Assembly: GCA_012798695.1 (NCBI GenBank)
Contig: JAAZMR010000125.1
Coordinates: 17,340 to 81,339 of the forward strand
From: Bacillota bacterium
GTDB lineage: Bacteria > Bacillota > Limnochordia > DTU087
Length of the DNA stretch: 64,000 nucleotides
Reading direction: 5' to 3'
The notes under the pieces are model-generated. The model did not search any database. It saw nothing but the letters and a program-made list of their open reading frames with translations, and was not told the DNA's origin. Positions 1 to 64,000 of this stretch are shown here, piece after piece (within the stretch, counting starts at the first letter, position 1; the number at the start of each line of letters is the position of its first letter). The position numbers and the translations under genes are program-made.

Positions 1-114
1 ATAGGGAGTATAGAGCTGCAGAGGTATGCCAAAAAGCGGTTCTGTCCAAACACAGGCTCGAGGATTTCCCTCAAGATCAAGCAGCGTGTTGACTAAGGGG
101 TGAGATCTCAACAT
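1..114 (-). CDS. Partial CDS (5' end), MFS-transporter-like N-terminus
   Basis: Minus-strand ATG at 112-114 opens to window edge: MLRSHPLVNTLLDLEGNPRACVWTEPLFGIPLQLYTPY; the GNPRACVWTEPLFGIP segment resembles N-termini of a group of MFS permeases (recalled similarity). Confidence 0.5.
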   Translation of the reverse strand, partial: MLRSHPLVNTLLDLEGNPRACVWTEPLFGIPLQLYTPY

Positions 115-231
115 AGTAGTAGTCCCTCGCATATGTTAAATATGAAATTGTCATCTCATCTATATTAACATGTTCCTGGTGGCTTGCCCAGACTCCAAAG
201 GAACGATGGCTCGCCCGGGTGATGCCTCACG

Positions 232-1266
232 CTATTGGCGGCGGCAAAATCGCACTGCTTGAATGCTTCCACCCACCTTAATGGAAGGCAGCGCCAAATG
301 TGCGGGAATGGTTACAGTGACTCCATGTGCTTGATCAGATTCGACATATAGATCTTTGACACACCCATTTTCCGATAAAGTATACTCTACCCGGCCAACC
401 CTATCTATGTCATCAAAAATAATACCGAAACATCTCGTCTGGAGATAACCGGCAACAATAAACCTACCGGCAAGGGGCAATTGGGGTCGCGAATTGTGGC
501 TGCGCAAATGCTTGCTGATCATAGCTTGCAGCCAAGTCTGCTGCTGTTGGGATAAATGTTCAAGGTGGTCCTGGCTGCCCACTCCCTGTAACTCGACAAG
601 TTCAACTAAGCTCTCCTTACCTGCCCTGGCTGCCCTGCGCATATACTGATCTGCTTGCTCGACCGGCACCCGCAAATCGCCTGTACCATGTACGATCAGC
701 AAGGGGGTGAGCAGGTTTTCTACCAAAGTGATCCCACTGCGGCTGGCATATGCCTCTTGGCGAGAGCCAGGATCGCCGCCGATCCATACTTCCAGCTCAT
801 CCCTAAACTCTCCCACCTGATCTTCTTCATACCAAGCAGCATAATCACTGATCCCGCAGAAACATACTGCTGCTGAGAAGAAATCGGGAAACTTCCCGAT
901 GAGGGAGTATACATTACCTCCGCCACCACTGCCCCCCAATAAATAGACTATGTCAGGATGCTGACTGTGATCAGGGTATTGCCTTTGGGCGAATTGGACT
1001 GCATCGATCACATCCTGCAGCTCCCAACCATTAGCATCAGGTGTGCCGGCACTCTTCCCCCGTCCGCGCATTTCCGGCTCTACCCATAAATATGTATCTT
1101 CTATACCCATCACCAGTTGTCTGATCTTGTCACGGCTGCCGTCCTTCACTGAGCCATGCCACCCATGCATATAGATGGCCAGCGGGCTGGGGACTTGAGG
1201 CAGGTGAAACCCGGCAAACAGTTGTAGGCTCTGATCTTGTGCAGAAGGATATGACTCGTATCGCAT
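232..1266 (-). CDS. Alpha/beta hydrolase (prolyl-oligopeptidase / acyl-esterase-like)
   Basis: IYMHGWHG, MRGRGKS, GGSGGGG nucleophile elbow, LIVHGTGDLRVPVEQ. Start placed at internal ATG 1266 (MRYESYP) with GGGAG upstream; ORF track start is 1347. Confidence 0.75.
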   Translation of the reverse strand: MRYESYPSAQDQSLQLFAGFHLPQVPSPLAIYMHGWHGSVKDGSRDKIRQLVMGIEDTYLWVEPEMRGRGKSAGTPDANGWELQDVIDAVQFAQRQYPDHSQHPDIVYLLGGSGGGGNVYSLIGKFPDFFSAAVCFCGISDYAAWYEEDQVGEFRDELEVWIGGDPGSRQEAYASRSGITLVENLLTPLLIVHGTGDLRVPVEQADQYMRRAARAGKESLVELVELQGVGSQDHLEHLSQQQQTWLQAMISKHLRSHNSRPQLPLAGRFIVAGYLQTRCFGIIFDDIDRVGRVEYTLSENGCVKDLYVESDQAHGVTVTIPAHLALPSIKVGGSIQAVRFCRRQ

Positions 1267-1314
1267 CTCGGTTTGACTCCCTTCGCCCCGTCGCTTTTTC
1301 TGGTAAATAACAGC

Positions 1315-1339
1315 ACCGGTGGCCACAAGGGCCACCGGT
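1315..1339 (-). terminator. Perfect 10-bp stem-loop between GH3 and hydrolase genes
   Basis: ACCGGTGGCC acaag GGCCACCGGT, 3' of the GH3 stop (1374). Confidence 0.55.
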
Positions 1340-1373
1340 ATTTGCATTCTATCCGGCAGTGGCCTGATGCCAA

Positions 1374-3437
1374 TTATAGGCGAAAGCTGCCTTTGTGTAA
1401 ATCAGCCTCTGCACTGCTGGTCCCTAGATAGGCCTCATATTCCATATGCTCTAACTCCCAAGCTTTGGACTCGGGGTTATACCATTGCAGCCTCTCTACC
1501 GGACAAGCTATCTGCACTACTTGCTTTTCACCAGGCTGTAGAGTAACCCGCTTAAAGCCCCGTAGCGATTTGACGGGACGGTCTACAGAGGAATTGCCAA
1601 AACCTACATAGAACTGGACAACTTCATCACCGGCTCGGTCACCGGTGTTTTCGATCTGGCAGCTCGCGGTGACTTGTTCACCCCCAGCAGTGAACCTGAT
1701 GTCACTGAGGGCAAAACTGGTGTACGAAAGCCCGAATCCATAGGGTAAACAGGGCTCGACTTTCTCTTTATCCAGTTTGGCATAGCCATGGTAATAGTCA
1801 TAAGTGATGCTGGTAGCTAACCAATCCACCTCGGGCAAATCACTCTCCTTTTTGGGCACCACAAAGGGCAGCTTGCCACCGGGATTGATATCACCAAACA
1901 AAGTCTTAGCAATGGCAGTGCCGCCTTCCATACCGGCATAATAGGCCATGAGGATAGCCGGTACATAATCCTTCCATTCCTCAATCATAATCATATTACC
2001 ACCGATTAAGATGGCCGCAGTCTGCGGATTCAGAGGTCCGATCTTTTGGATCAAGGCAATTTCATCGGCATGTAGGCCGAGTGATTCTTTGCGATCTCCG
2101 CCGATGCTGCCTCCTGTATAGCTGGCTCCTTCGCCCATGGGGGTGATGTACTCCCCTTCATCATCATGGTCATATCCCACGACGAGTACTACCGCGTCAG
2201 CCGAGCGAGCTAACTCAGCTGCCTCCTCCAAATCTTCGCCATCGGAGAACATGACCTCTGCATCAGGCAAAAGCCGCTTGATCCCCTCTAGGGGAGTGAT
2301 CACATAGGGAGGATATACCCAGCTAGAACCGTGGTCCCCGGTATTTTCAATCGCAGCTAGCCTACCGATAACCGCTACCCGTTTGACATCCTTGGTAAAG
2401 GGCAAGACTTTGTCTCGATTCTGCATAAGGGTCATGGACTTTTCTGCAGCCTCTAGAGCGAGCGCAATATGCTCAGGGCACACAACCACTGATTCCGGAT
2501 ACTCCTCTGGGTCTGGGGCCTCTGTAAAGGCCAGTAATGTACGGACAATGCGCACAGCCGCGTCGTCAATAGTCGCTTCCGCGACTAAACCATCCTGTAC
2601 CGCCTGGACCAACCGGTCACCATAGTACAGGGTGTGGCACATTTCTATATCTAGCCCACCATTAGCCGCTTCTACTGTATCTTTCACACCAAAACAAAAG
2701 TCGCTGATCACAAAGCCATCAAAATCCCACTCTTCCTTCAATACCTCTCTGAGCAGGTAAGGATCGTGACAGCAATGAGTGCCGTGGTAAAGGTTATAGG
2801 CACCCATGACACTGGCGGCACCGGCATCAATACAATCCTTAAAGTGGGACAAATATACTTCCCGTTCTGTCCGCGGATCAGCCTCGACACTGACCTGGAA
2901 ACGGGCATTTTCCATGCTGTTAAAAGCATAGTGCTTGATACAGGCAATCACGTTATGCTTCTGGACTCCCTGCACCAAGGCAGACCCCATTTGCCCCAAA
3001 TGAAAAGAATCTTCGCCATATACTTCTTGGCTGCGCCCCCACCCAGGATTATATGGTAGGTTGATACAAACCCCGCCGAAAAGATTGCCACCTTGGGCCC
3101 GGATTTCCCGAGCAATGGCTTCCCCGATGCGTTCTTCCAAATCCATATCGAAAGCCGCTCCCCGGGCCATACTCACCGGAAAACATGTACTGTTGTTGCA
3201 GACCACTCCCCGCGGCCCATCAACGAACTTCATAGCAGGGACCCCCAGCCGCTCATTGCCACCAGCTGGGTAGGGAATCCAGTTATAGTGGCGGCCAGGA
3301 ATCTCCGCATCCTTCATCATCTGTTCCATACTGACCTGTCCACTCATTAGATGAACTTTCTCTTCCAAGGACATCTTTGAGACAATTTCCTCAGCCTTGT
3401 CTGTGTAAGACAACCGGTACTCTTTAGTACACTGCAC
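1374..3437 (-). CDS. Glycoside hydrolase family 3 (beta-glucosidase/xylosidase-like)
   Basis: FVDGPRGV, CIKHYAFNSMENARF, GFVISDF nucleophile region, C-terminal FnIII-like GDEVVQFYVG..LRGFKRVTLQPGE. Confidence 0.92.
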   Translation of the reverse strand: MQCTKEYRLSYTDKAEEIVSKMSLEEKVHLMSGQVSMEQMMKDAEIPGRHYNWIPYPAGGNERLGVPAMKFVDGPRGVVCNNSTCFPVSMARGAAFDMDLEERIGEAIAREIRAQGGNLFGGVCINLPYNPGWGRSQEVYGEDSFHLGQMGSALVQGVQKHNVIACIKHYAFNSMENARFQVSVEADPRTEREVYLSHFKDCIDAGAASVMGAYNLYHGTHCCHDPYLLREVLKEEWDFDGFVISDFCFGVKDTVEAANGGLDIEMCHTLYYGDRLVQAVQDGLVAEATIDDAAVRIVRTLLAFTEAPDPEEYPESVVVCPEHIALALEAAEKSMTLMQNRDKVLPFTKDVKRVAVIGRLAAIENTGDHGSSWVYPPYVITPLEGIKRLLPDAEVMFSDGEDLEEAAELARSADAVVLVVGYDHDDEGEYITPMGEGASYTGGSIGGDRKESLGLHADEIALIQKIGPLNPQTAAILIGGNMIMIEEWKDYVPAILMAYYAGMEGGTAIAKTLFGDINPGGKLPFVVPKKESDLPEVDWLATSITYDYYHGYAKLDKEKVEPCLPYGFGLSYTSFALSDIRFTAGGEQVTASCQIENTGDRAGDEVVQFYVGFGNSSVDRPVKSLRGFKRVTLQPGEKQVVQIACPVERLQWYNPESKAWELEHMEYEAYLGTSSAEADLHKGSFRL

Positions 3438-3799
3438 AAGCTCTCCTCCTTCAGTAGTGATAGTCCCCTAATTACGTTGGCCATTCTCTGCATGTGAGGG
3501 CATAGATGCCGCTTTGTGCGGAGTCTATGAGCCGTTTGACCGATGAGCTGCTTCACCGATGCATGAATGTCTGCTGCTGTTGGCGTATTGCAAGCTATGA
3601 TCGAAGCACAGCTCCCGGCCGATGCCGCCGTCTTTTCCGATAAAGCCTCCAATTTGCCGTGATATGCGTAAATTCTCCGGTTGGCACCACTTCTCCTTTT
3701 TTCATGTCCATACTCCGCACTTTTCCGAATTACTCGTTTATCATCTAACAGATTATGCAGGAGGCTGGGATATACTGAGGGATCAGCTCTGTATGGAAG

Positions 3800-3837
3800 G
3801 GCTGTTTGCTTGCATCGCCAAGTGCAAACAAACAGCC
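3800..3837 (-). terminator. Stem-loop 3' of PL22-like remnant
   Basis: GGCTGTTTGCTTGCA / TGCAAACAAACAGCC, 15-bp arms with one wobble, 8-nt loop; no clear T-tract. Confidence 0.4.
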
Positions 3838-3865
3838 TGACATGTTCAGAGAGAAGCTGTGGCCT

Positions 3866-4006
3866 TTAGTAGACCGCGGGGGCTAGGTAGACATTGATAT
3901 TGCCTTCTCGGTCTGAGTTGAAGATCACGCTCTGATCATCGGGTGTGAAAAATGGGTGTGGATGAGATGCCAGTACACTCAATGAGCTGTCCATATTACT
4001 TAAGTC
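3866..4006 (-). pseudogene. 3' remnant of PL22-like oligogalacturonate lyase / TolB-type propeller
   Basis: Minus-strand reading ...MDSSLSVLASHPHPFFTPDDQSVIFNSDREGNINVYLAPAVY* matches the HPHPxFTPD..VLFxSDREGN.NVYL C-terminus of PL22 lyases; nothing upstream of it remains. Confidence 0.7.
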
Positions 4007-4243
4007 GCAAATTTAAGAAGGAAACTGGCTTTACTGTTATCGAATATCTTACTTCGGGAGGCCCAGAGGCTGCTTAGAGAAACTGATCTAAAGATAAGCG
4101 ACATAGCCGGGGAAATCGGTTACAGCATTTCACACTTTGGCAGCGTGTTTAAGCAAATGACGGGAATCTCTCCTACAGAATATCGCAAGGTAAAGCGACA
4201 ACAATTGATTCATCATACATCACAACAGAAAGAGGTCATATGA
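3982..4243 (+). pseudogene. Frameshifted 3' remnant of an AraC-family regulator
   Basis: Frame 1: YLSRKFKKETGFTVIEYLT (to about 4053); then +1 frame: LREAQRLLRETDLKISDIAGEIGYSISHFGSVFKQMTGISPTEYRKVKRQQ*. Classic double-HTH AraC C-terminus split by a small indel near 4052. Confidence 0.9.
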
Positions 4244-4244
4244 G

Positions 4245-7127
4245 ATGGCGTTTAGACAAAAACCGGCTGGATTCTATCCCTTCTGGTTTTGGAATGATCA
4301 CCTGCAGGAAGATGAAATCCGCTGGCAAATCAAAGAGATGCATGATCAAGGTGTGAAGGGATTCTTTATACATCCTCGGCAAGGGTTAAAACAACCTTAC
4401 TTATCTCATGCGTTTTTCCAAGTTGTAGATACGGCCATTGCCTGTGCAGAGCAATATGGGATGGAGGTACATCTTTACGATGAATACCCCTACCCCAGTG
4501 GAGTGGCCGGTGGTGAAGTTATCCTCGGTAACCCCCAGTATTATGCCACCAGTCTGGTCCAAGATAAGTATGATGTTGAAGGTGGCGATATTCGCCTAGT
4601 CTTACCCCAGGGCAAAATCCTGTCTGTGATTGCTTATCCGCTGCGGGGGCAAGCAGTGGACTGGAGCAGCCCGACAGATCTCCGAGAATATGTGGGGATG
4701 GTGCTCACTGAGGACTCTTATATAGAGACTGGTTTGACAGCATACAACCAAAAACGCTATTTCGCCTCTAACCCGGTGCCGGTTTTGGAAACATCCTTAC
4801 CAAACGGAAACTACCGCATCTTCGTCAGTGCCCAACAGAAGGTCGATAAGTTCAAGTACTGGGACAACTATGTAGATGTCCTCAATCCTGATGCCATCCG
4901 GGAATTCATAAGATTGACCCACGAGCGCTACAAGCAGCGTTATGCAGATCGATTTGGTAGTACGATATTCTCCATATTTGTTGATGAGACTACTCCCCAA
5001 TGGTCAGATCGAATTCCCCAGGAATTTCTCCGTGAATACGGCTATGATCTGTGCCCACTCCTACCCGCCTTACAAGATAAGACTCATCCAGATCATGTAA
5101 AGGTCAGCTATGATCTATATAACCTCAAGTACAAACTCTTCTGTGAATCCTTTGAGGAACCAATCTCCAGCTGGTGTCAGGAAAACGGGATTGCCTATTC
5201 TGGTGAAAAACCCGGCCTCAAGCTCTCCCAGATCAAATATATGGATATCCCTGGATGCGATCCCGGTCATCGCAAAGCCGGAGGGGGCATGGACATCATT
5301 CGCCCCGATCTCCGCAAAAATGCCAAAGCAGTGGCTTCTGTAGCTCACTTTCTAGGCAAATCCGGTTCTTTATGTGAATGCTACCACAGCCTCGGCTGGA
5401 GTGGCACATTGCAAGATGCCAAACTGATCGGAGAAGGGTTACTGCTCCTAGGCGTCAACCATCTAGTACCCCACGGGTTTTTCTATACAACCCATGGCTT
5501 AAAAAAGCATGATGCACCTCCCTCCTTCTTCTTTCAAATGCCCTATTGGCCATTATTTGGTCGGCTTTCTGAGAGAATTGAGCGGCTAAATGCCATTTTC
5601 GATGGTACCCATATCGATGCCGATGTATTTTTGGTAGATGCCCATAGTGGTCTGCCGACTATGGAGCAAAAGAGTCTATATGGAGACATTCTCCTGATCT
5701 GTATGGAGAACCATCTGGATTTCCACATAGTGGATACAGAGATTTTGCAGGCAGCGAGCATCCAGGATGGGCAAGCCCATCTACAGGGTGTCTCAGCCAA
5801 AGCCGTCATCGTTCCTCCTATGCAAGTCGTAGAACAACCACTACAAGACTGGTTAGAGGCTTTTCAGCAAGCAGGCGGCCGCGTGATCGACTGCACTAGA
5901 GAAAACGAACGGGAAGTCTGCCAAGGCAAGATTACCGCCTCACTCACCCCCAGCCTCAGTATCCAGGATAATGGCCAAGAAGTGCCCGGGATTTGGTCTG
6001 TGAAAAGAATTACCGGTGAGCGAGCCCTGTGGTTCCTTCTCAATACAACTGACCAGGAATACAAAGTCACATTACAGGCAGGCAGCAAGCTTCAGGAAAT
6101 TGAGATTCAGGAGGCTTGCCGAGGGCTTTTGCAAGATCAGGGCGACCACTACCAGCGCACGATCCGCCCCTTCGAATCCTTAGTATTGGCTGCTGCAGAT
6201 CAAAAGGCAAGCAGCGAGTTAGCCCAGGATGCTCGATTAGAGCTAAGCATGAGTGGCGAATGTGAAATCAGTGCATTAAACAAGAACTTGTTGCGCATGT
6301 ATGAATGGCAGATGACTCTCCTCGATGATCATGATACACCCCTAGAAACCGCTGCTGTACCAGCTATTCCGTTAAGCAATCAGCTGGAATATGGTCAGTT
6401 TCGCTTTAGTCCCGAGTACCATACCTATTTCGGCCATGCCCCGGAACTGGATTGGCCTGAGCTCAAAGTCTCTTATGAGTACACTTTCACTAATGCATAT
6501 AGTGGCCCTGTAGAGCTGGTGATGGAACCAGATACCATCCTCGGTGACTGGGAGATTGCGGTTAATGGTAATGAGACATTTGGTGCAGAGGCATTGGCGG
6601 ACAGCCAAGCCCATGTACGAGGGAGTCAAGGTGTAGACATCACCAGGTTCTTAAGACAAGGCAAGAATGTAATCCAGGTGCGAGTAGCTGCCGCTAAGCA
6701 TAGTGATGGCCTGATCAATGCTCTTTACTTAGCGGGAGATTTTGGGGTAAAGCTGCACCCCACTACATTAGTAGAACCAACCAGGCAAGGCCAATTTGAA
6801 GCATATGCAGCCAATCTGCTGCCATATTACGCAGGTGTAATCGAGTATAGGACAACTTGGGAGCTAGCCGAGGTACCGACACAAAAAAGTTGTGCTATCA
6901 CCCTGCATCTCGGTGAGCACTTCCGGGAGGCTGCCGAGGTCTCAATCAATGGCAGTAAGTTGCAACCGGTGCTCTGGGAACCACGCACTTTGCAGATCGA
7001 AACAAATCAATTGCAGAGAGGTAAAAATGATGTGACGATTAGAGTATATACGAGCCTCAGCCGTTCCTTCGAAGGGGAATGGTTTGACTACCAGAATCAC
7101 AAGACTCGCCAAGTGAAAATGGGCTGA
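4245..7127 (+). CDS. Large glycoside hydrolase, GH106-like (alpha-L-rhamnosidase-related) with C-terminal beta-sandwich
   Basis: FYPFWFWNDHLQEDEIRWQIKEMHDQGVKGFFIHPRQGL, YDEYPYPSGVAGGEV, late jelly-roll GDWEIAVNGNETFG; paralogous to 38021-41017. Confidence 0.75.
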   Translation: MAFRQKPAGFYPFWFWNDHLQEDEIRWQIKEMHDQGVKGFFIHPRQGLKQPYLSHAFFQVVDTAIACAEQYGMEVHLYDEYPYPSGVAGGEVILGNPQYYATSLVQDKYDVEGGDIRLVLPQGKILSVIAYPLRGQAVDWSSPTDLREYVGMVLTEDSYIETGLTAYNQKRYFASNPVPVLETSLPNGNYRIFVSAQQKVDKFKYWDNYVDVLNPDAIREFIRLTHERYKQRYADRFGSTIFSIFVDETTPQWSDRIPQEFLREYGYDLCPLLPALQDKTHPDHVKVSYDLYNLKYKLFCESFEEPISSWCQENGIAYSGEKPGLKLSQIKYMDIPGCDPGHRKAGGGMDIIRPDLRKNAKAVASVAHFLGKSGSLCECYHSLGWSGTLQDAKLIGEGLLLLGVNHLVPHGFFYTTHGLKKHDAPPSFFFQMPYWPLFGRLSERIERLNAIFDGTHIDADVFLVDAHSGLPTMEQKSLYGDILLICMENHLDFHIVDTEILQAASIQDGQAHLQGVSAKAVIVPPMQVVEQPLQDWLEAFQQAGGRVIDCTRENEREVCQGKITASLTPSLSIQDNGQEVPGIWSVKRITGERALWFLLNTTDQEYKVTLQAGSKLQEIEIQEACRGLLQDQGDHYQRTIRPFESLVLAAADQKASSELAQDARLELSMSGECEISALNKNLLRMYEWQMTLLDDHDTPLETAAVPAIPLSNQLEYGQFRFSPEYHTYFGHAPELDWPELKVSYEYTFTNAYSGPVELVMEPDTILGDWEIAVNGNETFGAEALADSQAHVRGSQGVDITRFLRQGKNVIQVRVAAAKHSDGLINALYLAGDFGVKLHPTTLVEPTRQGQFEAYAANLLPYYAGVIEYRTTWELAEVPTQKSCAITLHLGEHFREAAEVSINGSKLQPVLWEPRTLQIETNQLQRGKNDVTIRVYTSLSRSFEGEWFDYQNHKTRQVKMG

Positions 7128-7145
7128 TTGGGGGGATGCTATCAT

Positions 7146-8021
7146 ATGCGGCTTTCTACATCTACTTGTATCCATGAAAAGATTCTTTGGGGAGAGGAAG
7201 TATATTATACCTGTGAGGAAAGCATCACTGCCTGTGTCAAGGCTGGCTATGAGATTCTCGACATGAACTTTGCCACCTACTCAAGAGGCAGTCTACCCAT
7301 GACCCAGCCTGACTGGACAGACTGGGTAAAGCGGCAAAAAGAACTGGCTGACTCTCATGATGTCAAGTTTTCCCAAGCCCATGCCCATTTCTATGACTGG
7401 CGCAGGGTGCCTGAGGGAGAGAAAGACTGGAATGAAGAATTGATCACCAGATCGATTATCGGGGCGGGGCTTGTCGGTGCCCAGTGGCTGGTCATCCACC
7501 CCGGCTCTGTCGATGACGGCATCTGGTATTCACATAGAAAGTCTCTTCGGGAAAACATCGAGGCTTTCCAGAGATATGCCGACCTGGCGGCCAAGCATGA
7601 TGTCAACATAGCCATTGAGAACATGATCGAAAGCCGAGAGTCCCGCAGCTACGCCAGCTCCACAGAAGAACTGCTGGAGCTCTTGGATATTCTGGATGAC
7701 CCCATCTTTGGCATCTGCTGGGATTTTGGCCATGCCCATATTGCAGGGATAGATCAGTGTGAGGCCCTGCGAGCGATCGGCCAGCATCTCAAGGCTTTGC
7801 ATGTAGCCGATAACAGAGGTGAAAAAGACGATCATATAGCTCCTTATTTTGGTACGATCGTCTGGGAACCCATCCTGCGGACACTGAAGGAAATCGAATA
7901 CACAGGGGATTTCACATACGAGATCCATAACTTCACCAATGGGCTTCCTAATGGCATGCATGATCAAGCCATACGCTTCACCTATGAACTGGGCATGTTC
8001 ATGCTCGATTTAGCAAAATAG
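7146..8021 (+). CDS. Sugar phosphate isomerase/epimerase (xylose isomerase-like TIM barrel, AP2Ec family)
   Basis: WLVIHPGS, NIAIENM, LDDPIFGICWDFGHAHIAG, LKALHVADN; ATG at 7146 preceded by GGGGGG (ORF track begins at TTG 7128). Confidence 0.85.
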   Translation: MRLSTSTCIHEKILWGEEVYYTCEESITACVKAGYEILDMNFATYSRGSLPMTQPDWTDWVKRQKELADSHDVKFSQAHAHFYDWRRVPEGEKDWNEELITRSIIGAGLVGAQWLVIHPGSVDDGIWYSHRKSLRENIEAFQRYADLAAKHDVNIAIENMIESRESRSYASSTEELLELLDILDDPIFGICWDFGHAHIAGIDQCEALRAIGQHLKALHVADNRGEKDDHIAPYFGTIVWEPILRTLKEIEYTGDFTYEIHNFTNGLPNGMHDQAIRFTYELGMFMLDLAK

Positions 8022-8071
8022 CTGCTTGGTGTAATGGTAGGGAGGCGATCCATGTTTATCTGCTCCAGCAG

Positions 8072-8089
8072 ATGACTTGTATAAGTCAT
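8072..8089. promoter_or_regulatory. Palindrome, candidate operator
   Basis: ATGACTTgtatAAGTCAT, 7-bp arms. Confidence 0.35.
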
Positions 8090-8150
8090 GTCACATCCGT
8101 GATCGACTCTCTACATTCCGCATGATCTCACTGCACTCATCTCTTGTTGA

Positions 8151-8210
8151 GTCATGTTGAATGTTTCCTCTCTCATAGGTGACATTTTACCAGAACAGAT
8201 TCAACATGAC
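8151..8210. repeat. 12-bp perfect inverted repeat with 36-nt spacer
   Basis: GTCATGTTGAAT (8151-8162) / ATTCAACATGAC (8199-8210). Confidence 0.7.
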
Positions 8211-8246
8211 ATTATCACGGAACAACTACAGATTTCCAAAAAACAA

Positions 8247-8275
8247 TTGACGTAAACCCACTCTAGTGATATAAT
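8247..8275 (+). promoter_or_regulatory. Consensus sigma-A promoter for GGDEF/HD-GYP gene
   Basis: TTGACG - 17 nt - TATAAT. Confidence 0.75.
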
Positions 8276-8550
8276 TCTCCAGGCGTTTTGAAAAAACCTT
8301 ATTTTACCAGTAATTGCGATAATCGTCCTTATTCACCAGCGTCCCTGCGTAAGACATCATGCCATAGGCTGCATCATCTCAGGATACGTAATCATAGAGA
8401 CGAATACCCCAACACGCATCTAAGCAACGACTACCGAGACAAGCTCCAATAAACCCCGTTTTTGAGCAGCACTCAATATTTTACAAATCTTTTACACCCA
8501 TGATGCTAGGTCTCAAAAGACGCACATTCTTTGGAAAGGAGTCAATTGAG

Positions 8551-10182
8551 GTGCAAATAGAAATCTGGTTTATGTATGCCTTTACCGGCCTCTGCTTAAT
8601 CCTTTTGTCATGGTCGGGGCTGGTAAAGGCGAAGGTGTGGACTGATGAGACTCCTTGGAATCAGGTCTGTATTTTGACCCAGCTAGGAATCATCACCACC
8701 CTGATCGTAAGTACTCAGCACCGGAAAAAGGGACAGACAACTGCTCTCGGTCTCCGGAGAGAGAAAGAGCGGTTGCAGGCCACCCTATTAGGGTTAGGTG
8801 CCGGGATAATAGCGGTTGACCGGCAGGGACAGGTAGAATTGATCAATAAGGCTGCCGAAGAACTTACCGGTTGGGCAGAGCCGGAAGCCTTGGGCAGACC
8901 TCTCGAAGAAGTATTTCAGACACTCAAAGAACATACCGACTTAGAGCGAGACTCTATGGATGGTGCCCCAGGCTCACAAGCCGCCCCAGGGTGGGACAAT
9001 CATATGATTCTAGTGGACAAAGCAGGCTATCAGCGGCATATTGCCCATAATGCGGCACCGATCAAGAATGGGCGAGGTGACATCGATGGCTGGGTCCTCG
9101 TTTTCCAAGATGTTACTTCCGAAAAAGCACGAGTACAGGAGATTGAATACCTGAGCTCTCATGATCAGTTGACTGGGCTCTACAATCGAATATTTCTGGA
9201 AAGGACGATCCGGGAGTTAAATACTGCCGAGAACCTCCCACTCTCCATTGTTCTGGCAGACCTGGATGGCTTGAGATTGGTCAATAATACCAGGGGACGC
9301 AATACGGGGGATGAGCTTTTGCGCAAGGCGGCACAAGTGATCACGACTAATGCCCGTGACTTGGGTGTAGTTGGTAGATGGGGAGGCGACGAGTTTGTCA
9401 TGCTGCTTCCACGCACAGACTCAGCAGCAGCGCAGCTGGCTATCTCCAAGGTGAAACAGTCTCTGCAGGCAATAGAAGTGCAGTCACTCTTCTTCTCTTT
9501 GTCCTTTGGCTGGGCGACAAAAACCGAACCGGGCCAGGATATTGCCCATGTGTTCAGGAGAGCCGAGAACCGCATGTACCGCTCTAAGCTGTGTCAATAT
9601 TCCAGCATCCGCAGAGAGACTATTGATGCCTTAATGGCTGCCTTATTTGAGAAGAACCAAAGGGAAGAACAGCACTCGCAAAGAGTAAGTGAACTCTGTC
9701 AGGTCATAGGAAAAGCAATGGGACTGGATGATTGGAAAGTGGAGGAACTAGGACTCATCGGTTTATTTCACGACATCGGTAAAATCGCGGTTGATGAAAC
9801 CATTTTAAACAAGCCTACTCCTCTCGACGAGGATGAGTGGCAAGAGGTTCGCTGCCACCCCGAAGTCGGGTATCGTCTGCTCAGTGGTGTACAGGATATG
9901 TTTGATATAGCTGCATATGTTCTGGCTCATCACGAAAGATGGGATGGACAGGGATATCCGCATGGACTAGAAGGTAAGGAGATCCCGTTAGAATCCCGCA
10001 TTGTCAGTATTGCCGATGCCTATGATGCCATGATCAGTTATCGGCCATATAGAGAGAGCCTCTCAACGTTAGAAGCAGTGGAAGAACTCCGCCGGGGTGC
10101 CGGGACTCAATTTGATCCAAAGATCACCCGGGTCTTCCTCGATCTGATCGAACATGAGAAGGGCTGTGTTTTCAAAGACTAA
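8551..10182 (+). CDS. PAS-GGDEF-HD-GYP protein (c-di-GMP synthesis/degradation)
   Basis: RWGGDEF; HDIGKIAVDETILNKP and HHERWDGQGYPHGL. GTG at 8551 has AAAGGAG upstream; ORF track start is 8500. Confidence 0.9.
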   Translation: MQIEIWFMYAFTGLCLILLSWSGLVKAKVWTDETPWNQVCILTQLGIITTLIVSTQHRKKGQTTALGLRREKERLQATLLGLGAGIIAVDRQGQVELINKAAEELTGWAEPEALGRPLEEVFQTLKEHTDLERDSMDGAPGSQAAPGWDNHMILVDKAGYQRHIAHNAAPIKNGRGDIDGWVLVFQDVTSEKARVQEIEYLSSHDQLTGLYNRIFLERTIRELNTAENLPLSIVLADLDGLRLVNNTRGRNTGDELLRKAAQVITTNARDLGVVGRWGGDEFVMLLPRTDSAAAQLAISKVKQSLQAIEVQSLFFSLSFGWATKTEPGQDIAHVFRRAENRMYRSKLCQYSSIRRETIDALMAALFEKNQREEQHSQRVSELCQVIGKAMGLDDWKVEELGLIGLFHDIGKIAVDETILNKPTPLDEDEWQEVRCHPEVGYRLLSGVQDMFDIAAYVLAHHERWDGQGYPHGLEGKEIPLESRIVSIADAYDAMISYRPYRESLSTLEAVEELRRGAGTQFDPKITRVFLDLIEHEKGCVFKD

Positions 10183-10193
10183 ACCTTCCCACA

Positions 10194-10230
10194 CTGCCCG
10201 CTTTACCTATCATTCTGGGGAAGCGGGCAG
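10194..10230. terminator. Hairpin repeat copy 1
   Basis: CTGCCCGCTT ... AAGCGGGCAG followed by TTGAGATCTCA; near-identical to 14908-14944. Confidence 0.7.
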
Positions 10231-10295
10231 TTGAGATCTCATCTCTTTATACCAGCATCGCTGAGGTGGGACATGGTTCCACAATAGAATCGGTG

Positions 10296-11150
10296 CTACC
10301 CCTTGATGCCGGTCACTGTGATACCCTGGACGAAGTATTTTTGTCCCAAGAAGAAGAATACCAAAATAGGGAGCACCGCGATTAGTGCAACAGCCATCAT
10401 CAGGTGAAGCTGGCTTTCTCCGTACGAGCTTTGAAAATACTGAAGTCCTATGGCCAACGTGTACCTCGCTTCTGAATCCAGGTAAATCAAGGGGTTAAAG
10501 AAATCATTCCAGTGATAAACAATAGAGAAAACAGAGACGGTGGCGAGCGCCGGTTTGGCCAGTGGCAGCATGATCCTCAGGAGAATACTAAACGAACCAC
10601 AGCCATCAATTCGCGCAGCATCATCCAAATCCATGGGAACCGTTTTGAAAAACTGCCGAAGTAAGAAGATATTATAAGCTCCACCACCGAACCATGATGG
10701 GATAATCAGAGGTTTGAAGCTATCCAGCCATCCTAATCGACTAAAAAGGATATAGGTTGGAATTGTAGTAATTTGACTGGGCAGCATCATCGTACTGACT
10801 AGGATGCCGAACAGAAAGTTACTATCCCATGCCTTAAAGCGAGCAAAGCCATAGGCGACCAAAGCTGAAGATAGGACCGTACCCAGAGTGGCCAAACCAG
10901 TAACCAAGGCTGTGTTAAGTATGAATCTACTAAAAGGGGCAGAGGTCCATCCCCGGATGAAGTTATCGAGTACCGGAGGTGATGGTATCCACTGAGGTGG
11001 GATCAGATATATTTGCCATGGCTGCTTGAAGGCCGTCGACACCATCCACAAAAATGGGAGGGCAAAGATAACTCCCAAGATGCAAAGGAGTACATAGCCA
11101 AAAAAGGCTTTCACGCTCTTGGAGTGCAGCGCGATGCGAATATTGGACAT
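10296..11150 (-). CDS. Carbohydrate ABC transporter permease, MalG/CUT1 type
   Basis: LPFLWMVSTAFK; EAA-like DLDDAARIDGCGSFSILLRIMLPLAKPAL; MSNIRIALHSK start about 11150 (ORF track 11177). Confidence 0.92.
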   Translation of the reverse strand: MSNIRIALHSKSVKAFFGYVLLCILGVIFALPFLWMVSTAFKQPWQIYLIPPQWIPSPPVLDNFIRGWTSAPFSRFILNTALVTGLATLGTVLSSALVAYGFARFKAWDSNFLFGILVSTMMLPSQITTIPTYILFSRLGWLDSFKPLIIPSWFGGGAYNIFLLRQFFKTVPMDLDDAARIDGCGSFSILLRIMLPLAKPALATVSVFSIVYHWNDFFNPLIYLDSEARYTLAIGLQYFQSSYGESQLHLMMAVALIAVLPILVFFFLGQKYFVQGITVTGIKG

Positions 11151-11154
11151 TACC

Positions 11155-12072
11155 CTAGTAACCTCCCTCTCCTGCATAGTAAACCCATCTTCTCGATGTG
11201 CCCATTACGATCAAAGAAAGCACTAGTATGACGATAAACAGCACCCACGCCAGAGCCGAACCATAGGCCATGCGGCCGTAACGAAAAGCATTGTTATATA
11301 GGTGTAGTAAGTAAACATAGGTGGCATCCATGGGTCCACCAGAGGTCAAGACATATGCCTGAGTGAATACCTGAAAGGCTCCGATCAGGCCCATAATCAG
11401 ATTGAAGAAAAGAGTAGGTGTTACCAAGGGAAGCGTAATCCGCATAGTGCGTACCCACCAACCTGCCCCATCGATGGACGCGCTCTCATAAAGCGCTTCT
11501 GGTATGTCCTGCAGACCTGCTAGGAAAATGATCATACTCGGCCCCACATTCCAAAGACTCATTAGAATGATTGCCGGCATGGCCCATCGGGGATCACTTA
11601 ACCAACCAGGTCCCTGGATACCGACTAAGCTCAGCACATAATTGAGTAACCCGAAACTGGGATTGAGTATCCAACCCCAAAGGAGAATCACTGCCACTCC
11701 TGCAGTAACAGAGGGTAAATAGAAAATGGTGCGGAAAAACGCAATGCCTCTCAGTTTCATATTCAGTAATGTAGCTAGAAAAAACGCCACAATCAACCCT
11801 AGCGGAACACTCACAAATGCGTAGTAGGCGGTATTGGAAAGGCTTTTCCAAAACAAAGGATCTGTAGTGAACATTTCCTTGTAGTTGTCTAAGCCGATGA
11901 AACTCCACTCTCCATACATCTGGGCATCGGTAAAGGTAAGTATCAATGAGTATATCAGAGGACCGAACATGAACACGATAAAGCCAATCAGCCACGGGAG
12001 AATATAAATATGAAACTCGATACTCTCCCGCCGGAAGTACCGTCCCTTACTTGGTTTTCCAGACCGAGCCAT
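11155..12072 (-). CDS. Carbohydrate ABC transporter permease, MalF/CUT1 type
   Basis: PEALYESASIDGAGWWVRTMRITLPLVTPTLFFNLIMG; ATG at 12072 with GGAGGGAG RBS. Confidence 0.92.
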   Translation of the reverse strand: MARSGKPSKGRYFRRESIEFHIYILPWLIGFIVFMFGPLIYSLILTFTDAQMYGEWSFIGLDNYKEMFTTDPLFWKSLSNTAYYAFVSVPLGLIVAFFLATLLNMKLRGIAFFRTIFYLPSVTAGVAVILLWGWILNPSFGLLNYVLSLVGIQGPGWLSDPRWAMPAIILMSLWNVGPSMIIFLAGLQDIPEALYESASIDGAGWWVRTMRITLPLVTPTLFFNLIMGLIGAFQVFTQAYVLTSGGPMDATYVYLLHLYNNAFRYGRMAYGSALAWVLFIVILVLSLIVMGTSRRWVYYAGEGGY

Positions 12073-12095
12073 TGGTCTCCCTCCTCTGGAAGTAA

Positions 12096-12123
12096 GGAAC
12101 AGCACCGAGGACGATGCTGTTCC
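12096..12123 (-). terminator. Intercistronic stem-loop 3' of SBP
   Basis: GGAACAGCA ... TGCTGTTCC, perfect 9-bp arms between SBP stop and permease start. Confidence 0.55.
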
Positions 12124-12142
12124 AGCTTCCCTCAACCATCGC

Positions 12143-13441
12143 TTATTTCTTGAGTTCCTCCAGAATGACGGATGCTTTTTCACTGAAGTTTCTCATCCCA
12201 GTGGCTGGATCAATCCGATCCAGATTGATCGCATCCCATATCCGATTATACTCATCATTGACCTTTGCATAGTAACCGCCCATGGGGTTAATGGTCCCAA
12301 ATGCGAAAGAATCAACGAACGCCTGCATATCGATGGGAGTCCAACCTACTCTGGTTTCCTGAACGAAGGTGGTTTCCGCAACCTCCAGAACCGATGGCAG
12401 AGCTACTTCGCTGACAATCTCCGATGCTTCCATAGAGGTGCTCACGAACTTAATGAACTCCCAGGCCGCGTCTTTGCTGTTGGATTTGGAATTCATAGCA
12501 TACCCGGTAGTCCACAATAATGTCATATGCTTACCTGTGTCAGGATCAGCCGGCATGACCACAACATCCCAATCGAATCGATCGGCGATACTCTCCTGAA
12601 ACGAAGGTACGTCCCATGTAGGCAGCATCATCATCGCTGCTCTTTGGGAGAAGAATCGCTGAACAGAAGGCATACCTTGAGATGCACTAACATCCGGCAT
12701 GACCTCGTATTTCTTCATGAGATCCATGAAGAATTCGATGCCTCTAACTACCCTTGGATCATCAGCCAGCACTTCGGTTTCATCTTCATTAAAGATGCGG
12801 CCTCCAAAGATGTGGGGTGCCAATGAGGCAACACCCCAGTGGTCGGAGATGCCGTAAATCTTGTTGATTCCCGTCCCACTAGAAAGTTTGATAGCGTATT
12901 CAAGCAGATCATCCCATGTCCACTCTGGACTAGGACATGCAAGTCCAGCTTTCTCAAAGAGATTCTTGTTGTAGGCCATAACCATGGAAGAGCCGGAAAT
13001 CGGTAAACCATGACGCATGCCATCTGGCAGCCTGTAGCCCCTGGCGATACCGGGTGTCAGAATCGATTCCAGATCTAGGTTGTCGCGCTCGATGTAGGGA
13101 TTTAGGTCTGAAAAGACACCCCGTCTGGCCCTGTTGCCGTGCCAGTCGTCTGACATCATGATCACATCTGCTGCGGTACCTGCAGCCCACATTGCATCGA
13201 GCTTGCGATCATACTCGTCAGTGGGAAGGATCTGAATATCTACTTTGATCTGTGGATAGACTTTTTCAAAAGCCGCGACTTGAGCTTTCCGGTTATTAAT
13301 TTCCGCAGTCGAACCCCAAGCCAGGACAGACAGTTTAGTCTGTGCTGCAAAAGCGCCAGCAGCAAATACCCCTGCAACCAGCACCAAGGTAATAGATAAC
13401 ACTACCAGCTTTTGGATTCTGGTTAACACTGTAACACACAT
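12143..13441 (-). CDS. Extracellular sugar-binding protein (SBP_bac_1)
   Basis: Signal peptide; KLSVLAWGSTAEINNRKAQVAAFEKVYPQIKVDIQ; adjacent permeases. Confidence 0.92.
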   Translation of the reverse strand: MCVTVLTRIQKLVVLSITLVLVAGVFAAGAFAAQTKLSVLAWGSTAEINNRKAQVAAFEKVYPQIKVDIQILPTDEYDRKLDAMWAAGTAADVIMMSDDWHGNRARRGVFSDLNPYIERDNLDLESILTPGIARGYRLPDGMRHGLPISGSSMVMAYNKNLFEKAGLACPSPEWTWDDLLEYAIKLSSGTGINKIYGISDHWGVASLAPHIFGGRIFNEDETEVLADDPRVVRGIEFFMDLMKKYEVMPDVSASQGMPSVQRFFSQRAAMMMLPTWDVPSFQESIADRFDWDVVVMPADPDTGKHMTLLWTTGYAMNSKSNSKDAAWEFIKFVSTSMEASEIVSEVALPSVLEVAETTFVQETRVGWTPIDMQAFVDSFAFGTINPMGGYYAKVNDEYNRIWDAINLDRIDPATGMRNFSEKASVILEELKK

Positions 13442-13586
13442 CTTTCTTTTTTAACTTGCTGAGGCAAAACCATAAACCAAAGAATGAGCGATTACCCCTC
13501 CTTTCCACCCGGACTCCTTGGGTCTCTCTGATTATGATTCAAAACAACGGGAAACCTTGCTGCTATATATGTGCCGATTATGGAAA

Positions 13587-14585
13587 TCAATTGGTGTCCC
13601 GAGCCGGGCCCGTAGTCTTGCGGACGACCAGCTTAGTCGGAAGAACAATGCGTCTATGTAGTTGATCGTTTTCGCTTTGCTTGAGCAGCATTTTGACCGC
13701 AATCTTTCCCATTTCCTGTGCTGGCTGCCGAACTGTTGTCAATGGAACCAAAAGATGTCTTGCCGGTGATACATCATCAAAACCAACCACAGATAATTCT
13801 TCAGGTACAAGCATCCCCAGTTCCTTGGCAGCTGCCATGACCCCCATCGCCATCCAGTCATTGGCAGCAAAGATAGCCGATGGCCTTTGCGTTTTAGATA
13901 GAATCTTTCTTCCCTGCATATACCCGCTAGCCCGAGCATAATCACCTTCCCATACATCGGTAACCAGCTTGTATTCATGTATGGCTTGGGTATAGCCTCT
14001 CAATCGCTCCCGAGAGTCAATGCTTGATAACGGCCCCGACAGAAACGTGATGTGCTTGTGGCCAAGCTCAGCCAGGTGTTTAGTGGCGTCATAGGCACCG
14101 CTGCGGTGGTCACAATCAATCGAAGGATAGGGTGAATCGCCGGTGACGTTCCCGATAAAAACCACAGGGGATTCCTGTGGATGCAATTTGTGCACTATTT
14201 CAAAAAAATCATCGGTCCACGCTATAATTAGACCACCAACTCGTCGCTCAGACATGAGTCTGATAGCCTCCAGTTCGAATCTCGTGTCACCTCTGGTGCT
14301 GCAGAGAACTAGGGAATACCCATACTCCGATGCTTGATGCTCAACACCCCTAATAATGGGCAGGAAGAACTCATCGGTTATGTTAGGTATAGCCAGCCCT
14401 ATGGTGAAGGTCTGTCCCTTAGCCAAGACCCTACCGCGGATATCCAATGAATACCCATATTCGCTTGCTATCCGCCGAACCTTGGCCGTCGTCTCCGGAG
14501 ATATCCGAGGGTCATTATTAAGCGCTCTGGATACAGTAGAGTGAGAGACCCCAGCGATTTTGGCTATATCCTTCATCGTAACCAT
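13587..14585 (-). CDS. LacI-family transcriptional regulator
   Basis: MVTMKDIAKIAGVSHSTVSRALNNDPRISPETTAKVRRIASEYGY. Confidence 0.95.
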   Translation of the reverse strand: MVTMKDIAKIAGVSHSTVSRALNNDPRISPETTAKVRRIASEYGYSLDIRGRVLAKGQTFTIGLAIPNITDEFFLPIIRGVEHQASEYGYSLVLCSTRGDTRFELEAIRLMSERRVGGLIIAWTDDFFEIVHKLHPQESPVVFIGNVTGDSPYPSIDCDHRSGAYDATKHLAELGHKHITFLSGPLSSIDSRERLRGYTQAIHEYKLVTDVWEGDYARASGYMQGRKILSKTQRPSAIFAANDWMAMGVMAAAKELGMLVPEELSVVGFDDVSPARHLLVPLTTVRQPAQEMGKIAVKMLLKQSENDQLHRRIVLPTKLVVRKTTGPARDTN

Positions 14586-14612
14586 TGCACAGCACCGCCA
14601 TCCTCAACTCAA

Positions 14613-14626
14613 TGCACACGATTGCA
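14613..14626. promoter_or_regulatory. Possible LacI-family operator (imperfect)
   Basis: TGCAcaCGatTGCA, CG-centred, about 28 bp upstream of the LacI start. Confidence 0.3.
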
Positions 14627-14907
14627 CAACTGGGCAAAATAAACTAACCACCTCTGTTATCTCTAATTCGACTAATTCGCCGACTACTTAGTTTTCCCTT
14701 CTTTTCCCCCTGTTTTGTCGCAATAGACCTCGTATCGTCCGCTTAGTCCGTTAGGCTGAAACAAAGGCTTTAATGCAATTTGAGATGTGAATAGCGCGAT
14801 GTTGCAGACAATGAAATGCTCTGCCCGATAATTCGCCCATTCCTGCTGGCTTGGTCCCCTTTTTGGGAAAAGCAGCGGAGCATATGACATGTAGCCATAG
14901 ACAAAGA

Positions 14908-14944
14908 CTGCCCGCTTTCCCATGGTGATGGGTAAAGCGGGCAG
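14908..14944. terminator. Hairpin repeat copy 2
   Basis: CTGCCCGCTTTCCCAT ... ATGGG(t)AAAGCGGGCAG then TTGAAATCTCA; 3' of dehydrogenase stop. Confidence 0.75.
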
Positions 14945-14960
14945 TTGAAATCTCACTGGC

Positions 14961-15944
14961 TTACAGTACCTCTGGATTGACTATATGTGGTGGCCTCTTC
15001 CCCTTTAGTGCCGCCAGCAAATTGGCTGCTGCCATTTCCGCCATTTTGGTACGGGTCTCCAGGGTAGCACTCCCCAGGTGAGGCAATAGCACTATATTGG
15101 GAAGCTCTGCTAACCCAGGGGCCAATTCCGGCTCATCTTCATATACATCCAAACCGGCACCGGCAATAGCCCCTTCTTTGAGGGCCTCCACTAGGGCATG
15201 TTCGTCTACCAACGGCCCTCTGGCAGTATTGATCAGGTAAGCTGTCTTTTTCATCAAACGCAGCTCGTGTTGGCCGATCATATGGCGCGTCTCAGGAGTC
15301 AAAGGTGCATGGATAGTCACAAAATCCGACTCTTTAAGAAGTTCATCTAGTCCGGCAAATTGAGCGTGATACTCTTCCTCTACTTGCGCCATGGGTGCTA
15401 CATCATGATAGAGGATGGGCATATCAAAGCCCATGGCCCGCCGGGCCACGGCCTGGCCTATACGTCCCATCCCAATAATTCCCAGTGTCTTGCCGGTGAT
15501 GTCGCTGCCCAACAAGAGCATCGGATCCCAACCTGAGAAGCGGCCTGCCCTAGTGAAAACATCTCCTTCGACCACACGCCGGCCTACAGCCATGATCAGA
15601 GACCAGGCCAAATCAGCCGTAGTATCTGTCAAGACTCCCGGTGTGTTCGTTACCTGAATCCCTCTTGCAGTAGCAGCGACCACATCAATATTGTTATAGC
15701 CCACTGCATAGTTGCTGATCACCTTCAGCTCGGGATTGGCATCCATGACCTCCGCGGTGATTGGGTCGGTAAGCAGACATAGGAGCCCATCGGCATTCTT
15801 TATCCCATTAATCAGCTCACTTGTGGTGAGCACACGGTTGTGGGGGCTGACCACAACTTCATGGTGCTTTTTAAGCATATTGATACCTGCCTCGGGGATC
15901 TTGCGTGTTACAAAAACTTTGTTTCTGCGATCATTGCTGCTCAT
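14961..15944 (-). CDS. D-isomer-specific 2-hydroxyacid dehydrogenase (glyoxylate/hydroxypyruvate reductase-like)
   Basis: GKTLGIIGMGRIGQAVARRA, NTARGPLVDE, PNIVLLPHLGSATLETR. Confidence 0.93.
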   Translation of the reverse strand: MSSNDRRNKVFVTRKIPEAGINMLKKHHEVVVSPHNRVLTTSELINGIKNADGLLCLLTDPITAEVMDANPELKVISNYAVGYNNIDVVAATARGIQVTNTPGVLTDTTADLAWSLIMAVGRRVVEGDVFTRAGRFSGWDPMLLLGSDITGKTLGIIGMGRIGQAVARRAMGFDMPILYHDVAPMAQVEEEYHAQFAGLDELLKESDFVTIHAPLTPETRHMIGQHELRLMKKTAYLINTARGPLVDEHALVEALKEGAIAGAGLDVYEDEPELAPGLAELPNIVLLPHLGSATLETRTKMAEMAAANLLAALKGKRPPHIVNPEVL

Positions 15945-16229
15945 CTAAGTCCAGCCTCCTCCACCATGGATAATACTGCATTTTGACCAAGAACCCTGTT
16001 TTTTGGGTCCTTGGCGAATGATAGAGACAGCGGCTTTTCGAATAGGCGTTCCGTATGTTCCCCTCACCGCAATCTTGCTCACCTCCAGATTTCACTTTTA
16101 CAAACACTTGAGTGATAGGCATCTGGCTGTTGATATGATTGACTCTATCTCTATAGCGCATACTTTTGTGATCTTTACAAATTCCGCGTCTATTAGGAGG
16201 AATATTCGATCTTTTGTGTAATTCAATAA

Positions 16230-16241
16230 CTAACCGGTTAG
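16230..16241. promoter_or_regulatory. Candidate LacI-family operator
   Basis: Perfect palindrome CTAACCGGTTAG upstream of the Opp-type operon; same core as 24019-24035. Confidence 0.55.
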
Positions 16242-16381
16242 ATTTCTCGGCTGCCGCAACTGTCTTTTATGGGAGGTGATGTCAAGAGGCGGGCATCTAT
16301 CACGAGGGATGCCTACTGGTCGGAAATAGTGGTGTGCTGGATGATAGGCGTTATCTGGAAAAAGTGAAGGAGGCATTTGAA

Positions 16382-18313
16382 GTGAGCTGGAAGCAAAGAT
16401 TAGTTTGCTTGGTCACCCTGGTATTGATCGCTTCAGCACTCAGTTCCTTTGCTTTTGCAGCGGAACCAACCAAGGTCCTCGACGTGGCTCCGGGTGTCCC
16501 CCGCCACGAGACTCTAATACTGGAAAACCCAGAGGGCCGTATAGCCGATCCGGGCCGATTTAACAGATGGGCATCAGGTGGAGGCTCCTCTACCGGGCTG
16601 CAGCAGTTAGCCTTGGATACCCTCTGGTATATCGACCCTGATGCCGGTATCAATGAACCTTGGGACAACTCTTTGGCTGCAGAACCACCTATCTATAATG
16701 AAGACTATACGACTATGACCGCCAAACTGCGCCAAGGAATCTACTGGAGCGATGGTGTTGAGTTTACTGCAGATGACGTAGTCTTCACGGTAGAAACTCT
16801 GATGGCCAACCCCACCATGGATTTTGGAGCACAGCTCCTGCTCAATGTAGATCAGGTATATAAGACTGATGATTATACTGTCGTATTTGAGCTGACCAAA
16901 CCAAATTCACGTTTCCACGCGATCTTTACCGTGCGTTGGAGCGCATGTTTTATCATGCCCAAGCACATCTGGGAGCATGTTGAGGATCCGGTAGCATTTG
17001 ACTTCAATGATCCACTAGTCAGCCTAGGACCATATGTCCTCAAGGACTATGATCCCAATGGCTACTGGTATCTATGGGAACGCAGAGAGGATTGGGAAAG
17101 AACCAGCTTAGGCATGCAGTATGGCATGCCCCAACCAAAATATGCGCTGTACACTGCACCCGGACCCAGCGATAAGCGGGTGATGGCTCAAGCCAACCAT
17201 GATCTTGATGTCATCCATGACCTATCTCCAGAGGGCATGATTACGCTTGTCAAGAGGAACCCCACCTCAGTTGGCTGGTTTGAAGGTTTCCCCTGGGCCC
17301 ATCCGGACCCCACACTGCCAGCCGTTATGCTCAATAACGAGAAATACCCATTGAACCTACCCGATGTCAGGTGGGCTCTCACCCTAGCCATAGATATAGT
17401 CAGTGTTTCTATGGCCTCATACAACGGTGCCGCCACTATATCCGCCATTCACGTACCACCTACCGGCGGGTATCTGGAATGGTACTTCGATCCGATGGAG
17501 AGTTGGCTGCAGGAATTCTCCATAGATGTGGACGGCGAGCCCTTCTATCCATATGATCCCACTGCTTCTCTGCGTGTAGCTGATGTAGTCAGGAAGCAGC
17601 ATGGTGATCAAGTGCCGACTGATCCCGTGGCGATCAAGAAGTCTTTGGGGTATGGTTGGTGGAAACATGCTCCTGATATCGCCGAAAAGCTGCTCCTCAG
17701 GAACGGCTTCACCCGCGATCGACGGGGCAAGTGGCTGTTACCGAATGGTGAGCCTTGGAAAATATCCATTATCTGTGAAGGTCAGACCCGCCCGATCATG
17801 ACCCGGGCCTCTACCATGATCGCTGAACAATGGACGAAATTCGGCATTGAGACCCAGGCTGAGCCTAACCCCGCCGATTTACTCTGGACCACTATGAACT
17901 ATGGTGAGTATGACGTCTGCACCGCCTGGTGTATTGAAACTTGGGGTGGTCATCCTGACCTCTTCTGGTTCTTGGAATCCTGGCACTCTGATTACTATCG
18001 GGCTTCCGGAGAACCGGCTGTCAGCAAGAACCCCATGCGATTCAAGAATGAAGAACTCGACCGTGTCATTGATGACATCAAGCACCGAGATTTCGATGAT
18101 CCAGCGTGTATAGACTTGGGGATTGAGTATCTCAAGATTTGTGTTGAGGAGATGCCCATTATTCCGCTCATGGCCTATAACGTTTTCTCGGTCTGTGATT
18201 TGTATTACTGGGAGGGATTCCCCACTGCCGACAATCCATATACTAACCCAGTAGCCAACTGGGCTAATACCAAGTACATGTTCCCAATGATCCGTCCCAA
18301 GCAGCAGAAATAG
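16382..18313 (+). CDS. ABC transporter substrate-binding protein, peptide/oligosaccharide type (SBP_bac_5)
   Basis: Signal peptide LVCLVTLVLIASALSSFAFA; MTAKLRQGIYWSDGVEFTADDVVFTVETLM; GTG 16382 after GAAGGAGG (ORF track 16334). Confidence 0.9.
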   Translation: MSWKQRLVCLVTLVLIASALSSFAFAAEPTKVLDVAPGVPRHETLILENPEGRIADPGRFNRWASGGGSSTGLQQLALDTLWYIDPDAGINEPWDNSLAAEPPIYNEDYTTMTAKLRQGIYWSDGVEFTADDVVFTVETLMANPTMDFGAQLLLNVDQVYKTDDYTVVFELTKPNSRFHAIFTVRWSACFIMPKHIWEHVEDPVAFDFNDPLVSLGPYVLKDYDPNGYWYLWERREDWERTSLGMQYGMPQPKYALYTAPGPSDKRVMAQANHDLDVIHDLSPEGMITLVKRNPTSVGWFEGFPWAHPDPTLPAVMLNNEKYPLNLPDVRWALTLAIDIVSVSMASYNGAATISAIHVPPTGGYLEWYFDPMESWLQEFSIDVDGEPFYPYDPTASLRVADVVRKQHGDQVPTDPVAIKKSLGYGWWKHAPDIAEKLLLRNGFTRDRRGKWLLPNGEPWKISIICEGQTRPIMTRASTMIAEQWTKFGIETQAEPNPADLLWTTMNYGEYDVCTAWCIETWGGHPDLFWFLESWHSDYYRASGEPAVSKNPMRFKNEELDRVIDDIKHRDFDDPACIDLGIEYLKICVEEMPIIPLMAYNVFSVCDLYYWEGFPTADNPYTNPVANWANTKYMFPMIRPKQQK

Positions 18314-18324
18314 ACGCTTTGTAA

Positions 18325-18355
18325 GCCCCCCATGCGCTAAGTTTGCATGGGGGGC
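18325..18355 (+). terminator. Intercistronic stem-loop 3' of SBP
   Basis: GCCCCCCATGC ... GCATGGGGGGC, perfect 11-bp arms. Confidence 0.65.
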
Positions 18356-18391
18356 ATTCACTACCCAAGGCAAAGGAGGCCCTCGGCATCT

Positions 18392-19402
18392 ATGAGCAGA
18401 TCCTTTCTACATTACATCGCTCAGCGGATTGTGCAATGCATACTAGTGATCTTTGTGGGCATTACCATCACATTTGTCATACCGAGACTCTCCCCAACCG
18501 ATCCCGTTGAGACAGCGGTCAACAGAGCTATCATGGTGGGACAGTTTTCGCACCCAGAGGCAGTCAGACAGATGAAAGAAGCCCTGATCAAGCTCTACGG
18601 ATTGGATGGCACTTTGCTCCAGCAATATCTTCGATTCTGGAAAGGCCTTTTTTCCGGAGATCTGGGACCATCCCTTTCATCTTTTCCCAAGCCGGTGATG
18701 AGTCTAATCCGCGGCTCCTTGCCATGGACCACGGGGTTGCTGTTGGTTTCCGCGATCATTTCCTGGGTGATTGGCAACACATTAGGTAGCCTAGCTGGAT
18801 ATTATCGAGATCAACGCTGGGCTCACATCCTAGGTATATGCGCGATGGCACTTCACCCCATACCCTATTACATCATGGCCTTTGTTCTAGTCGTTTTGCT
18901 GGCATACATCCTGCCGATTTTCCCCATCGGCGGTGCAGTGGATATTGGCCTCAAACCCAGTTTCGATTGGAATTATGTTGCCAGCCTGTTGCGGCATGCG
19001 ATTTTGCCATCACTCTCCCTGCTCTTGGTGGGTGTAGGTGGTTGGTTTGTCGGTATGAGAGCCCTAGTCACCAATGTGGTGGCTGAGGATTATGTCACCT
19101 ATGCCAAATATGCCGGCGTCCCTGACCGAACTGTCATGTATCAATATGTGATGAAAAATGCCTTACTGCCGCAAGTGACCGGTCTGGCTATGCAGATTGG
19201 ACTGATCTTCAATGGAGCTTTGATTACCGAATATGTATTTAGTTATCCTGGATTAGGTTACCTAGCATATAACGCCATCTTCACCGGGGATTACAGCTTA
19301 ATAATGGGTATAGCGATTTTCTCCATAGTAGGAGTATCGGTAGCGGTTCTGCTGATCGATCTAGCCTACCCATTGTTCGATCCAAGGGTAAGATACCAAT
19401 AG
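18392..19402 (+). CDS. ABC permease, DppB/OppB type
   Basis: [37 protein letters not shown] 18392 with AAAGGAGG. Confidence 0.9.
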
Positions 19403-19418
19403 AGAGGAGCCACCCGGG

Positions 19419-20306
19419 ATGAGAGGTTTTCTAACGATTATTGCTGATTTATACCGATATGATGGCAGATGTCGTTTCGCCTTCACTGTCATCTTTGTGG
19501 TCATCGTGTTTGCTCTGCTGTCCTTTATCTCCCCATGTGATCCTGGTTCCTCATATTATGCGGCACCTGACCAGCCACCGTGTAAAGCACACCTCTTTGG
19601 CACCAATTCTCGCGGACAAGACCTTTTTTGGAACATGACCTTTGCGGTGCGCAATTCTCTGGCTTTTGGGGTGATCACCGCCCTCCTATCACGTATCATA
19701 GCTATCTTTGTGGGCTTGACAGCAGGGTACAAAGGGGGCCTCATCGATAGAATCATGATGGTGATCAATGACAGTTTTGTCGTATTGCCAGTACTCCCCC
19801 TCTTAATCCTAGTCAACTTTATTATGCAGGGACAGATGAGCATGTTCCAACTGGCCATGTTCATGGCGCTTTTCGGTTGGGCGTGGGATGCGAGGCTGAT
19901 CCGTTCACAAGTACTCAGCCTCAAAGAAAGGGAATTTACCTTTACATCAGTTTTCTCTGGTGCCAAGACATCCAGTATCCTGCTTTCAGAGCATCTGCCC
20001 TTTGTCACACCCATAGTCTTTTCAACAACGATCAACAACTTACTCTGGGCGATTGGAATGGAAGTGACTCTGGCCGTCTTGGGCCTATCCAATATTGGCA
20101 TCCCCACCATCGGAACCACCATCTATTGGGCCAACCAGCATCAGGCATTGATCTCGGGCGTCTGGTGGTGGCTGGCTGCCCCAGTCGCTATTTCGGTTGT
20201 GCTTTTCGTGGCGCTTTACCTCTTAGTGGTCGGTCTCGGGGAATATCTAGATCCCAGAACCAGGCTGCAGCGAATGAAAGGAGCCCTGAGCGATGAGCGT
20301 GCTTAA
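19419..20306 (+). CDS. ABC permease, DppC/OppC type
   Basis: [28 protein letters not shown]; co-oriented with OppB-like gene. Confidence 0.9.
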
Positions 20307-21291
20307 AGCCGAAAACCTACAAGCTTACTATCAAACCAGCCTTTATGGAATCAGCCGCAACGTGAGGGCCGTTGATGGGGTGTCTGTGGACCTGCGGGCC
20401 AACGAGGTCTATGGCATTGCCGGTGAATCCAGCTGTGGTAAAACCACTCTGATCAAGGTCATGTTTGGAGCTGTTGAGCCCCCTTTACGGGTGATTGAGG
20501 GTAAAGTCCTCTATTACCATCAAGACAAAACTCTTGACCTTGCCGGCGCCCCCGAAGATGTGCTGCGGCAAATCAGATGGAAGCAGATATCGTACATACT
20601 GCAGGGTTCCATGAGCCTCCTGAATCCAGTGAGAAAGATACGCAAGACTTTCCAGGACTTCACCAAGGCACATGATCCTATCACTAATGCTGAGCAATTT
20701 GAAGCCATCATCAGAGGACATCTTAACCGGCTGGGCCTCCCAGCTGAGGTACTGGATTCATACCCTCACCAGTTATCTGGTGGGATGAAGCAGAGGGTCG
20801 CGATTGCTCTGGCCACAATCTTTGAGCCCAGAGTTATTTTGGCTGATGAACCGACTACTGCCCTGGATGTAGTGGTACAAAGGGGAGTCCTGCAGCTCTT
20901 AAAGCGAATCCAACAAGAAACCAAGAGCACTCTGGTGATTGTCACACACGATATGGGCATTCAGGCAAATATCGCCGATAGGGTGGGCATCATGTACGCT
21001 GGGAGAATCGTGGAAGAAGGTACAGTCAGACACATCTTCGATCACCCCTTACACCCCTATACAAAGCACTTGATTGAATCTTTACCCAAGATTGGCGATA
21101 AATCAAGACGGCAGGCCATTCCGGGTGTTCCGCCTAGTCTTGCTGACCCTCCAGCCGGCTGCCGGTTCCACCCACGCTGCCCTTATGCTAAAGAAATGTG
21201 CAGCCTTCAGGTGCCCAAGCTGGCCCAGGTGTCTGATCAGCAGAGAGTGGCATGTTTTCTGGTGACAAAGGAGAGTGCTTATGTCTCGTAA
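20293..21291 (+). CDS. ABC ATPase, DppD/OppD type
   Basis: [40 protein letters not shown]-terminal [14 protein letters not shown] oligopeptide-ATPase motif. Confidence 0.93.
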
Positions 21292-22282
21292 TGAACCTTT
21301 ACTAGTCGTCGATAACATTACCAAGCATTATGCGATCGGAGGATGGTTCTCTCGGGATAGAATCACGGCCGTTGCCCATGTCTCCTTGACGATGTCGAAA
21401 GAAAAACCGGAAATACTCACTCTAGCTGGAGAAAGCGGCAGTGGCAAGACTACTCTGGCGAGAATGATTCTGCGGCTGGTTGAGCCTACTTATGGGCGGA
21501 TACTTTATGAGGGGCGGAACATCACCGGTATCCGCTCTAGAGAAGAACAGATGAAATTCATGCAAAATGTCCAACCCATATTCCAAAATCCCTTTGAAGC
21601 TTTTAATCCACTCAAGAAGCTCGATAGTTATCTGGTTGGGACCGCCGAGAACTATACTGCCGAAGAAAATGGCTCCAGCGCAGAACGGATTGAGTCAGCT
21701 CTCAACCTAGTTGGCCTAACAATGCGCGAGATCCGGGACCGCTACCCACATGAGCTGTCCGGGGGCCAGCTGCAGCGAGTGGCTGTAGCTCGTGCCTTGA
21801 TCGCCTCCCCTTCGCTTCTAGTGGCAGATGAGCCGGTATCGATGGTAGATGCGTCCCTGAGAATGTCTATTATCAATCTTTTTGACGAACTGAAGGCACA
21901 ACACAATGTCAGCATCATTTATATCACTCACGACCTAGCCACCGCTTACTACATCAGTGACCGCATTGCCATCATGCAAAGGGGCTATATTGTCGAAATT
22001 GGCCCTGTGGAAAAAGTGCTCATACAGCCTCTGCACCCATACACACGACTATTGCGGGAATCCGTCTTAGAACCCGGTGCTGATCCAGCCTGGGGTGAAG
22101 AAATCACACTCTCTTCCCTGGAGAAAGATGAGTTTTCCCGCCAGGGCTGCAAGTTTGCTGATCGCTGTGATGTGAGATTGCGCGTCTGTGAAATACGTGA
22201 GCCTCCCTATACCCAGATCGATGGACGAGAGGTCAAATGTTGGCTGTATAGTGAGCAAAGACAAGATGCTGCGGTTTCCTAA
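21281..22282 (+). CDS. ABC ATPase, DppF/OppF type
   Basis: [42 protein letters not shown]. Confidence 0.93.
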
Positions 22283-22311
22283 AGCGTGATCGGATGTTTT
22301 GTCAAATATGA

Positions 22312-22339
22312 AGAGCCAGCCCCGAGGGCCGGCTCTTTA
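22312..22339 (+). terminator. Rho-independent terminator of Opp operon
   Basis: AGAGCCaGCCC cga GGGCcGGCTCT TTAT. Confidence 0.75.
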
Positions 22340-22407
22340 TCTGATCACCTTCAAAGCAATTGATGACCCTTACAAGCTTACGCTCTCACAAAGAGCAGAG
22401 CGCCTCC

Positions 22408-23952
<1,545 letters not shown>

Positions 23953-24018
23953 TTAGGGATACTGCTTAACAATCTGCATTGCCACTAAGTGCCCTGTCAC
24001 ACTCACTGTCCTTAGTAA

Positions 24019-24035
24019 ATCTAACCGGTTCAGAT
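24019..24035. promoter_or_regulatory. Candidate LacI-family operator
   Basis: ATCTAACCGGTTCAGAT, about 90 bp upstream of GH51. Confidence 0.55.
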
Positions 24036-24103
24036 TCTCCATCAATCTATTCTCCATCTTCTGGCAATATCCTTCCCGAAAGGTGTACTTAGCGGGCAGG
24101 CTG

Positions 24104-25165
24104 TTAGCGAACGCCCTGAATGAGGCTCTTATCTGGTTTTGCCGTCGGTGCTTGACTGTAATGAGACACAGGCCCCGTCGAATCTCTGATCACCAGTCGG
24201 GGTTTGACAGTAATCACTTCCGGAGGAGTATCTTTGCCCTTAATCCGATCTAGCAACAGGGAAGCTGCCAGAAAGCCCATCTCGGTCTTGGGCAAAGCTA
24301 CCGAGGTCAGCTGTGGGTAGCAATAGGAGCCCGCAGTATCATCAAAACCAAGCACAGATATTTCCTCTGGGATGCGGATGTTTTCCTCATGCAATGCCGC
24401 TATGGCTCCTAAGGCGATCACATCATTGTAGCAAAAGAACGCCGTCGGTCGAGGTACTCGCCGCAACAATGCCTTAGCCAGAATATACCCATCAGCCTGC
24501 TCATAACTGCGCCCCAACATGATCAGCTCGTCTAGGACGGGGAGCCCAGCCTCTTTTAGAGCTTGACTGTAACCCTGCAACCGCAAGGCAGTTGACTCGG
24601 AATCCTGCACACCAATGAACCCGATGTGCCGATGTCCCAGCCCGATCAGGTAATTGATTGCATCAAAGGCCCCCCTAGGATCATCAGGTACTACAGCATC
24701 GAAGTCTGGAATGATCCGGGCACCGGCCAAGCCGACCACGGGCACCCCCGCCCCTTGCAGATGATCGAGGACTTCGGGTTGAGTCATCTCCCAGGTCAGA
24801 GTAATGATCAGTCCCTCTGCCCAACCGGACAGCATAGACTTAATGTAGTATAAAGCCCGTTCGGTTTTTCCCTCAGTATTGCCAATCAGGGTCACAAAGC
24901 GATTTTCAAAAAATACATCCTCCACACTTTTGACCACCTGAGGAAAGAAAGGGTTGTCCACCGAGGGTACCAACATACCGACAGTATTAGTACTGTTGCG
25001 TGAGAGGGCCCTGGCCACCCGATTGGGCCGGTAGTTTAGTTCCTTAATGGCCTTGCGCACTTTTTGCTCAGACCTGTCACTGACTCCGGGTTTATTGTTC
25101 AAGACTGCCGATACAGTGGCTACAGATAAGCCTGCTCTCTGTGCCACATCTCGTATGGTCGCCAT
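24104..25165 (-). CDS. LacI-family transcriptional regulator
   Basis: MATIRDVAQRAGLSVATVSAVLNNKPGVSDRSEQKVRKAIKELNYRPNRVARAL. Confidence 0.95.
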   Translation of the reverse strand: MATIRDVAQRAGLSVATVSAVLNNKPGVSDRSEQKVRKAIKELNYRPNRVARALSRNSTNTVGMLVPSVDNPFFPQVVKSVEDVFFENRFVTLIGNTEGKTERALYYIKSMLSGWAEGLIITLTWEMTQPEVLDHLQGAGVPVVGLAGARIIPDFDAVVPDDPRGAFDAINYLIGLGHRHIGFIGVQDSESTALRLQGYSQALKEAGLPVLDELIMLGRSYEQADGYILAKALLRRVPRPTAFFCYNDVIALGAIAALHEENIRIPEEISVLGFDDTAGSYCYPQLTSVALPKTEMGFLAASLLLDRIKGKDTPPEVITVKPRLVIRDSTGPVSHYSQAPTAKPDKSLIQGVR

Positions 25166-25276
25166 CTGCGGCCATCCCTCCCACCATGTACTATCTTTAT
25201 TGTCTTAATAGTCCCGCTTCTAGACATGACTGAGGAATTCCTGTTGGGCTTGGGGGAATTTGGTCCCAAATGCCAA

Positions 25277-25305
25277 AAGCCCAGAGATGCATAATCTCTG
25301 GGCTT
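25277..25305 (-). terminator. Rho-independent terminator
   Basis: AAGCCCAGAGAT gcata ATCTCTGGGCTT, T-run on minus strand, 3' of nucleoside hydrolase. Confidence 0.85.
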
Positions 25306-25381
25306 ACGTGCAGCAAGTATATCCGTCTCGGGTCGGGCCTATCATCGGCCCCAGAGGAGTACTGATACCCAAGGGGTTTAC

Positions 25382-26284
25382 CTATTTGGCTGCAATACGA
25401 AAATATTCATCAAAGAATCCGGCAGAATCGACCTCGAGAGCTACTCGATTGCGTTTCTGCGCAGCCTTCGGGTCCCAAATGGTCATTCCGGCCAGCAAAT
25501 CGCTTTTTAGCTCAACCTCTACTACACCATCTGCATATCCCATCAGCTGTGGAGCAAAAATCGCTACTGCGGCCAATGGATCATGGAAGGTGATCACTGA
25601 CCTCTGCCGGAACCATACCTCAGCAGCATCACGCACTACATCCAAAGCTCCCCCGGTCAGTTTTCTCCTGCAAACATCCGCGGGCAGCACACATTGTGTC
25701 GTCACATCCAAGCCGATAGAGACATTCGGCAGCCCTTCGGTCGCATAGACGATGGAGGCCGCGTGGGGATCAAGCAGCACATTCCATTCTACCGGGTACC
25801 GGACATGCTCATTCGGAGAAGTATACACACCGGCCATCATCACCAAAGACTTGAGCAGGCGAGGAATTTCCGGGTCGACCCTAAACAGCAAACCGATATT
25901 CGTCAAAGGTCCAATGGTGAGAAGTGTAATCTCACCCGGGTGGCTATGGATCGTCTCTCGCAAGAAATCTATGGCCGTATTTGACGGGAAATCCTGCCGA
26001 TGTTCCCATTGGCTCAAGACTTCGGCCTGCTGCGCCTTGGTCTGCCGCTGCTCGATCACTAAGGGATCGGCACTGCCACTATGAATAGGAATATTAGTCT
26101 TGCCTGCGGCCCTGCATACTGCATCAGCTAGCATAGCTCGCTTCTCGGGCTCCCCGGATACAGTAGTGATGCCCAAAAGTTCACACTGTGGATGTTCTAG
26201 CAGATAAGCCAGACACAAAGCATCATCAATGTCTGAGCCAATATCCGTATCTAGTAATATTGGAATACGCTGATTGTCCTCCAT
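25382..26284 (-). CDS. Inosine-uridine preferring nucleoside hydrolase family
   Basis: IPILLDTDIGSDIDDALCLAYLL (DxDxxxDD), LTIGPLTNIGLLF, FHDPLAAVAIF. Confidence 0.93.
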   Translation of the reverse strand: MEDNQRIPILLDTDIGSDIDDALCLAYLLEHPQCELLGITTVSGEPEKRAMLADAVCRAAGKTNIPIHSGSADPLVIEQRQTKAQQAEVLSQWEHRQDFPSNTAIDFLRETIHSHPGEITLLTIGPLTNIGLLFRVDPEIPRLLKSLVMMAGVYTSPNEHVRYPVEWNVLLDPHAASIVYATEGLPNVSIGLDVTTQCVLPADVCRRKLTGGALDVVRDAAEVWFRQRSVITFHDPLAAVAIFAPQLMGYADGVVEVELKSDLLAGMTIWDPKAAQKRNRVALEVDSAGFFDEYFRIAAK

Positions 26285-26303
26285 AGCAATCTCCCTTCAC
26301 CTA

Positions 26304-27149
26304 TCATCCTTTGATACCCGTACCGGATAGCCCCTTCACATAGTATTTTTGCAGCGGGAAAATCAGCAGCAGTGGGACCAACCCGGCGATTACTGACCCC
26401 GCAAAGATTTGGTTCCAGAACGTACTGAACTGAGTGTTAATATACGCAATAGCTACCTGAATTACTCGCACCTGTTCAGTGTTAGCCGCGATCAGTGGCC
26501 ACAGGAATGCCTCCCACTGGGAAACGAAAAGCAGCAGCCCCGCCCCGACCAACGCCGGTTTTGATAATGGCAGAAAGATGGTGGCAAATATCCTGAGCAT
26601 CGAGGCTCCATCTACCACAGCTGCCTCCATGAGTTCGGATGGTATCCCGGCAAAGAATTGGCGGAACATGAAAACCGTAAGGCCATTTGCGATTCCAGGA
26701 ATGATCAGCGCCTTATAGGTATTCAGCCATCCGAGGTCCCTTACAACCCCGTAGAGTGGAATAGCAATAGCTTCAAAAGGAATCATGAAAGAAAACATTA
26801 CCATTACAAATAGAGTGTTTTTCCCAGGAAAATCCAACTTAGCAAAAGCAAAGCCAGCCAAGGCGTTGAGGAGGATACCAAAGACTACTACCATGAATGA
26901 CACATAGAAAGTATTAGCCATCGCCTTGAGAAATCCTGTATTCGTAAACAACTCCACATAGGCTTCCACCGTAAAGGGGCTGGGAACAAAGGCTTTCCAA
27001 GAAAAGGGAACCACGTCAGCAAATATCTTGGACAATGGTTTGAAAGATGAGACCACTGCCCATAGAAATGGCGTGACCGTGATTATGCATCCGAGCATAC
27101 AAGCCAAGTGCCATAGCACCAGCCCTACTGGGCTCGATCTTTCCTTCAT
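26304..27149 (-). CDS. Carbohydrate ABC permease, MalG/CUT1 type
   Basis: PFLWAVVSSFKPL; ELMEAAVVDGASMLRIFATIFLPLSKPALV. Confidence 0.92.
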   Translation of the reverse strand: MKERSSPVGLVLWHLACMLGCIITVTPFLWAVVSSFKPLSKIFADVVPFSWKAFVPSPFTVEAYVELFTNTGFLKAMANTFYVSFMVVVFGILLNALAGFAFAKLDFPGKNTLFVMVMFSFMIPFEAIAIPLYGVVRDLGWLNTYKALIIPGIANGLTVFMFRQFFAGIPSELMEAAVVDGASMLRIFATIFLPLSKPALVGAGLLLFVSQWEAFLWPLIAANTEQVRVIQVAIAYINTQFSTFWNQIFAGSVIAGLVPLLLIFPLQKYYVKGLSGTGIKG

Positions 27150-28087
27150 TAATAATCCACCTTCAACATCTTGAATTGAATGGCCACTACAATGAGCAAG
27201 AGCGCCAATAGTACCGAAGTAATGGACAAAGCCCGGGCCATATCCAGATAGACAAAGGCACTGGTATAAGCCTCGAACATGAGCACATTAGTAGACATCT
27301 CGGGCCCACCGTTAGTCAGTATATACATAGGCACTACCAACAGGAAGTTGGCCGTGGTATCGGCTACCGTTACAAATAGAATTGCCCGCTTCAGTAATGG
27401 CAAGGTAATATACCGCAGTTGCTGCCAAGGTGATACTCCATCGATTTTGGCTGCTTCATAGATCTGCTCCGGTATCTCTTGCAGCCCCGCCAGTACGAAG
27501 ATCATCCAGTAAGCCACACCTTTCCAGGAGGCAATCAGGATAATCGACCACATGGCTTGGCTCGAACTAGTCAAGAAGGGCTGCATAGGAAGCCCCAGGC
27601 TTGCCAGTATGCTGTTAACCAGACCGGAATTGGGATTGAGCATTATACCCCAAAGGGTGCAGGCAATCGCTAGTGAAACCCCCATCGGCAGCATGAGTAT
27701 AGTCCGGTAGATCCGCACCGCCAGCCCCGTACGATTCACCAAAAGCGCTGCAGCAATGGCAAAACAGATCTGAATCGGATTGATCGCCAGATTCAGCCAT
27801 AGTGTTGCCTTAAATGATTGCCAGAAAATCGGGTCATGCAGCAAATCCACATAGTTGGCCAACCCGACAAAGATCTCTCCACCTCCGGCCCCAAAGGACG
27901 TCCGATACAGGCTGCGGACAAAGGCCTCTACTACAGGGTATAAGCGGAAAATAACCAACCCTATCAAGGATGGCAACAGGAACAGATAAGCTGTGCCCCA
28001 ATGTTTTAGTGTGGATTTGCTGATGGAGCCGGGCTTGCGCCCGACTCCTCCAGCACCCGGCTTGACTATTGCACTACTAGACATCAA
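27149..28087 (-). CDS. Carbohydrate ABC permease, MalF/CUT1 type
   Basis: PEQIYEAAKIDGVSPWQQLRYITLPLLKRAI; ILTNGGPEMSTNVL. Confidence 0.92.
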   Translation of the reverse strand: MMSSSAIVKPGAGGVGRKPGSISKSTLKHWGTAYLFLLPSLIGLVIFRLYPVVEAFVRSLYRTSFGAGGGEIFVGLANYVDLLHDPIFWQSFKATLWLNLAINPIQICFAIAAALLVNRTGLAVRIYRTILMLPMGVSLAIACTLWGIMLNPNSGLVNSILASLGLPMQPFLTSSSQAMWSIILIASWKGVAYWMIFVLAGLQEIPEQIYEAAKIDGVSPWQQLRYITLPLLKRAILFVTVADTTANFLLVVPMYILTNGGPEMSTNVLMFEAYTSAFVYLDMARALSITSVLLALLLIVVAIQFKMLKVDY

Positions 28088-28104
28088 AAGACCTCCGTCT
28101 CGTC

Positions 28105-29454
28105 TTACCGGTACTTAGCTAGTGTTCGATCGATACGGCTAGCCATCTGGTCTAAGGTTTTCTCTGGATCAGCACCATTGCGAATATCCTCAAACATCTT
28201 GATGACTAGATCTTCCCATTCTAAGAAGCCAGGCGTAACTGGGCGCACCATGGCGGTTTGGCCGAGTTCATAGGCTGCTAGTGTATATACGTTGCGGGGG
28301 AAGACCTTGTACTGATCGTCTTTGTTGATCACGTCAAACATGACATCACTGGGAACCAACTGCCCAACCGTCTTGAAGCGTCTCTCGATGGATTCATCAC
28401 GACAGGTCATGAAGCGCAAGAACTTGATCGCCGCATCCATTTGCTTAGTATTGGGGTTAACTCCCAAATGCCAGCTGCCAGTCGGGGTCACCGGCTCGCC
28501 TCCCTCAAAATATGGGTGAGCGGCTAGTCCCCACTCGAATTCAGCATCGGTCTCCATCTTGGGAATGTCCCAGGTTCCAGCCACGATCATGGCAGCATTG
28601 CCGGCCAGGAATTGGTCAAAGACTTGGTCAGCACCTACTCCCTTTGGACTGATCTTCCAAGTGTTGAACAGATCATAATACCAACTGGCTGCCTTCTTCC
28701 ATTCCGCGTTATTCAAATAGCCAGATGCCTTGAGACCATCTGGACTGACGCCAGAGCCACCACCTAGTGACTGGGGCAGAGGCAACAGCTGGTAGGGCCG
28801 ATTGATTTGCTCAAGCAGCAGACCCCAAACCTTAGTCACCCCATCCTTGTTGGCAGCTTGCTGAATCTTTTGGGCTGCGTCAACAACTTGCTCCCACGTC
28901 CAGCGCTCATCTGGTTCGGCTGAAGGAGGTTCAACCCCGGCTAGCTCAAACAGGTCTTTGTTATAGAACATTACTTGTGTAGAAGTTTCAAAGGGAGCCG
29001 AGTACAGCTCACCCTGCCAAGAACCTGCCGCAATGCCGGCTTCTGTCCATTGTTCTTGGGCATCGGTGAAGTACTGGCCTAGTGGAGCCAAACGACCCCG
29101 CACAGCATAGCTGGCGGTCAGAGGTGAATCAACCCAGTATACGTCTGGAGTACTATCACCGCCGCCAATCTGCACTTCAATAACTTGCAGCATCTCACGA
29201 TGTGGGTATCCCTCTAGCCTAACCTTGATCCCGGTCTCCTTCGTGAACTCCTCAATCAGCTCGGTCTTAGCTAGATCCGTCTCAACCCAATTACCAGCCA
29301 TAACAACGAGCTCTTCGGCATAGGCTGCTACACTCATTGCTGTGAACATGACTATGGCACAAACTAAGGCGATTAACTTCTTCAATCTCTTCACTTCTTT
29401 CTTGGAGCGATGTATTTTACGTATGTGGCTATGAGCTAGACCAGTCCCCTCCAC
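28105..29454 (-). CDS. Extracellular sugar-binding protein (SBP_bac_1)
   Basis: Signal peptide KKLIALVCAIVMFTAMSVAAYA; sugar SBP pattern; true start probably nearer 29394. Confidence 0.9.
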   Translation of the reverse strand: MEGTGLAHSHIRKIHRSKKEVKRLKKLIALVCAIVMFTAMSVAAYAEELVVMAGNWVETDLAKTELIEEFTKETGIKVRLEGYPHREMLQVIEVQIGGGDSTPDVYWVDSPLTASYAVRGRLAPLGQYFTDAQEQWTEAGIAAGSWQGELYSAPFETSTQVMFYNKDLFELAGVEPPSAEPDERWTWEQVVDAAQKIQQAANKDGVTKVWGLLLEQINRPYQLLPLPQSLGGGSGVSPDGLKASGYLNNAEWKKAASWYYDLFNTWKISPKGVGADQVFDQFLAGNAAMIVAGTWDIPKMETDAEFEWGLAAHPYFEGGEPVTPTGSWHLGVNPNTKQMDAAIKFLRFMTCRDESIERRFKTVGQLVPSDVMFDVINKDDQYKVFPRNVYTLAAYELGQTAMVRPVTPGFLEWEDLVIKMFEDIRNGADPEKTLDQMASRIDRTLAKYR

Positions 29455-29795
29455 CCTCCCTCCTGTTTCTTATCTGAGGTGAGTTGCTTTCATGTGACGA
29501 AAAGCTTTGAGCTCCTCCACAGACCACATGGATACAACTCAGGCTAACAAGTAGAATACTCCAATCATGAGCAATGTCCTGCCAGCAGAAATTCCCAAAA
29601 CCCCCATAGGGACGATGTTTCAACCTTCTCGATTACTCTCTGTTGAGTGAACACAAAGTATGACTTCAGAAGGAAGAGGGTACTTGGAATACTGCCGCTC
29701 ACAGCGAAACATTGAGATCTCTTCCCGCAAATATGGCTGTCACCAGCAAAAATCAGATCTGGTCAACAAAATTGAAAAAGGGTAAGGCCGCATAA

Positions 29796-29812
29796 ACGAC
29801 AAGTATTGTCGT
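29796..29812. promoter_or_regulatory. Palindromic operator candidate upstream of SDR gene
   Basis: ACGACAA gta TTGTCGT, perfect 7-bp arms. Confidence 0.55.
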
Positions 29813-29888
29813 ATGGGTACATTTGTCAAAGTAGATGGTACCCTTTCGAGCACAGGGAGTGTGAGTTCAAGTAAAGGGAGGAAATCAT

Positions 29889-30662
29889 ATGCGTGGGAAC
29901 ATTTTTGATTTGATGGGTAAAGTCGCAGTAGTCACCGGTGGAGCCCAAGGTCTGGGCCTCGCCATGGGCCAGGCTTTGGCCAATGCTGGAGCTAACCTGG
30001 TCATCATGGACATTAATCTAGAGAAAAGCAAGGTGGAAGCAAAAAAGATCAAGACCGAATATGGTGTCCAGACATTGGCCCTGAGGGCCGATGTTCGCAA
30101 CCAGAAAGAGGTCGAAGGAGTTGTAGCCGAGGTCGCCAAGCGCTTTGGCAAGCTGGATATTTTCGTCAATAACGCGGGTATCTGTAAGAACATCAAAGCA
30201 GAAGAAATGAGCCTCGAGGATTGGCAGGAAGTCATTGATATCAATCTCACCGGGGTATTCATTGGTTGCCAGGCGGCAGGAAAACAGATGCTGAAACAGG
30301 GTAGTGGGTCGATTATCAATATCGCCTCCATGTCCGGCTCCATCGTCAATGTCCCCCAGCCCCAGTGCTCGTACAATGCCTCCAAGGCCGGAGTCATGCA
30401 CCTGACCAAATCCTTGGCGAGTGAATGGGCAGAACATAATATCCGAGTCAATTCCATTAGTCCTGGGTACATGAAGACTGCCATGACAGTCGAGACACTG
30501 AAAACCGACATGGCAAAAGACTATTGGATGTATCTAACACCTATGCAGCGGCCCGGTTTACCCCATGAGCTCGGTGGAGCGGTGGTCTATCTGGCCTCTG
30601 ACGCGTCTTCCTTTGTGACTGGAGCCGATCTGATGATCGATGGAGGCTATACTATCTGGTAG
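29889..30662 (+). CDS. SDR family oxidoreductase
   Basis: VVTGGAQGLGLAMGQALA, VNNAGI, YNASKAGVMHLTKSLASEWA, SFVTGADLMIDGGYT; GGGAGG RBS. Confidence 0.93.
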   Translation: MRGNIFDLMGKVAVVTGGAQGLGLAMGQALANAGANLVIMDINLEKSKVEAKKIKTEYGVQTLALRADVRNQKEVEGVVAEVAKRFGKLDIFVNNAGICKNIKAEEMSLEDWQEVIDINLTGVFIGCQAAGKQMLKQGSGSIINIASMSGSIVNVPQPQCSYNASKAGVMHLTKSLASEWAEHNIRVNSISPGYMKTAMTVETLKTDMAKDYWMYLTPMQRPGLPHELGGAVVYLASDASSFVTGADLMIDGGYTIW

Positions 30663-30771
30663 GGCTCACCAGTGGCGAGGCTCGATCACTGTTTGAGGCG
30701 TTCTTTCTCGCCAGCTTCTTGCGAAACTGCAGCCTGAGAGAGTGACGCCTCTTCCCATCTGCCAGGTTCCC

Positions 30772-31506
30772 CTACCCCCCGTTCAAGGGATGGAGGCGAA
30801 ATATATCCCAGGGTGTGATAATCCCGAGCAGCTTTTCATTTTTTCTGCCATTAGTGGTAATCAGAATGGCCTCCAGGCGGGGATAGTCATATACCATATG
30901 GTGTTCAAACTCGCTATAGGCATCAAATACTGTCGCATTCTGTGGCAGAAAAGAGACATTATCTCCCCCTGTCTTATCATAGACCATGACATCTGCCACA
31001 GCGATATCTTCAATGACATTCAGCATCACCTTTTCCAGTTCAAAGGTAAGCCATCGAGCAATACAGCGATCTGTCAACAACCCTCTGAACTGATCATCAG
31101 CATCATAGACGGGAAACTGCGTATACCCATGCTCCCGGGCAAGGGCCAGGACATCTAGAATTGAGTCTTCTGAGCAAACAACGTAAACCTCGCGCTGGAA
31201 CTTAGGAATGACTAAGGGAGGCCTTTCCACTATCTCCGCGATCTGTTCTATCCTTTCAACGACACTGGCATGAGGTTCAGCAATGATCTGTTCTGGCTCA
31301 ACCAATTCATGTACTATGGCATTACGCAGCTCCGCAAATTCCAGGAGATCATCGGCGAATTGAGCAAACATGTTGTCCTTGCGCGCAACTCGCCTGACCA
31401 ACTGAGAAAAGCCGACATAATGATCGAGTCTAGCCCGCTTCTGCAGCTGTTTATCGATCCTATTGTAGGCCATAATGAACCGTTCTGAAAGCTGCATATA
31501 AAGCAT
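30772..31506 (-). CDS. CBS-domain protein
   Basis: DVLALAREHGYTQFPVYDADDQFRGLLTDRCIARWL repeat unit and second half LLGIITPWDIFRL; start about 31506. Confidence 0.75.
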   Translation of the reverse strand: MLYMQLSERFIMAYNRIDKQLQKRARLDHYVGFSQLVRRVARKDNMFAQFADDLLEFAELRNAIVHELVEPEQIIAEPHASVVERIEQIAEIVERPPLVIPKFQREVYVVCSEDSILDVLALAREHGYTQFPVYDADDQFRGLLTDRCIARWLTFELEKVMLNVIEDIAVADVMVYDKTGGDNVSFLPQNATVFDAYSEFEHHMVYDYPRLEAILITTNGRKNEKLLGIITPWDIFRLHPLNGG

Positions 31507-31606
31507 CCTCTCTCTCCGCCAAACACCGAAGGCCAAGACTATTAGGCTCCCACTATATATTCTATTCTACATCATTTGATCAGGCCCTGGCTTAACGCAT
31601 AATGAA

Positions 31607-31626
31607 AAACCCCGTTTCCGGGGTTT
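31607..31626 (-). terminator. Rho-independent terminator
   Basis: AAACCCCG tttc CGGGGTTT, minus-strand T-run. Confidence 0.85.
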
Positions 31627-31647
31627 ACCATCTAGCCTAGCAGTCGG

Positions 31648-32070
31648 CTATTTCTTCTTTCCCTTACTCTTCTCTTTAGCATTTTCTTTGAGGGCCTTGA
31701 ATTCTGGCGAACCAGGCTTAATGCCCAATTCCTTGGCCATAGCTCCCCAGCCCTTTTTCTTGTTAACCTTATAAACCTCAACCACTTCATCTACCGGTTT
31801 TTCGGATATCCGGGCTAGCTCAAGACTCACATATACATCACCAGGTTCCATCTGTACCTCCGTGATCAACTGCTCTACTTTGGCTACCGGAACCCCAAAC
31901 TCCACACTCAGCTCTGTCTTGAACAGTCCCAGATCTGCTTTCGCTTGAATGCTCAGTTGCTCAACCCATACACTCAAGTCATCATCGCTTCCCCCGATCT
32001 TCAAGGCGGAAGCCAAGCTAGATATCGATAGTACTAGTACAAGAGCATAGATTAGACTCCTGGTCTTCAT
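31648..32070 (-). CDS. Small exported protein of unknown function
   Basis: Signal peptide MKTRSLIYALVLVLSISSLASA; KKKGWGAMAKELGIKPGSPEFKALKENAK C-terminal motif; start about 32070. Confidence 0.6.
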   Translation of the reverse strand: MKTRSLIYALVLVLSISSLASALKIGGSDDDLSVWVEQLSIQAKADLGLFKTELSVEFGVPVAKVEQLITEVQMEPGDVYVSLELARISEKPVDEVVEVYKVNKKKGWGAMAKELGIKPGSPEFKALKENAKEKSKGKKK

Positions 32071-32232
32071 GATAGCCCACCCTTTCCAGGCAGCAGTGCG
32101 CGTATTAAGCGGAAGCACAAACATCCTCCACCTATATTGATCTACACTAAATCCTACTTAGTTTCCTGTCAAAAGCCTAAAGTAGATAGTCCTGGGCAAA
32201 GGGTCCCGTTCAGGGGGCATCCCCAATATATC

Positions 32233-33276
32233 TTAGCCATTACCGATTTCATCCAGTACTTGTAGAATCACAGGGATAGATTGTCGCCAATTACGGGGAA
32301 TATGTTCGGAAACCTCGAAAGCAAGCCTTCTACCATCCTGGGTACCTTGCCTCGTCATATCCCAAACAACCTGCTTCAATTCATCTGGAGGCAAATCATA
32401 GTGAGAGACATTGATATTGCACCAAAACAACTTATCCGGCCATGCCTCACGACACTCTGCCAGGGTCATATCTCCCTCCGGTGGAATAGTCAATGACTCG
32501 ATCACATCAATAGGCGCTTTGGCAATCAAATCTCTGCACGAAGATAGCTTCCCGTCATAGTGAGTTCCGACGACTTTGCCGGATTGCTGTAATACGGGAA
32601 AATACTTTTCATATAAGGGAATATGAAACCGCCCAAACCTAGCTGGTCCCAGCGTCTCTGCGGTGAAGTTCTCTAGGACTGAGACAAATCGCCCGGGGCC
32701 AGCAGCCACTATTTCAACTGCTCTAGCAAACTGCTCAAGAAGTGCTTCATACAAAGTCATCACTGCATCCTCCAACTCATAAAGATGCAGTGCGAAATTC
32801 TCTAGACCAGCGAAATCTACGAGCATCCGCTGCATAGGTGTTCGCCCTAGAGCAACTAAAGGAATGCCGTATGGGGCTACCTCTTGCTCCACTTCCAGGA
32901 ATCCCTCGTAACAAGGCTCGAGCTCAGTGTTTTCAACTATATACGTCATGATCCGGTAGTCCTCCGCAGTCTCAAGCCAATACTTTTGCATCCATCCCTC
33001 TCTAGAAAGTGCATAGATGTTGCCAAGGGGTGTCTCCAACACCTCCCGTTGGATTACCTTCCCCTCTTTTCTATATGTGTCGGTTATATACTCTATGTTT
33101 TTTCTATAGAAGTTGACCGTAGGGACATGGTAAACCACTCCTAGCCCGGCTGCGAACATGGGTATCCAATCTGGCTCATTAGCAGCATGTCTCCACTCAT
33201 TGTGATAGATAGTGTATGGTATTTTGTCCGGTTTCTCTCCGGCCCAAAAGGCTTCCAACCTTTCCCTAATGTTCAT
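32233..33276 (-). CDS. URO-D superfamily protein (uroporphyrinogen decarboxylase / MtaA-like fold)
   Basis: IRERLEAFWAGEKPDKIPYTIYHNEW, VVGTHYDGKLSSCRDLIAKAPIDVIESLTIPPEGDMTLAECREAWPDKLFWCNI. Confidence 0.75.
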   Translation of the reverse strand: MNIRERLEAFWAGEKPDKIPYTIYHNEWRHAANEPDWIPMFAAGLGVVYHVPTVNFYRKNIEYITDTYRKEGKVIQREVLETPLGNIYALSREGWMQKYWLETAEDYRIMTYIVENTELEPCYEGFLEVEQEVAPYGIPLVALGRTPMQRMLVDFAGLENFALHLYELEDAVMTLYEALLEQFARAVEIVAAGPGRFVSVLENFTAETLGPARFGRFHIPLYEKYFPVLQQSGKVVGTHYDGKLSSCRDLIAKAPIDVIESLTIPPEGDMTLAECREAWPDKLFWCNINVSHYDLPPDELKQVVWDMTRQGTQDGRRLAFEVSEHIPRNWRQSIPVILQVLDEIGNG

Positions 33277-33366
33277 GTGCTGGGGGTAATCCCGATATAG
33301 GGAAGACCCATCTCACCCCTTCCCGGTATTGTGCTTTGGTCACCAATATTTGCATCAGCAGCTCTA

Positions 33367-34425
33367 CTACATCTGGCCATAGTGAAAGGCCTCATCATAC
33401 ATGGCAATGATATTTTCAATCGGAGTAATCGGTTGAATATTGTGGCACGAGGCTAGGATGTAACCAGTCTCTGGCCCCAGAAGATCGATACATGCCCGAA
33501 CCTCTTGACGCACCTCGGCTTCTGTTCCGAAGGGCAAAATAGCCTGGTTTTCCACACCTCCATGGAAGCAAATGCTATCTCCAAAATCTTCTTCTAGCTG
33601 CTGTCTATCCATACCAGGACAGTTCCACTGGACGGGATTGAGGATATCGATTCCGAGTTCAATCAGATCCGGCAGTATCTCACGACAGGCTCCATCATCA
33701 TGATGAAACACAAATAGGTCAAACTCCTTGGCCAAATCGATCAGGCGCTTGTAATGACCATGAAAGAACTCCGAGAACATACTGCGGCTGATCAGAAGCC
33801 CAGTTTGACACCCAAAGTCATCGGTCACCTGCGTTATGTCGGCCTTGCCATCGACTGCCTCGAATTGGCGATAGGCAAACCTATAGAAGAAGTCAACGAT
33901 TTTGCCAATAATATAGTGGGCGAGGTCCGGATTTTCAACCAACATCAATAGGGACTGCTCCAATCCAACCAGCTTGTTGAAGAGATAGAAAGGAGCCGAA
34001 TAACCCACCTCTATGGCATAGTCTGGGTAGTAAGCACCAATTGACTGGGCCAAGCTCTCGTAATCAAACCACTCTACTTTTGGGAATTCATAGGCATCGA
34101 CATCGGCAAAGGTCCGAGCATGACCCAAAGGATGATAAACCATTTCCTCGTATACACCGGTCCCATAAAGCTGCAGCTTGTACTCAATCCCCCAGTAGTC
34201 CCTGACAATACCAGGTCTACCGCTTGCCAAGGTCGGACCAATGTACCTGGGGCTGATGGTCACGATCTTATCCACATGCAATTTGTGCCATAACTCCCTG
34301 GCAGTATTGACACCCAGATGCTTCTTCAGATCGTGTATGACCTCTGGGGTAGCCCAAAAATCTGTGGGTATTCGATCTAACGTCTGCAGCTGAATAGCCT
34401 GCAGGATCCTCTCTCGACTGTTCAT
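33367..34425 (-). CDS. URO-D superfamily protein
   Basis: MNSRERILQAIQLQTLDRIPTDFWA, FVFHHDDGACREILPDLIELGIDILNPVQWNCPGMD, SICFHGGVENQAILPFGT, GYILASCHNIQPITPIENI. Confidence 0.88.
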   Translation of the reverse strand: MNSRERILQAIQLQTLDRIPTDFWATPEVIHDLKKHLGVNTARELWHKLHVDKIVTISPRYIGPTLASGRPGIVRDYWGIEYKLQLYGTGVYEEMVYHPLGHARTFADVDAYEFPKVEWFDYESLAQSIGAYYPDYAIEVGYSAPFYLFNKLVGLEQSLLMLVENPDLAHYIIGKIVDFFYRFAYRQFEAVDGKADITQVTDDFGCQTGLLISRSMFSEFFHGHYKRLIDLAKEFDLFVFHHDDGACREILPDLIELGIDILNPVQWNCPGMDRQQLEEDFGDSICFHGGVENQAILPFGTEAEVRQEVRACIDLLGPETGYILASCHNIQPITPIENIIAMYDEAFHYGQM

Positions 34426-34452
34426 GACGTAGAGTTTCCTCTCTAGTTTACA

Positions 34453-35427
34453 TTAGTACTCCCAATCAGTGCGAAGAAAGCGCATCTGGATAAGTGTAAT
34501 GATCATTATGATAACGAAAAGGACCCATGCCAGGGTGGAGGCATATCCCATCTCTAGGTAACGAATACCCCGTTCATAGATGTACATAGCCAATACTCTA
34601 CTAGCGTGCACTGGTCCACCACTAGTCATGACATATACCTGGGTAAAGATTTGCAGTGTACCAATCACACTGGTTACGAGAACAAAGGTAAAGGCCGGCC
34701 GCAGCAAAGGTAAGGTAATATGCCTTGTCATCTTCCAGCCACTAGCTCCATCAAGCCGCGCTGCCTCGTAGTAGAAATCGGGAATACCCTTTAGTGCTGC
34801 CAAGAAGATCACCGCGTTGAACCCGACACTTTTCCAAATAGTAAAGACAGCAATACTGGGTTTGACTAGTTTTGTATCCAAAAGCCAACGTTTGGTAGAA
34901 AAACCCAGTGCATATAAGGCAAAATTGAATAAGCCCCTTGACGGATGGTATAGCCACATCCAAATGGCCGCACAGGCCACCATTGAGGTAATAACAGGGA
35001 CAAAGTAGGCAGTCGTAAAGACCGCCCGCATACGTTCACTCAGGTGGTTTAGTGCCAGAGCAATGACAAAGGAGATGATCAATGCTCCCGGTATAATATA
35101 GACAGTTAGCAGGAATGTGTTCTGTAAAGTAGTTACAACCAGAGGGTCAGCTAACAGTGTGCGATAGTTCTCTAGGCCAATAAACTGGTTGTTCTGCCCA
35201 ATGGGATTATAATCCATGAAAGTCCATATGAATGATGACAACAGTGGATAGAACAGAAACACTAGATAGTAAATTAGTATGGGGCCGAGGAAGAGAACAA
35301 TGAAGCCTCGTTTCCGTGATTTCTCTGTCTCCAAGAATCTACGCCTTTGTCTCAGTGCATCCACCCCCGAAATAAGACAGTTAAGGTTCATCAAGCAGGT
35401 GCAGGAGATATTCCTACACCTGCTCAT
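34453..35427 (-). CDS. Carbohydrate ABC permease, MalF/CUT1 type
   Basis: PDFYYEAARLDGASGWKMTRHITLPLLRPAFTFVLV; YVMTSGGPVHASRVL; true start probably about 35364. Confidence 0.92.
   Translation of the reverse strand: MSRCRNISCTCLMNLNCLISGVDALRQRRRFLETEKSRKRGFIVLFLGPILIYYLVFLFYPLLSSFIWTFMDYNPIGQNNQFIGLENYRTLLADPLVVTTLQNTFLLTVYIIPGALIISFVIALALNHLSERMRAVFTTAYFVPVITSMVACAAIWMWLYHPSRGLFNFALYALGFSTKRWLLDTKLVKPSIAVFTIWKSVGFNAVIFLAALKGIPDFYYEAARLDGASGWKMTRHITLPLLRPAFTFVLVTSVIGTLQIFTQVYVMTSGGPVHASRVLAMYIYERGIRYLEMGYASTLAWVLFVIIMIITLIQMRFLRTDWEY
35394..35424 (-). terminator. Intercistronic stem-loop 3' of SBP
   Basis: AGCAGGTGcAGGA ... TCCTaCACCTGCT, 13-bp arms, one mismatch. Confidence 0.55.
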
Positions 35428-35450
35428 TGCTAGTTCATGCAGACTGGGAC

Positions 35451-36728
35451 CTACTTCTTGTGAAGTTTGTTGATCATGTCATTGCTCATATCGGTCATGG
35501 TTTTTAGCGCGTCATCAATAGTCTTCTCTCCATGGAATACCGCCCGCATCTCCGGAGTGACAATCAGCCAGATGAACTGATCGACATCGATAACCAGGTG
35601 TGCGCCCATGTCCACGCCATGGTGAGCGACATCCAGGGTCTCTTCGTAATCAAAATCCGGGTCGGTCGCGAAGGCTTTGAGTGTGGGAACAGTCCCAGTA
35701 GTGAAGTTCCATGGTTTCATATTTTCTGGTCGCATCGCGAATTCCACGAACTTCCAGGCTGCTTCTGGATTCTTCGAGCGCCGGCTGACGGCAAGCCCCC
35801 AACCACCCTTAACCGGGAACTTGGGCTCAGTACCGAAGAATGGTGGAAGATTGAGCCGGACATAGCGTAATCCTTCTACTTCCTTGTCAATAACCGGCTT
35901 ATACCAGGGTCCGCCTATCGTAGCAGCAGCTGTCTGCTCCATGAACATTTGGTGCCGGCTGGGCAGGGTTACGGCATGCAGTTTGTCCCTGTCGAGAGCA
36001 TCCAAGAAGAACTGAAGCGCATTCCTAGCTTCAGGAGTCTCAAAGTTGACCCTAGTATTCTCGAAGTCGCGATAATCTCCACCCTGTTGGAAGATCATAG
36101 CAAAGAAGTCTGAGTGTTCGTGGCAATTGACCATTCCCAGACCTGCTTGCATGATATTCCCTGCGTGGTCGGTCATGGTCAGCTTCTTACAGAATTCTGC
36201 TAGTTCCGTCCAGGTCTCTCCACAACGCCGAGACTCGATCCAGCTCTGCGGTATTTCAAGACCAGCCATTTCAACTAGATCTAGATTAAAGAGAGCTCCT
36301 GTACCCGCCACGTTGAAATCGAAGGGGATACCATAGTACTTTCCTTCCCAGGCATAGCTAGCAAGAGTTACAGGCCAGAAAGCTTCATTCATCTGAGCTG
36401 GGGTCATGAGATACTCGGGAATCTCTGCCAATAGACCTTCCTGTGCATACCGTAAGAGCATGGAACCAAGTATGTCCACGACATCTGGCTCCGTCCCGGC
36501 GGCATAGGCGGACATGACTTTATCACCAAAGTCCGGTAGAACCTCGACTTGAACCTCAATATTGGGATATTCCTTTTCAAAGTCGGCTACCAGCTTACTC
36601 CATGCTTCTACCCATGCAACATTACTATGGTGCCAAAAGGTAATAGTCGTCTTGGCAGCCAATGCACTACTGCCAATAAGCAAGAGACTCAAGCCCAGGA
36701 CAATTGCTATACAGGCTTTTCTTTTCAT
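35451..36728 (-). CDS. Extracellular sugar-binding protein (SBP_bac_1)
   Basis: MKRKACIAIVLGLSLLLIGSSALA signal peptide; TTITFWHHSNVAWVEAWSKLVADFEKEYPNIEVQV. Confidence 0.93.
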   Translation of the reverse strand: MKRKACIAIVLGLSLLLIGSSALAAKTTITFWHHSNVAWVEAWSKLVADFEKEYPNIEVQVEVLPDFGDKVMSAYAAGTEPDVVDILGSMLLRYAQEGLLAEIPEYLMTPAQMNEAFWPVTLASYAWEGKYYGIPFDFNVAGTGALFNLDLVEMAGLEIPQSWIESRRCGETWTELAEFCKKLTMTDHAGNIMQAGLGMVNCHEHSDFFAMIFQQGGDYRDFENTRVNFETPEARNALQFFLDALDRDKLHAVTLPSRHQMFMEQTAAATIGGPWYKPVIDKEVEGLRYVRLNLPPFFGTEPKFPVKGGWGLAVSRRSKNPEAAWKFVEFAMRPENMKPWNFTTGTVPTLKAFATDPDFDYEETLDVAHHGVDMGAHLVIDVDQFIWLIVTPEMRAVFHGEKTIDDALKTMTDMSNDMINKLHKK

Positions 36729-36801
36729 CTTACTTCTCCTCTCATAAAGCACCTATTCCAGACGTTCAGAAAGAGTAGAACTCGAGCATCGCCACCCCCC
36801 A

Positions 36802-37638
36802 TCATTTGATGCCGGTTAATGTAATCCCCTCAACAAAATAGCGCTGTGCACTCAGAAATACTATGAATACCGGTATCACAGCCATAGTAGCTGCAGCCAT
36901 GATCAGGTCATTCCTTACTCCCCGTTGGTGAATGAACATCGCCAACCCCAAGGGCAGTGTCCTCATCTCTGTCTTGGAGACGATGATTAGGGGCCACATA
37001 AAAGAATCCCAATTGTTCATGAACGTAAAGATCCCGAGGCTAGCTAGAGCCGGCTTGATCAGCGGTAACACCACCTGCCAATATATGCGAAAATGCCCGG
37101 CCCCATCGATGCGGGCAGCCTCTATAAGGTCTCTCGGCACAGAGTGCATGAATTGCTTCATCATGAAGATCCCAAAGGTGCTTACTGGGCCCCATAGCAT
37201 CAAGCCAGCATATGTGTTGGGAAGGTGCAAATCTATGGCTACCTTATAAAGAGGGATCATGATCACTTGAAAGGGGATCATCATTGTGGACAAGATCGCT
37301 GCAAATATTACGTCCCTCCCCCTAAACTCATAATGATGAAATATATGGCCCGCGATAGAACTTGTAAACAGGGCCAGTAGGGTGACTGTGATACCGGTTA
37401 TGAGGCTGTTCAGGTAATAGCGGAAGAAAGGTATTGATTCGAGGACAGTAATATAGTTCTTCAAGCTTGGTGACTGAGGCCAAAACGTGGGCGGCATTCG
37501 CATGATCTCAACATTAGGCTTAAACGACCCCAAGACCATCCACACAAAAGGGCCCACGCTTATAACAGCCCCTACAACAAGAATCGCATAATATAAGAGT
37601 GCCTGGATATTGGTTTTGGTATTGCGAATCATCTTCAC
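36802..37638 (-). CDS. Carbohydrate ABC permease, MalG/CUT1 type
   Basis: GPFVWMVLGSFKPNVEIM; PRDLIEAARIDGAGHFRIYWQVVLPLIKPALA. Confidence 0.92.
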   Translation of the reverse strand: MKMIRNTKTNIQALLYYAILVVGAVISVGPFVWMVLGSFKPNVEIMRMPPTFWPQSPSLKNYITVLESIPFFRYYLNSLITGITVTLLALFTSSIAGHIFHHYEFRGRDVIFAAILSTMMIPFQVIMIPLYKVAIDLHLPNTYAGLMLWGPVSTFGIFMMKQFMHSVPRDLIEAARIDGAGHFRIYWQVVLPLIKPALASLGIFTFMNNWDSFMWPLIIVSKTEMRTLPLGLAMFIHQRGVRNDLIMAAATMAVIPVFIVFLSAQRYFVEGITLTGIK

Positions 37639-37916
37639 TCTCCTTCCACTTTCTCTGTTATCTGCTTAGTTGCTATTCTTCCCCATTCAAGATCTGATTC
37701 CTGCCATCCGATCTTACTTTCGGATTTCCCGTATATTATCTGGTTTCCTCTCAATCTTTCTGCAATACAAATCGCATCCCCATATCCAATACCAGAGATC
37801 AACTCCCTGGCCAAAGTCCGAGGCTGCTCGGTGCATGTAATCTGCTACTGGCAGCTACCGGTGATGGTCCCACTTAGCCCCGGTCATTTCAGAAAAAGCC
37901 GGCGGGCAATAACAAG

Positions 37917-37941
37917 AGGAACCCCTGCCTGAGAGGTTCCT
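37917..37941 (-). terminator. Weak terminator-like hairpin 3' of GH operon
   Basis: AGGAACC ... GGTTCCT. Confidence 0.45.
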
Positions 37942-38020
37942 TCATTGTTTCGATGAATAGCATTTTGTTTCATTTCATACTAGATGGAGCCAGAGGGTGC
38001 TCACGTTCTGGGTAATCTAT

Positions 38021-41017
38021 CTACCGTAATACCAATAGGACATCCCCAGTTAATCCAGCATCCATGGCCTTGACTTCCAGCATATTGTACAGAGAATTGG
38101 TCACCACAAATTGCAGAGTATTCTGCCCCAGCCGCAGATGGCTGGTTACATCTATGGTAAAGGGCTCCCATAGAAGGGCACCCACATACTGATTATTAAC
38201 CGAGACTTCTACCATATCCCCTACTCCGGTAAATTTGAGTAAAGCCTCCTGGAAAACTGGCAGATCGTCAGGTATTTCACAGATCATCTGCAGAAGACCG
38301 GGCCCCGAGTAATATGGATAACCATGTCTCGTCCAGACCCCATCGGGTAAGGTCATTTCGCGATTATATGGTTCCAATCTGTCTTCTTTGACAATGAAAT
38401 CTCCGATCAGATACACAGGCTGGCGCAGTGACTGCAACTCAGCCAAGAATCCCGAGAAAATAATCTGGATGCGGTTAGCTCCCTCCTGAACGAAAGCTTG
38501 CAGTGAGGCGAAGAGTGCCTCCTGATCTAGATACTTGCCTCTCTGGAAATCAGCAACTCGATGATCGTTGACTAAGATATATGCCTGCTGTCTGCCATCG
38601 CCTCGCAGCCAAGCTGGGTCTAGGCCATCCACGATCATGCCCATATTCTCGATAGGGCCCTTCACTATAAACTCGTGTTCATAGGTGCCGACTTGGGTGC
38701 GAAAACCATCTGCATCGCTTTCCACCTTCCAGTCAAATGTCCATATCGTGAGGGGCAAAACATTTGGTTCTGCCGGAATAAAGTGAAAGGGGCCATCCAG
38801 CTGAATAACCCTTTCTTGTCCATGGAAAGCCTTCCTGGAGAGCGGCATAGCACCATAGCGTGTCTCGGGAACTACTAGATAGACTCTGGATTCACCGGGA
38901 TGAAGCTGTTCACGAATGACAGTAGTCCGGCCTTCTCCTAGCGCTTCCACCAGGCTATATGTATCAGTTTCGGCATCCCAAGTATAGATTACCCCACTGG
39001 CACTGAGTCGAACTAGGGCATCATATACTGTATCCAGAGAAGTATTCACCAAGAGATAGATGTCCTCATCGCCCTTGACATAGTGGTAACCGACAATCTC
39101 GTCTATCTCTACCCCATCCGCATCTTGGATGGATAAATCTCGCTCGATGCCAGATAGAGCTTGATCCACCAATTGACAGGCATGGCTGTTACTGGCAGCC
39201 TCGGTCAAATCAATGAACCTAGCACCTGCCTCTAAGAGAGACTCAAACTCGGCGGATAGCTTAGGCGCTTGCCCTTTTTCCCGCAACACCTGCGGCAATG
39301 CCCCTGTCATGACGAGCCTCCCTCCAGATTCAACAAACGCCTTGATCTGGTCAACAGTCTTCCTCTCCAGTACGATACACCTAGGCAAGATCAAAGCTTT
39401 GAACTTCTCAAACGGCCTTTGGCCAGGCTCACCAACCACCAGCTGTCCATCAGCAACCTGTGCAGCCTGAAGAATCTCCTCACTGATATAATCAAAATCT
39501 CGATGGAGCCTCAGCAGACAGCGGCTGAGTGTGTCAAAATCCGCCTCTATCTGGAGGGCAGTCTCTGTCTGATTTGGGTTGATAGCTGCCCACATGGACT
39601 TAACAGGATAGAGTACCGCTACATCGGCTGCATGCCTCCCCCCGGAAAACCGCTGACACATACGCGCAGCATAATCAGCAAATACTCGATAATGATTCCA
39701 TAAGGGAGAGTGGTGGGATTGGCTGGGAGTTGCCTCCCATTTCCTAAACCCTTCAATCGAATAGTAATAGGCATGTGGGACAAAATAGTTGGCACCCAGG
39801 GCTATCTGCCAGTCAAATAGCCGCTTGAGAGTCTTGAAATTAAGCCGCCAGCCATCGGCCACACCAAAGGCTTCAGAAAGCACTCGATCCTTGCCGAGCA
39901 GATGCCCGGCAGAACTAGCGAATTTGAGGCCCACTAGGTTATCTAAACGCGTGTCTTCTGACCAGGTCTGATTGAACAAATGGTCATATCCGGCATAGTC
40001 CATCTCATCAGTGACAGCAAAAAAGTCCATCTGCTGGAAGACCTGATAAAACAGCTCTCCTTCGGCATTGACATGGCCGACACTGAGCAGATCGTGTTGC
40101 CGGCAAAAATCTCGGATCTGCCGGAAGAAAGCATTCTTATAAAGGCGCAAAATGGTGCTGTAGAAATCGCAGCGGATTTTGGCTGTCCGAGGGCCGGCAT
40201 CATAGAAAAGCGCCGGTAAGCAATCCTTGAGGGGATAGTGATGCTCGCTTTCGAATTCCTGCGGCAGAGTCGGAGTCCAAGGCAAAGCCCCCAGCAAGCC
40301 TGAATCAGCCAGGGAAAAAGAATCTAAACTGTAATTACAAGCTGGCTCATCCGTGAAAAATCCCTTGATCACACTACCTATATATGGTGCAAACATTTCA
40401 CTGTACGTCACGTGGGTAAGCTCGATGAATCGCTGGATGGCTGCTTTATTCAGGGTATCTACATATCCGCCGCCAAAATACCCGCGATAGAAGGTACGGG
40501 CAAGAACCAACACTCTCCAGTGCCCGGCTGGAGCCTGCCAGCAGAGCCTGCCTTCCCTGACTGAAGAGGTAATATCCACCATTTTCTTGCAGTTAACACT
40601 GCGTCTTTCCCGATTAAGGGGCACTGCCAGTGCCCAGATCAAGCCATCGGAAAGTTCGACATCCTGTGAGATGCGCATAGGCCCTTTTACATCAAAACTA
40701 GTGGCAAGATGCAGAAAAGACATCCTGTGATCGGGGTTCTCTTCAATTACCCTGTTATTACAGGTTCCACTCGGCCAGTTACAGTCATCATAGAGCCATA
40801 CTTCCAGGCCGAGTGCCTTGGCCGTATCAAGGGCGTGTCTTACACATCCCATCCATTCAGGACCCAGATAAGGTACTAAAAGTCCATGGCGGGCATGGAT
40901 ATAGACACCCCCCATCCCTTGCTCTTGCATCTCTCGCAACTGAAATTCCAACTCAGCCGGCTCCAATTTGTGATTCCAAAACCAAAAAGGGGCTAACCGA
41001 TCTCTGCTGGCAATCAT
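38021..41017 (-). CDS. Large glycoside hydrolase, GH106-like
   Basis: APFWFWNHKLEPAELEFQLREMQEQGMGGVYIHARHGL, YDDCNWPSGT; same family as 4245-7127. Confidence 0.75.
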   Translation of the reverse strand: MIASRDRLAPFWFWNHKLEPAELEFQLREMQEQGMGGVYIHARHGLLVPYLGPEWMGCVRHALDTAKALGLEVWLYDDCNWPSGTCNNRVIEENPDHRMSFLHLATSFDVKGPMRISQDVELSDGLIWALAVPLNRERRSVNCKKMVDITSSVREGRLCWQAPAGHWRVLVLARTFYRGYFGGGYVDTLNKAAIQRFIELTHVTYSEMFAPYIGSVIKGFFTDEPACNYSLDSFSLADSGLLGALPWTPTLPQEFESEHHYPLKDCLPALFYDAGPRTAKIRCDFYSTILRLYKNAFFRQIRDFCRQHDLLSVGHVNAEGELFYQVFQQMDFFAVTDEMDYAGYDHLFNQTWSEDTRLDNLVGLKFASSAGHLLGKDRVLSEAFGVADGWRLNFKTLKRLFDWQIALGANYFVPHAYYYSIEGFRKWEATPSQSHHSPLWNHYRVFADYAARMCQRFSGGRHAADVAVLYPVKSMWAAINPNQTETALQIEADFDTLSRCLLRLHRDFDYISEEILQAAQVADGQLVVGEPGQRPFEKFKALILPRCIVLERKTVDQIKAFVESGGRLVMTGALPQVLREKGQAPKLSAEFESLLEAGARFIDLTEAASNSHACQLVDQALSGIERDLSIQDADGVEIDEIVGYHYVKGDEDIYLLVNTSLDTVYDALVRLSASGVIYTWDAETDTYSLVEALGEGRTTVIREQLHPGESRVYLVVPETRYGAMPLSRKAFHGQERVIQLDGPFHFIPAEPNVLPLTIWTFDWKVESDADGFRTQVGTYEHEFIVKGPIENMGMIVDGLDPAWLRGDGRQQAYILVNDHRVADFQRGKYLDQEALFASLQAFVQEGANRIQIIFSGFLAELQSLRQPVYLIGDFIVKEDRLEPYNREMTLPDGVWTRHGYPYYSGPGLLQMICEIPDDLPVFQEALLKFTGVGDMVEVSVNNQYVGALLWEPFTIDVTSHLRLGQNTLQFVVTNSLYNMLEVKAMDAGLTGDVLLVLR

Positions 41018-41053
41018 CCAAGCTTACCTCCCTAAGTGAATCGTCCTCAGTTT

Positions 41054-42028
41054 CTAGTCCAGTGGATAGTGACAAGCTATATAGCGATGTGTTTCAATCT
41101 CTCTCCAGGAGGGTTCAGTCTCACCACAGATGGATCGCCTATAGGGACAGCGAGTGTGAAACCTGCAACCTGGGGGAGGGTCTGATGGGCTGGGGACATC
41201 TCCTCTGAGCAGCTTCTTGGGCTTCTTGCGCTGTCTTGGATCAGGAATGGGTATGGCAGAGAGCAGTGAATGAGTATAGGGATGTAAGGGCCTTGCATAA
41301 AGCTCTCTCTGGGGGGCAAGTTCGACCAGTTTGCCCAGATACATGACCGCCACGCGGTCACTAATATGTTTCACTACACTCAAGTCATGTGAAATGAATA
41401 AATAGGATAGGCCGAAGCGGTCCTGCAAATCTTGCAGAAGATTGAGAATCTGGGCCTGGATCGATACATCTAAGGCAGATACCGGTTCATCAGCAATGAT
41501 TAGCCTCGGATGCAAAGCTAGGGCCCGCGCAATGGCTATCCGCTGCCTTTGCCCTCCACTAAACTCATGGGGATATCTACTCACATATTCCGGACGCAAT
41601 CCCACCATGTCAAGCAGCTCCAAGATGACCTCTTCTCGCTCTTTGTTAGTAAACATGTTCTGAATCTCGAATGGTTCCCGCAGGATACCAAAGACGGTCA
41701 GCCTCGGATCCAAAGACGCGAAGGGATCTTGAAATATGATCTGCATATCCCGTCGCAGCAGGCTCATTGCCTCTTCATCCAGGGAAAAGACATCCTGGCC
41801 ATCGAATCTCACCTGCCCTGCTGAAGCCTCCAGCAACCTCAGAATTAGCATACCGGCAGTCGATTTCCCACAACCCGATTCACCGACCAATCCCAAGGTT
41901 TCTCCCTCGCCAATCCCAAAAGAAACCCCATCCACCGCTTGGGTGACTCTAATGGATTTCCATGGACCGAAACCCCGCTTCGCCACAAAATGTTTGGTGA
42001 GATCATTAACTTCTAGAAGGTAGCTCAT
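41054..42028 (-). CDS. ABC ATPase, DppF/OppF type
   Basis: [52 protein letters not shown]. Confidence 0.95.
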
Positions 42029-42999
42029 AGCATATCACTTACTTTCCAGCAACTCACGACATGTCCAGGCGAAATTTCCACAGGTCTGGGTTCTCTTTGC
42101 AGACAAATCTCCAATGCGTCGGGGCAACGGGGGTGAAAATTACAGCCAAAAGGCATGTGTAATGGATCGGGTATGGTGCCCGGGATCGTAAATAGGCGCT
42201 CCGTTTCTGTATGCAGTTTGGGCAAAGAGGCCATTAATCCCTTAGTATAGGGATGCATCAAGTTCTCAAAGAGAGTATATACATCTGCCTGTTCCACTAT
42301 CTTGCCACAGTACATGACTGCTACCTGATCTACCGTATTGGCGATCACACCTAAGTCGTGGGTAATCATGATTAGGGCCATATTGAGCTCTTCCCGCAGC
42401 TCGTCAATGAGTTCCAGTATCTGTGCCTGAATAGTGACATCCAGGGCAGTTGTCGGTTCATCTGCAATCAAGAGCCGTGGCTGACACGATAGGGCCATAG
42501 CGATCATCACTCTTTGCCTCATACCTCCCGACAGTTGATGGGGATAATCGGTAAGGCACTTCTCCGGAGATGGAATTCCTACCTTGGCCAGCATTTCTGC
42601 CGCCAGCTCCTCCGCCTCTTTCTTGCCTACGTTTTGATGCAGCCTGATCGTTTCTGTCACCTGAGCACCTACTGAGAACACTGGATCTAGTGAGGTCATA
42701 GGTTCTTGGAAGATCATACTCACCTCTCTGCCTCGAATAAATCGCATTTCTCTTTTCGGCATGCCCAGCAAATCCTTACCACTGAGGCTGAGCTCCCGGG
42801 CTTCCACTTTCCCCGGCGGCTCAGCAATCAAGCGCATAATAGACAAGGCAGTGACTGATTTGCCGCAACCAGATTCACCCACCAAGCCCAGCGTCTCGCC
42901 TTCGTTCAGACACAGATCAATACCATTGACCGCATGGACCGGGCCATCTTCCGTCTGGAAACTCGTTCTCAGTCCTTCTACCTTGAGGAGTTCTGCCAA
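42025..42999 (-). CDS. ABC ATPase, DppD/OppD type
   Basis: [40 protein letters not shown]; 4-bp overlap with next gene. Confidence 0.95.
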
Positions 43000-43025
43000 A
43001 AATACCCCTCCTATGAACGAAGCTC

Positions 43026-43056
43026 TGAGGTGGCCTGGCCGAGCCAGGCCACCTCA
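43026..43056 (-). terminator. Intercistronic stem-loop 3' of SBP
   Basis: TGAGGTGGCCTGGC cga GCCAGGCCACCTCA, perfect 14-bp stem, 3-nt loop, no T-tract. Confidence 0.75.
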
Positions 43057-43073
43057 CTTCATTCCCTCAAACT

Positions 43074-44711
43074 CTATTGCGTGATGTAAACATTACTGAA
43101 GAAATAGAGGTTGGTTACTGCTGTAAGTCGCTTTAGGCCAGAGCTATCTTCTGTAACTGCCTCGCCTCCCAGGTGAGGCTTCCACAGATGATTGGTTTTC
43201 ATATTCATGATGAAAACCGCAGGTGCTTCCTCCAATAAGAGGGCTTCTGCTTCCTCATAGAGCCGCAACCGCTGCTCGTGATCTATAATCGAATTGGCTT
43301 CCTTGACCAAATCATCGTAATGGTTATGAGCCCAGGCATGCCTGCCACCACTGAGGAACAGGCTCATGAAGTTGCTGGGATCGACATAATCGACCATATA
43401 TGGGGCCAGGAAAAAGTTGTGAGTTCGATTTACCATGGCATCCATGAAGGTCTTCATTTCATAGATCTGGATTTTCATGTTGATACCCAGATTCTGCTTG
43501 AGCTGCTGTTGAATGAACTCAGCTGCTGGTTTTTGATGTGGCATGATGGAAGCTTCCAGCCTCAGCCAAAGTTCTATTTCGGGAAATCCTTTTCCATTAG
43601 GATAGCCGGCCTCAGCCAAGAGCTCTCTGGCCAGATCTATATCGAAACGGGAGATTTCCTTGAGCCCTGCGTTGTAGCCTGGAAAGCCCGGCATTATCAG
43701 GGTATAGGCTGGGAAGGCCATATCTGCCAACACAGTGTTGGTCAGCAGCTCCCGATCAATGGCATGATTGATCGCTTGCCTTACCAGCTTGCTATCAAAG
43801 GGAGGCTTGGTCGTGTCAAAGGTCAGATAAAACAGCTGGAATTCAGGCCAACCCACAACTTCCTCGCTAAATCGCGCTTTGGCATAGGCCAGTTGGCCCG
43901 GGTTGAGCCCAGTTATGTCCAGATCACCGGCTAAGTAAGCGGGAAACCCTGTCTCGGGATTGCCGGTACCGGCCAACTCCACGATTTCCCTAAGATATGG
44001 CTGCCAAGGCCCATTATAATGCGGATTGGGCACATAGACTACATGCTGTTCTTTCACCCATTCCTTGACCATAAAGGGGCCACTGCAAACCATCGTCTCG
44101 GCTCTGGTAGCATATTCATCGCCATGAGCCTGAACAACGTGTTTCGGTACAGGAAACCACCATGACATTACTGCCGGAAGGTAGGGTTTAGGTGTTTCCG
44201 TTTTTACCTCAATTGTCCTGGCATCGAGAGCCTTAACTCCCAGTTCACTGAAGGGAAGCTCGCCTGCCTCTACTTGGTCCCAATTCACGATCTCGGCGGC
44301 CCAGCTGAAATACCAGTTGAAATCATATCCTTGCTGGATTGCCCTCTCCAAGGCAAACACGAAATCCTCGGCGGTAAGTGGCTGACCATCTGACCACTTA
44401 ATCCCTGCACGCAGTGTAAAGGTCCAGCACAATCCATCCTCAGATGGCTGCCACTTGGCTGCGGCTGCCGGCCTTACATTCATATCCTTGTCAAAGACCG
44501 TTAACGGCTCCTGGACAACCTCGGGGCGCCCAGCGCGGTTATAAACAGTCTTCATCCAGTCCATATACTGGCCCTCAAAAAGCATGGGGATCCTAAGCAC
44601 TTGCTTCGATTCGGGTGCAGCGTCATTGGGTAATGGTCTGGTAGATGCCCAGGCGAAACTCCCCATGGCCAGGAGGAATACTAGGGTCAAGAGCAAACTC
44701 TTTCTCAGCAT
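43074..44711 (-). CDS. ABC substrate-binding protein, peptide/oligosaccharide type (SBP_bac_5)
   Basis: FTLRAGIKWSDGQPLTAEDFVFALERAI; signal peptide. Confidence 0.93.
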   Translation of the reverse strand: MLRKSLLLTLVFLLAMGSFAWASTRPLPNDAAPESKQVLRIPMLFEGQYMDWMKTVYNRAGRPEVVQEPLTVFDKDMNVRPAAAAKWQPSEDGLCWTFTLRAGIKWSDGQPLTAEDFVFALERAIQQGYDFNWYFSWAAEIVNWDQVEAGELPFSELGVKALDARTIEVKTETPKPYLPAVMSWWFPVPKHVVQAHGDEYATRAETMVCSGPFMVKEWVKEQHVVYVPNPHYNGPWQPYLREIVELAGTGNPETGFPAYLAGDLDITGLNPGQLAYAKARFSEEVVGWPEFQLFYLTFDTTKPPFDSKLVRQAINHAIDRELLTNTVLADMAFPAYTLIMPGFPGYNAGLKEISRFDIDLARELLAEAGYPNGKGFPEIELWLRLEASIMPHQKPAAEFIQQQLKQNLGINMKIQIYEMKTFMDAMVNRTHNFFLAPYMVDYVDPSNFMSLFLSGGRHAWAHNHYDDLVKEANSIIDHEQRLRLYEEAEALLLEEAPAVFIMNMKTNHLWKPHLGGEAVTEDSSGLKRLTAVTNLYFFSNVYITQ

Positions 44712-44788
44712 CTTTCAACATCCTCCTCGTCTTGATTGTCTGCAAACCTTTACCGATCAAAAGATAACCTCGTTTTTTGAGTTGCTCA

Positions 44789-45694
44789 TCACCGTCCTTT
44801 CAAAGTAGGATCCAGCGCATCTCTAATCCCATCACCTACTACTGACAGACAAAGAATAGTCAGCCCCAACATCAGTGCAGGAAATAGGGGGAGGTGCCAA
44901 TAAAAGAAAATATAATAGAGGCCCTCACTGATCATCTGGCCCCAGCTGGGAGTGGGAGGACTGATGCCTACCCCCAGAAAACTTAGACTGGCTTCCAGGA
45001 TAATGGCTTGTGGTATGGTAAGCACCAAACCCACCAAGATCTCAGCAACCGTATTGGGGATCAAATGCCTTTTGATTATATATGCCGGCCGGCTTCCTAG
45101 AGCCCGGGAGGCCAATATGAACTCTTTCTCCCGCAAGGACATGACCTGTCCCCTCACTAATCTGCAAACATTCACCCATAGGAAGGCTGCACCGATTAAC
45201 ACGATATTGGCTAGACCACCCCCGGTCATGGTAGCCAGCAAGATGGCGATTAGAAGCGGCGGTATAACTGACATAATCTCCACCAGCCGCATGACCAGCC
45301 AATCCGCTTTGCCTCCTTTATAACCGGCGATCGTACCTAATGGAACCGCAATGACTAGGCTTCCCAGTGCAGCGGCAAAGCCTACTCCGAGACTGACCCT
45401 AGCTCCATAGATAACCCGAGTGAAGTAATCTCTGCCCAAGGTGTCCACCCCAAACCAGTTCTCACGAGAGGGAAAATCATTGACTCTATCCAGATAGATC
45501 TGTTCCGTATAATGGGTAGGAGTAATCCAAGGTGCGAAGATGGCAGCTAGTATGATCACGATGAGAACCACGCCTGCCAATACTGCCAGCTTGTTCTTCT
45601 GGAAGCGACGCCAGGCATAGAACCAAGGACTGCGGCTGGTCTTGGCTCCCACTGGCATGTCCTTGGTGTATGGTGGTGATATGGCTGTCCTCAC
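44789..45694 (-). CDS. ABC permease, DppC/OppC type
   Basis: NWFGVDTLGRDYFTRVIYGARVSLGVGF; ILEASLSFLGVGISPPTPSWGQMI. Confidence 0.95.
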   Translation of the reverse strand: MRTAISPPYTKDMPVGAKTSRSPWFYAWRRFQKNKLAVLAGVVLIVIILAAIFAPWITPTHYTEQIYLDRVNDFPSRENWFGVDTLGRDYFTRVIYGARVSLGVGFAAALGSLVIAVPLGTIAGYKGGKADWLVMRLVEIMSVIPPLLIAILLATMTGGGLANIVLIGAAFLWVNVCRLVRGQVMSLREKEFILASRALGSRPAYIIKRHLIPNTVAEILVGLVLTIPQAIILEASLSFLGVGISPPTPSWGQMISEGLYYIFFYWHLPLFPALMLGLTILCLSVVGDGIRDALDPTLKGR

Positions 45695-46626
45695 TGCCGT
45701 TCACTCCCCCCTAACCGGATTCTAGGGTCAACTAGGCAATAGAGAATATCGGTAACCAGATAAGTTAGACCGAGTAGAAAAGTCACGATCAGAATCAGTG
45801 TCATCAAGAGCGGGTAATCCCGCTTGAAAATGCTGGTGACGAAAAACCGTCCTAACCCCGGCACTCTAAACATTTGCTCAACAAAGATACTACCGGTCAT
45901 GATCCCCGCGAACATGGGCATTATGACAGTAAGTAGAGGTATCAAAGCATTGCGCAAAGCATGTTTAACCACTACATTAAACTCTGATAAGCCTTTTGAT
46001 CTAAGGACCATGACAAAAGGCTTGTTCAGCTCTTCTAGGAGACTGGCTCGAGTATATCTAGCTATGACCCCCGTAGGAAATAGCGCATAGGCGATCACCG
46101 GTAAGACCCAATGGCGGGGAGCGCCCCAGCCTCCAGCCGGAAACCAATCCAGCCAGATCGCGAAAACAAGGATGAGCAGCATGGAAGTTACATATACCGG
46201 TACTGTAATACCCGAAACAGATACAATGGAAGTCAGATAGTCGATCAAGCTGTTGCGTCGAACAGCCGCAATCATCCCCAGTATGATACCTAGAGGTATA
46301 GCAATGGCCAGTCCCAAGCCTCCGAGCAGAGCACTGATTGGCCATGTTCTGTTCAGCAATTCGTTGATAGTTTCACCAGGGCTTTGGTAGGGAATCCCAA
46401 AATCGAGTCTCAAGGCATTGCCCATGTATTTCAGGTATTGGATGTGCAAAGGCAAATCTAACCCATATTGCTTGGCCAATCTGGCCTTAGATGCCTCGGA
46501 TAAAGGCATTTTCTCTTCATCGAACGGTCCTCCCGGGATGGAATGCATCATTAGAAAGATGACTATTGATACAATGAATAATGACCCCAAGAGTGATAGC
46601 ATACGTTTGACGATATACGTAAACAC
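45691..46626 (-). CDS. ABC permease, DppB/OppB type
   Basis: MFTYIVKRMLSLLGSLFIVSIVIFLMMHSIPGGPF; EQMFRVPGLGRFFVTSI. Confidence 0.95.
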   Translation of the reverse strand: MFTYIVKRMLSLLGSLFIVSIVIFLMMHSIPGGPFDEEKMPLSEASKARLAKQYGLDLPLHIQYLKYMGNALRLDFGIPYQSPGETINELLNRTWPISALLGGLGLAIAIPLGIILGMIAAVRRNSLIDYLTSIVSVSGITVPVYVTSMLLILVFAIWLDWFPAGGWGAPRHWVLPVIAYALFPTGVIARYTRASLLEELNKPFVMVLRSKGLSEFNVVVKHALRNALIPLLTVIMPMFAGIMTGSIFVEQMFRVPGLGRFFVTSIFKRDYPLLMTLILIVTFLLGLTYLVTDILYCLVDPRIRLGGSERQ

Positions 46627-46655
46627 CGTCTATCCCACCTCCGAGGTGATCAGTA

Positions 46656-47348
46656 TTATGCTTCCATAATATCCCGTCTTAGGATACCAACGATCTTGCT
46701 GACTTGGCGCTTGGCTTCCCGGACATCTCGCCGCCGGATGGCCTCGAACATTTCCCGATGATATAGGTTGCTTTCCTCGGCGAAATCCTGTCTGCCAAAG
46801 GGCTTATTCCAGAACTCCCGGAGCAGTCCCAGTATCTCATCAATTACTCTAATGAGGACACGATTTTTGCAGCAGCGATAGAGCCTATTATGAAATTCCC
46901 AGTCTTCCTCACTGGCATCCTTGCCACTCGCTCTTACCTTCTCTATCTGTAACAGTGCCTCTTCCACCAAATCCAGCTCTTCATCAGAGGCATACTTAAT
47001 CACCAATTCAACGGCTAACTCCTCCAGGTGTTGTCTGACTTCCAGGGTTTCTAGCAGTGTCTCCTTGGCCTTTAGATGACCGGAAGCGGAATCGAGCCAA
47101 TGCTCTCTGGATCTTAAGAAAGTGCCCTGGCCAACCCTGATCTCGATTAGACCCTCTCCCTGCAAGACTTTCATGGCCTCTCGAATCGAGGTCCGACTCA
47201 CTCCCAGGGATCTGGCTAGCTGCCTTTCGGACGGAAGTTGGCTGCCTTCTTCAAGTTCCTGTCTTTCTATGTACAGCCTAATCTCTTCTAATACCAGACT
47301 CGAGACCTTATCTCGTTTGATGGTGCTGAGGCCTAATTCGCCTTTCAT
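46656..47348 (-). CDS. GntR-family regulator, FadR/FCD subfamily
   Basis: GSQLPSERQLARSLGVSRTSIREAMKVLQGEGLIEIRVGQGTFL; C-terminal FCD helices. Confidence 0.95.
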   Translation of the reverse strand: MKGELGLSTIKRDKVSSLVLEEIRLYIERQELEEGSQLPSERQLARSLGVSRTSIREAMKVLQGEGLIEIRVGQGTFLRSREHWLDSASGHLKAKETLLETLEVRQHLEELAVELVIKYASDEELDLVEEALLQIEKVRASGKDASEEDWEFHNRLYRCCKNRVLIRVIDEILGLLREFWNKPFGRQDFAEESNLYHREMFEAIRRRDVREAKRQVSKIVGILRRDIMEA

Positions 47349-47421
47349 GAGAAGCTAAACCCTTTCTCTGTTTGGTGGCAAGCACATGCGAATTCTCCCG
47401 CTGATAGCTAATCGTAGATGG

Positions 47422-47440
47422 TAGGTGGTCATACCACCTA
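47422..47440. promoter_or_regulatory. FadR-type GntR operator
   Basis: TAGGTGGT cat ACCACCTA perfect palindrome containing TGGTNNNACCA. Confidence 0.75.
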
Positions 47441-47878
47441 GTCTATTCTCATTATTCACCAATCATTGGCTAATCCCTCTTTATGGAATAGCATTTATTT
47501 TTGCCTTAGGGCCAAAAAACTAAGGCGCCTCCCCTGTAACATGAGAGTTGCGCCTTTAGATTCTGGTTCTTCCCTGACCATGGCCACCGTAATTGAAGCT
47601 GCTCGTAAGCTTTCTGAAAGGTTTCGGCAGGGAAAGTGGTCAATATGATTGTGATGAGGACCGTAAGATCTCTTGAAGAACGTCAGTGGTGACCTCGCCT
47701 TGAGAATAAGCTATGCTGCGAGTCTGCATGGCCTTCACGGCATACTCCTCACAGATTGTCACTGGTTGCATTCCTTTTTCTGATATTTGAAAGGTTTTTA
47801 CCTAATTGCGAGGAATATGTCTATCGTAAACCATTGAGTCACCATGCTTTAGCAACCACTTATGGGGGTGAGCAGCTA

Positions 47879-49456
47879 TTGTTTACTGACAATTGGCCAG
47901 TTAGACGTAAGATCTTAAGTGTCTCCTTGATACTGATTGTGATTACCGCCCTCATCGGCCTGACGGGATATGTGAGTATCAATCGAGTAATCACGAGCAT
48001 GGAGGATATCTACGATACCACTCTGGCCCAAGAACGCTTCCTGGGAGCTATGGAGAGTCGGCTTTACCGTTTGGATAGGACCCTCCAAGCAGTCACCATG
48101 GCCGGTTCTCATAGTGAGATGCTGGAAGCCACGGAAAGGTTTGGCCAGGACCTAGCTGCAATTCGTCAGATCTGGTCTGAATACATTGAGGGCTTAGGTA
48201 GTATCTCTCCAGAACGTCAAGCTCTTTACGACAGTTTTCACGCCCAGCTGGATGCATATGCCCTGCAAAGTGATGATGTGATCCACGGCAGTGTGGTAAT
48301 CGCTATGGAGACAGCCAAAGAGGCCTCCCTGACCATCGATGCAGCCATCGATATTCTGCAAGAGATGGCCGATCAGTTTCTGGATGATGCCAGGGCAATG
48401 CAGGCCAACACAGAACAAGTTCAGGATACTGCTCACAAATTACTGATTCTGCTCATGGCCGGCGGCCTTGTACTAGGTATTCTCTTAAGCCTGTGGGTAG
48501 CGTTTTCCGTGTCCAATCCTCTGCGGCTCGCGGTCAATGTACTAGATCAGATTGCGGCCGGAGACCTGAAGGTGGAGATGCCTTCTACCAAACAACGAGA
48601 TGAAGTGGGCCATGTCTTGGAGTGTTTGCAGGATATGTGCACCTCCTTGCGGCAGATTGTCGGCAGCATCCTCAATGTAGCTTCAAGTATCAACATGAGC
48701 AGTATGGAGGTGGCCGCCGGTATTGGCGAAGTAGGATCCTCAGTAGAAGAAGTAGCATCAACGGCCAACCAATTCGCATCGAATGTGCAGCAGGTTAGCA
48801 ATCATGCCCAGCAAATGGAGGCAGAGTCCCGCAGGGTGACTGAAAGAGCTGATGAAGGCAGTAATCGTTTATTGGAAACCACTGCCCGTATGCAGGCCAT
48901 TGATCAACAGACACAACAAGTAACCCATTCCATTGCCGAGCTGCAAGAGCGCTCTCAAGAGATAGGTAATATCGTCACCCTTATTGTCGACATCGCGGCA
49001 CAGACCAACCTCTTAGCCCTTAACGCGGCTATTGAAGCCGCCAGAGCAGGAGAATTCGGTCGGGGCTTTGCCGTTGTCGCGGAAGAGGTGCGCAGCCTTG
49101 CCAACCAAACCAGCCTAGCCGCATCCCGTATAAGTCAGCTGGTGGAACAGATCCAAGATGAAACAAAGGAAACGGTCAAGCAAAATGAAAAGATGGTCAG
49201 TGAGGTCAATGCCGGCACCCAGGCGATGGAGGCCACTGGCCAAGCTTTTGCCGGTATCAAGGCCGCGATTGAGGAGATGGCTATCCGCATCGGGGAAGTA
49301 GCTGGAGCGGCTGCCGAAATCGGTAGTGGCAGCCAACAGATTGCCAGTGCTACAGAAGAGCAATCGGCCTCAATTTTGAGTCTAACTCAGGTTGCCGATA
49401 CCTTGACCCAAGAGGCGGGGAGGCTGGAGCAAGCAGTACAAGCTTTTGACATATGA
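47879..49456 (+). CDS. Methyl-accepting chemotaxis protein
   Basis: TM1-4HB-like region-TM2-[47 protein letters not shown] 47879 after GGGGGTGAG preferred; ORF track start 47756. Confidence 0.93.
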
Positions 49457-49494
49457 GTTTGGCTTGAAAAATCTATGTCCGGCTCGGTTATCTA

Positions 49495-49533
49495 GTATTG
49501 CCCCCAGCCAGTGCCGTGCGGGCAATACACTGG
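49495..49533 (+). other. Nested stem-loops / possible H-type pseudoknot 3' of MCP, 5' of udk
   Basis: GTATTGCCC (49495-49503)/GGGCAATAC (49520-49528); CCAGTG (49508-49513)/CACTGG (49528-49533). Confidence 0.45.
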
Positions 49534-49675
49534 TTGCTTGCCAAAGCCAGGCCGGCAAATGCCACAGTTACGCATCCTTCAACTAGCGAGAGGGATGCCC
49601 CCGAAATACGGCGAATATCCAAGGGGAATCATGCTGCGAAATGTACTCTTTACACTAGTGTTAGGAGGCTACCCC

Positions 49676-50323
49676 ATGTTGTTGATTGGTATCGCCGGTG
49701 GTACTGGCTCTGGCAAGACGACTCTCGCCAAGGGTTTATGTGATCAGCTCGGGACAAATACGGCCGTACTCATACCTCACGACTGTTATTATCGGCATCT
49801 ACCAGATATCCCGTTTAAGGAACGCAGCCATCTGAATTACGACCATCCCGATGCATTCGAAACCGATCTCTTGGTCACCCACCTGCGTCAACTGCGAGCA
49901 GGGCAGCCCATCGAACTGCCTAGCTATGATTTTACTACTTACTTGCGGACGGCTCAAACCACCAACATCCAACCAAAGCAAGTGGTGATCGTAGAAGGCA
50001 TCTTGGTATTGGCCGAAGCCTCACTGCGAGATCTTTTCGATATCAAGGTATATGTGGATACAGATGCTGATGTTCGGGTATTGCGGCGGATGCTGCGTGA
50101 TATCGCAGAAAGGGGCCGTACCCTGGACTCTGTCTGCCGGCAGTACCTCGAGACTGTCAAGCCCATGCACGATGCTTTTGTAGAGCCATCCAAGCGATAT
50201 GCTGATATCATTATCCCTCGCGGTGGTCAGAACATGGTGGCTCTGGGCATACTCTCTTCTCGCATCAACGAGTTCCTCGCTGAATCAGAGACAGCCGCCC
50301 AAACAGATCCGGGCTTAGGTTGA
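49676..50323 (+). CDS. udk: Uridine kinase
   Basis: [77 protein letters not shown] 49676 with AGGAGG (ORF track 49511). Confidence 0.93.
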   Translation: MLLIGIAGGTGSGKTTLAKGLCDQLGTNTAVLIPHDCYYRHLPDIPFKERSHLNYDHPDAFETDLLVTHLRQLRAGQPIELPSYDFTTYLRTAQTTNIQPKQVVIVEGILVLAEASLRDLFDIKVYVDTDADVRVLRRMLRDIAERGRTLDSVCRQYLETVKPMHDAFVEPSKRYADIIIPRGGQNMVALGILSSRINEFLAESETAAQTDPGLG

Positions 50324-50374
50324 GGCCCTAGAAAGCTAGAGGTCAAATCACTGAGTTACCCTAGCGACATGTAT

Positions 50375-50893
50375 CTATCCTAGTGGTATCTGCTTAACTA
50401 CTTGCCAGCGGCGAAACCGACCCTGTACTTCCATTTTAAACAGGGCCACTGCGTTACAGGGCAAATTCCTCACAGGGCAGTAGTCGTCAAGCTCCTCCAT
50501 GTACTTATGGAATTCCCCGGTTGACAGCCGGGTCGCCAAAGTGACATGCGGATGATATGAACGGCCTTTAGCTGAGCTAGCTATGCCCTTCTTGCCTAAG
50601 GTCTCTTTTAGCCTACTATATAACTCCAGAAGTTCAGGAGAAGTGACCACATCTATGAAAATGACGGCACGTCCAAATCGACCGAGGCCCTGGGCAGTCA
50701 CGATGAAAGAAGGACAGTCCTGCAGACCCTCACAGATGACCCTCTCCAACTCCTTGTCAGTACCGGGCCAACGAAAGGGTGGTATGAGAGTGATGTGGGG
50801 TGCGGTTTTTGGAGCAGCAAAACGACGCCGAATGCTCTCTACTTCCTCTGTAAAGTCATCTGGTAAGGTGATGCCTAGAAAAAAGTCAGCCAT
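50375..50893 (-). CDS. RNA 2',3'-cyclic phosphodiesterase / 2'-5' RNA ligase-like (ThpR/LigT)
   Basis: Two HxTL motifs: PHITLIPPF and HPHVTLATR. Confidence 0.8.
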   Translation of the reverse strand: MADFFLGITLPDDFTEEVESIRRRFAAPKTAPHITLIPPFRWPGTDKELERVICEGLQDCPSFIVTAQGLGRFGRAVIFIDVVTSPELLELYSRLKETLGKKGIASSAKGRSYHPHVTLATRLSTGEFHKYMEELDDYCPVRNLPCNAVALFKMEVQGRFRRWQVVKQIPLG

Positions 50894-50970
50894 GGTCACA
50901 AACCTTTCTTTTGCTAATTGAAAACTGTCTTATTGCGGCGCTATGCCTCGCCGGCTCTATCTGCCGTCCT

Positions 50971-51420
50971 CTAAAAAAGGGGCATGATCCGGATACTTCG
51001 TACTGACCAAGTCTTTTCCTGTTTGACAAAGTCTAGTGTCATGGTGCCTGAGACCTCAAGGAATTCGTCACCGATAACGATATTGGCATCAAAGGGGGTA
51101 ATGATAAAGGCAGCATCCCCCGCGGCCTCCACTTCTCGTTCGTCTGACAGTCTAACCCAAAGGTCTCCTGCAGATATGTCCCGAATAAACTGGGAGCGGG
51201 TCATGAGCATATCTGAACGATCAAAGACAAAGTCAGCGTCCAAGATTTCATTCAGGACCTCCTCATCAGACTGTAGGACCGCGGTGATTAGTTGCTCCGC
51301 CAAAGATTCTACCTGAGCCTTATCAGATGGACCACGGGGCCTATCTGGGTAGATTGAATAGACGATGAACCCTACTCCTACTACTACCAGCAGCAAAAGA
51401 GCCAACAGCTTGGGCTTCAT
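50971..51420 (-). CDS. Membrane-anchored NTF2-like protein of unknown function
   Basis: N-terminal TM LLALLLLVVVGVGFIVYS; SnoaL/NTF2-like pattern in EQLITAVLQSDEEVLNEILDADFVF. Confidence 0.5.
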   Translation of the reverse strand: MKPKLLALLLLVVVGVGFIVYSIYPDRPRGPSDKAQVESLAEQLITAVLQSDEEVLNEILDADFVFDRSDMLMTRSQFIRDISAGDLWVRLSDEREVEAAGDAAFIITPFDANIVIGDEFLEVSGTMTLDFVKQEKTWSVRSIRIMPLF

Positions 51421-51579
51421 CAAGCACACTTCCCTTCACCAGTCTTCTAGATATCGTTACCGATGCCGGCAATTGCCAGAACCTGCTGTATCTTCCATAC
51501 ATGTCAATTCCGCATTTTCTGGCCAATTCCTCTACATGGGGGGGACATCCAGAGCAACTACCTCTCAGCCCTGGAAACC

Positions 51580-51609
51580 AAAAAGCCGCCCCTTCTGGGG
51601 CAGCTTTTT
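51580..51609 (-). terminator. Rho-independent terminator
   Basis: AAAAAGCcGCCCC ttct GGGGCaGCTTTTT. Confidence 0.85.
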
Positions 51610-51633
51610 GATGATGCTTAAAGCTTCAGCTTG

Positions 51634-52998
51634 TTATCCAACTTTATCTTCTCGGGCAGCCCTTTCCTGCTCAGCAATGTCATCAGCGACTTCTCCCCAT
51701 GCACTGGCATAACCCTGAAGCTTAGTGGAAAACTGATCAACTGTCTCTCCCATATCGGCTTCAGTACAGTGAGCGCCGGACTCGTGCACCATATCTCTGA
51801 TTGCACCGGGATTATCGATCAGGGGACAGGGCCGGAGATGGTTGTCATTGAATGGTTGCCGCTTTTGGTAAGCTCTGAAGAGAGATGAGCGCAAGGCTTC
51901 CTCCAATGATTTCTCCTTGATGTTGTCTGTCGCATAGTGGACAAAGGCACAGGGTTCTACCTCTCCCGCGGCGTTAATATGCATATAACGGCGGCCACCG
52001 GCTATACAACCACCCGAGACAGCCCCATCATTCCAGAAGTCCATCAGGAATATCGGTTTTCGCAAGCGCAACTCACTGGTTCGCTGATGCATATAGGCCC
52101 GCTGCTCAGGTGTTGCCATCATATCCAGATCGGCATTAGCACCAACTGGGATATAGGTGAAATACCAGACAAACCGCACACCCTTATCGATCAAGAGATC
52201 GATAAACTCGTCTGAAGAGACATTGTCCACATTATCCCTGGTATAGGTTACGGAAGCACCGAATAAGCATCCTGCCTCATTGAGCAGATCCATGGCATGC
52301 ATGACATTCTTGAATACACCTTTGCCACGCCGCTGATCAGTATACTCTTCGGTACCTTCCAGGCTGATGGCTAGGGTGACATTACCTACATCCACCATTT
52401 CCTCAACAAACTGTTCATTGATCAGGACCCCATTGGTGAAAAGGTGGAAAACCTGCTCTTTGTGTTTCCTGGCCAAGGCAAAGATATCTTTCTTGCGGAG
52501 GGTAGGTTCCCCACCAGATAGAACCACAAAGTAGATGCCCAGTTTCTCTGCCTCAGTCAGGACTCTATCCATTACCTCAAAGGGAAGATCTTCACCTCGA
52601 TATTCACCCGCCCAGCATCCAGTGCATCGTAAATTGCAGCGAGCTGTTGGGTCCATCAGAATAGCGAAGGGCACTCCCGCACCGATCTTCTTGGCCATCT
52701 CCTGCTGCTTAGGTACACCTAAGAAGCCGCCATTGACAAAGAAGTTAATTGCAATGGTATCCCGGATGTTCGGATGGATATCGGTAAAAGCGCTTACCAT
52801 GAAATCTGGCCAAGGGCTGCCGGGTTCCTGCAATACTCCTCTTACCCCTTCAATCATCTGCTTGTGATATGGATCTCGAGCAATCTTCTGTGACCAATCT
52901 AAGATTTTGAAGATATTTTTTTCTGGCGACTTGGATATATAACCTAGCCCTTGGCGAATCACAGCTTCACCCAGATAGGCAATAGCCGTTTTCATCAA
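51634..52998 (-). CDS. Radical SAM protein
   Basis: CNLRCTGCWAGEY (CX3CX2C), VVLSGGEPTLRKKDI, C-terminal SPASM-like Cys residues. Confidence 0.93.
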   Translation of the reverse strand: MMKTAIAYLGEAVIRQGLGYISKSPEKNIFKILDWSQKIARDPYHKQMIEGVRGVLQEPGSPWPDFMVSAFTDIHPNIRDTIAINFFVNGGFLGVPKQQEMAKKIGAGVPFAILMDPTARCNLRCTGCWAGEYRGEDLPFEVMDRVLTEAEKLGIYFVVLSGGEPTLRKKDIFALARKHKEQVFHLFTNGVLINEQFVEEMVDVGNVTLAISLEGTEEYTDQRRGKGVFKNVMHAMDLLNEAGCLFGASVTYTRDNVDNVSSDEFIDLLIDKGVRFVWYFTYIPVGANADLDMMATPEQRAYMHQRTSELRLRKPIFLMDFWNDGAVSGGCIAGGRRYMHINAAGEVEPCAFVHYATDNIKEKSLEEALRSSLFRAYQKRQPFNDNHLRPCPLIDNPGAIRDMVHESGAHCTEADMGETVDQFSTKLQGYASAWGEVADDIAEQERAAREDKVG

Positions 52999-53010
52999 TA
53001 CCTCCCCTTC

Positions 53011-53613
53011 CTAAGCCTCACCCATGAGCGTGTGAGGCTGCGTAATACCTGAGAAAAACAACTCTTGCAGCGTCATCTCAATGTGCTCAAGGGCCTTGTC
53101 GCTAGACAGATCTGTTGTATACAAAGCCACTACGCTGACCATGCCATAAAGGGCAGTAGCTACTGTCTCCGAATCCAAGGTCCTTAATTCGCCTTCTCTA
53201 ATTCCCTTGTCGATCACCTCCTGCAGCATCTTGATATAGCTAGACCGAATTCTTTGAGCGAAAGATGAAGACTGATCGTGATGTCCCCAAACTTCCCGGG
53301 TAATCAGGCGACATAGAGGTTGATGGTCGTGAAAATACTGCAATTGCTCCCGCAAGATAGCCCGCAGTTTGGCAACACTGCCCTTCAACGTCCGTATTTT
53401 ACCCTCCATATACTGGCCCATGTGAGTCAAGCCATCATCCAAGAGATGAATAAGAACATCTTCCTTAGTCGGAAAGTAAGTATAAAACGTTCCCTTGCCC
53501 ACTTTTGCCCGTTCAGCGATCTCCTGAACAGTTGTATTGGAGAATCCTTGAGTGGAAAAAACATCTAGTGCAGCTGCCAGGATCCGTTCCCGCTTACCAC
53601 CATCATCCGACAT
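53011..53613 (-). CDS. TetR-family regulator
   Basis: RERILAAALDVFSTQGFSNTTVQEIAERAKVGKGTFYTYFPTKEDVLIHLL. Confidence 0.95.
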   Translation of the reverse strand: MSDDGGKRERILAAALDVFSTQGFSNTTVQEIAERAKVGKGTFYTYFPTKEDVLIHLLDDGLTHMGQYMEGKIRTLKGSVAKLRAILREQLQYFHDHQPLCRLITREVWGHHDQSSSFAQRIRSSYIKMLQEVIDKGIREGELRTLDSETVATALYGMVSVVALYTTDLSSDKALEHIEMTLQELFFSGITQPHTLMGEA

Positions 53614-53720
53614 ACTGACTTGCCTCCTTAGATAGTATTACCCGGTCAGGCACATTAGACTCGCATACCCTTCGAACCCCGTCCCTAACCACTCAGCAGT
53701 AAGTAGTACATGACACTCCC

Positions 53721-53740
53721 AGAACTGACCGGTCAGTTCT
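53721..53740. promoter_or_regulatory. TetR operator candidate
   Basis: AGAACTGACCGGTCAGTTCT perfect 20-bp palindrome upstream of the TetR/radical SAM genes. Confidence 0.8.
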
Positions 53741-53947
53741 CTAGAGATATACTCCATCCATGCCGGCAAATCCTGCTGCATTTCTATCTGCAGATTGGTA
53801 GATACATTGGCGATGCACGGTGCAGCTGCGGTTTAGCAGTAAGTTAAAATCCTATTGACCTTGTAGGCATATTTCTCCTATGATCCTGTAACCTCCTCCT
53901 AAATTGTATCTAACTGCTATTCTTCCGAACATTCCCCGCTAACTACC

Positions 53948-53976
53948 TTGTGCCCTAGCTGCTTTCTAGTTATACT
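53948..53976 (+). promoter_or_regulatory. Promoter for riboswitch transcript
   Basis: TTGTGC - 17 nt - TATACT. Confidence 0.5.
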
Positions 53977-53983
53977 ATAGTTA

Positions 53984-54095
53984 GATGCTTAATCCATTCA
54001 CTGGAACGGGGGATCCCATGGGTGAATCTGCGAAAAGCAGAGGGGCGACCCGGCCCTAACCGTACAGCTAACCTCGTAAGCGTAGGGGGAAAACT
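53984..54095 (+). ncRNA. Cyclic di-AMP riboswitch (ydaO-yuaA class)
   Basis: GCTTAATCC..GGAACGGGGGATCCC..GGGTGAATC..GAGGGGCGACCCGGCCCTAACCGTACAGCTAACCTCGTAAGCGT matches conserved ydaO blocks recalled from B. subtilis; 5' GCTTA pairs with 3' TAAGC. Confidence 0.9.
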
Positions 54096-54112
54096 GCTCG
54101 GGAGGGATCAGC

Positions 54113-54271
54113 ATGAATCGATGCACCGATTGCGGTGAACGCATCGCCACTTGGGAGGATTACTGTCCAAAATGTGGTGCACGCAAAATGATCACAGGAA
54201 AGACTAAGGAAGTTCCGCAAGCGAAGAAGAAAAAGTTGGGATTGTTCAGCCGATTGCGCAGGACTCCTTAG
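54113..54271 (+). CDS. Unannotated 52-aa zinc-ribbon protein
   Basis: MNRCTDCGERIATWEDYCPKCGARKMITGKTKEVPQAKKKKLGLFSRLRRTP*; two CxxC; GGGAGGG RBS; absent from ORF track (short). Confidence 0.8.
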   Translation: MNRCTDCGERIATWEDYCPKCGARKMITGKTKEVPQAKKKKLGLFSRLRRTP

Positions 54272-54306
54272 ATTGGTTGGAGTCATGCAAGATGAATAAA
54301 AAAGTG

Positions 54307-54350
54307 CCCTAAAAGTTCGCCCACTGCAATGAGCCGGCGAACTTTTAGGG
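54307..54350. terminator. Bidirectional rho-independent terminator
   Basis: CCCTAAAAGTTCGCC ... GGCGAACTTTTAGGG, 15-bp perfect stem, TTTCTTC follows. Confidence 0.85.
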
Positions 54351-54382
54351 TTTCTTCACACAGCAAACTGGCAATGATCTGC

Positions 54383-54769
54383 CTAGCCCACTGGCTGGCC
54401 TTTCCAGAGGCCGTGCAAATTACAGAAAGCCCTGGCTTCTACATCCTCTGCAGTAATGCAAAACTTAGCTTTGGGCAAGTCACCTGGTTCGAGAAACTCA
54501 CGGTATACAACCCCGTCAGCGATTAACTCTATCCATTCGATATAATGTACTGCCTGCATGGGATGGGCATCACTGCCTACCTCCACCTGGTAACCATCAG
54601 CTAGCTTGGTAACCATCGGTACGTGCTTCTCCCGAGATGCATCAACGGTGTTCTCTTCGTGCAATACCATGGGCTCACCACAGCAAACTAACGTCCCAGC
54701 ACCTGCCCGGACCATTTCTACCATGTTTCCGCACTGCTTGCATTCATAGACTTGGTTTAACTTGGTCAT
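54383..54769 (-). CDS. dfx: Desulfoferrodoxin / superoxide reductase
   Basis: YECKQCGNMVEM...LVCCGEPM; EKHVPMVTK; HPMQAVHYIEWIEL; FCNLHGLWKG. Confidence 0.95.
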   Translation of the reverse strand: MTKLNQVYECKQCGNMVEMVRAGAGTLVCCGEPMVLHEENTVDASREKHVPMVTKLADGYQVEVGSDAHPMQAVHYIEWIELIADGVVYREFLEPGDLPKAKFCITAEDVEARAFCNLHGLWKGQPVG

Positions 54770-54868
54770 CATATTGCCTCCCCACTTACATCTTCGCTTA
54801 TCCTGGTAGTTATAATCATTACCGTTTTTGCACCAAGTTAAACCTCTTTATTCATTGCCATCAGACGA

Positions 54869-55270
54869 TTAAGCTTCCTGCTTGATTATGTGATCTAGCA
54901 CCTCGGCGGCTTTCAGTACTACCATCCGGCACTTGAGTTCTTCGGTCCGATGCTGTTCCTTAAGTGGAGCACAATAGATACTGCCCATCTCTTCGGCATA
55001 GATATCAAACAGCTTCTGGGTGAGCTCCCGAATCCGGTTGCTTTCATGAGCTTGTTTGTTCACAAACAATCGGCCCAATACCATGATCGCTCCCGTCAGC
55101 GCCCCACAGACACTCTCGATACCCATCCCACCACCAAAGCCGGCTGCTGCTTTCAAATCATCTCGATCAAATCCTAACTCGTAAGCGATGTTCGCTCCAT
55201 ATAAAATGGTTTCAGCACAGTTAAGATCTTGATCAATTCCGTATCCATCCTGCAATAGTTCGACTAGCAT
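54869..55270 (-). CDS. C_GCAxxG_C_C family redox protein
   Basis: LNCAETILYGANIAYELG, GFGGGMGIESVCGALTGAIMVLG; start about 55270. Confidence 0.88.
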   Translation of the reverse strand: MLVELLQDGYGIDQDLNCAETILYGANIAYELGFDRDDLKAAAGFGGGMGIESVCGALTGAIMVLGRLFVNKQAHESNRIRELTQKLFDIYAEEMGSIYCAPLKEQHRTEELKCRMVVLKAAEVLDHIIKQEA

Positions 55271-55348
55271 CTGATTGCCTCCCACTCCCCATCCAGTCCT
55301 CAATTCTTGTGTGATATAGCCAACAGATTAAGCATTTATGACTATTTG

Positions 55349-55942
55349 CTAGCTTGCTGCCTCCTGTGATAGACCCGGTAATAGGACATACTGTATGTCC
55401 TCAGCTACATCGTCCAACTCAACTGACTCTCCATAGAGAATGTAACTAGCCACTACATAGTCTATAGCACCATTGACCATGGCAGCCGCTTGAGGAGCCG
55501 CCACTGGAAAGTGAGTAGGCAGAAGCAGAGCCAGTGCATCGATCGTAGGCTGTTCCAATGACTTGCGCAGATTCCATACCCGGTGCTGCAAGTCCTTGGG
55601 AAAATCCGGTACTGAATGGGACATCGATTCCGCCAGTCGCTGATTCTTGATAAATAACTGACCCCTAAGCCTTGCCAATGTTTGAATGCATTCCTGCAGT
55701 GAGCTCACGCCCTTTAACCAAGCACTCAGTGTATGCACATATTCCTCGGTTCGCTCCTCTAGAAGTGAGACAAACAACTCCTGTTTGCTGGCAAAATAGA
55801 GATATAAAGTTCCCTTGGCCACTCCTGCGGTTTCCGCGATGTCATCCATCCTCGCTGCGGCAAAACCTCGGGTTGTAAATATTAACTCAGCAGCATCTAG
55901 TATCTCACGACGCTTATCCTGCAAAGCATCTTCGTTTTTCAA
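55349..55942 (-). CDS. TetR-family regulator
   Basis: RREILDAAELIFTTRGFAAARMDDIAETAGVAKGTLYLYFASKQELFVSLL. Confidence 0.95.
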   Translation of the reverse strand: MKNEDALQDKRREILDAAELIFTTRGFAAARMDDIAETAGVAKGTLYLYFASKQELFVSLLEERTEEYVHTLSAWLKGVSSLQECIQTLARLRGQLFIKNQRLAESMSHSVPDFPKDLQHRVWNLRKSLEQPTIDALALLLPTHFPVAAPQAAAMVNGAIDYVVASYILYGESVELDDVAEDIQYVLLPGLSQEAAS

Positions 55943-55955
55943 GCTACCCAGCTCC

Positions 55956-57635
55956 CTAGTTCTCCATTAGGCCATCCCACTCGTTGCGTCCCACAACTCG
56001 AACCAACGTTTCTGTATCTATCCCCATGGCCAGCACTACCTTACTCTTGTTAGTCTCATAGGTAAAGCCAGCATCCAAAACTCGGTTCTGGGCCTGGAGC
56101 ACCATTAGCCGACCTTCCCTCACTTCTTTACCCGTAACCGATCCCAAATCATAGAGCAGTCGTAATTGCTCTAAAGTCTCTTGAGCAGCTCTCTCTCCTT
56201 CGAGGGCCAGCTCATAGGCCTTCCAGGCTAGGTCTAGTTGCTGCAATCGGCTGTTTAAGTCCAAGTAGACTCCATCTTGTGCCATCTTCTCTTGCACTCT
56301 AGCCTTCTCCACTGCCGCCTCTTTAGCCGCTAGCTTGGCCTTGCGAGCTCCGCCATCCCCAAACCTATAAGTTAAGCTCAGTTCTATCTGCCAAGGATCG
56401 ACACTATCGAAGGCTGGTATTTCGCTGGTTTCGGATTCAGGGAGATAGCGCATTTTAGACTGATCCACCTCAGGCTTATTCACCTTCGTCTTCACCACTG
56501 TACCCATGAGGGCTCGATTGGAATCTATGGATGACTGCAAGATCAGATCATCTTCTGGCATATACTGACCAGCCAGCTTCACAGTCCAATCCCGCTCTTC
56601 TTTAACCGAAGTATAAGCCGTCTCCGTCATGGCTCTTTGCTGGCGCGCCATAGCTAGTTCCGGCCTGTGCTCCAGAGTGTAAGCATAAGCTGTATCCAGC
56701 TCGACCGTCCAAGGGATCACGCTCATATCCTGCGATTCTGCCAGATACTCCGCCCAGGCCAGAGCCGTATCTACCTCTACATTGCCCAAACCCATATGCT
56801 GCAAGAGAGCAAGTGTGGCCAATTCCAAGCCCATAGCAGCTGCTTGCAGGCCATTTTCAGCTTCTATACAGGTATTCCTTTCCTTCAGTACATCCAAAGG
56901 GGTAGCCATGCCTAAAGTAAGCTGCTCTTCTGCTGTCTTAAGGTTAAGTTCGGCATGCCGCCATGCCTCCCTAGCCAACTCTAAGCCATTGTATGCTCTC
57001 AAGACATCGTAGTACCCGCTCTGTGCTGTGATCACTATGTCTTTAATTGCCTGCTCTCTGCGCAATACCGCAATCTCTGTACCGATTTCCGCCTGTTTGG
57101 TCAGCCCCTTGAGCTGAGCATTGGGCCCCAGTTGCTGGTAATAGGTCAGAGAACCGATCGTCGTACTCAGACGATCATCAAGGGTTAGACCACCGACAAC
57201 CAATGGATATAAGGCATATTCTTCCCCGTACTGGGCTTCGAATTGACTCATGAATCCCTGAAGCACCGCTGGGTTATTCGCCAGATTCTCCACCTTATGC
57301 TGACCGGTCAGGCTTAGCTGTGGCCGCAAGGCCGCATCTACTTCCTGTCGGCCGGCTAAAGCTTCTCTCAGCTCCCAATCAGCAATCTGCATACTGGGGT
57401 TATTCGCCACAGCCACCCGCAGGATATCCTCTAAAGACCAGATGTTGCCCAATTTTGCCGCGAGTACATCCTGCTGGGCCGGGTCTACAGCTTTTTGCTC
57501 CAGTACCGGTATCTCTACCGCCATCACTAAGCCGGGAAAGCAAACCAAAGCCACTATCCCCGCAATAGCGATCAGTGCCCAGGCCCTGATCCTCCGATTA
57601 TTTGACTCCCTACATCTTTTCTGCAGCATTATCAA
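55956..57635 (-). CDS. TolC-family outer-membrane-type efflux protein (full length)
   Basis: Two coiled-coil repeats each with extended barrel-like insertion; LSLTYRFGDGGARKAKLAAKEAAVEKARVQEK. Confidence 0.88.
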   Translation of the reverse strand: MIMLQKRCRESNNRRIRAWALIAIAGIVALVCFPGLVMAVEIPVLEQKAVDPAQQDVLAAKLGNIWSLEDILRVAVANNPSMQIADWELREALAGRQEVDAALRPQLSLTGQHKVENLANNPAVLQGFMSQFEAQYGEEYALYPLVVGGLTLDDRLSTTIGSLTYYQQLGPNAQLKGLTKQAEIGTEIAVLRREQAIKDIVITAQSGYYDVLRAYNGLELAREAWRHAELNLKTAEEQLTLGMATPLDVLKERNTCIEAENGLQAAAMGLELATLALLQHMGLGNVEVDTALAWAEYLAESQDMSVIPWTVELDTAYAYTLEHRPELAMARQQRAMTETAYTSVKEERDWTVKLAGQYMPEDDLILQSSIDSNRALMGTVVKTKVNKPEVDQSKMRYLPESETSEIPAFDSVDPWQIELSLTYRFGDGGARKAKLAAKEAAVEKARVQEKMAQDGVYLDLNSRLQQLDLAWKAYELALEGERAAQETLEQLRLLYDLGSVTGKEVREGRLMVLQAQNRVLDAGFTYETNKSKVVLAMGIDTETLVRVVGRNEWDGLMEN

Positions 57636-57643
57636 GCCGCTCC

Positions 57644-58717
57644 TTACTGCTCTGCCGGCTCACCCGCAAGGGGCCGAGCCACTGCATGGAAATACCTGGT
57701 TTTCGCCAGATTATAGTCAAAGATAGCATTGACCAGATCGTTCTTGGCAGCTAATACGCCGATCTGGGCATCTTCCAGATCGTTGCTGGTAATCATGTCT
57801 GCCTCATAAGATAGCTCCGACAGCCGCAGCATCTCTGCCGCTTCCTCCACACCCTTCTGCAGCACGGGAATGCGTTCTTCCGCATCCTTCCAAGCAGAAT
57901 GGCTCTGCTTGATCTGAAGGGTCAACCCCTGCCTGACCTGTTCTAGCTGCCGCTTGAGCTTAGCTAGATTCAGCTCTGCCTGACGCAAGGTCAGAGCTGG
58001 AGTATACTCATTGTCCGAGATCTCCACATTCTTCTCGGCGACTTCAATGGCCAAGAGCAGTTGCTTAATCTCATCCCGATTGGCCAGAGCATAGGCCATA
58101 TCTTCTTCGGGATCGACTTTGACCGGCTCTACTTCCAGAGCAATCTCTTGGGGCAAAACCGCAGCATCTAGATCAATACCCAGGGTTTGACGAAACTTCA
58201 TCTGTGCAAGCTCCAGGCCGTGATGTGCTTGGGACACGCCTGACTCGCTGCTCAGCACACTGCGGCTGGCCTTGATCACATCCAGCCGAGTAGCGGTGCC
58301 TACAGCTAGCTTCTTCTGGGCGACTTCTTCATGTCGAAGAGCTGACTCCAGGCCTTCCTTGGCAATCTCCAAAAGGTTTTGTGTCCTCAGGGCGTTGAAG
58401 TAGTCGGTTCTCACTTCCAGAGCCAACCCATCCCGAGCAGTCAGATACTTCTGTTGAGCTACATCCAGTCCAGCTTGAGCCTGCATCAATAATACCGGTG
58501 AAGGCTTCATGATCATCGCGGCTTCCGCCTGCTTATATTGAAACTCTGCTTCTTCTACCGCCAGACGCGCCAGCTGTAAACTTACGCTGTTTTCAAACGC
58601 TATTGCCTCTGCTTCCTCCAGTGCTACATACCGGACACCATCGGCAGCAACAATACCGGAAAGAGCCAATACCAACAACGCTACTAAACCAAAGGTCAAC
58701 CATTTTTGCCCTTGCAT
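57644..58717 (-). CDS. TolC-family protein, short form
   Basis: ALEEAEAIAFENSVSLQLARLAVEEAEFQYKQAEA, VGTATRLDVIKASRSVLSSESGVSQAHHGLELAQMKFRQTLGID. Confidence 0.85.
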   Translation of the reverse strand: MQGQKWLTFGLVALLVLALSGIVAADGVRYVALEEAEAIAFENSVSLQLARLAVEEAEFQYKQAEAAMIMKPSPVLLMQAQAGLDVAQQKYLTARDGLALEVRTDYFNALRTQNLLEIAKEGLESALRHEEVAQKKLAVGTATRLDVIKASRSVLSSESGVSQAHHGLELAQMKFRQTLGIDLDAAVLPQEIALEVEPVKVDPEEDMAYALANRDEIKQLLLAIEVAEKNVEISDNEYTPALTLRQAELNLAKLKRQLEQVRQGLTLQIKQSHSAWKDAEERIPVLQKGVEEAAEMLRLSELSYEADMITSNDLEDAQIGVLAAKNDLVNAIFDYNLAKTRYFHAVARPLAGEPAEQ

Positions 58718-58772
58718 AGCACTCACTCCCATACTGTTTCTTCGGCCATTCGCTCTTACTCCCATCAGCCTC

Positions 58773-61700
58773 TTACTTTGCCACACTAGATCCACCATCT
58801 ACAGCCTCTTCGCCCCTTCCCACCAGCCGCGCTATGCGCCGACCGAATCCATCAATGAAGGTATATACAACCGGAACGACCAGCAAAGTCAATAGGGTGG
58901 AGGTAACCAGTCCTCCGATCACCGTAAAAGCAATCGGCTTAGCCAATTCGCTCCCTGCCCCGTGGGAAAAGGCCAGAGGCAGCATGCCCAGGACCGTGGT
59001 CAAAGTCGTCATCAAGATCGGTCTCAGCCTGATTTCACCAGCTTCGATTACCGCTTGGTTCCGTGCCATTCCCTGAGCCCGCAACTGGTTGATGCAGTCT
59101 ATCAGGACGATGGCGTTATTGACTACGATACCCGCCAACATGATCGCCCCTACAAAGGAGATCACGTTGAAAGTGGCTTTCCCAATCAGAAGCCCTAGTA
59201 TTACTCCGATCACTGCCAGAGGCAAGGTAACCATGATAATCAGAGGCTGCAGCAGTGACTCAAACTGAGATGCCAGAATCATGAAAACCAACAGAATGCC
59301 TAGCAGCATGGCCTGGCCTAACTCGATAAAAGACTCCTGCATCAGCTGGTCTTGACCAGCATAGGTTACTGCCATCCCTTCTGGTAACGTGAATCCATCC
59401 ACTAGCTGCCGAATATCCTCCATCACCAAGTTGAGGGGCCGCCCGGCAATGTCCCCAGAAATGGTGACAATGCGACTCTGTCCACTGCGCGTGATCTGAA
59501 TGGGACTTTGCCCATACTTGAGGGTAGCCAGGTCCTGCAGCGGGATTAGGGAACCTCTGGCTGAGACAATCGGTACATTGTAAATCGCTTCAGGATCTCC
59601 CCGCCATTCTTCACCTAAGCGCACTGAGACATCAATTTCTTTGCCCTCACTGCGAAACTTGGTCACGGTAGTACCACTGACCGCCATCCGTAAGGTAGAA
59701 GCTATCTGGGCTACACTAATACCATGGGCTGCTGCCTTATCCCGGTTGATCTCTACCTGGATCTCGGGACTGCTCTCATCAAGGCTGCTAGTTAGCTGTC
59801 TAGTTCCAGGTATCTCCTTGAGAGCAGTGACCAGCTCTTCCGAAGCTAGGGTTAGAAGATTCATATCATCTCCCCTGAGCTCCAATTGAATTGGCCGGCC
59901 AAAGGCGCCCATCATGATATCACCCCCGGAAACGTTAATCTTTGCTCCGGGTATCTCTGCTACGAAATCTTGTATCTCGACTGCGATTTCCCGTACTTCC
60001 CGTTCTCGTTCAGTTATTGGTACCAAACTCACACCAATACTGCCCTGTTCTCCACCACCAGTACTAACCCCAGAGGATGATATGCCACCCGAACCCACGG
60101 ATGTATAAATCACTTCCACTTCTGGTATGGCCGCTACGTGATCTTCTATACTACGGATAACTACATCGGTATCTTCCAGCTTGGTACCCTTGGGCATAGA
60201 TACTGATATGCTGATCTGGCCTTGGTCCATTGTGGGCATGAATTCCATACCCACCCTCGGGCTGAGGATCAGTGAAATGACTAGGGTCGCTACCGCGATA
60301 CCGATAGTCACCAGCCGATGATGAAGTACCCAGCTGATCAAACGACCATAAAGTTCTTGTAGATGATGACTAAAGCGACCCATGAATTTCAGAAAACGAA
60401 TGCCGCCATCTTTCGCATCGACAGTCCCATTCCCCATGATCTGTGAAGCTAACATAGGCACTAAACTTAAGGAAATCAAAAGCGAAGCGAGTAGTGAGAA
60501 AGTAACAGTAAAGGCCATGTCCCGGAATATCTCACCGGCAATACCGGAGACGTATACCACAGGGATAAAGACCGAAACTGTAGTTAGGGTCGATGCTGTA
60601 ATCGCTGTCCCTACCTCTTCTGCTCCTATCTGAGCTGCTTCCATGGCGTTCTTGCCCAGCTCACGCTGACGGAAAATATTCTCTAGGACCACTATGGCGT
60701 TGTCTACTAACATGCCAACACCTAGGGCTAGGCCTCCCAGAGACATCATGTTCAGGGTGGTCTTGCTGAAAAAGATCAGAATGAACGCCGTCATGATTGA
60801 TATCGGTATCGCCACCCCGATAATCAACGTGGGGCGCATACTCCGCAGGAAGACCAGGAGTATCAGCATGGCCAGTACGCCACCCAGGAGAGCATTAGAG
60901 GCAACGCCTTTGATAGATTGCTTAATAAATAGCGATGTGTCCTGAGCAATCTCCAGGGATGTGTCTTGACCTAATTCTCTTTCTAGATTCCCGACAGCTG
61001 TCCGCACTTTTTCCGCGACTCGCACACTGTTGCTGCTGGCTTCCTTCTGAACGGACAGCATAATGCTGGGCTGGCCATTATAACGGCTTAAGTGTGTGGC
61101 TTTCTTATACCCATCTTCTACCTCGCCAATATCGGCCAGGCTAATCAGGCCGCCTCCGGCGGTGGGTACCTTGACGGACCGGATCTGCTCAACACTGGTA
61201 AACTCACCGGCTGTCCTTAGAATGTACTCCAAGCCGTGATCTTCGATATTACCTGCCGGCAGATTCATGCTGGCCATCCGCAGAGATTGGCTAACTGCAT
61301 CTATCGATACTCCGTGAGCGGCCATGAGCCCTGGATGTAAGACTATGCGGATTTCCCGTGTCTGTCCGCCGGAAACGCTTACCGAAGCAACACCCTCCAA
61401 ACGCTCCAACCGGTTCTTTACAGTATGCTCAGCTACATACCGCAACTCGTGTGATGGGCGGTCACCTTTCAATACCAACTGCATAATCGGAATAATCGTG
61501 GGGTCGAATTTAACCACCAGAGGTGCTTCGGCTTCATCAGGAATGTAGTTCTTGACCTGATCAATCTTCTCTCTCACATCCAGAGAGGCGAAGTCCATGT
61601 TGATACCCCAGTTGAACTCCGCGATGACGATAGAGAGCCCCTTAGTGGAATATGAACTGATGTTCGTGACATTATTTACCGCTCCCAATACCTCTTCCAT

Positions 61701-61898
61701 GGGGCGAGAAACCAAGTTTTCTACTTCATAAGGCCCGGCATCAGGATAACTGGTCATAATAGCTATTACCGGTGCCTCAATATCCGGAAAAAGGTCGATG
61801 GGTAATCGAGAAAGGCTGATCCAGCCCAGTACTATTACAATGGCTACTGCCATCAGAATAGTTACAGGGCGTCTGACTGCAAATCGAGCGAGTTTCAT
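58773..61898 (-). CDS. RND-family efflux permease (AcrB/HAE1-like)
   Basis: MKLARFAVRRPVTILMAVAIVIVLGWISLSRLPIDLFPDIEAPVI; LGGLALGVGMLVDNAIVVLENI; GAIMLAGIVVNNAIVLID. Confidence 0.97.
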   Translation of the reverse strand: MKLARFAVRRPVTILMAVAIVIVLGWISLSRLPIDLFPDIEAPVIAIMTSYPDAGPYEVENLVSRPMEEVLGAVNNVTNISSYSTKGLSIVIAEFNWGINMDFASLDVREKIDQVKNYIPDEAEAPLVVKFDPTIIPIMQLVLKGDRPSHELRYVAEHTVKNRLERLEGVASVSVSGGQTREIRIVLHPGLMAAHGVSIDAVSQSLRMASMNLPAGNIEDHGLEYILRTAGEFTSVEQIRSVKVPTAGGGLISLADIGEVEDGYKKATHLSRYNGQPSIMLSVQKEASSNSVRVAEKVRTAVGNLERELGQDTSLEIAQDTSLFIKQSIKGVASNALLGGVLAMLILLVFLRSMRPTLIIGVAIPISIMTAFILIFFSKTTLNMMSLGGLALGVGMLVDNAIVVLENIFRQRELGKNAMEAAQIGAEEVGTAITASTLTTVSVFIPVVYVSGIAGEIFRDMAFTVTFSLLASLLISLSLVPMLASQIMGNGTVDAKDGGIRFLKFMGRFSHHLQELYGRLISWVLHHRLVTIGIAVATLVISLILSPRVGMEFMPTMDQGQISISVSMPKGTKLEDTDVVIRSIEDHVAAIPEVEVIYTSVGSGGISSSGVSTGGGEQGSIGVSLVPITEREREVREIAVEIQDFVAEIPGAKINVSGGDIMMGAFGRPIQLELRGDDMNLLTLASEELVTALKEIPGTRQLTSSLDESSPEIQVEINRDKAAAHGISVAQIASTLRMAVSGTTVTKFRSEGKEIDVSVRLGEEWRGDPEAIYNVPIVSARGSLIPLQDLATLKYGQSPIQITRSGQSRIVTISGDIAGRPLNLVMEDIRQLVDGFTLPEGMAVTYAGQDQLMQESFIELGQAMLLGILLVFMILASQFESLLQPLIIMVTLPLAVIGVILGLLIGKATFNVISFVGAIMLAGIVVNNAIVLIDCINQLRAQGMARNQAVIEAGEIRLRPILMTTLTTVLGMLPLAFSHGAGSELAKPIAFTVIGGLVTSTLLTLLVVPVVYTFIDGFGRRIARLVGRGEEAVDGGSSVAK

Positions 61899-63175
61899 TG
61901 CATGATCCCCCGTTCCACCACCCGGACCGGAGCTTGATCGGTAACAAATTCCCGTCCACGTACGATGACATCATCGCCATCATCAAGTCCTGAACGGATC
62001 TCCACAAGACCATCTGACTTGATGCCTACCTCGACCGGTAATAAGTGAGCAACTTCTTCCCGCACGACATAGACCGATGGTCTCCCCTCGGCAGTAAACA
62101 CTGCCCTTTCCGGAACAGCCAGTACATCAACTGTTTCTTTCACTACCACATGGGCAGTGCCATACATCCCGGGTTTGAGATTCCCTTCAGGGTTCGTCAG
62201 CTCTACAATTGCGGAAAATAGTCCGGTTCTCGTATCTGCTGCCGGTGCTATGCTGCCCACCCGACCCTCGGCCAGCACATCTGGCAATACATCCAGAGCA
62301 ACAGTAACCTCCTGACCCCGGTCAAGCCTGACTACTTCTCGCTCACTTACCTGCAGATTCAGCTTTACCCGAGATATGTCTACCAGGTTGACTGCAGGGA
62401 TCGCACCACTAGCCATGTCTCCTACCTGTACATTGACCTGGTTGATAACTCCGGATATTGGCGCCCGCATGATCGCGTTATCGCGGGTAAGCCGCGCCAG
62501 AGCTACGGCAGCTTCCGCTTGTGCTACCCCAGCTTTGGCATTGGCAAGATCCTCGTCACGAGCACCTTTCTTTACCAGTTCCAGTGTTTTCTCTGCTGCC
62601 AGCTTCTGAGCCTGAGCTACTTCATATTGGGCCTTAACCGCATCCCAATCCTTGCCAGCCATTACCCCTGCTTCATGAAGCTTAGCCGCTCTTTCATAAG
62701 TTAATCGGGCATTCTCATATCCAGCTCTCGCTTGCTCAAGAGCCGCTTCTGCCTGAGCGACTTCTTCAGCTCTGGCCCCTGCCTGCATTCGGGCCAATGC
62801 GGCCGTGGCACCAGCCAAAGCGGCCTCGGCCTGTTTCACTTGGAGGGCAAGCTCCTCGGCCTCCAGTTCGACCAATACATCTCCCGCGGATACCTGGTCA
62901 CCCACTTCCACCAACACCTTGGCAACTCTACCAGGTACCTTGGGCACGATATTAACTTCTGCCCAAGGTGAGATGATGCCATGCAAAGCCAGCCGCTCCT
63001 GCATGGTACTGTAGGTGGCAGAAGCAACACTGACTGCCTGACGTCTTACCTCCTGAGGTGCCTCCTGGGTGACCTGCAGGCCGGCTTGCTCCACTGCGGG
63101 CTCCCGCTTAGTAACCAGCACACCGGCGGTCACCAGAATAATGACGATGACACCAACGATTATCCATTTCTTCAA
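61895..63175 (-). CDS. RND efflux periplasmic adaptor (MFP/HlyD-like)
   Basis: VASATYSTMQERLALHGIISPWAEVNIVPKVPGRVAKVLVEVGDQVSAGDVLVELE; barrel-sandwich and MP domain. Confidence 0.95.
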   Translation of the reverse strand: MKKWIIVGVIVIILVTAGVLVTKREPAVEQAGLQVTQEAPQEVRRQAVSVASATYSTMQERLALHGIISPWAEVNIVPKVPGRVAKVLVEVGDQVSAGDVLVELEAEELALQVKQAEAALAGATAALARMQAGARAEEVAQAEAALEQARAGYENARLTYERAAKLHEAGVMAGKDWDAVKAQYEVAQAQKLAAEKTLELVKKGARDEDLANAKAGVAQAEAAVALARLTRDNAIMRAPISGVINQVNVQVGDMASGAIPAVNLVDISRVKLNLQVSEREVVRLDRGQEVTVALDVLPDVLAEGRVGSIAPAADTRTGLFSAIVELTNPEGNLKPGMYGTAHVVVKETVDVLAVPERAVFTAEGRPSVYVVREEVAHLLPVEVGIKSDGLVEIRSGLDDGDDVIVRGREFVTDQAPVRVVERGIMQ

Positions 63176-63198
63176 GTTATCTCCTCCAACCCACCGCC

Positions 63199-63218
63199 AT
63201 GACTGACGGGTCAGTCAT
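63199..63218. promoter_or_regulatory. TetR operator candidate for efflux operon
   Basis: ATGACTGAC GG GTCAGTCAT, 9-bp perfect arms, 24 bp upstream of the MFP start. Confidence 0.8.
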
Positions 63219-63432
63219 TTACTTGTTCAGTTTACCTTGTCTTGGTTCCACTGTCAAGACTTGAGGCCACGGCAAAAAATAGGTTGTTACTCATATATTT
63301 ATCCAACCCCAGTCGAAGAAGGCAGTCTTTTCAAGGATACTTATCAGGCAGAAAAACTATTCATGTAATGGAAAGAAATTGTTAATCATGGTACAATTTA
63401 GTAAGATGTTGGAAAACCAGGAGGTGAATTTG

Positions 63433-63738
63433 ATGGCCAAGGAATTCAATTATAAGTTGGAGGCGGAGTTGAATCCTGCAACCGCCGCCGTTGGTACCAC
63501 TGTGACTCTCACTGCCCGTATTGCTGATGTAGCTGGTGGGGAAATCAATTCTGTCCAGGCATCCATCCCCGAATATGGGTGGTGGGGCAGCTTGCGCAAT
63601 GTAGGAGAAAACACCTGGCGGGCCAGTGAATCTGTCCCCTATGGAGCACCATTTGGGAAAGTCAATGTTCGAGTCTATGCAGTAAGCAAGGATGGCAAGA
63701 GAGGGCCTCAGACCATGGTGCCGATCACCTTAGCGTAG
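63433..63738 (+). CDS. Small Ig-like/carbohydrate-binding-like domain protein
   Basis: MAKEFNYKLEAELNPATAAVGTTVTLTARIADVAGG...; GGAGGTG RBS before ATG 63433 (ORF track 63379). Confidence 0.6.
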   Translation: MAKEFNYKLEAELNPATAAVGTTVTLTARIADVAGGEINSVQASIPEYGWWGSLRNVGENTWRASESVPYGAPFGKVNVRVYAVSKDGKRGPQTMVPITLA

Positions 63739-63773
63739 GGAAATCTGATGGGAGCTTCGTGGCATTATTACAG

Positions 63774-63803
63774 TTACCCCGGCCAGCAGAGCCGCCGGGG
63801 TAA
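63774..63803. terminator. Terminator between convergent genes
   Basis: TTACCCCGGC cagcagagcc GCCGGGGTAA. Confidence 0.75.
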
Positions 63804-63814
63804 TTGTATTTGCG

Positions 63815-64000
63815 TTATTCGTACGAAACTGGAGTTCTTAGCATATTGCTCAAGAAGACTACTCCCACTCCGATCATGCCGGCCAAGACTATGGCGATAG
63901 CTATGTTAAGCTTATGATTAGGGCTCGATGGGGAGCGAGGAGCTACTGCGGGCGAAATAAATCGGACATCACCGGTCGCCTGCAGTTCGGCGAGGCGAGC
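63815..64000 (-). CDS. Partial CDS (3' end), Wzz/chain-length-determinant-like protein
   Basis: ARLAELQATGDVRFISPAVAPRSPSSPNHKLNIAIAIVLAGMIGVGVVFLSNMLRTPVSYE*: proline-rich linker plus final TM as in Wzz-domain copolymerases. Confidence 0.7.
   Translation of the reverse strand, partial: ARLAELQATGDVRFISPAVAPRSPSSPNHKLNIAIAIVLAGMIGVGVVFLSNMLRTPVSYE

Follow-up and report, generated by a model that had tools for sequence, protein, structure and literature searches.

Known targets of c-di-AMP riboswitches

The targets covered in reviews of c-di-AMP riboswitches are transporters, cell-wall proteins, and osmotic-stress proteins (PMC7266159, PMC7288161). A literature search for ydaO together with "zinc ribbon", with the crystal-structure and the 2010/2013 ydaO papers outside its scope, did not find the two combined. 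By a simple test, 70 of the 80 other RF00379 loci in the class carry a terminator. The genome from which the window (the whole 64-kb stretch of DNA analysed) was taken encodes two more RF00379 elements besides the one described here (L045 and L046). These belong to the same Rfam family, with scores of 110 and 93 bits, but both are full-length aptamers that precede genes of transport type, which on reading of their sequences encode a substrate-binding-like protein (L045, where a terminator hairpin lies before the gene) and a SulP-like transporter (L046). The locus in the window, judged by its sequence, is a member of this known riboswitch class with a new and recurrent target (a mini zinc ribbon), a compact aptamer, and a platform that lacks a terminator.

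Organization of the unit

The locus appears to be a single-gene unit comprising a promoter, a compact c-di-AMP riboswitch, a 52-amino-acid ORF, and a terminator; taken whole, and with switching ON by the ligand included, we regard this explanation as about evenly balanced between right and wrong. Its features are as follows.

53948..53953, + strand: -35-like box TTGTGC, read directly; CTTG is invariant in 10 homologous loci
53971..53976, + strand: -10-like box TATACT after a 17-nt spacer, read directly; TATA is invariant in 10 loci
53976..54096, + strand: c-di-AMP (ydaO) riboswitch aptamer, compact variant; RF00379 at 67.7 bits, contact positions largely kept
53987..53990, + strand: 5' strand of helix P1, GCUU, which pairs with AAGC at 54078-54081; three of the four pairs are invariant in 10 sequences
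54049..54051, + strand: CCC of loop L6, in a proposed pseudoknot with the tail GGG at 54085-54087; both sides are invariant in 10/10
54072..54075, + strand: CCUC, candidate anti-Shine-Dalgarno, which pairs either in aptamer helix P3 or with the Shine-Dalgarno; the alternative is possible in 10/10
54095..54098, + strand: UGCU, a copy of the P1 5' strand; invariant in 10/10 within an otherwise variable linker
54100..54106, + strand: Shine-Dalgarno GGGAGGG, read directly
54113..54271, + strand: ORF of the 52-amino-acid mini zinc ribbon, CxxC-x10-CxxC with a basic tail; homologues in 10 genomes, coding signature
54307..54353, + strand: intrinsic terminator with a 15-bp stem, read directly
54383..54772, - strand: convergent desulfoferrodoxin gene, outside the unit; Pfam PF01880 / PF06397

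Direct reading found the promoter-like boxes, the conserved ydaO blocks, the GGGAGGG ribosome-binding site, the 52-amino-acid ORF, and the 15-bp terminator of the initial annotation all in place. The promoter boxes are largely invariant across the ten homologous loci, and transcription from them would start almost at helix P1 of the riboswitch. The stem of the terminator, which would end the transcript, is a perfect 15-bp inverted repeat (CCCTAAAAGTTCGCC at 54307-54321 and GGCGAACTTTTAGGG at 54336-54350) followed by TTTCTTC, and its A-rich flank would also serve the convergent desulfoferrodoxin gene. Both this terminator and the convergent neighbour agree with the proposal that the unit contains no gene other than the 52-amino-acid ORF.

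Conservation of the riboswitch-ORF pairing

The ORF is present in 9 of 11 genomes of the same family of uncultured Bacillota, with RF00379 just upstream in all nine. A tenth copy, also accompanied by the riboswitch, was found on a DTU084 contig (L079) among the named genomes searched, which are metagenome-assembled Bacillota/Clostridia. The initial annotation had raised the question whether relatives carry homologues of the ORF behind ydaO elements; they occur there at every locus where the ORF was found. All ten known copies, from ten genomes, share the same promoter boxes, the compact aptamer, a leader of 28-31 nt, and the ORF.

The surrounding gene order (rSAM, TetR, the unit, desulfoferrodoxin, and a C_GCAxxG protein) is kept in most loci, within the reach of their contigs. 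In the two family genomes without the ORF, the flanking TetR and desulfoferrodoxin genes also gave no match, so the whole block is either missing or unassembled there. The contig with the tenth copy (G103:C40) is 1254 nt long and comes from a genome assigned to a different family of the phylum; this copy may be mis-binned.

A compact variant of the c-di-AMP aptamer

The ydaO-class assignment was borne out by the covariance-model check, in which RF00379 matched positions 53976-54096(+) over the full model length (1-134) with a score well above the gathering cutoff (67.7 versus 38 bits, E 1.5e-13). This is the sole Rfam match in the window, and the homologous aptamers score 57.5-69.6 bits against the same model. 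The aptamer resembles canonical c-di-AMP aptamers in its core motifs, helices P1-P6, the position of the proposed pseudoknot, and nearly all listed contacts, but it is shorter, with a reduced hairpin after P3, an L6 of 6 nt, and a pseudoknot that would have 3 bp; its platform also differs from that of canonical elements in having no terminator and a target gene of a new kind. The CCC/GGG pairing between L6 and the 3' tail is possible and invariant in all ten copies, and as it shows no covariation the pairing is a proposed one; the site aligns with the L6/3'-tail complementarity of canonical aptamers.

Ligand contacts were mapped through what we take to be the T. pseudethanolicus sequence. Of the 28 letters in the published list of c-di-AMP contact positions (PMC7288161), 27 match it. 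In the alignment of the ten copies, 27 of the 28 listed positions carry only bases that are also found in canonical aptamers. Two departures, combined with the compactness of the variant, could point to a changed ligand, such as another cyclic dinucleotide or a nucleotide: contact C89 is lost in 10/10 copies, and contact A72 is replaced by G, a minority base at this position in canonical aptamers, in 7/10. However, the bases at the remaining contact positions all occur in canonical aptamers, the loss of C89 is accompanied by that of its G partner, and the U65A/A66G/G84U changes of the variant are also present in some canonical aptamers. A changed ligand was rejected as the main reading because nearly all contact positions are kept, and we consider it very unlikely.

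The mean column identity of the aptamer is 87%. R1, a model made from all ten copies and run over 300 genomes of the phylum, scored 124-139 bits solely at this locus and at most 64.5 bits elsewhere. By sequence comparison, the element is a compact, apparently lineage-specific variant of the known c-di-AMP riboswitch class, for which binding of c-di-AMP is predicted.

The 52-amino-acid protein

The ORF starts at the ATG at 54113 and has the cysteine pattern CTDC-x10-CPKC. Pairwise differences over codons 3-28 amount to 0.108 for first, 0.126 for second, and 0.526 for third codon positions, the last value being about four times as high as the other two, and mean dN is about 0.08 versus a dS of about 1.4 (pairs with finite dS). 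This concentration of differences at third codon positions indicates that the ORF is coding. The core of the protein (MAKCVDCGERIAxWEDYCPKCGARK) is strongly conserved, with all four Cys residues invariant in the homologues, and the tail is variable and basic; a conserved core combined with third-position differences argues that the protein is real in evolutionary terms. The ORF might instead be spurious, and the riboswitch a relic or a regulator of another gene, given that the ORF is short and under many gene-caller cutoffs; this is scarcely credible in view of the codon-position signature, the Shine-Dalgarno and start codon conserved in ten loci, and the terminator and convergent gene that come next. 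Standard annotation probably misses the 52-amino-acid gene.

The zinc-ribbon profile PF13240 (Zn_Ribbon_1) scored 20.6 bits (E 0.00037), under the Pfam cutoff of 25, and no NCBIfam or Pfam model exceeded its cutoff for this protein. Searches of the PDB by sequence and by fold returned no significant relative; Foldseek matches were mostly small zinc fingers, the best E being only 0.84. The structure model is fair for the putative ribbon, with a pLDDT of about 80 for residues 1-20, and poor for the tail. An amphipathic, MinD-like membrane tail, suggested by eye, was discarded, its hydrophobic moment being not above that of shuffled sequences (p 0.13-0.45).

By analogy, the likeliest role of the protein is that of a binding adaptor. 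It may be a small adaptor, stabilised by zinc, with a basic tail that could bind RNA, protein, or membrane and in this way might tune the response to c-di-AMP.

Most genomes of the family also encode a second zinc ribbon of about 52 amino acids (L056-L062, L064, and L065; CPEC...CKKCGAAF...GFFARLFGRK type), which is weakly similar to the ORF in the window.

Probable control of translation

The distance from aptamer helix P1 to the start codon is 31 nt in the window and 28-31 nt over the ten loci, and in none of the ten is the aptamer separated from the ORF by a terminator, the longest T run being 1 in the window and at most 2 in all homologues. A terminator would not fit into so short a leader, so the obvious interpretation is translational control, as had been suggested in the initial annotation, and from the sequence it is the most likely mode of control of the 52-amino-acid ORF.

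The direction of control is suggested by two elements of the leader. UGCU in the linker can pair with AGCG (P1 3' strand), whereupon CCUC is free for the Shine-Dalgarno; a copy of the P1 5' strand together with a segment able to cover the Shine-Dalgarno suggests that c-di-AMP switches translation ON. In the absence of c-di-AMP, UGCU would oust the P1 5' strand from its pairing with AGCG, and CCUC, released from P3, would cover the Shine-Dalgarno. When c-di-AMP is bound, helices P1 and P3 and the L6/tail pseudoknot would form and leave the Shine-Dalgarno exposed. The riboswitch RNA would in this manner control translation of the stand-alone 52-amino-acid zinc ribbon, the protein being made at high c-di-AMP.

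For the alternative helix, 97.5% of cells are paired, versus 43-64% in slid controls; this helix shows no covariation among the ten sequences, its bases being nearly invariant. When linkers were shuffled, the alternative hairpin proved significant in G006 (p 0.004), G002 (p 0.002), and G003 (p 0.005), in the last of which a nearly perfect hairpin of 16 bp covers the Shine-Dalgarno, whereas in 7/10 sequences, including that of the window (p 0.20), it was no stronger than with shuffled linkers. The statistics back ON switching in only these three of the ten sequences. C-rich aptamer segments are able to pair with any Shine-Dalgarno, which weighs further against the ON reading.

The absence of an above-chance hairpin in 7/10 sequences would also be expected if the aptamer bound c-di-AMP without any switching platform and the conserved leader mainly set RNA stability or basal translation. 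The conservation of the aptamer exceeds the need of such a role, and UGCU is invariant in the linker; we consider this reading improbable.

The same unit might also work as a translational OFF switch if, in the bound state, the Shine-Dalgarno were masked by the C-rich junction segment GAUCCC (54012-54017) or by the adjacent folded aptamer. Known Bacillus c-di-AMP riboswitches repress (PMC7288161), other mini zinc ribbons of the class sit behind terminator-type elements, and in 7/10 sequences GAUCCC is able to base-pair with GGGAUC of the Shine-Dalgarno region, a pairing of the kind that free folds use. However, no bound-state-specific sequestering structure is common to all ten sequences, the UGCU copy of P1 is left unexplained, and it is the unbound form that hides the Shine-Dalgarno in G002, G003, and G006. 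We regard OFF switching as possible, though on the unlikely side. If ON switching is the true mechanism, the element would represent a c-di-AMP riboswitch acting through activation of translation instead of termination of transcription. The leader and the peptide are small enough for testing in a laboratory host.

Small proteins behind other c-di-AMP riboswitches of the class

Mini zinc ribbons also occur behind other RF00379 elements of the class. In family f13, a ribbon of 55-59 amino acids lies right after the riboswitch in 4/4 copies (two of the 80 loci and two further genomes; L161-L164, M.VC.KC...YC..C). Like the protein in the window, these ribbons are stand-alone, directly follow RF00379, and have CxxC-x10-CxxC with a Tyr before the second pair; unlike it, they are preceded by a canonical aptamer and a terminator, and their identity to the ORF in the window is only about 31-35%. 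Because high c-di-AMP is expected to turn such classical terminator elements OFF, the f13 ribbons provide an argument against ON switching in the family of the window.

In family f9, a riboswitch (L141) is followed by a 48-amino-acid ribbon with a GTG start (VRFCKDCYTPHRDYELYCRKC...) and then by a second CxxC ORF of 60 amino acids. The f13 and f9 ribbons and the ORF in the window all share a CxxC-x10-CxxC pattern in which a Tyr precedes the second CxxC.

More distant mini zinc ribbons, stand-alone proteins of 42-58 amino acids from other Bacillota (L166-L171), match the Zn_Ribbon_1 profile with E 1e-7 to 2e-9. These proteins and PF13240 resemble the ORF in the window in CxxC-x10-CxxC and a short basic tail, but none of L166-L171 has RF00379 upstream.

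The c-di-AMP regulon would be widened to include small proteins by this conserved single-gene unit for a 52-amino-acid zinc ribbon, along with the comparable pairings in two further families of the class. More broadly, the lineage-specific compact riboswitch may be a translational ON switch for a mini zinc ribbon and one instance of a recurrent, unrecognised connection of c-di-AMP with very small proteins in the class (mini zinc ribbons, the HPRQK family, and peptides of about 30 amino acids), a reading that we advance tentatively and place somewhat below an even chance.

Several other small ORFs were observed behind c-di-AMP riboswitches of the class. At ten loci (L109, L111, L119, L120, L122, L124, L129, L133, L136, and L148), the riboswitch is followed by an ORF of 47-58 amino acids with the motif end E.HPRQK (HPRHK in L111); two members were tested, and neither had a Pfam match. 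Peptides of about 30 amino acids with PVKL(S/P)N.VR and a hydrophobic stretch lie behind the riboswitches at L095, L106, L108, and L139, and the one tested had no Pfam match. Veg-like proteins are found at L093, L104, L118, L127, L130, L146, and L159; the one tested matched Pfam VEG at 3e-25.
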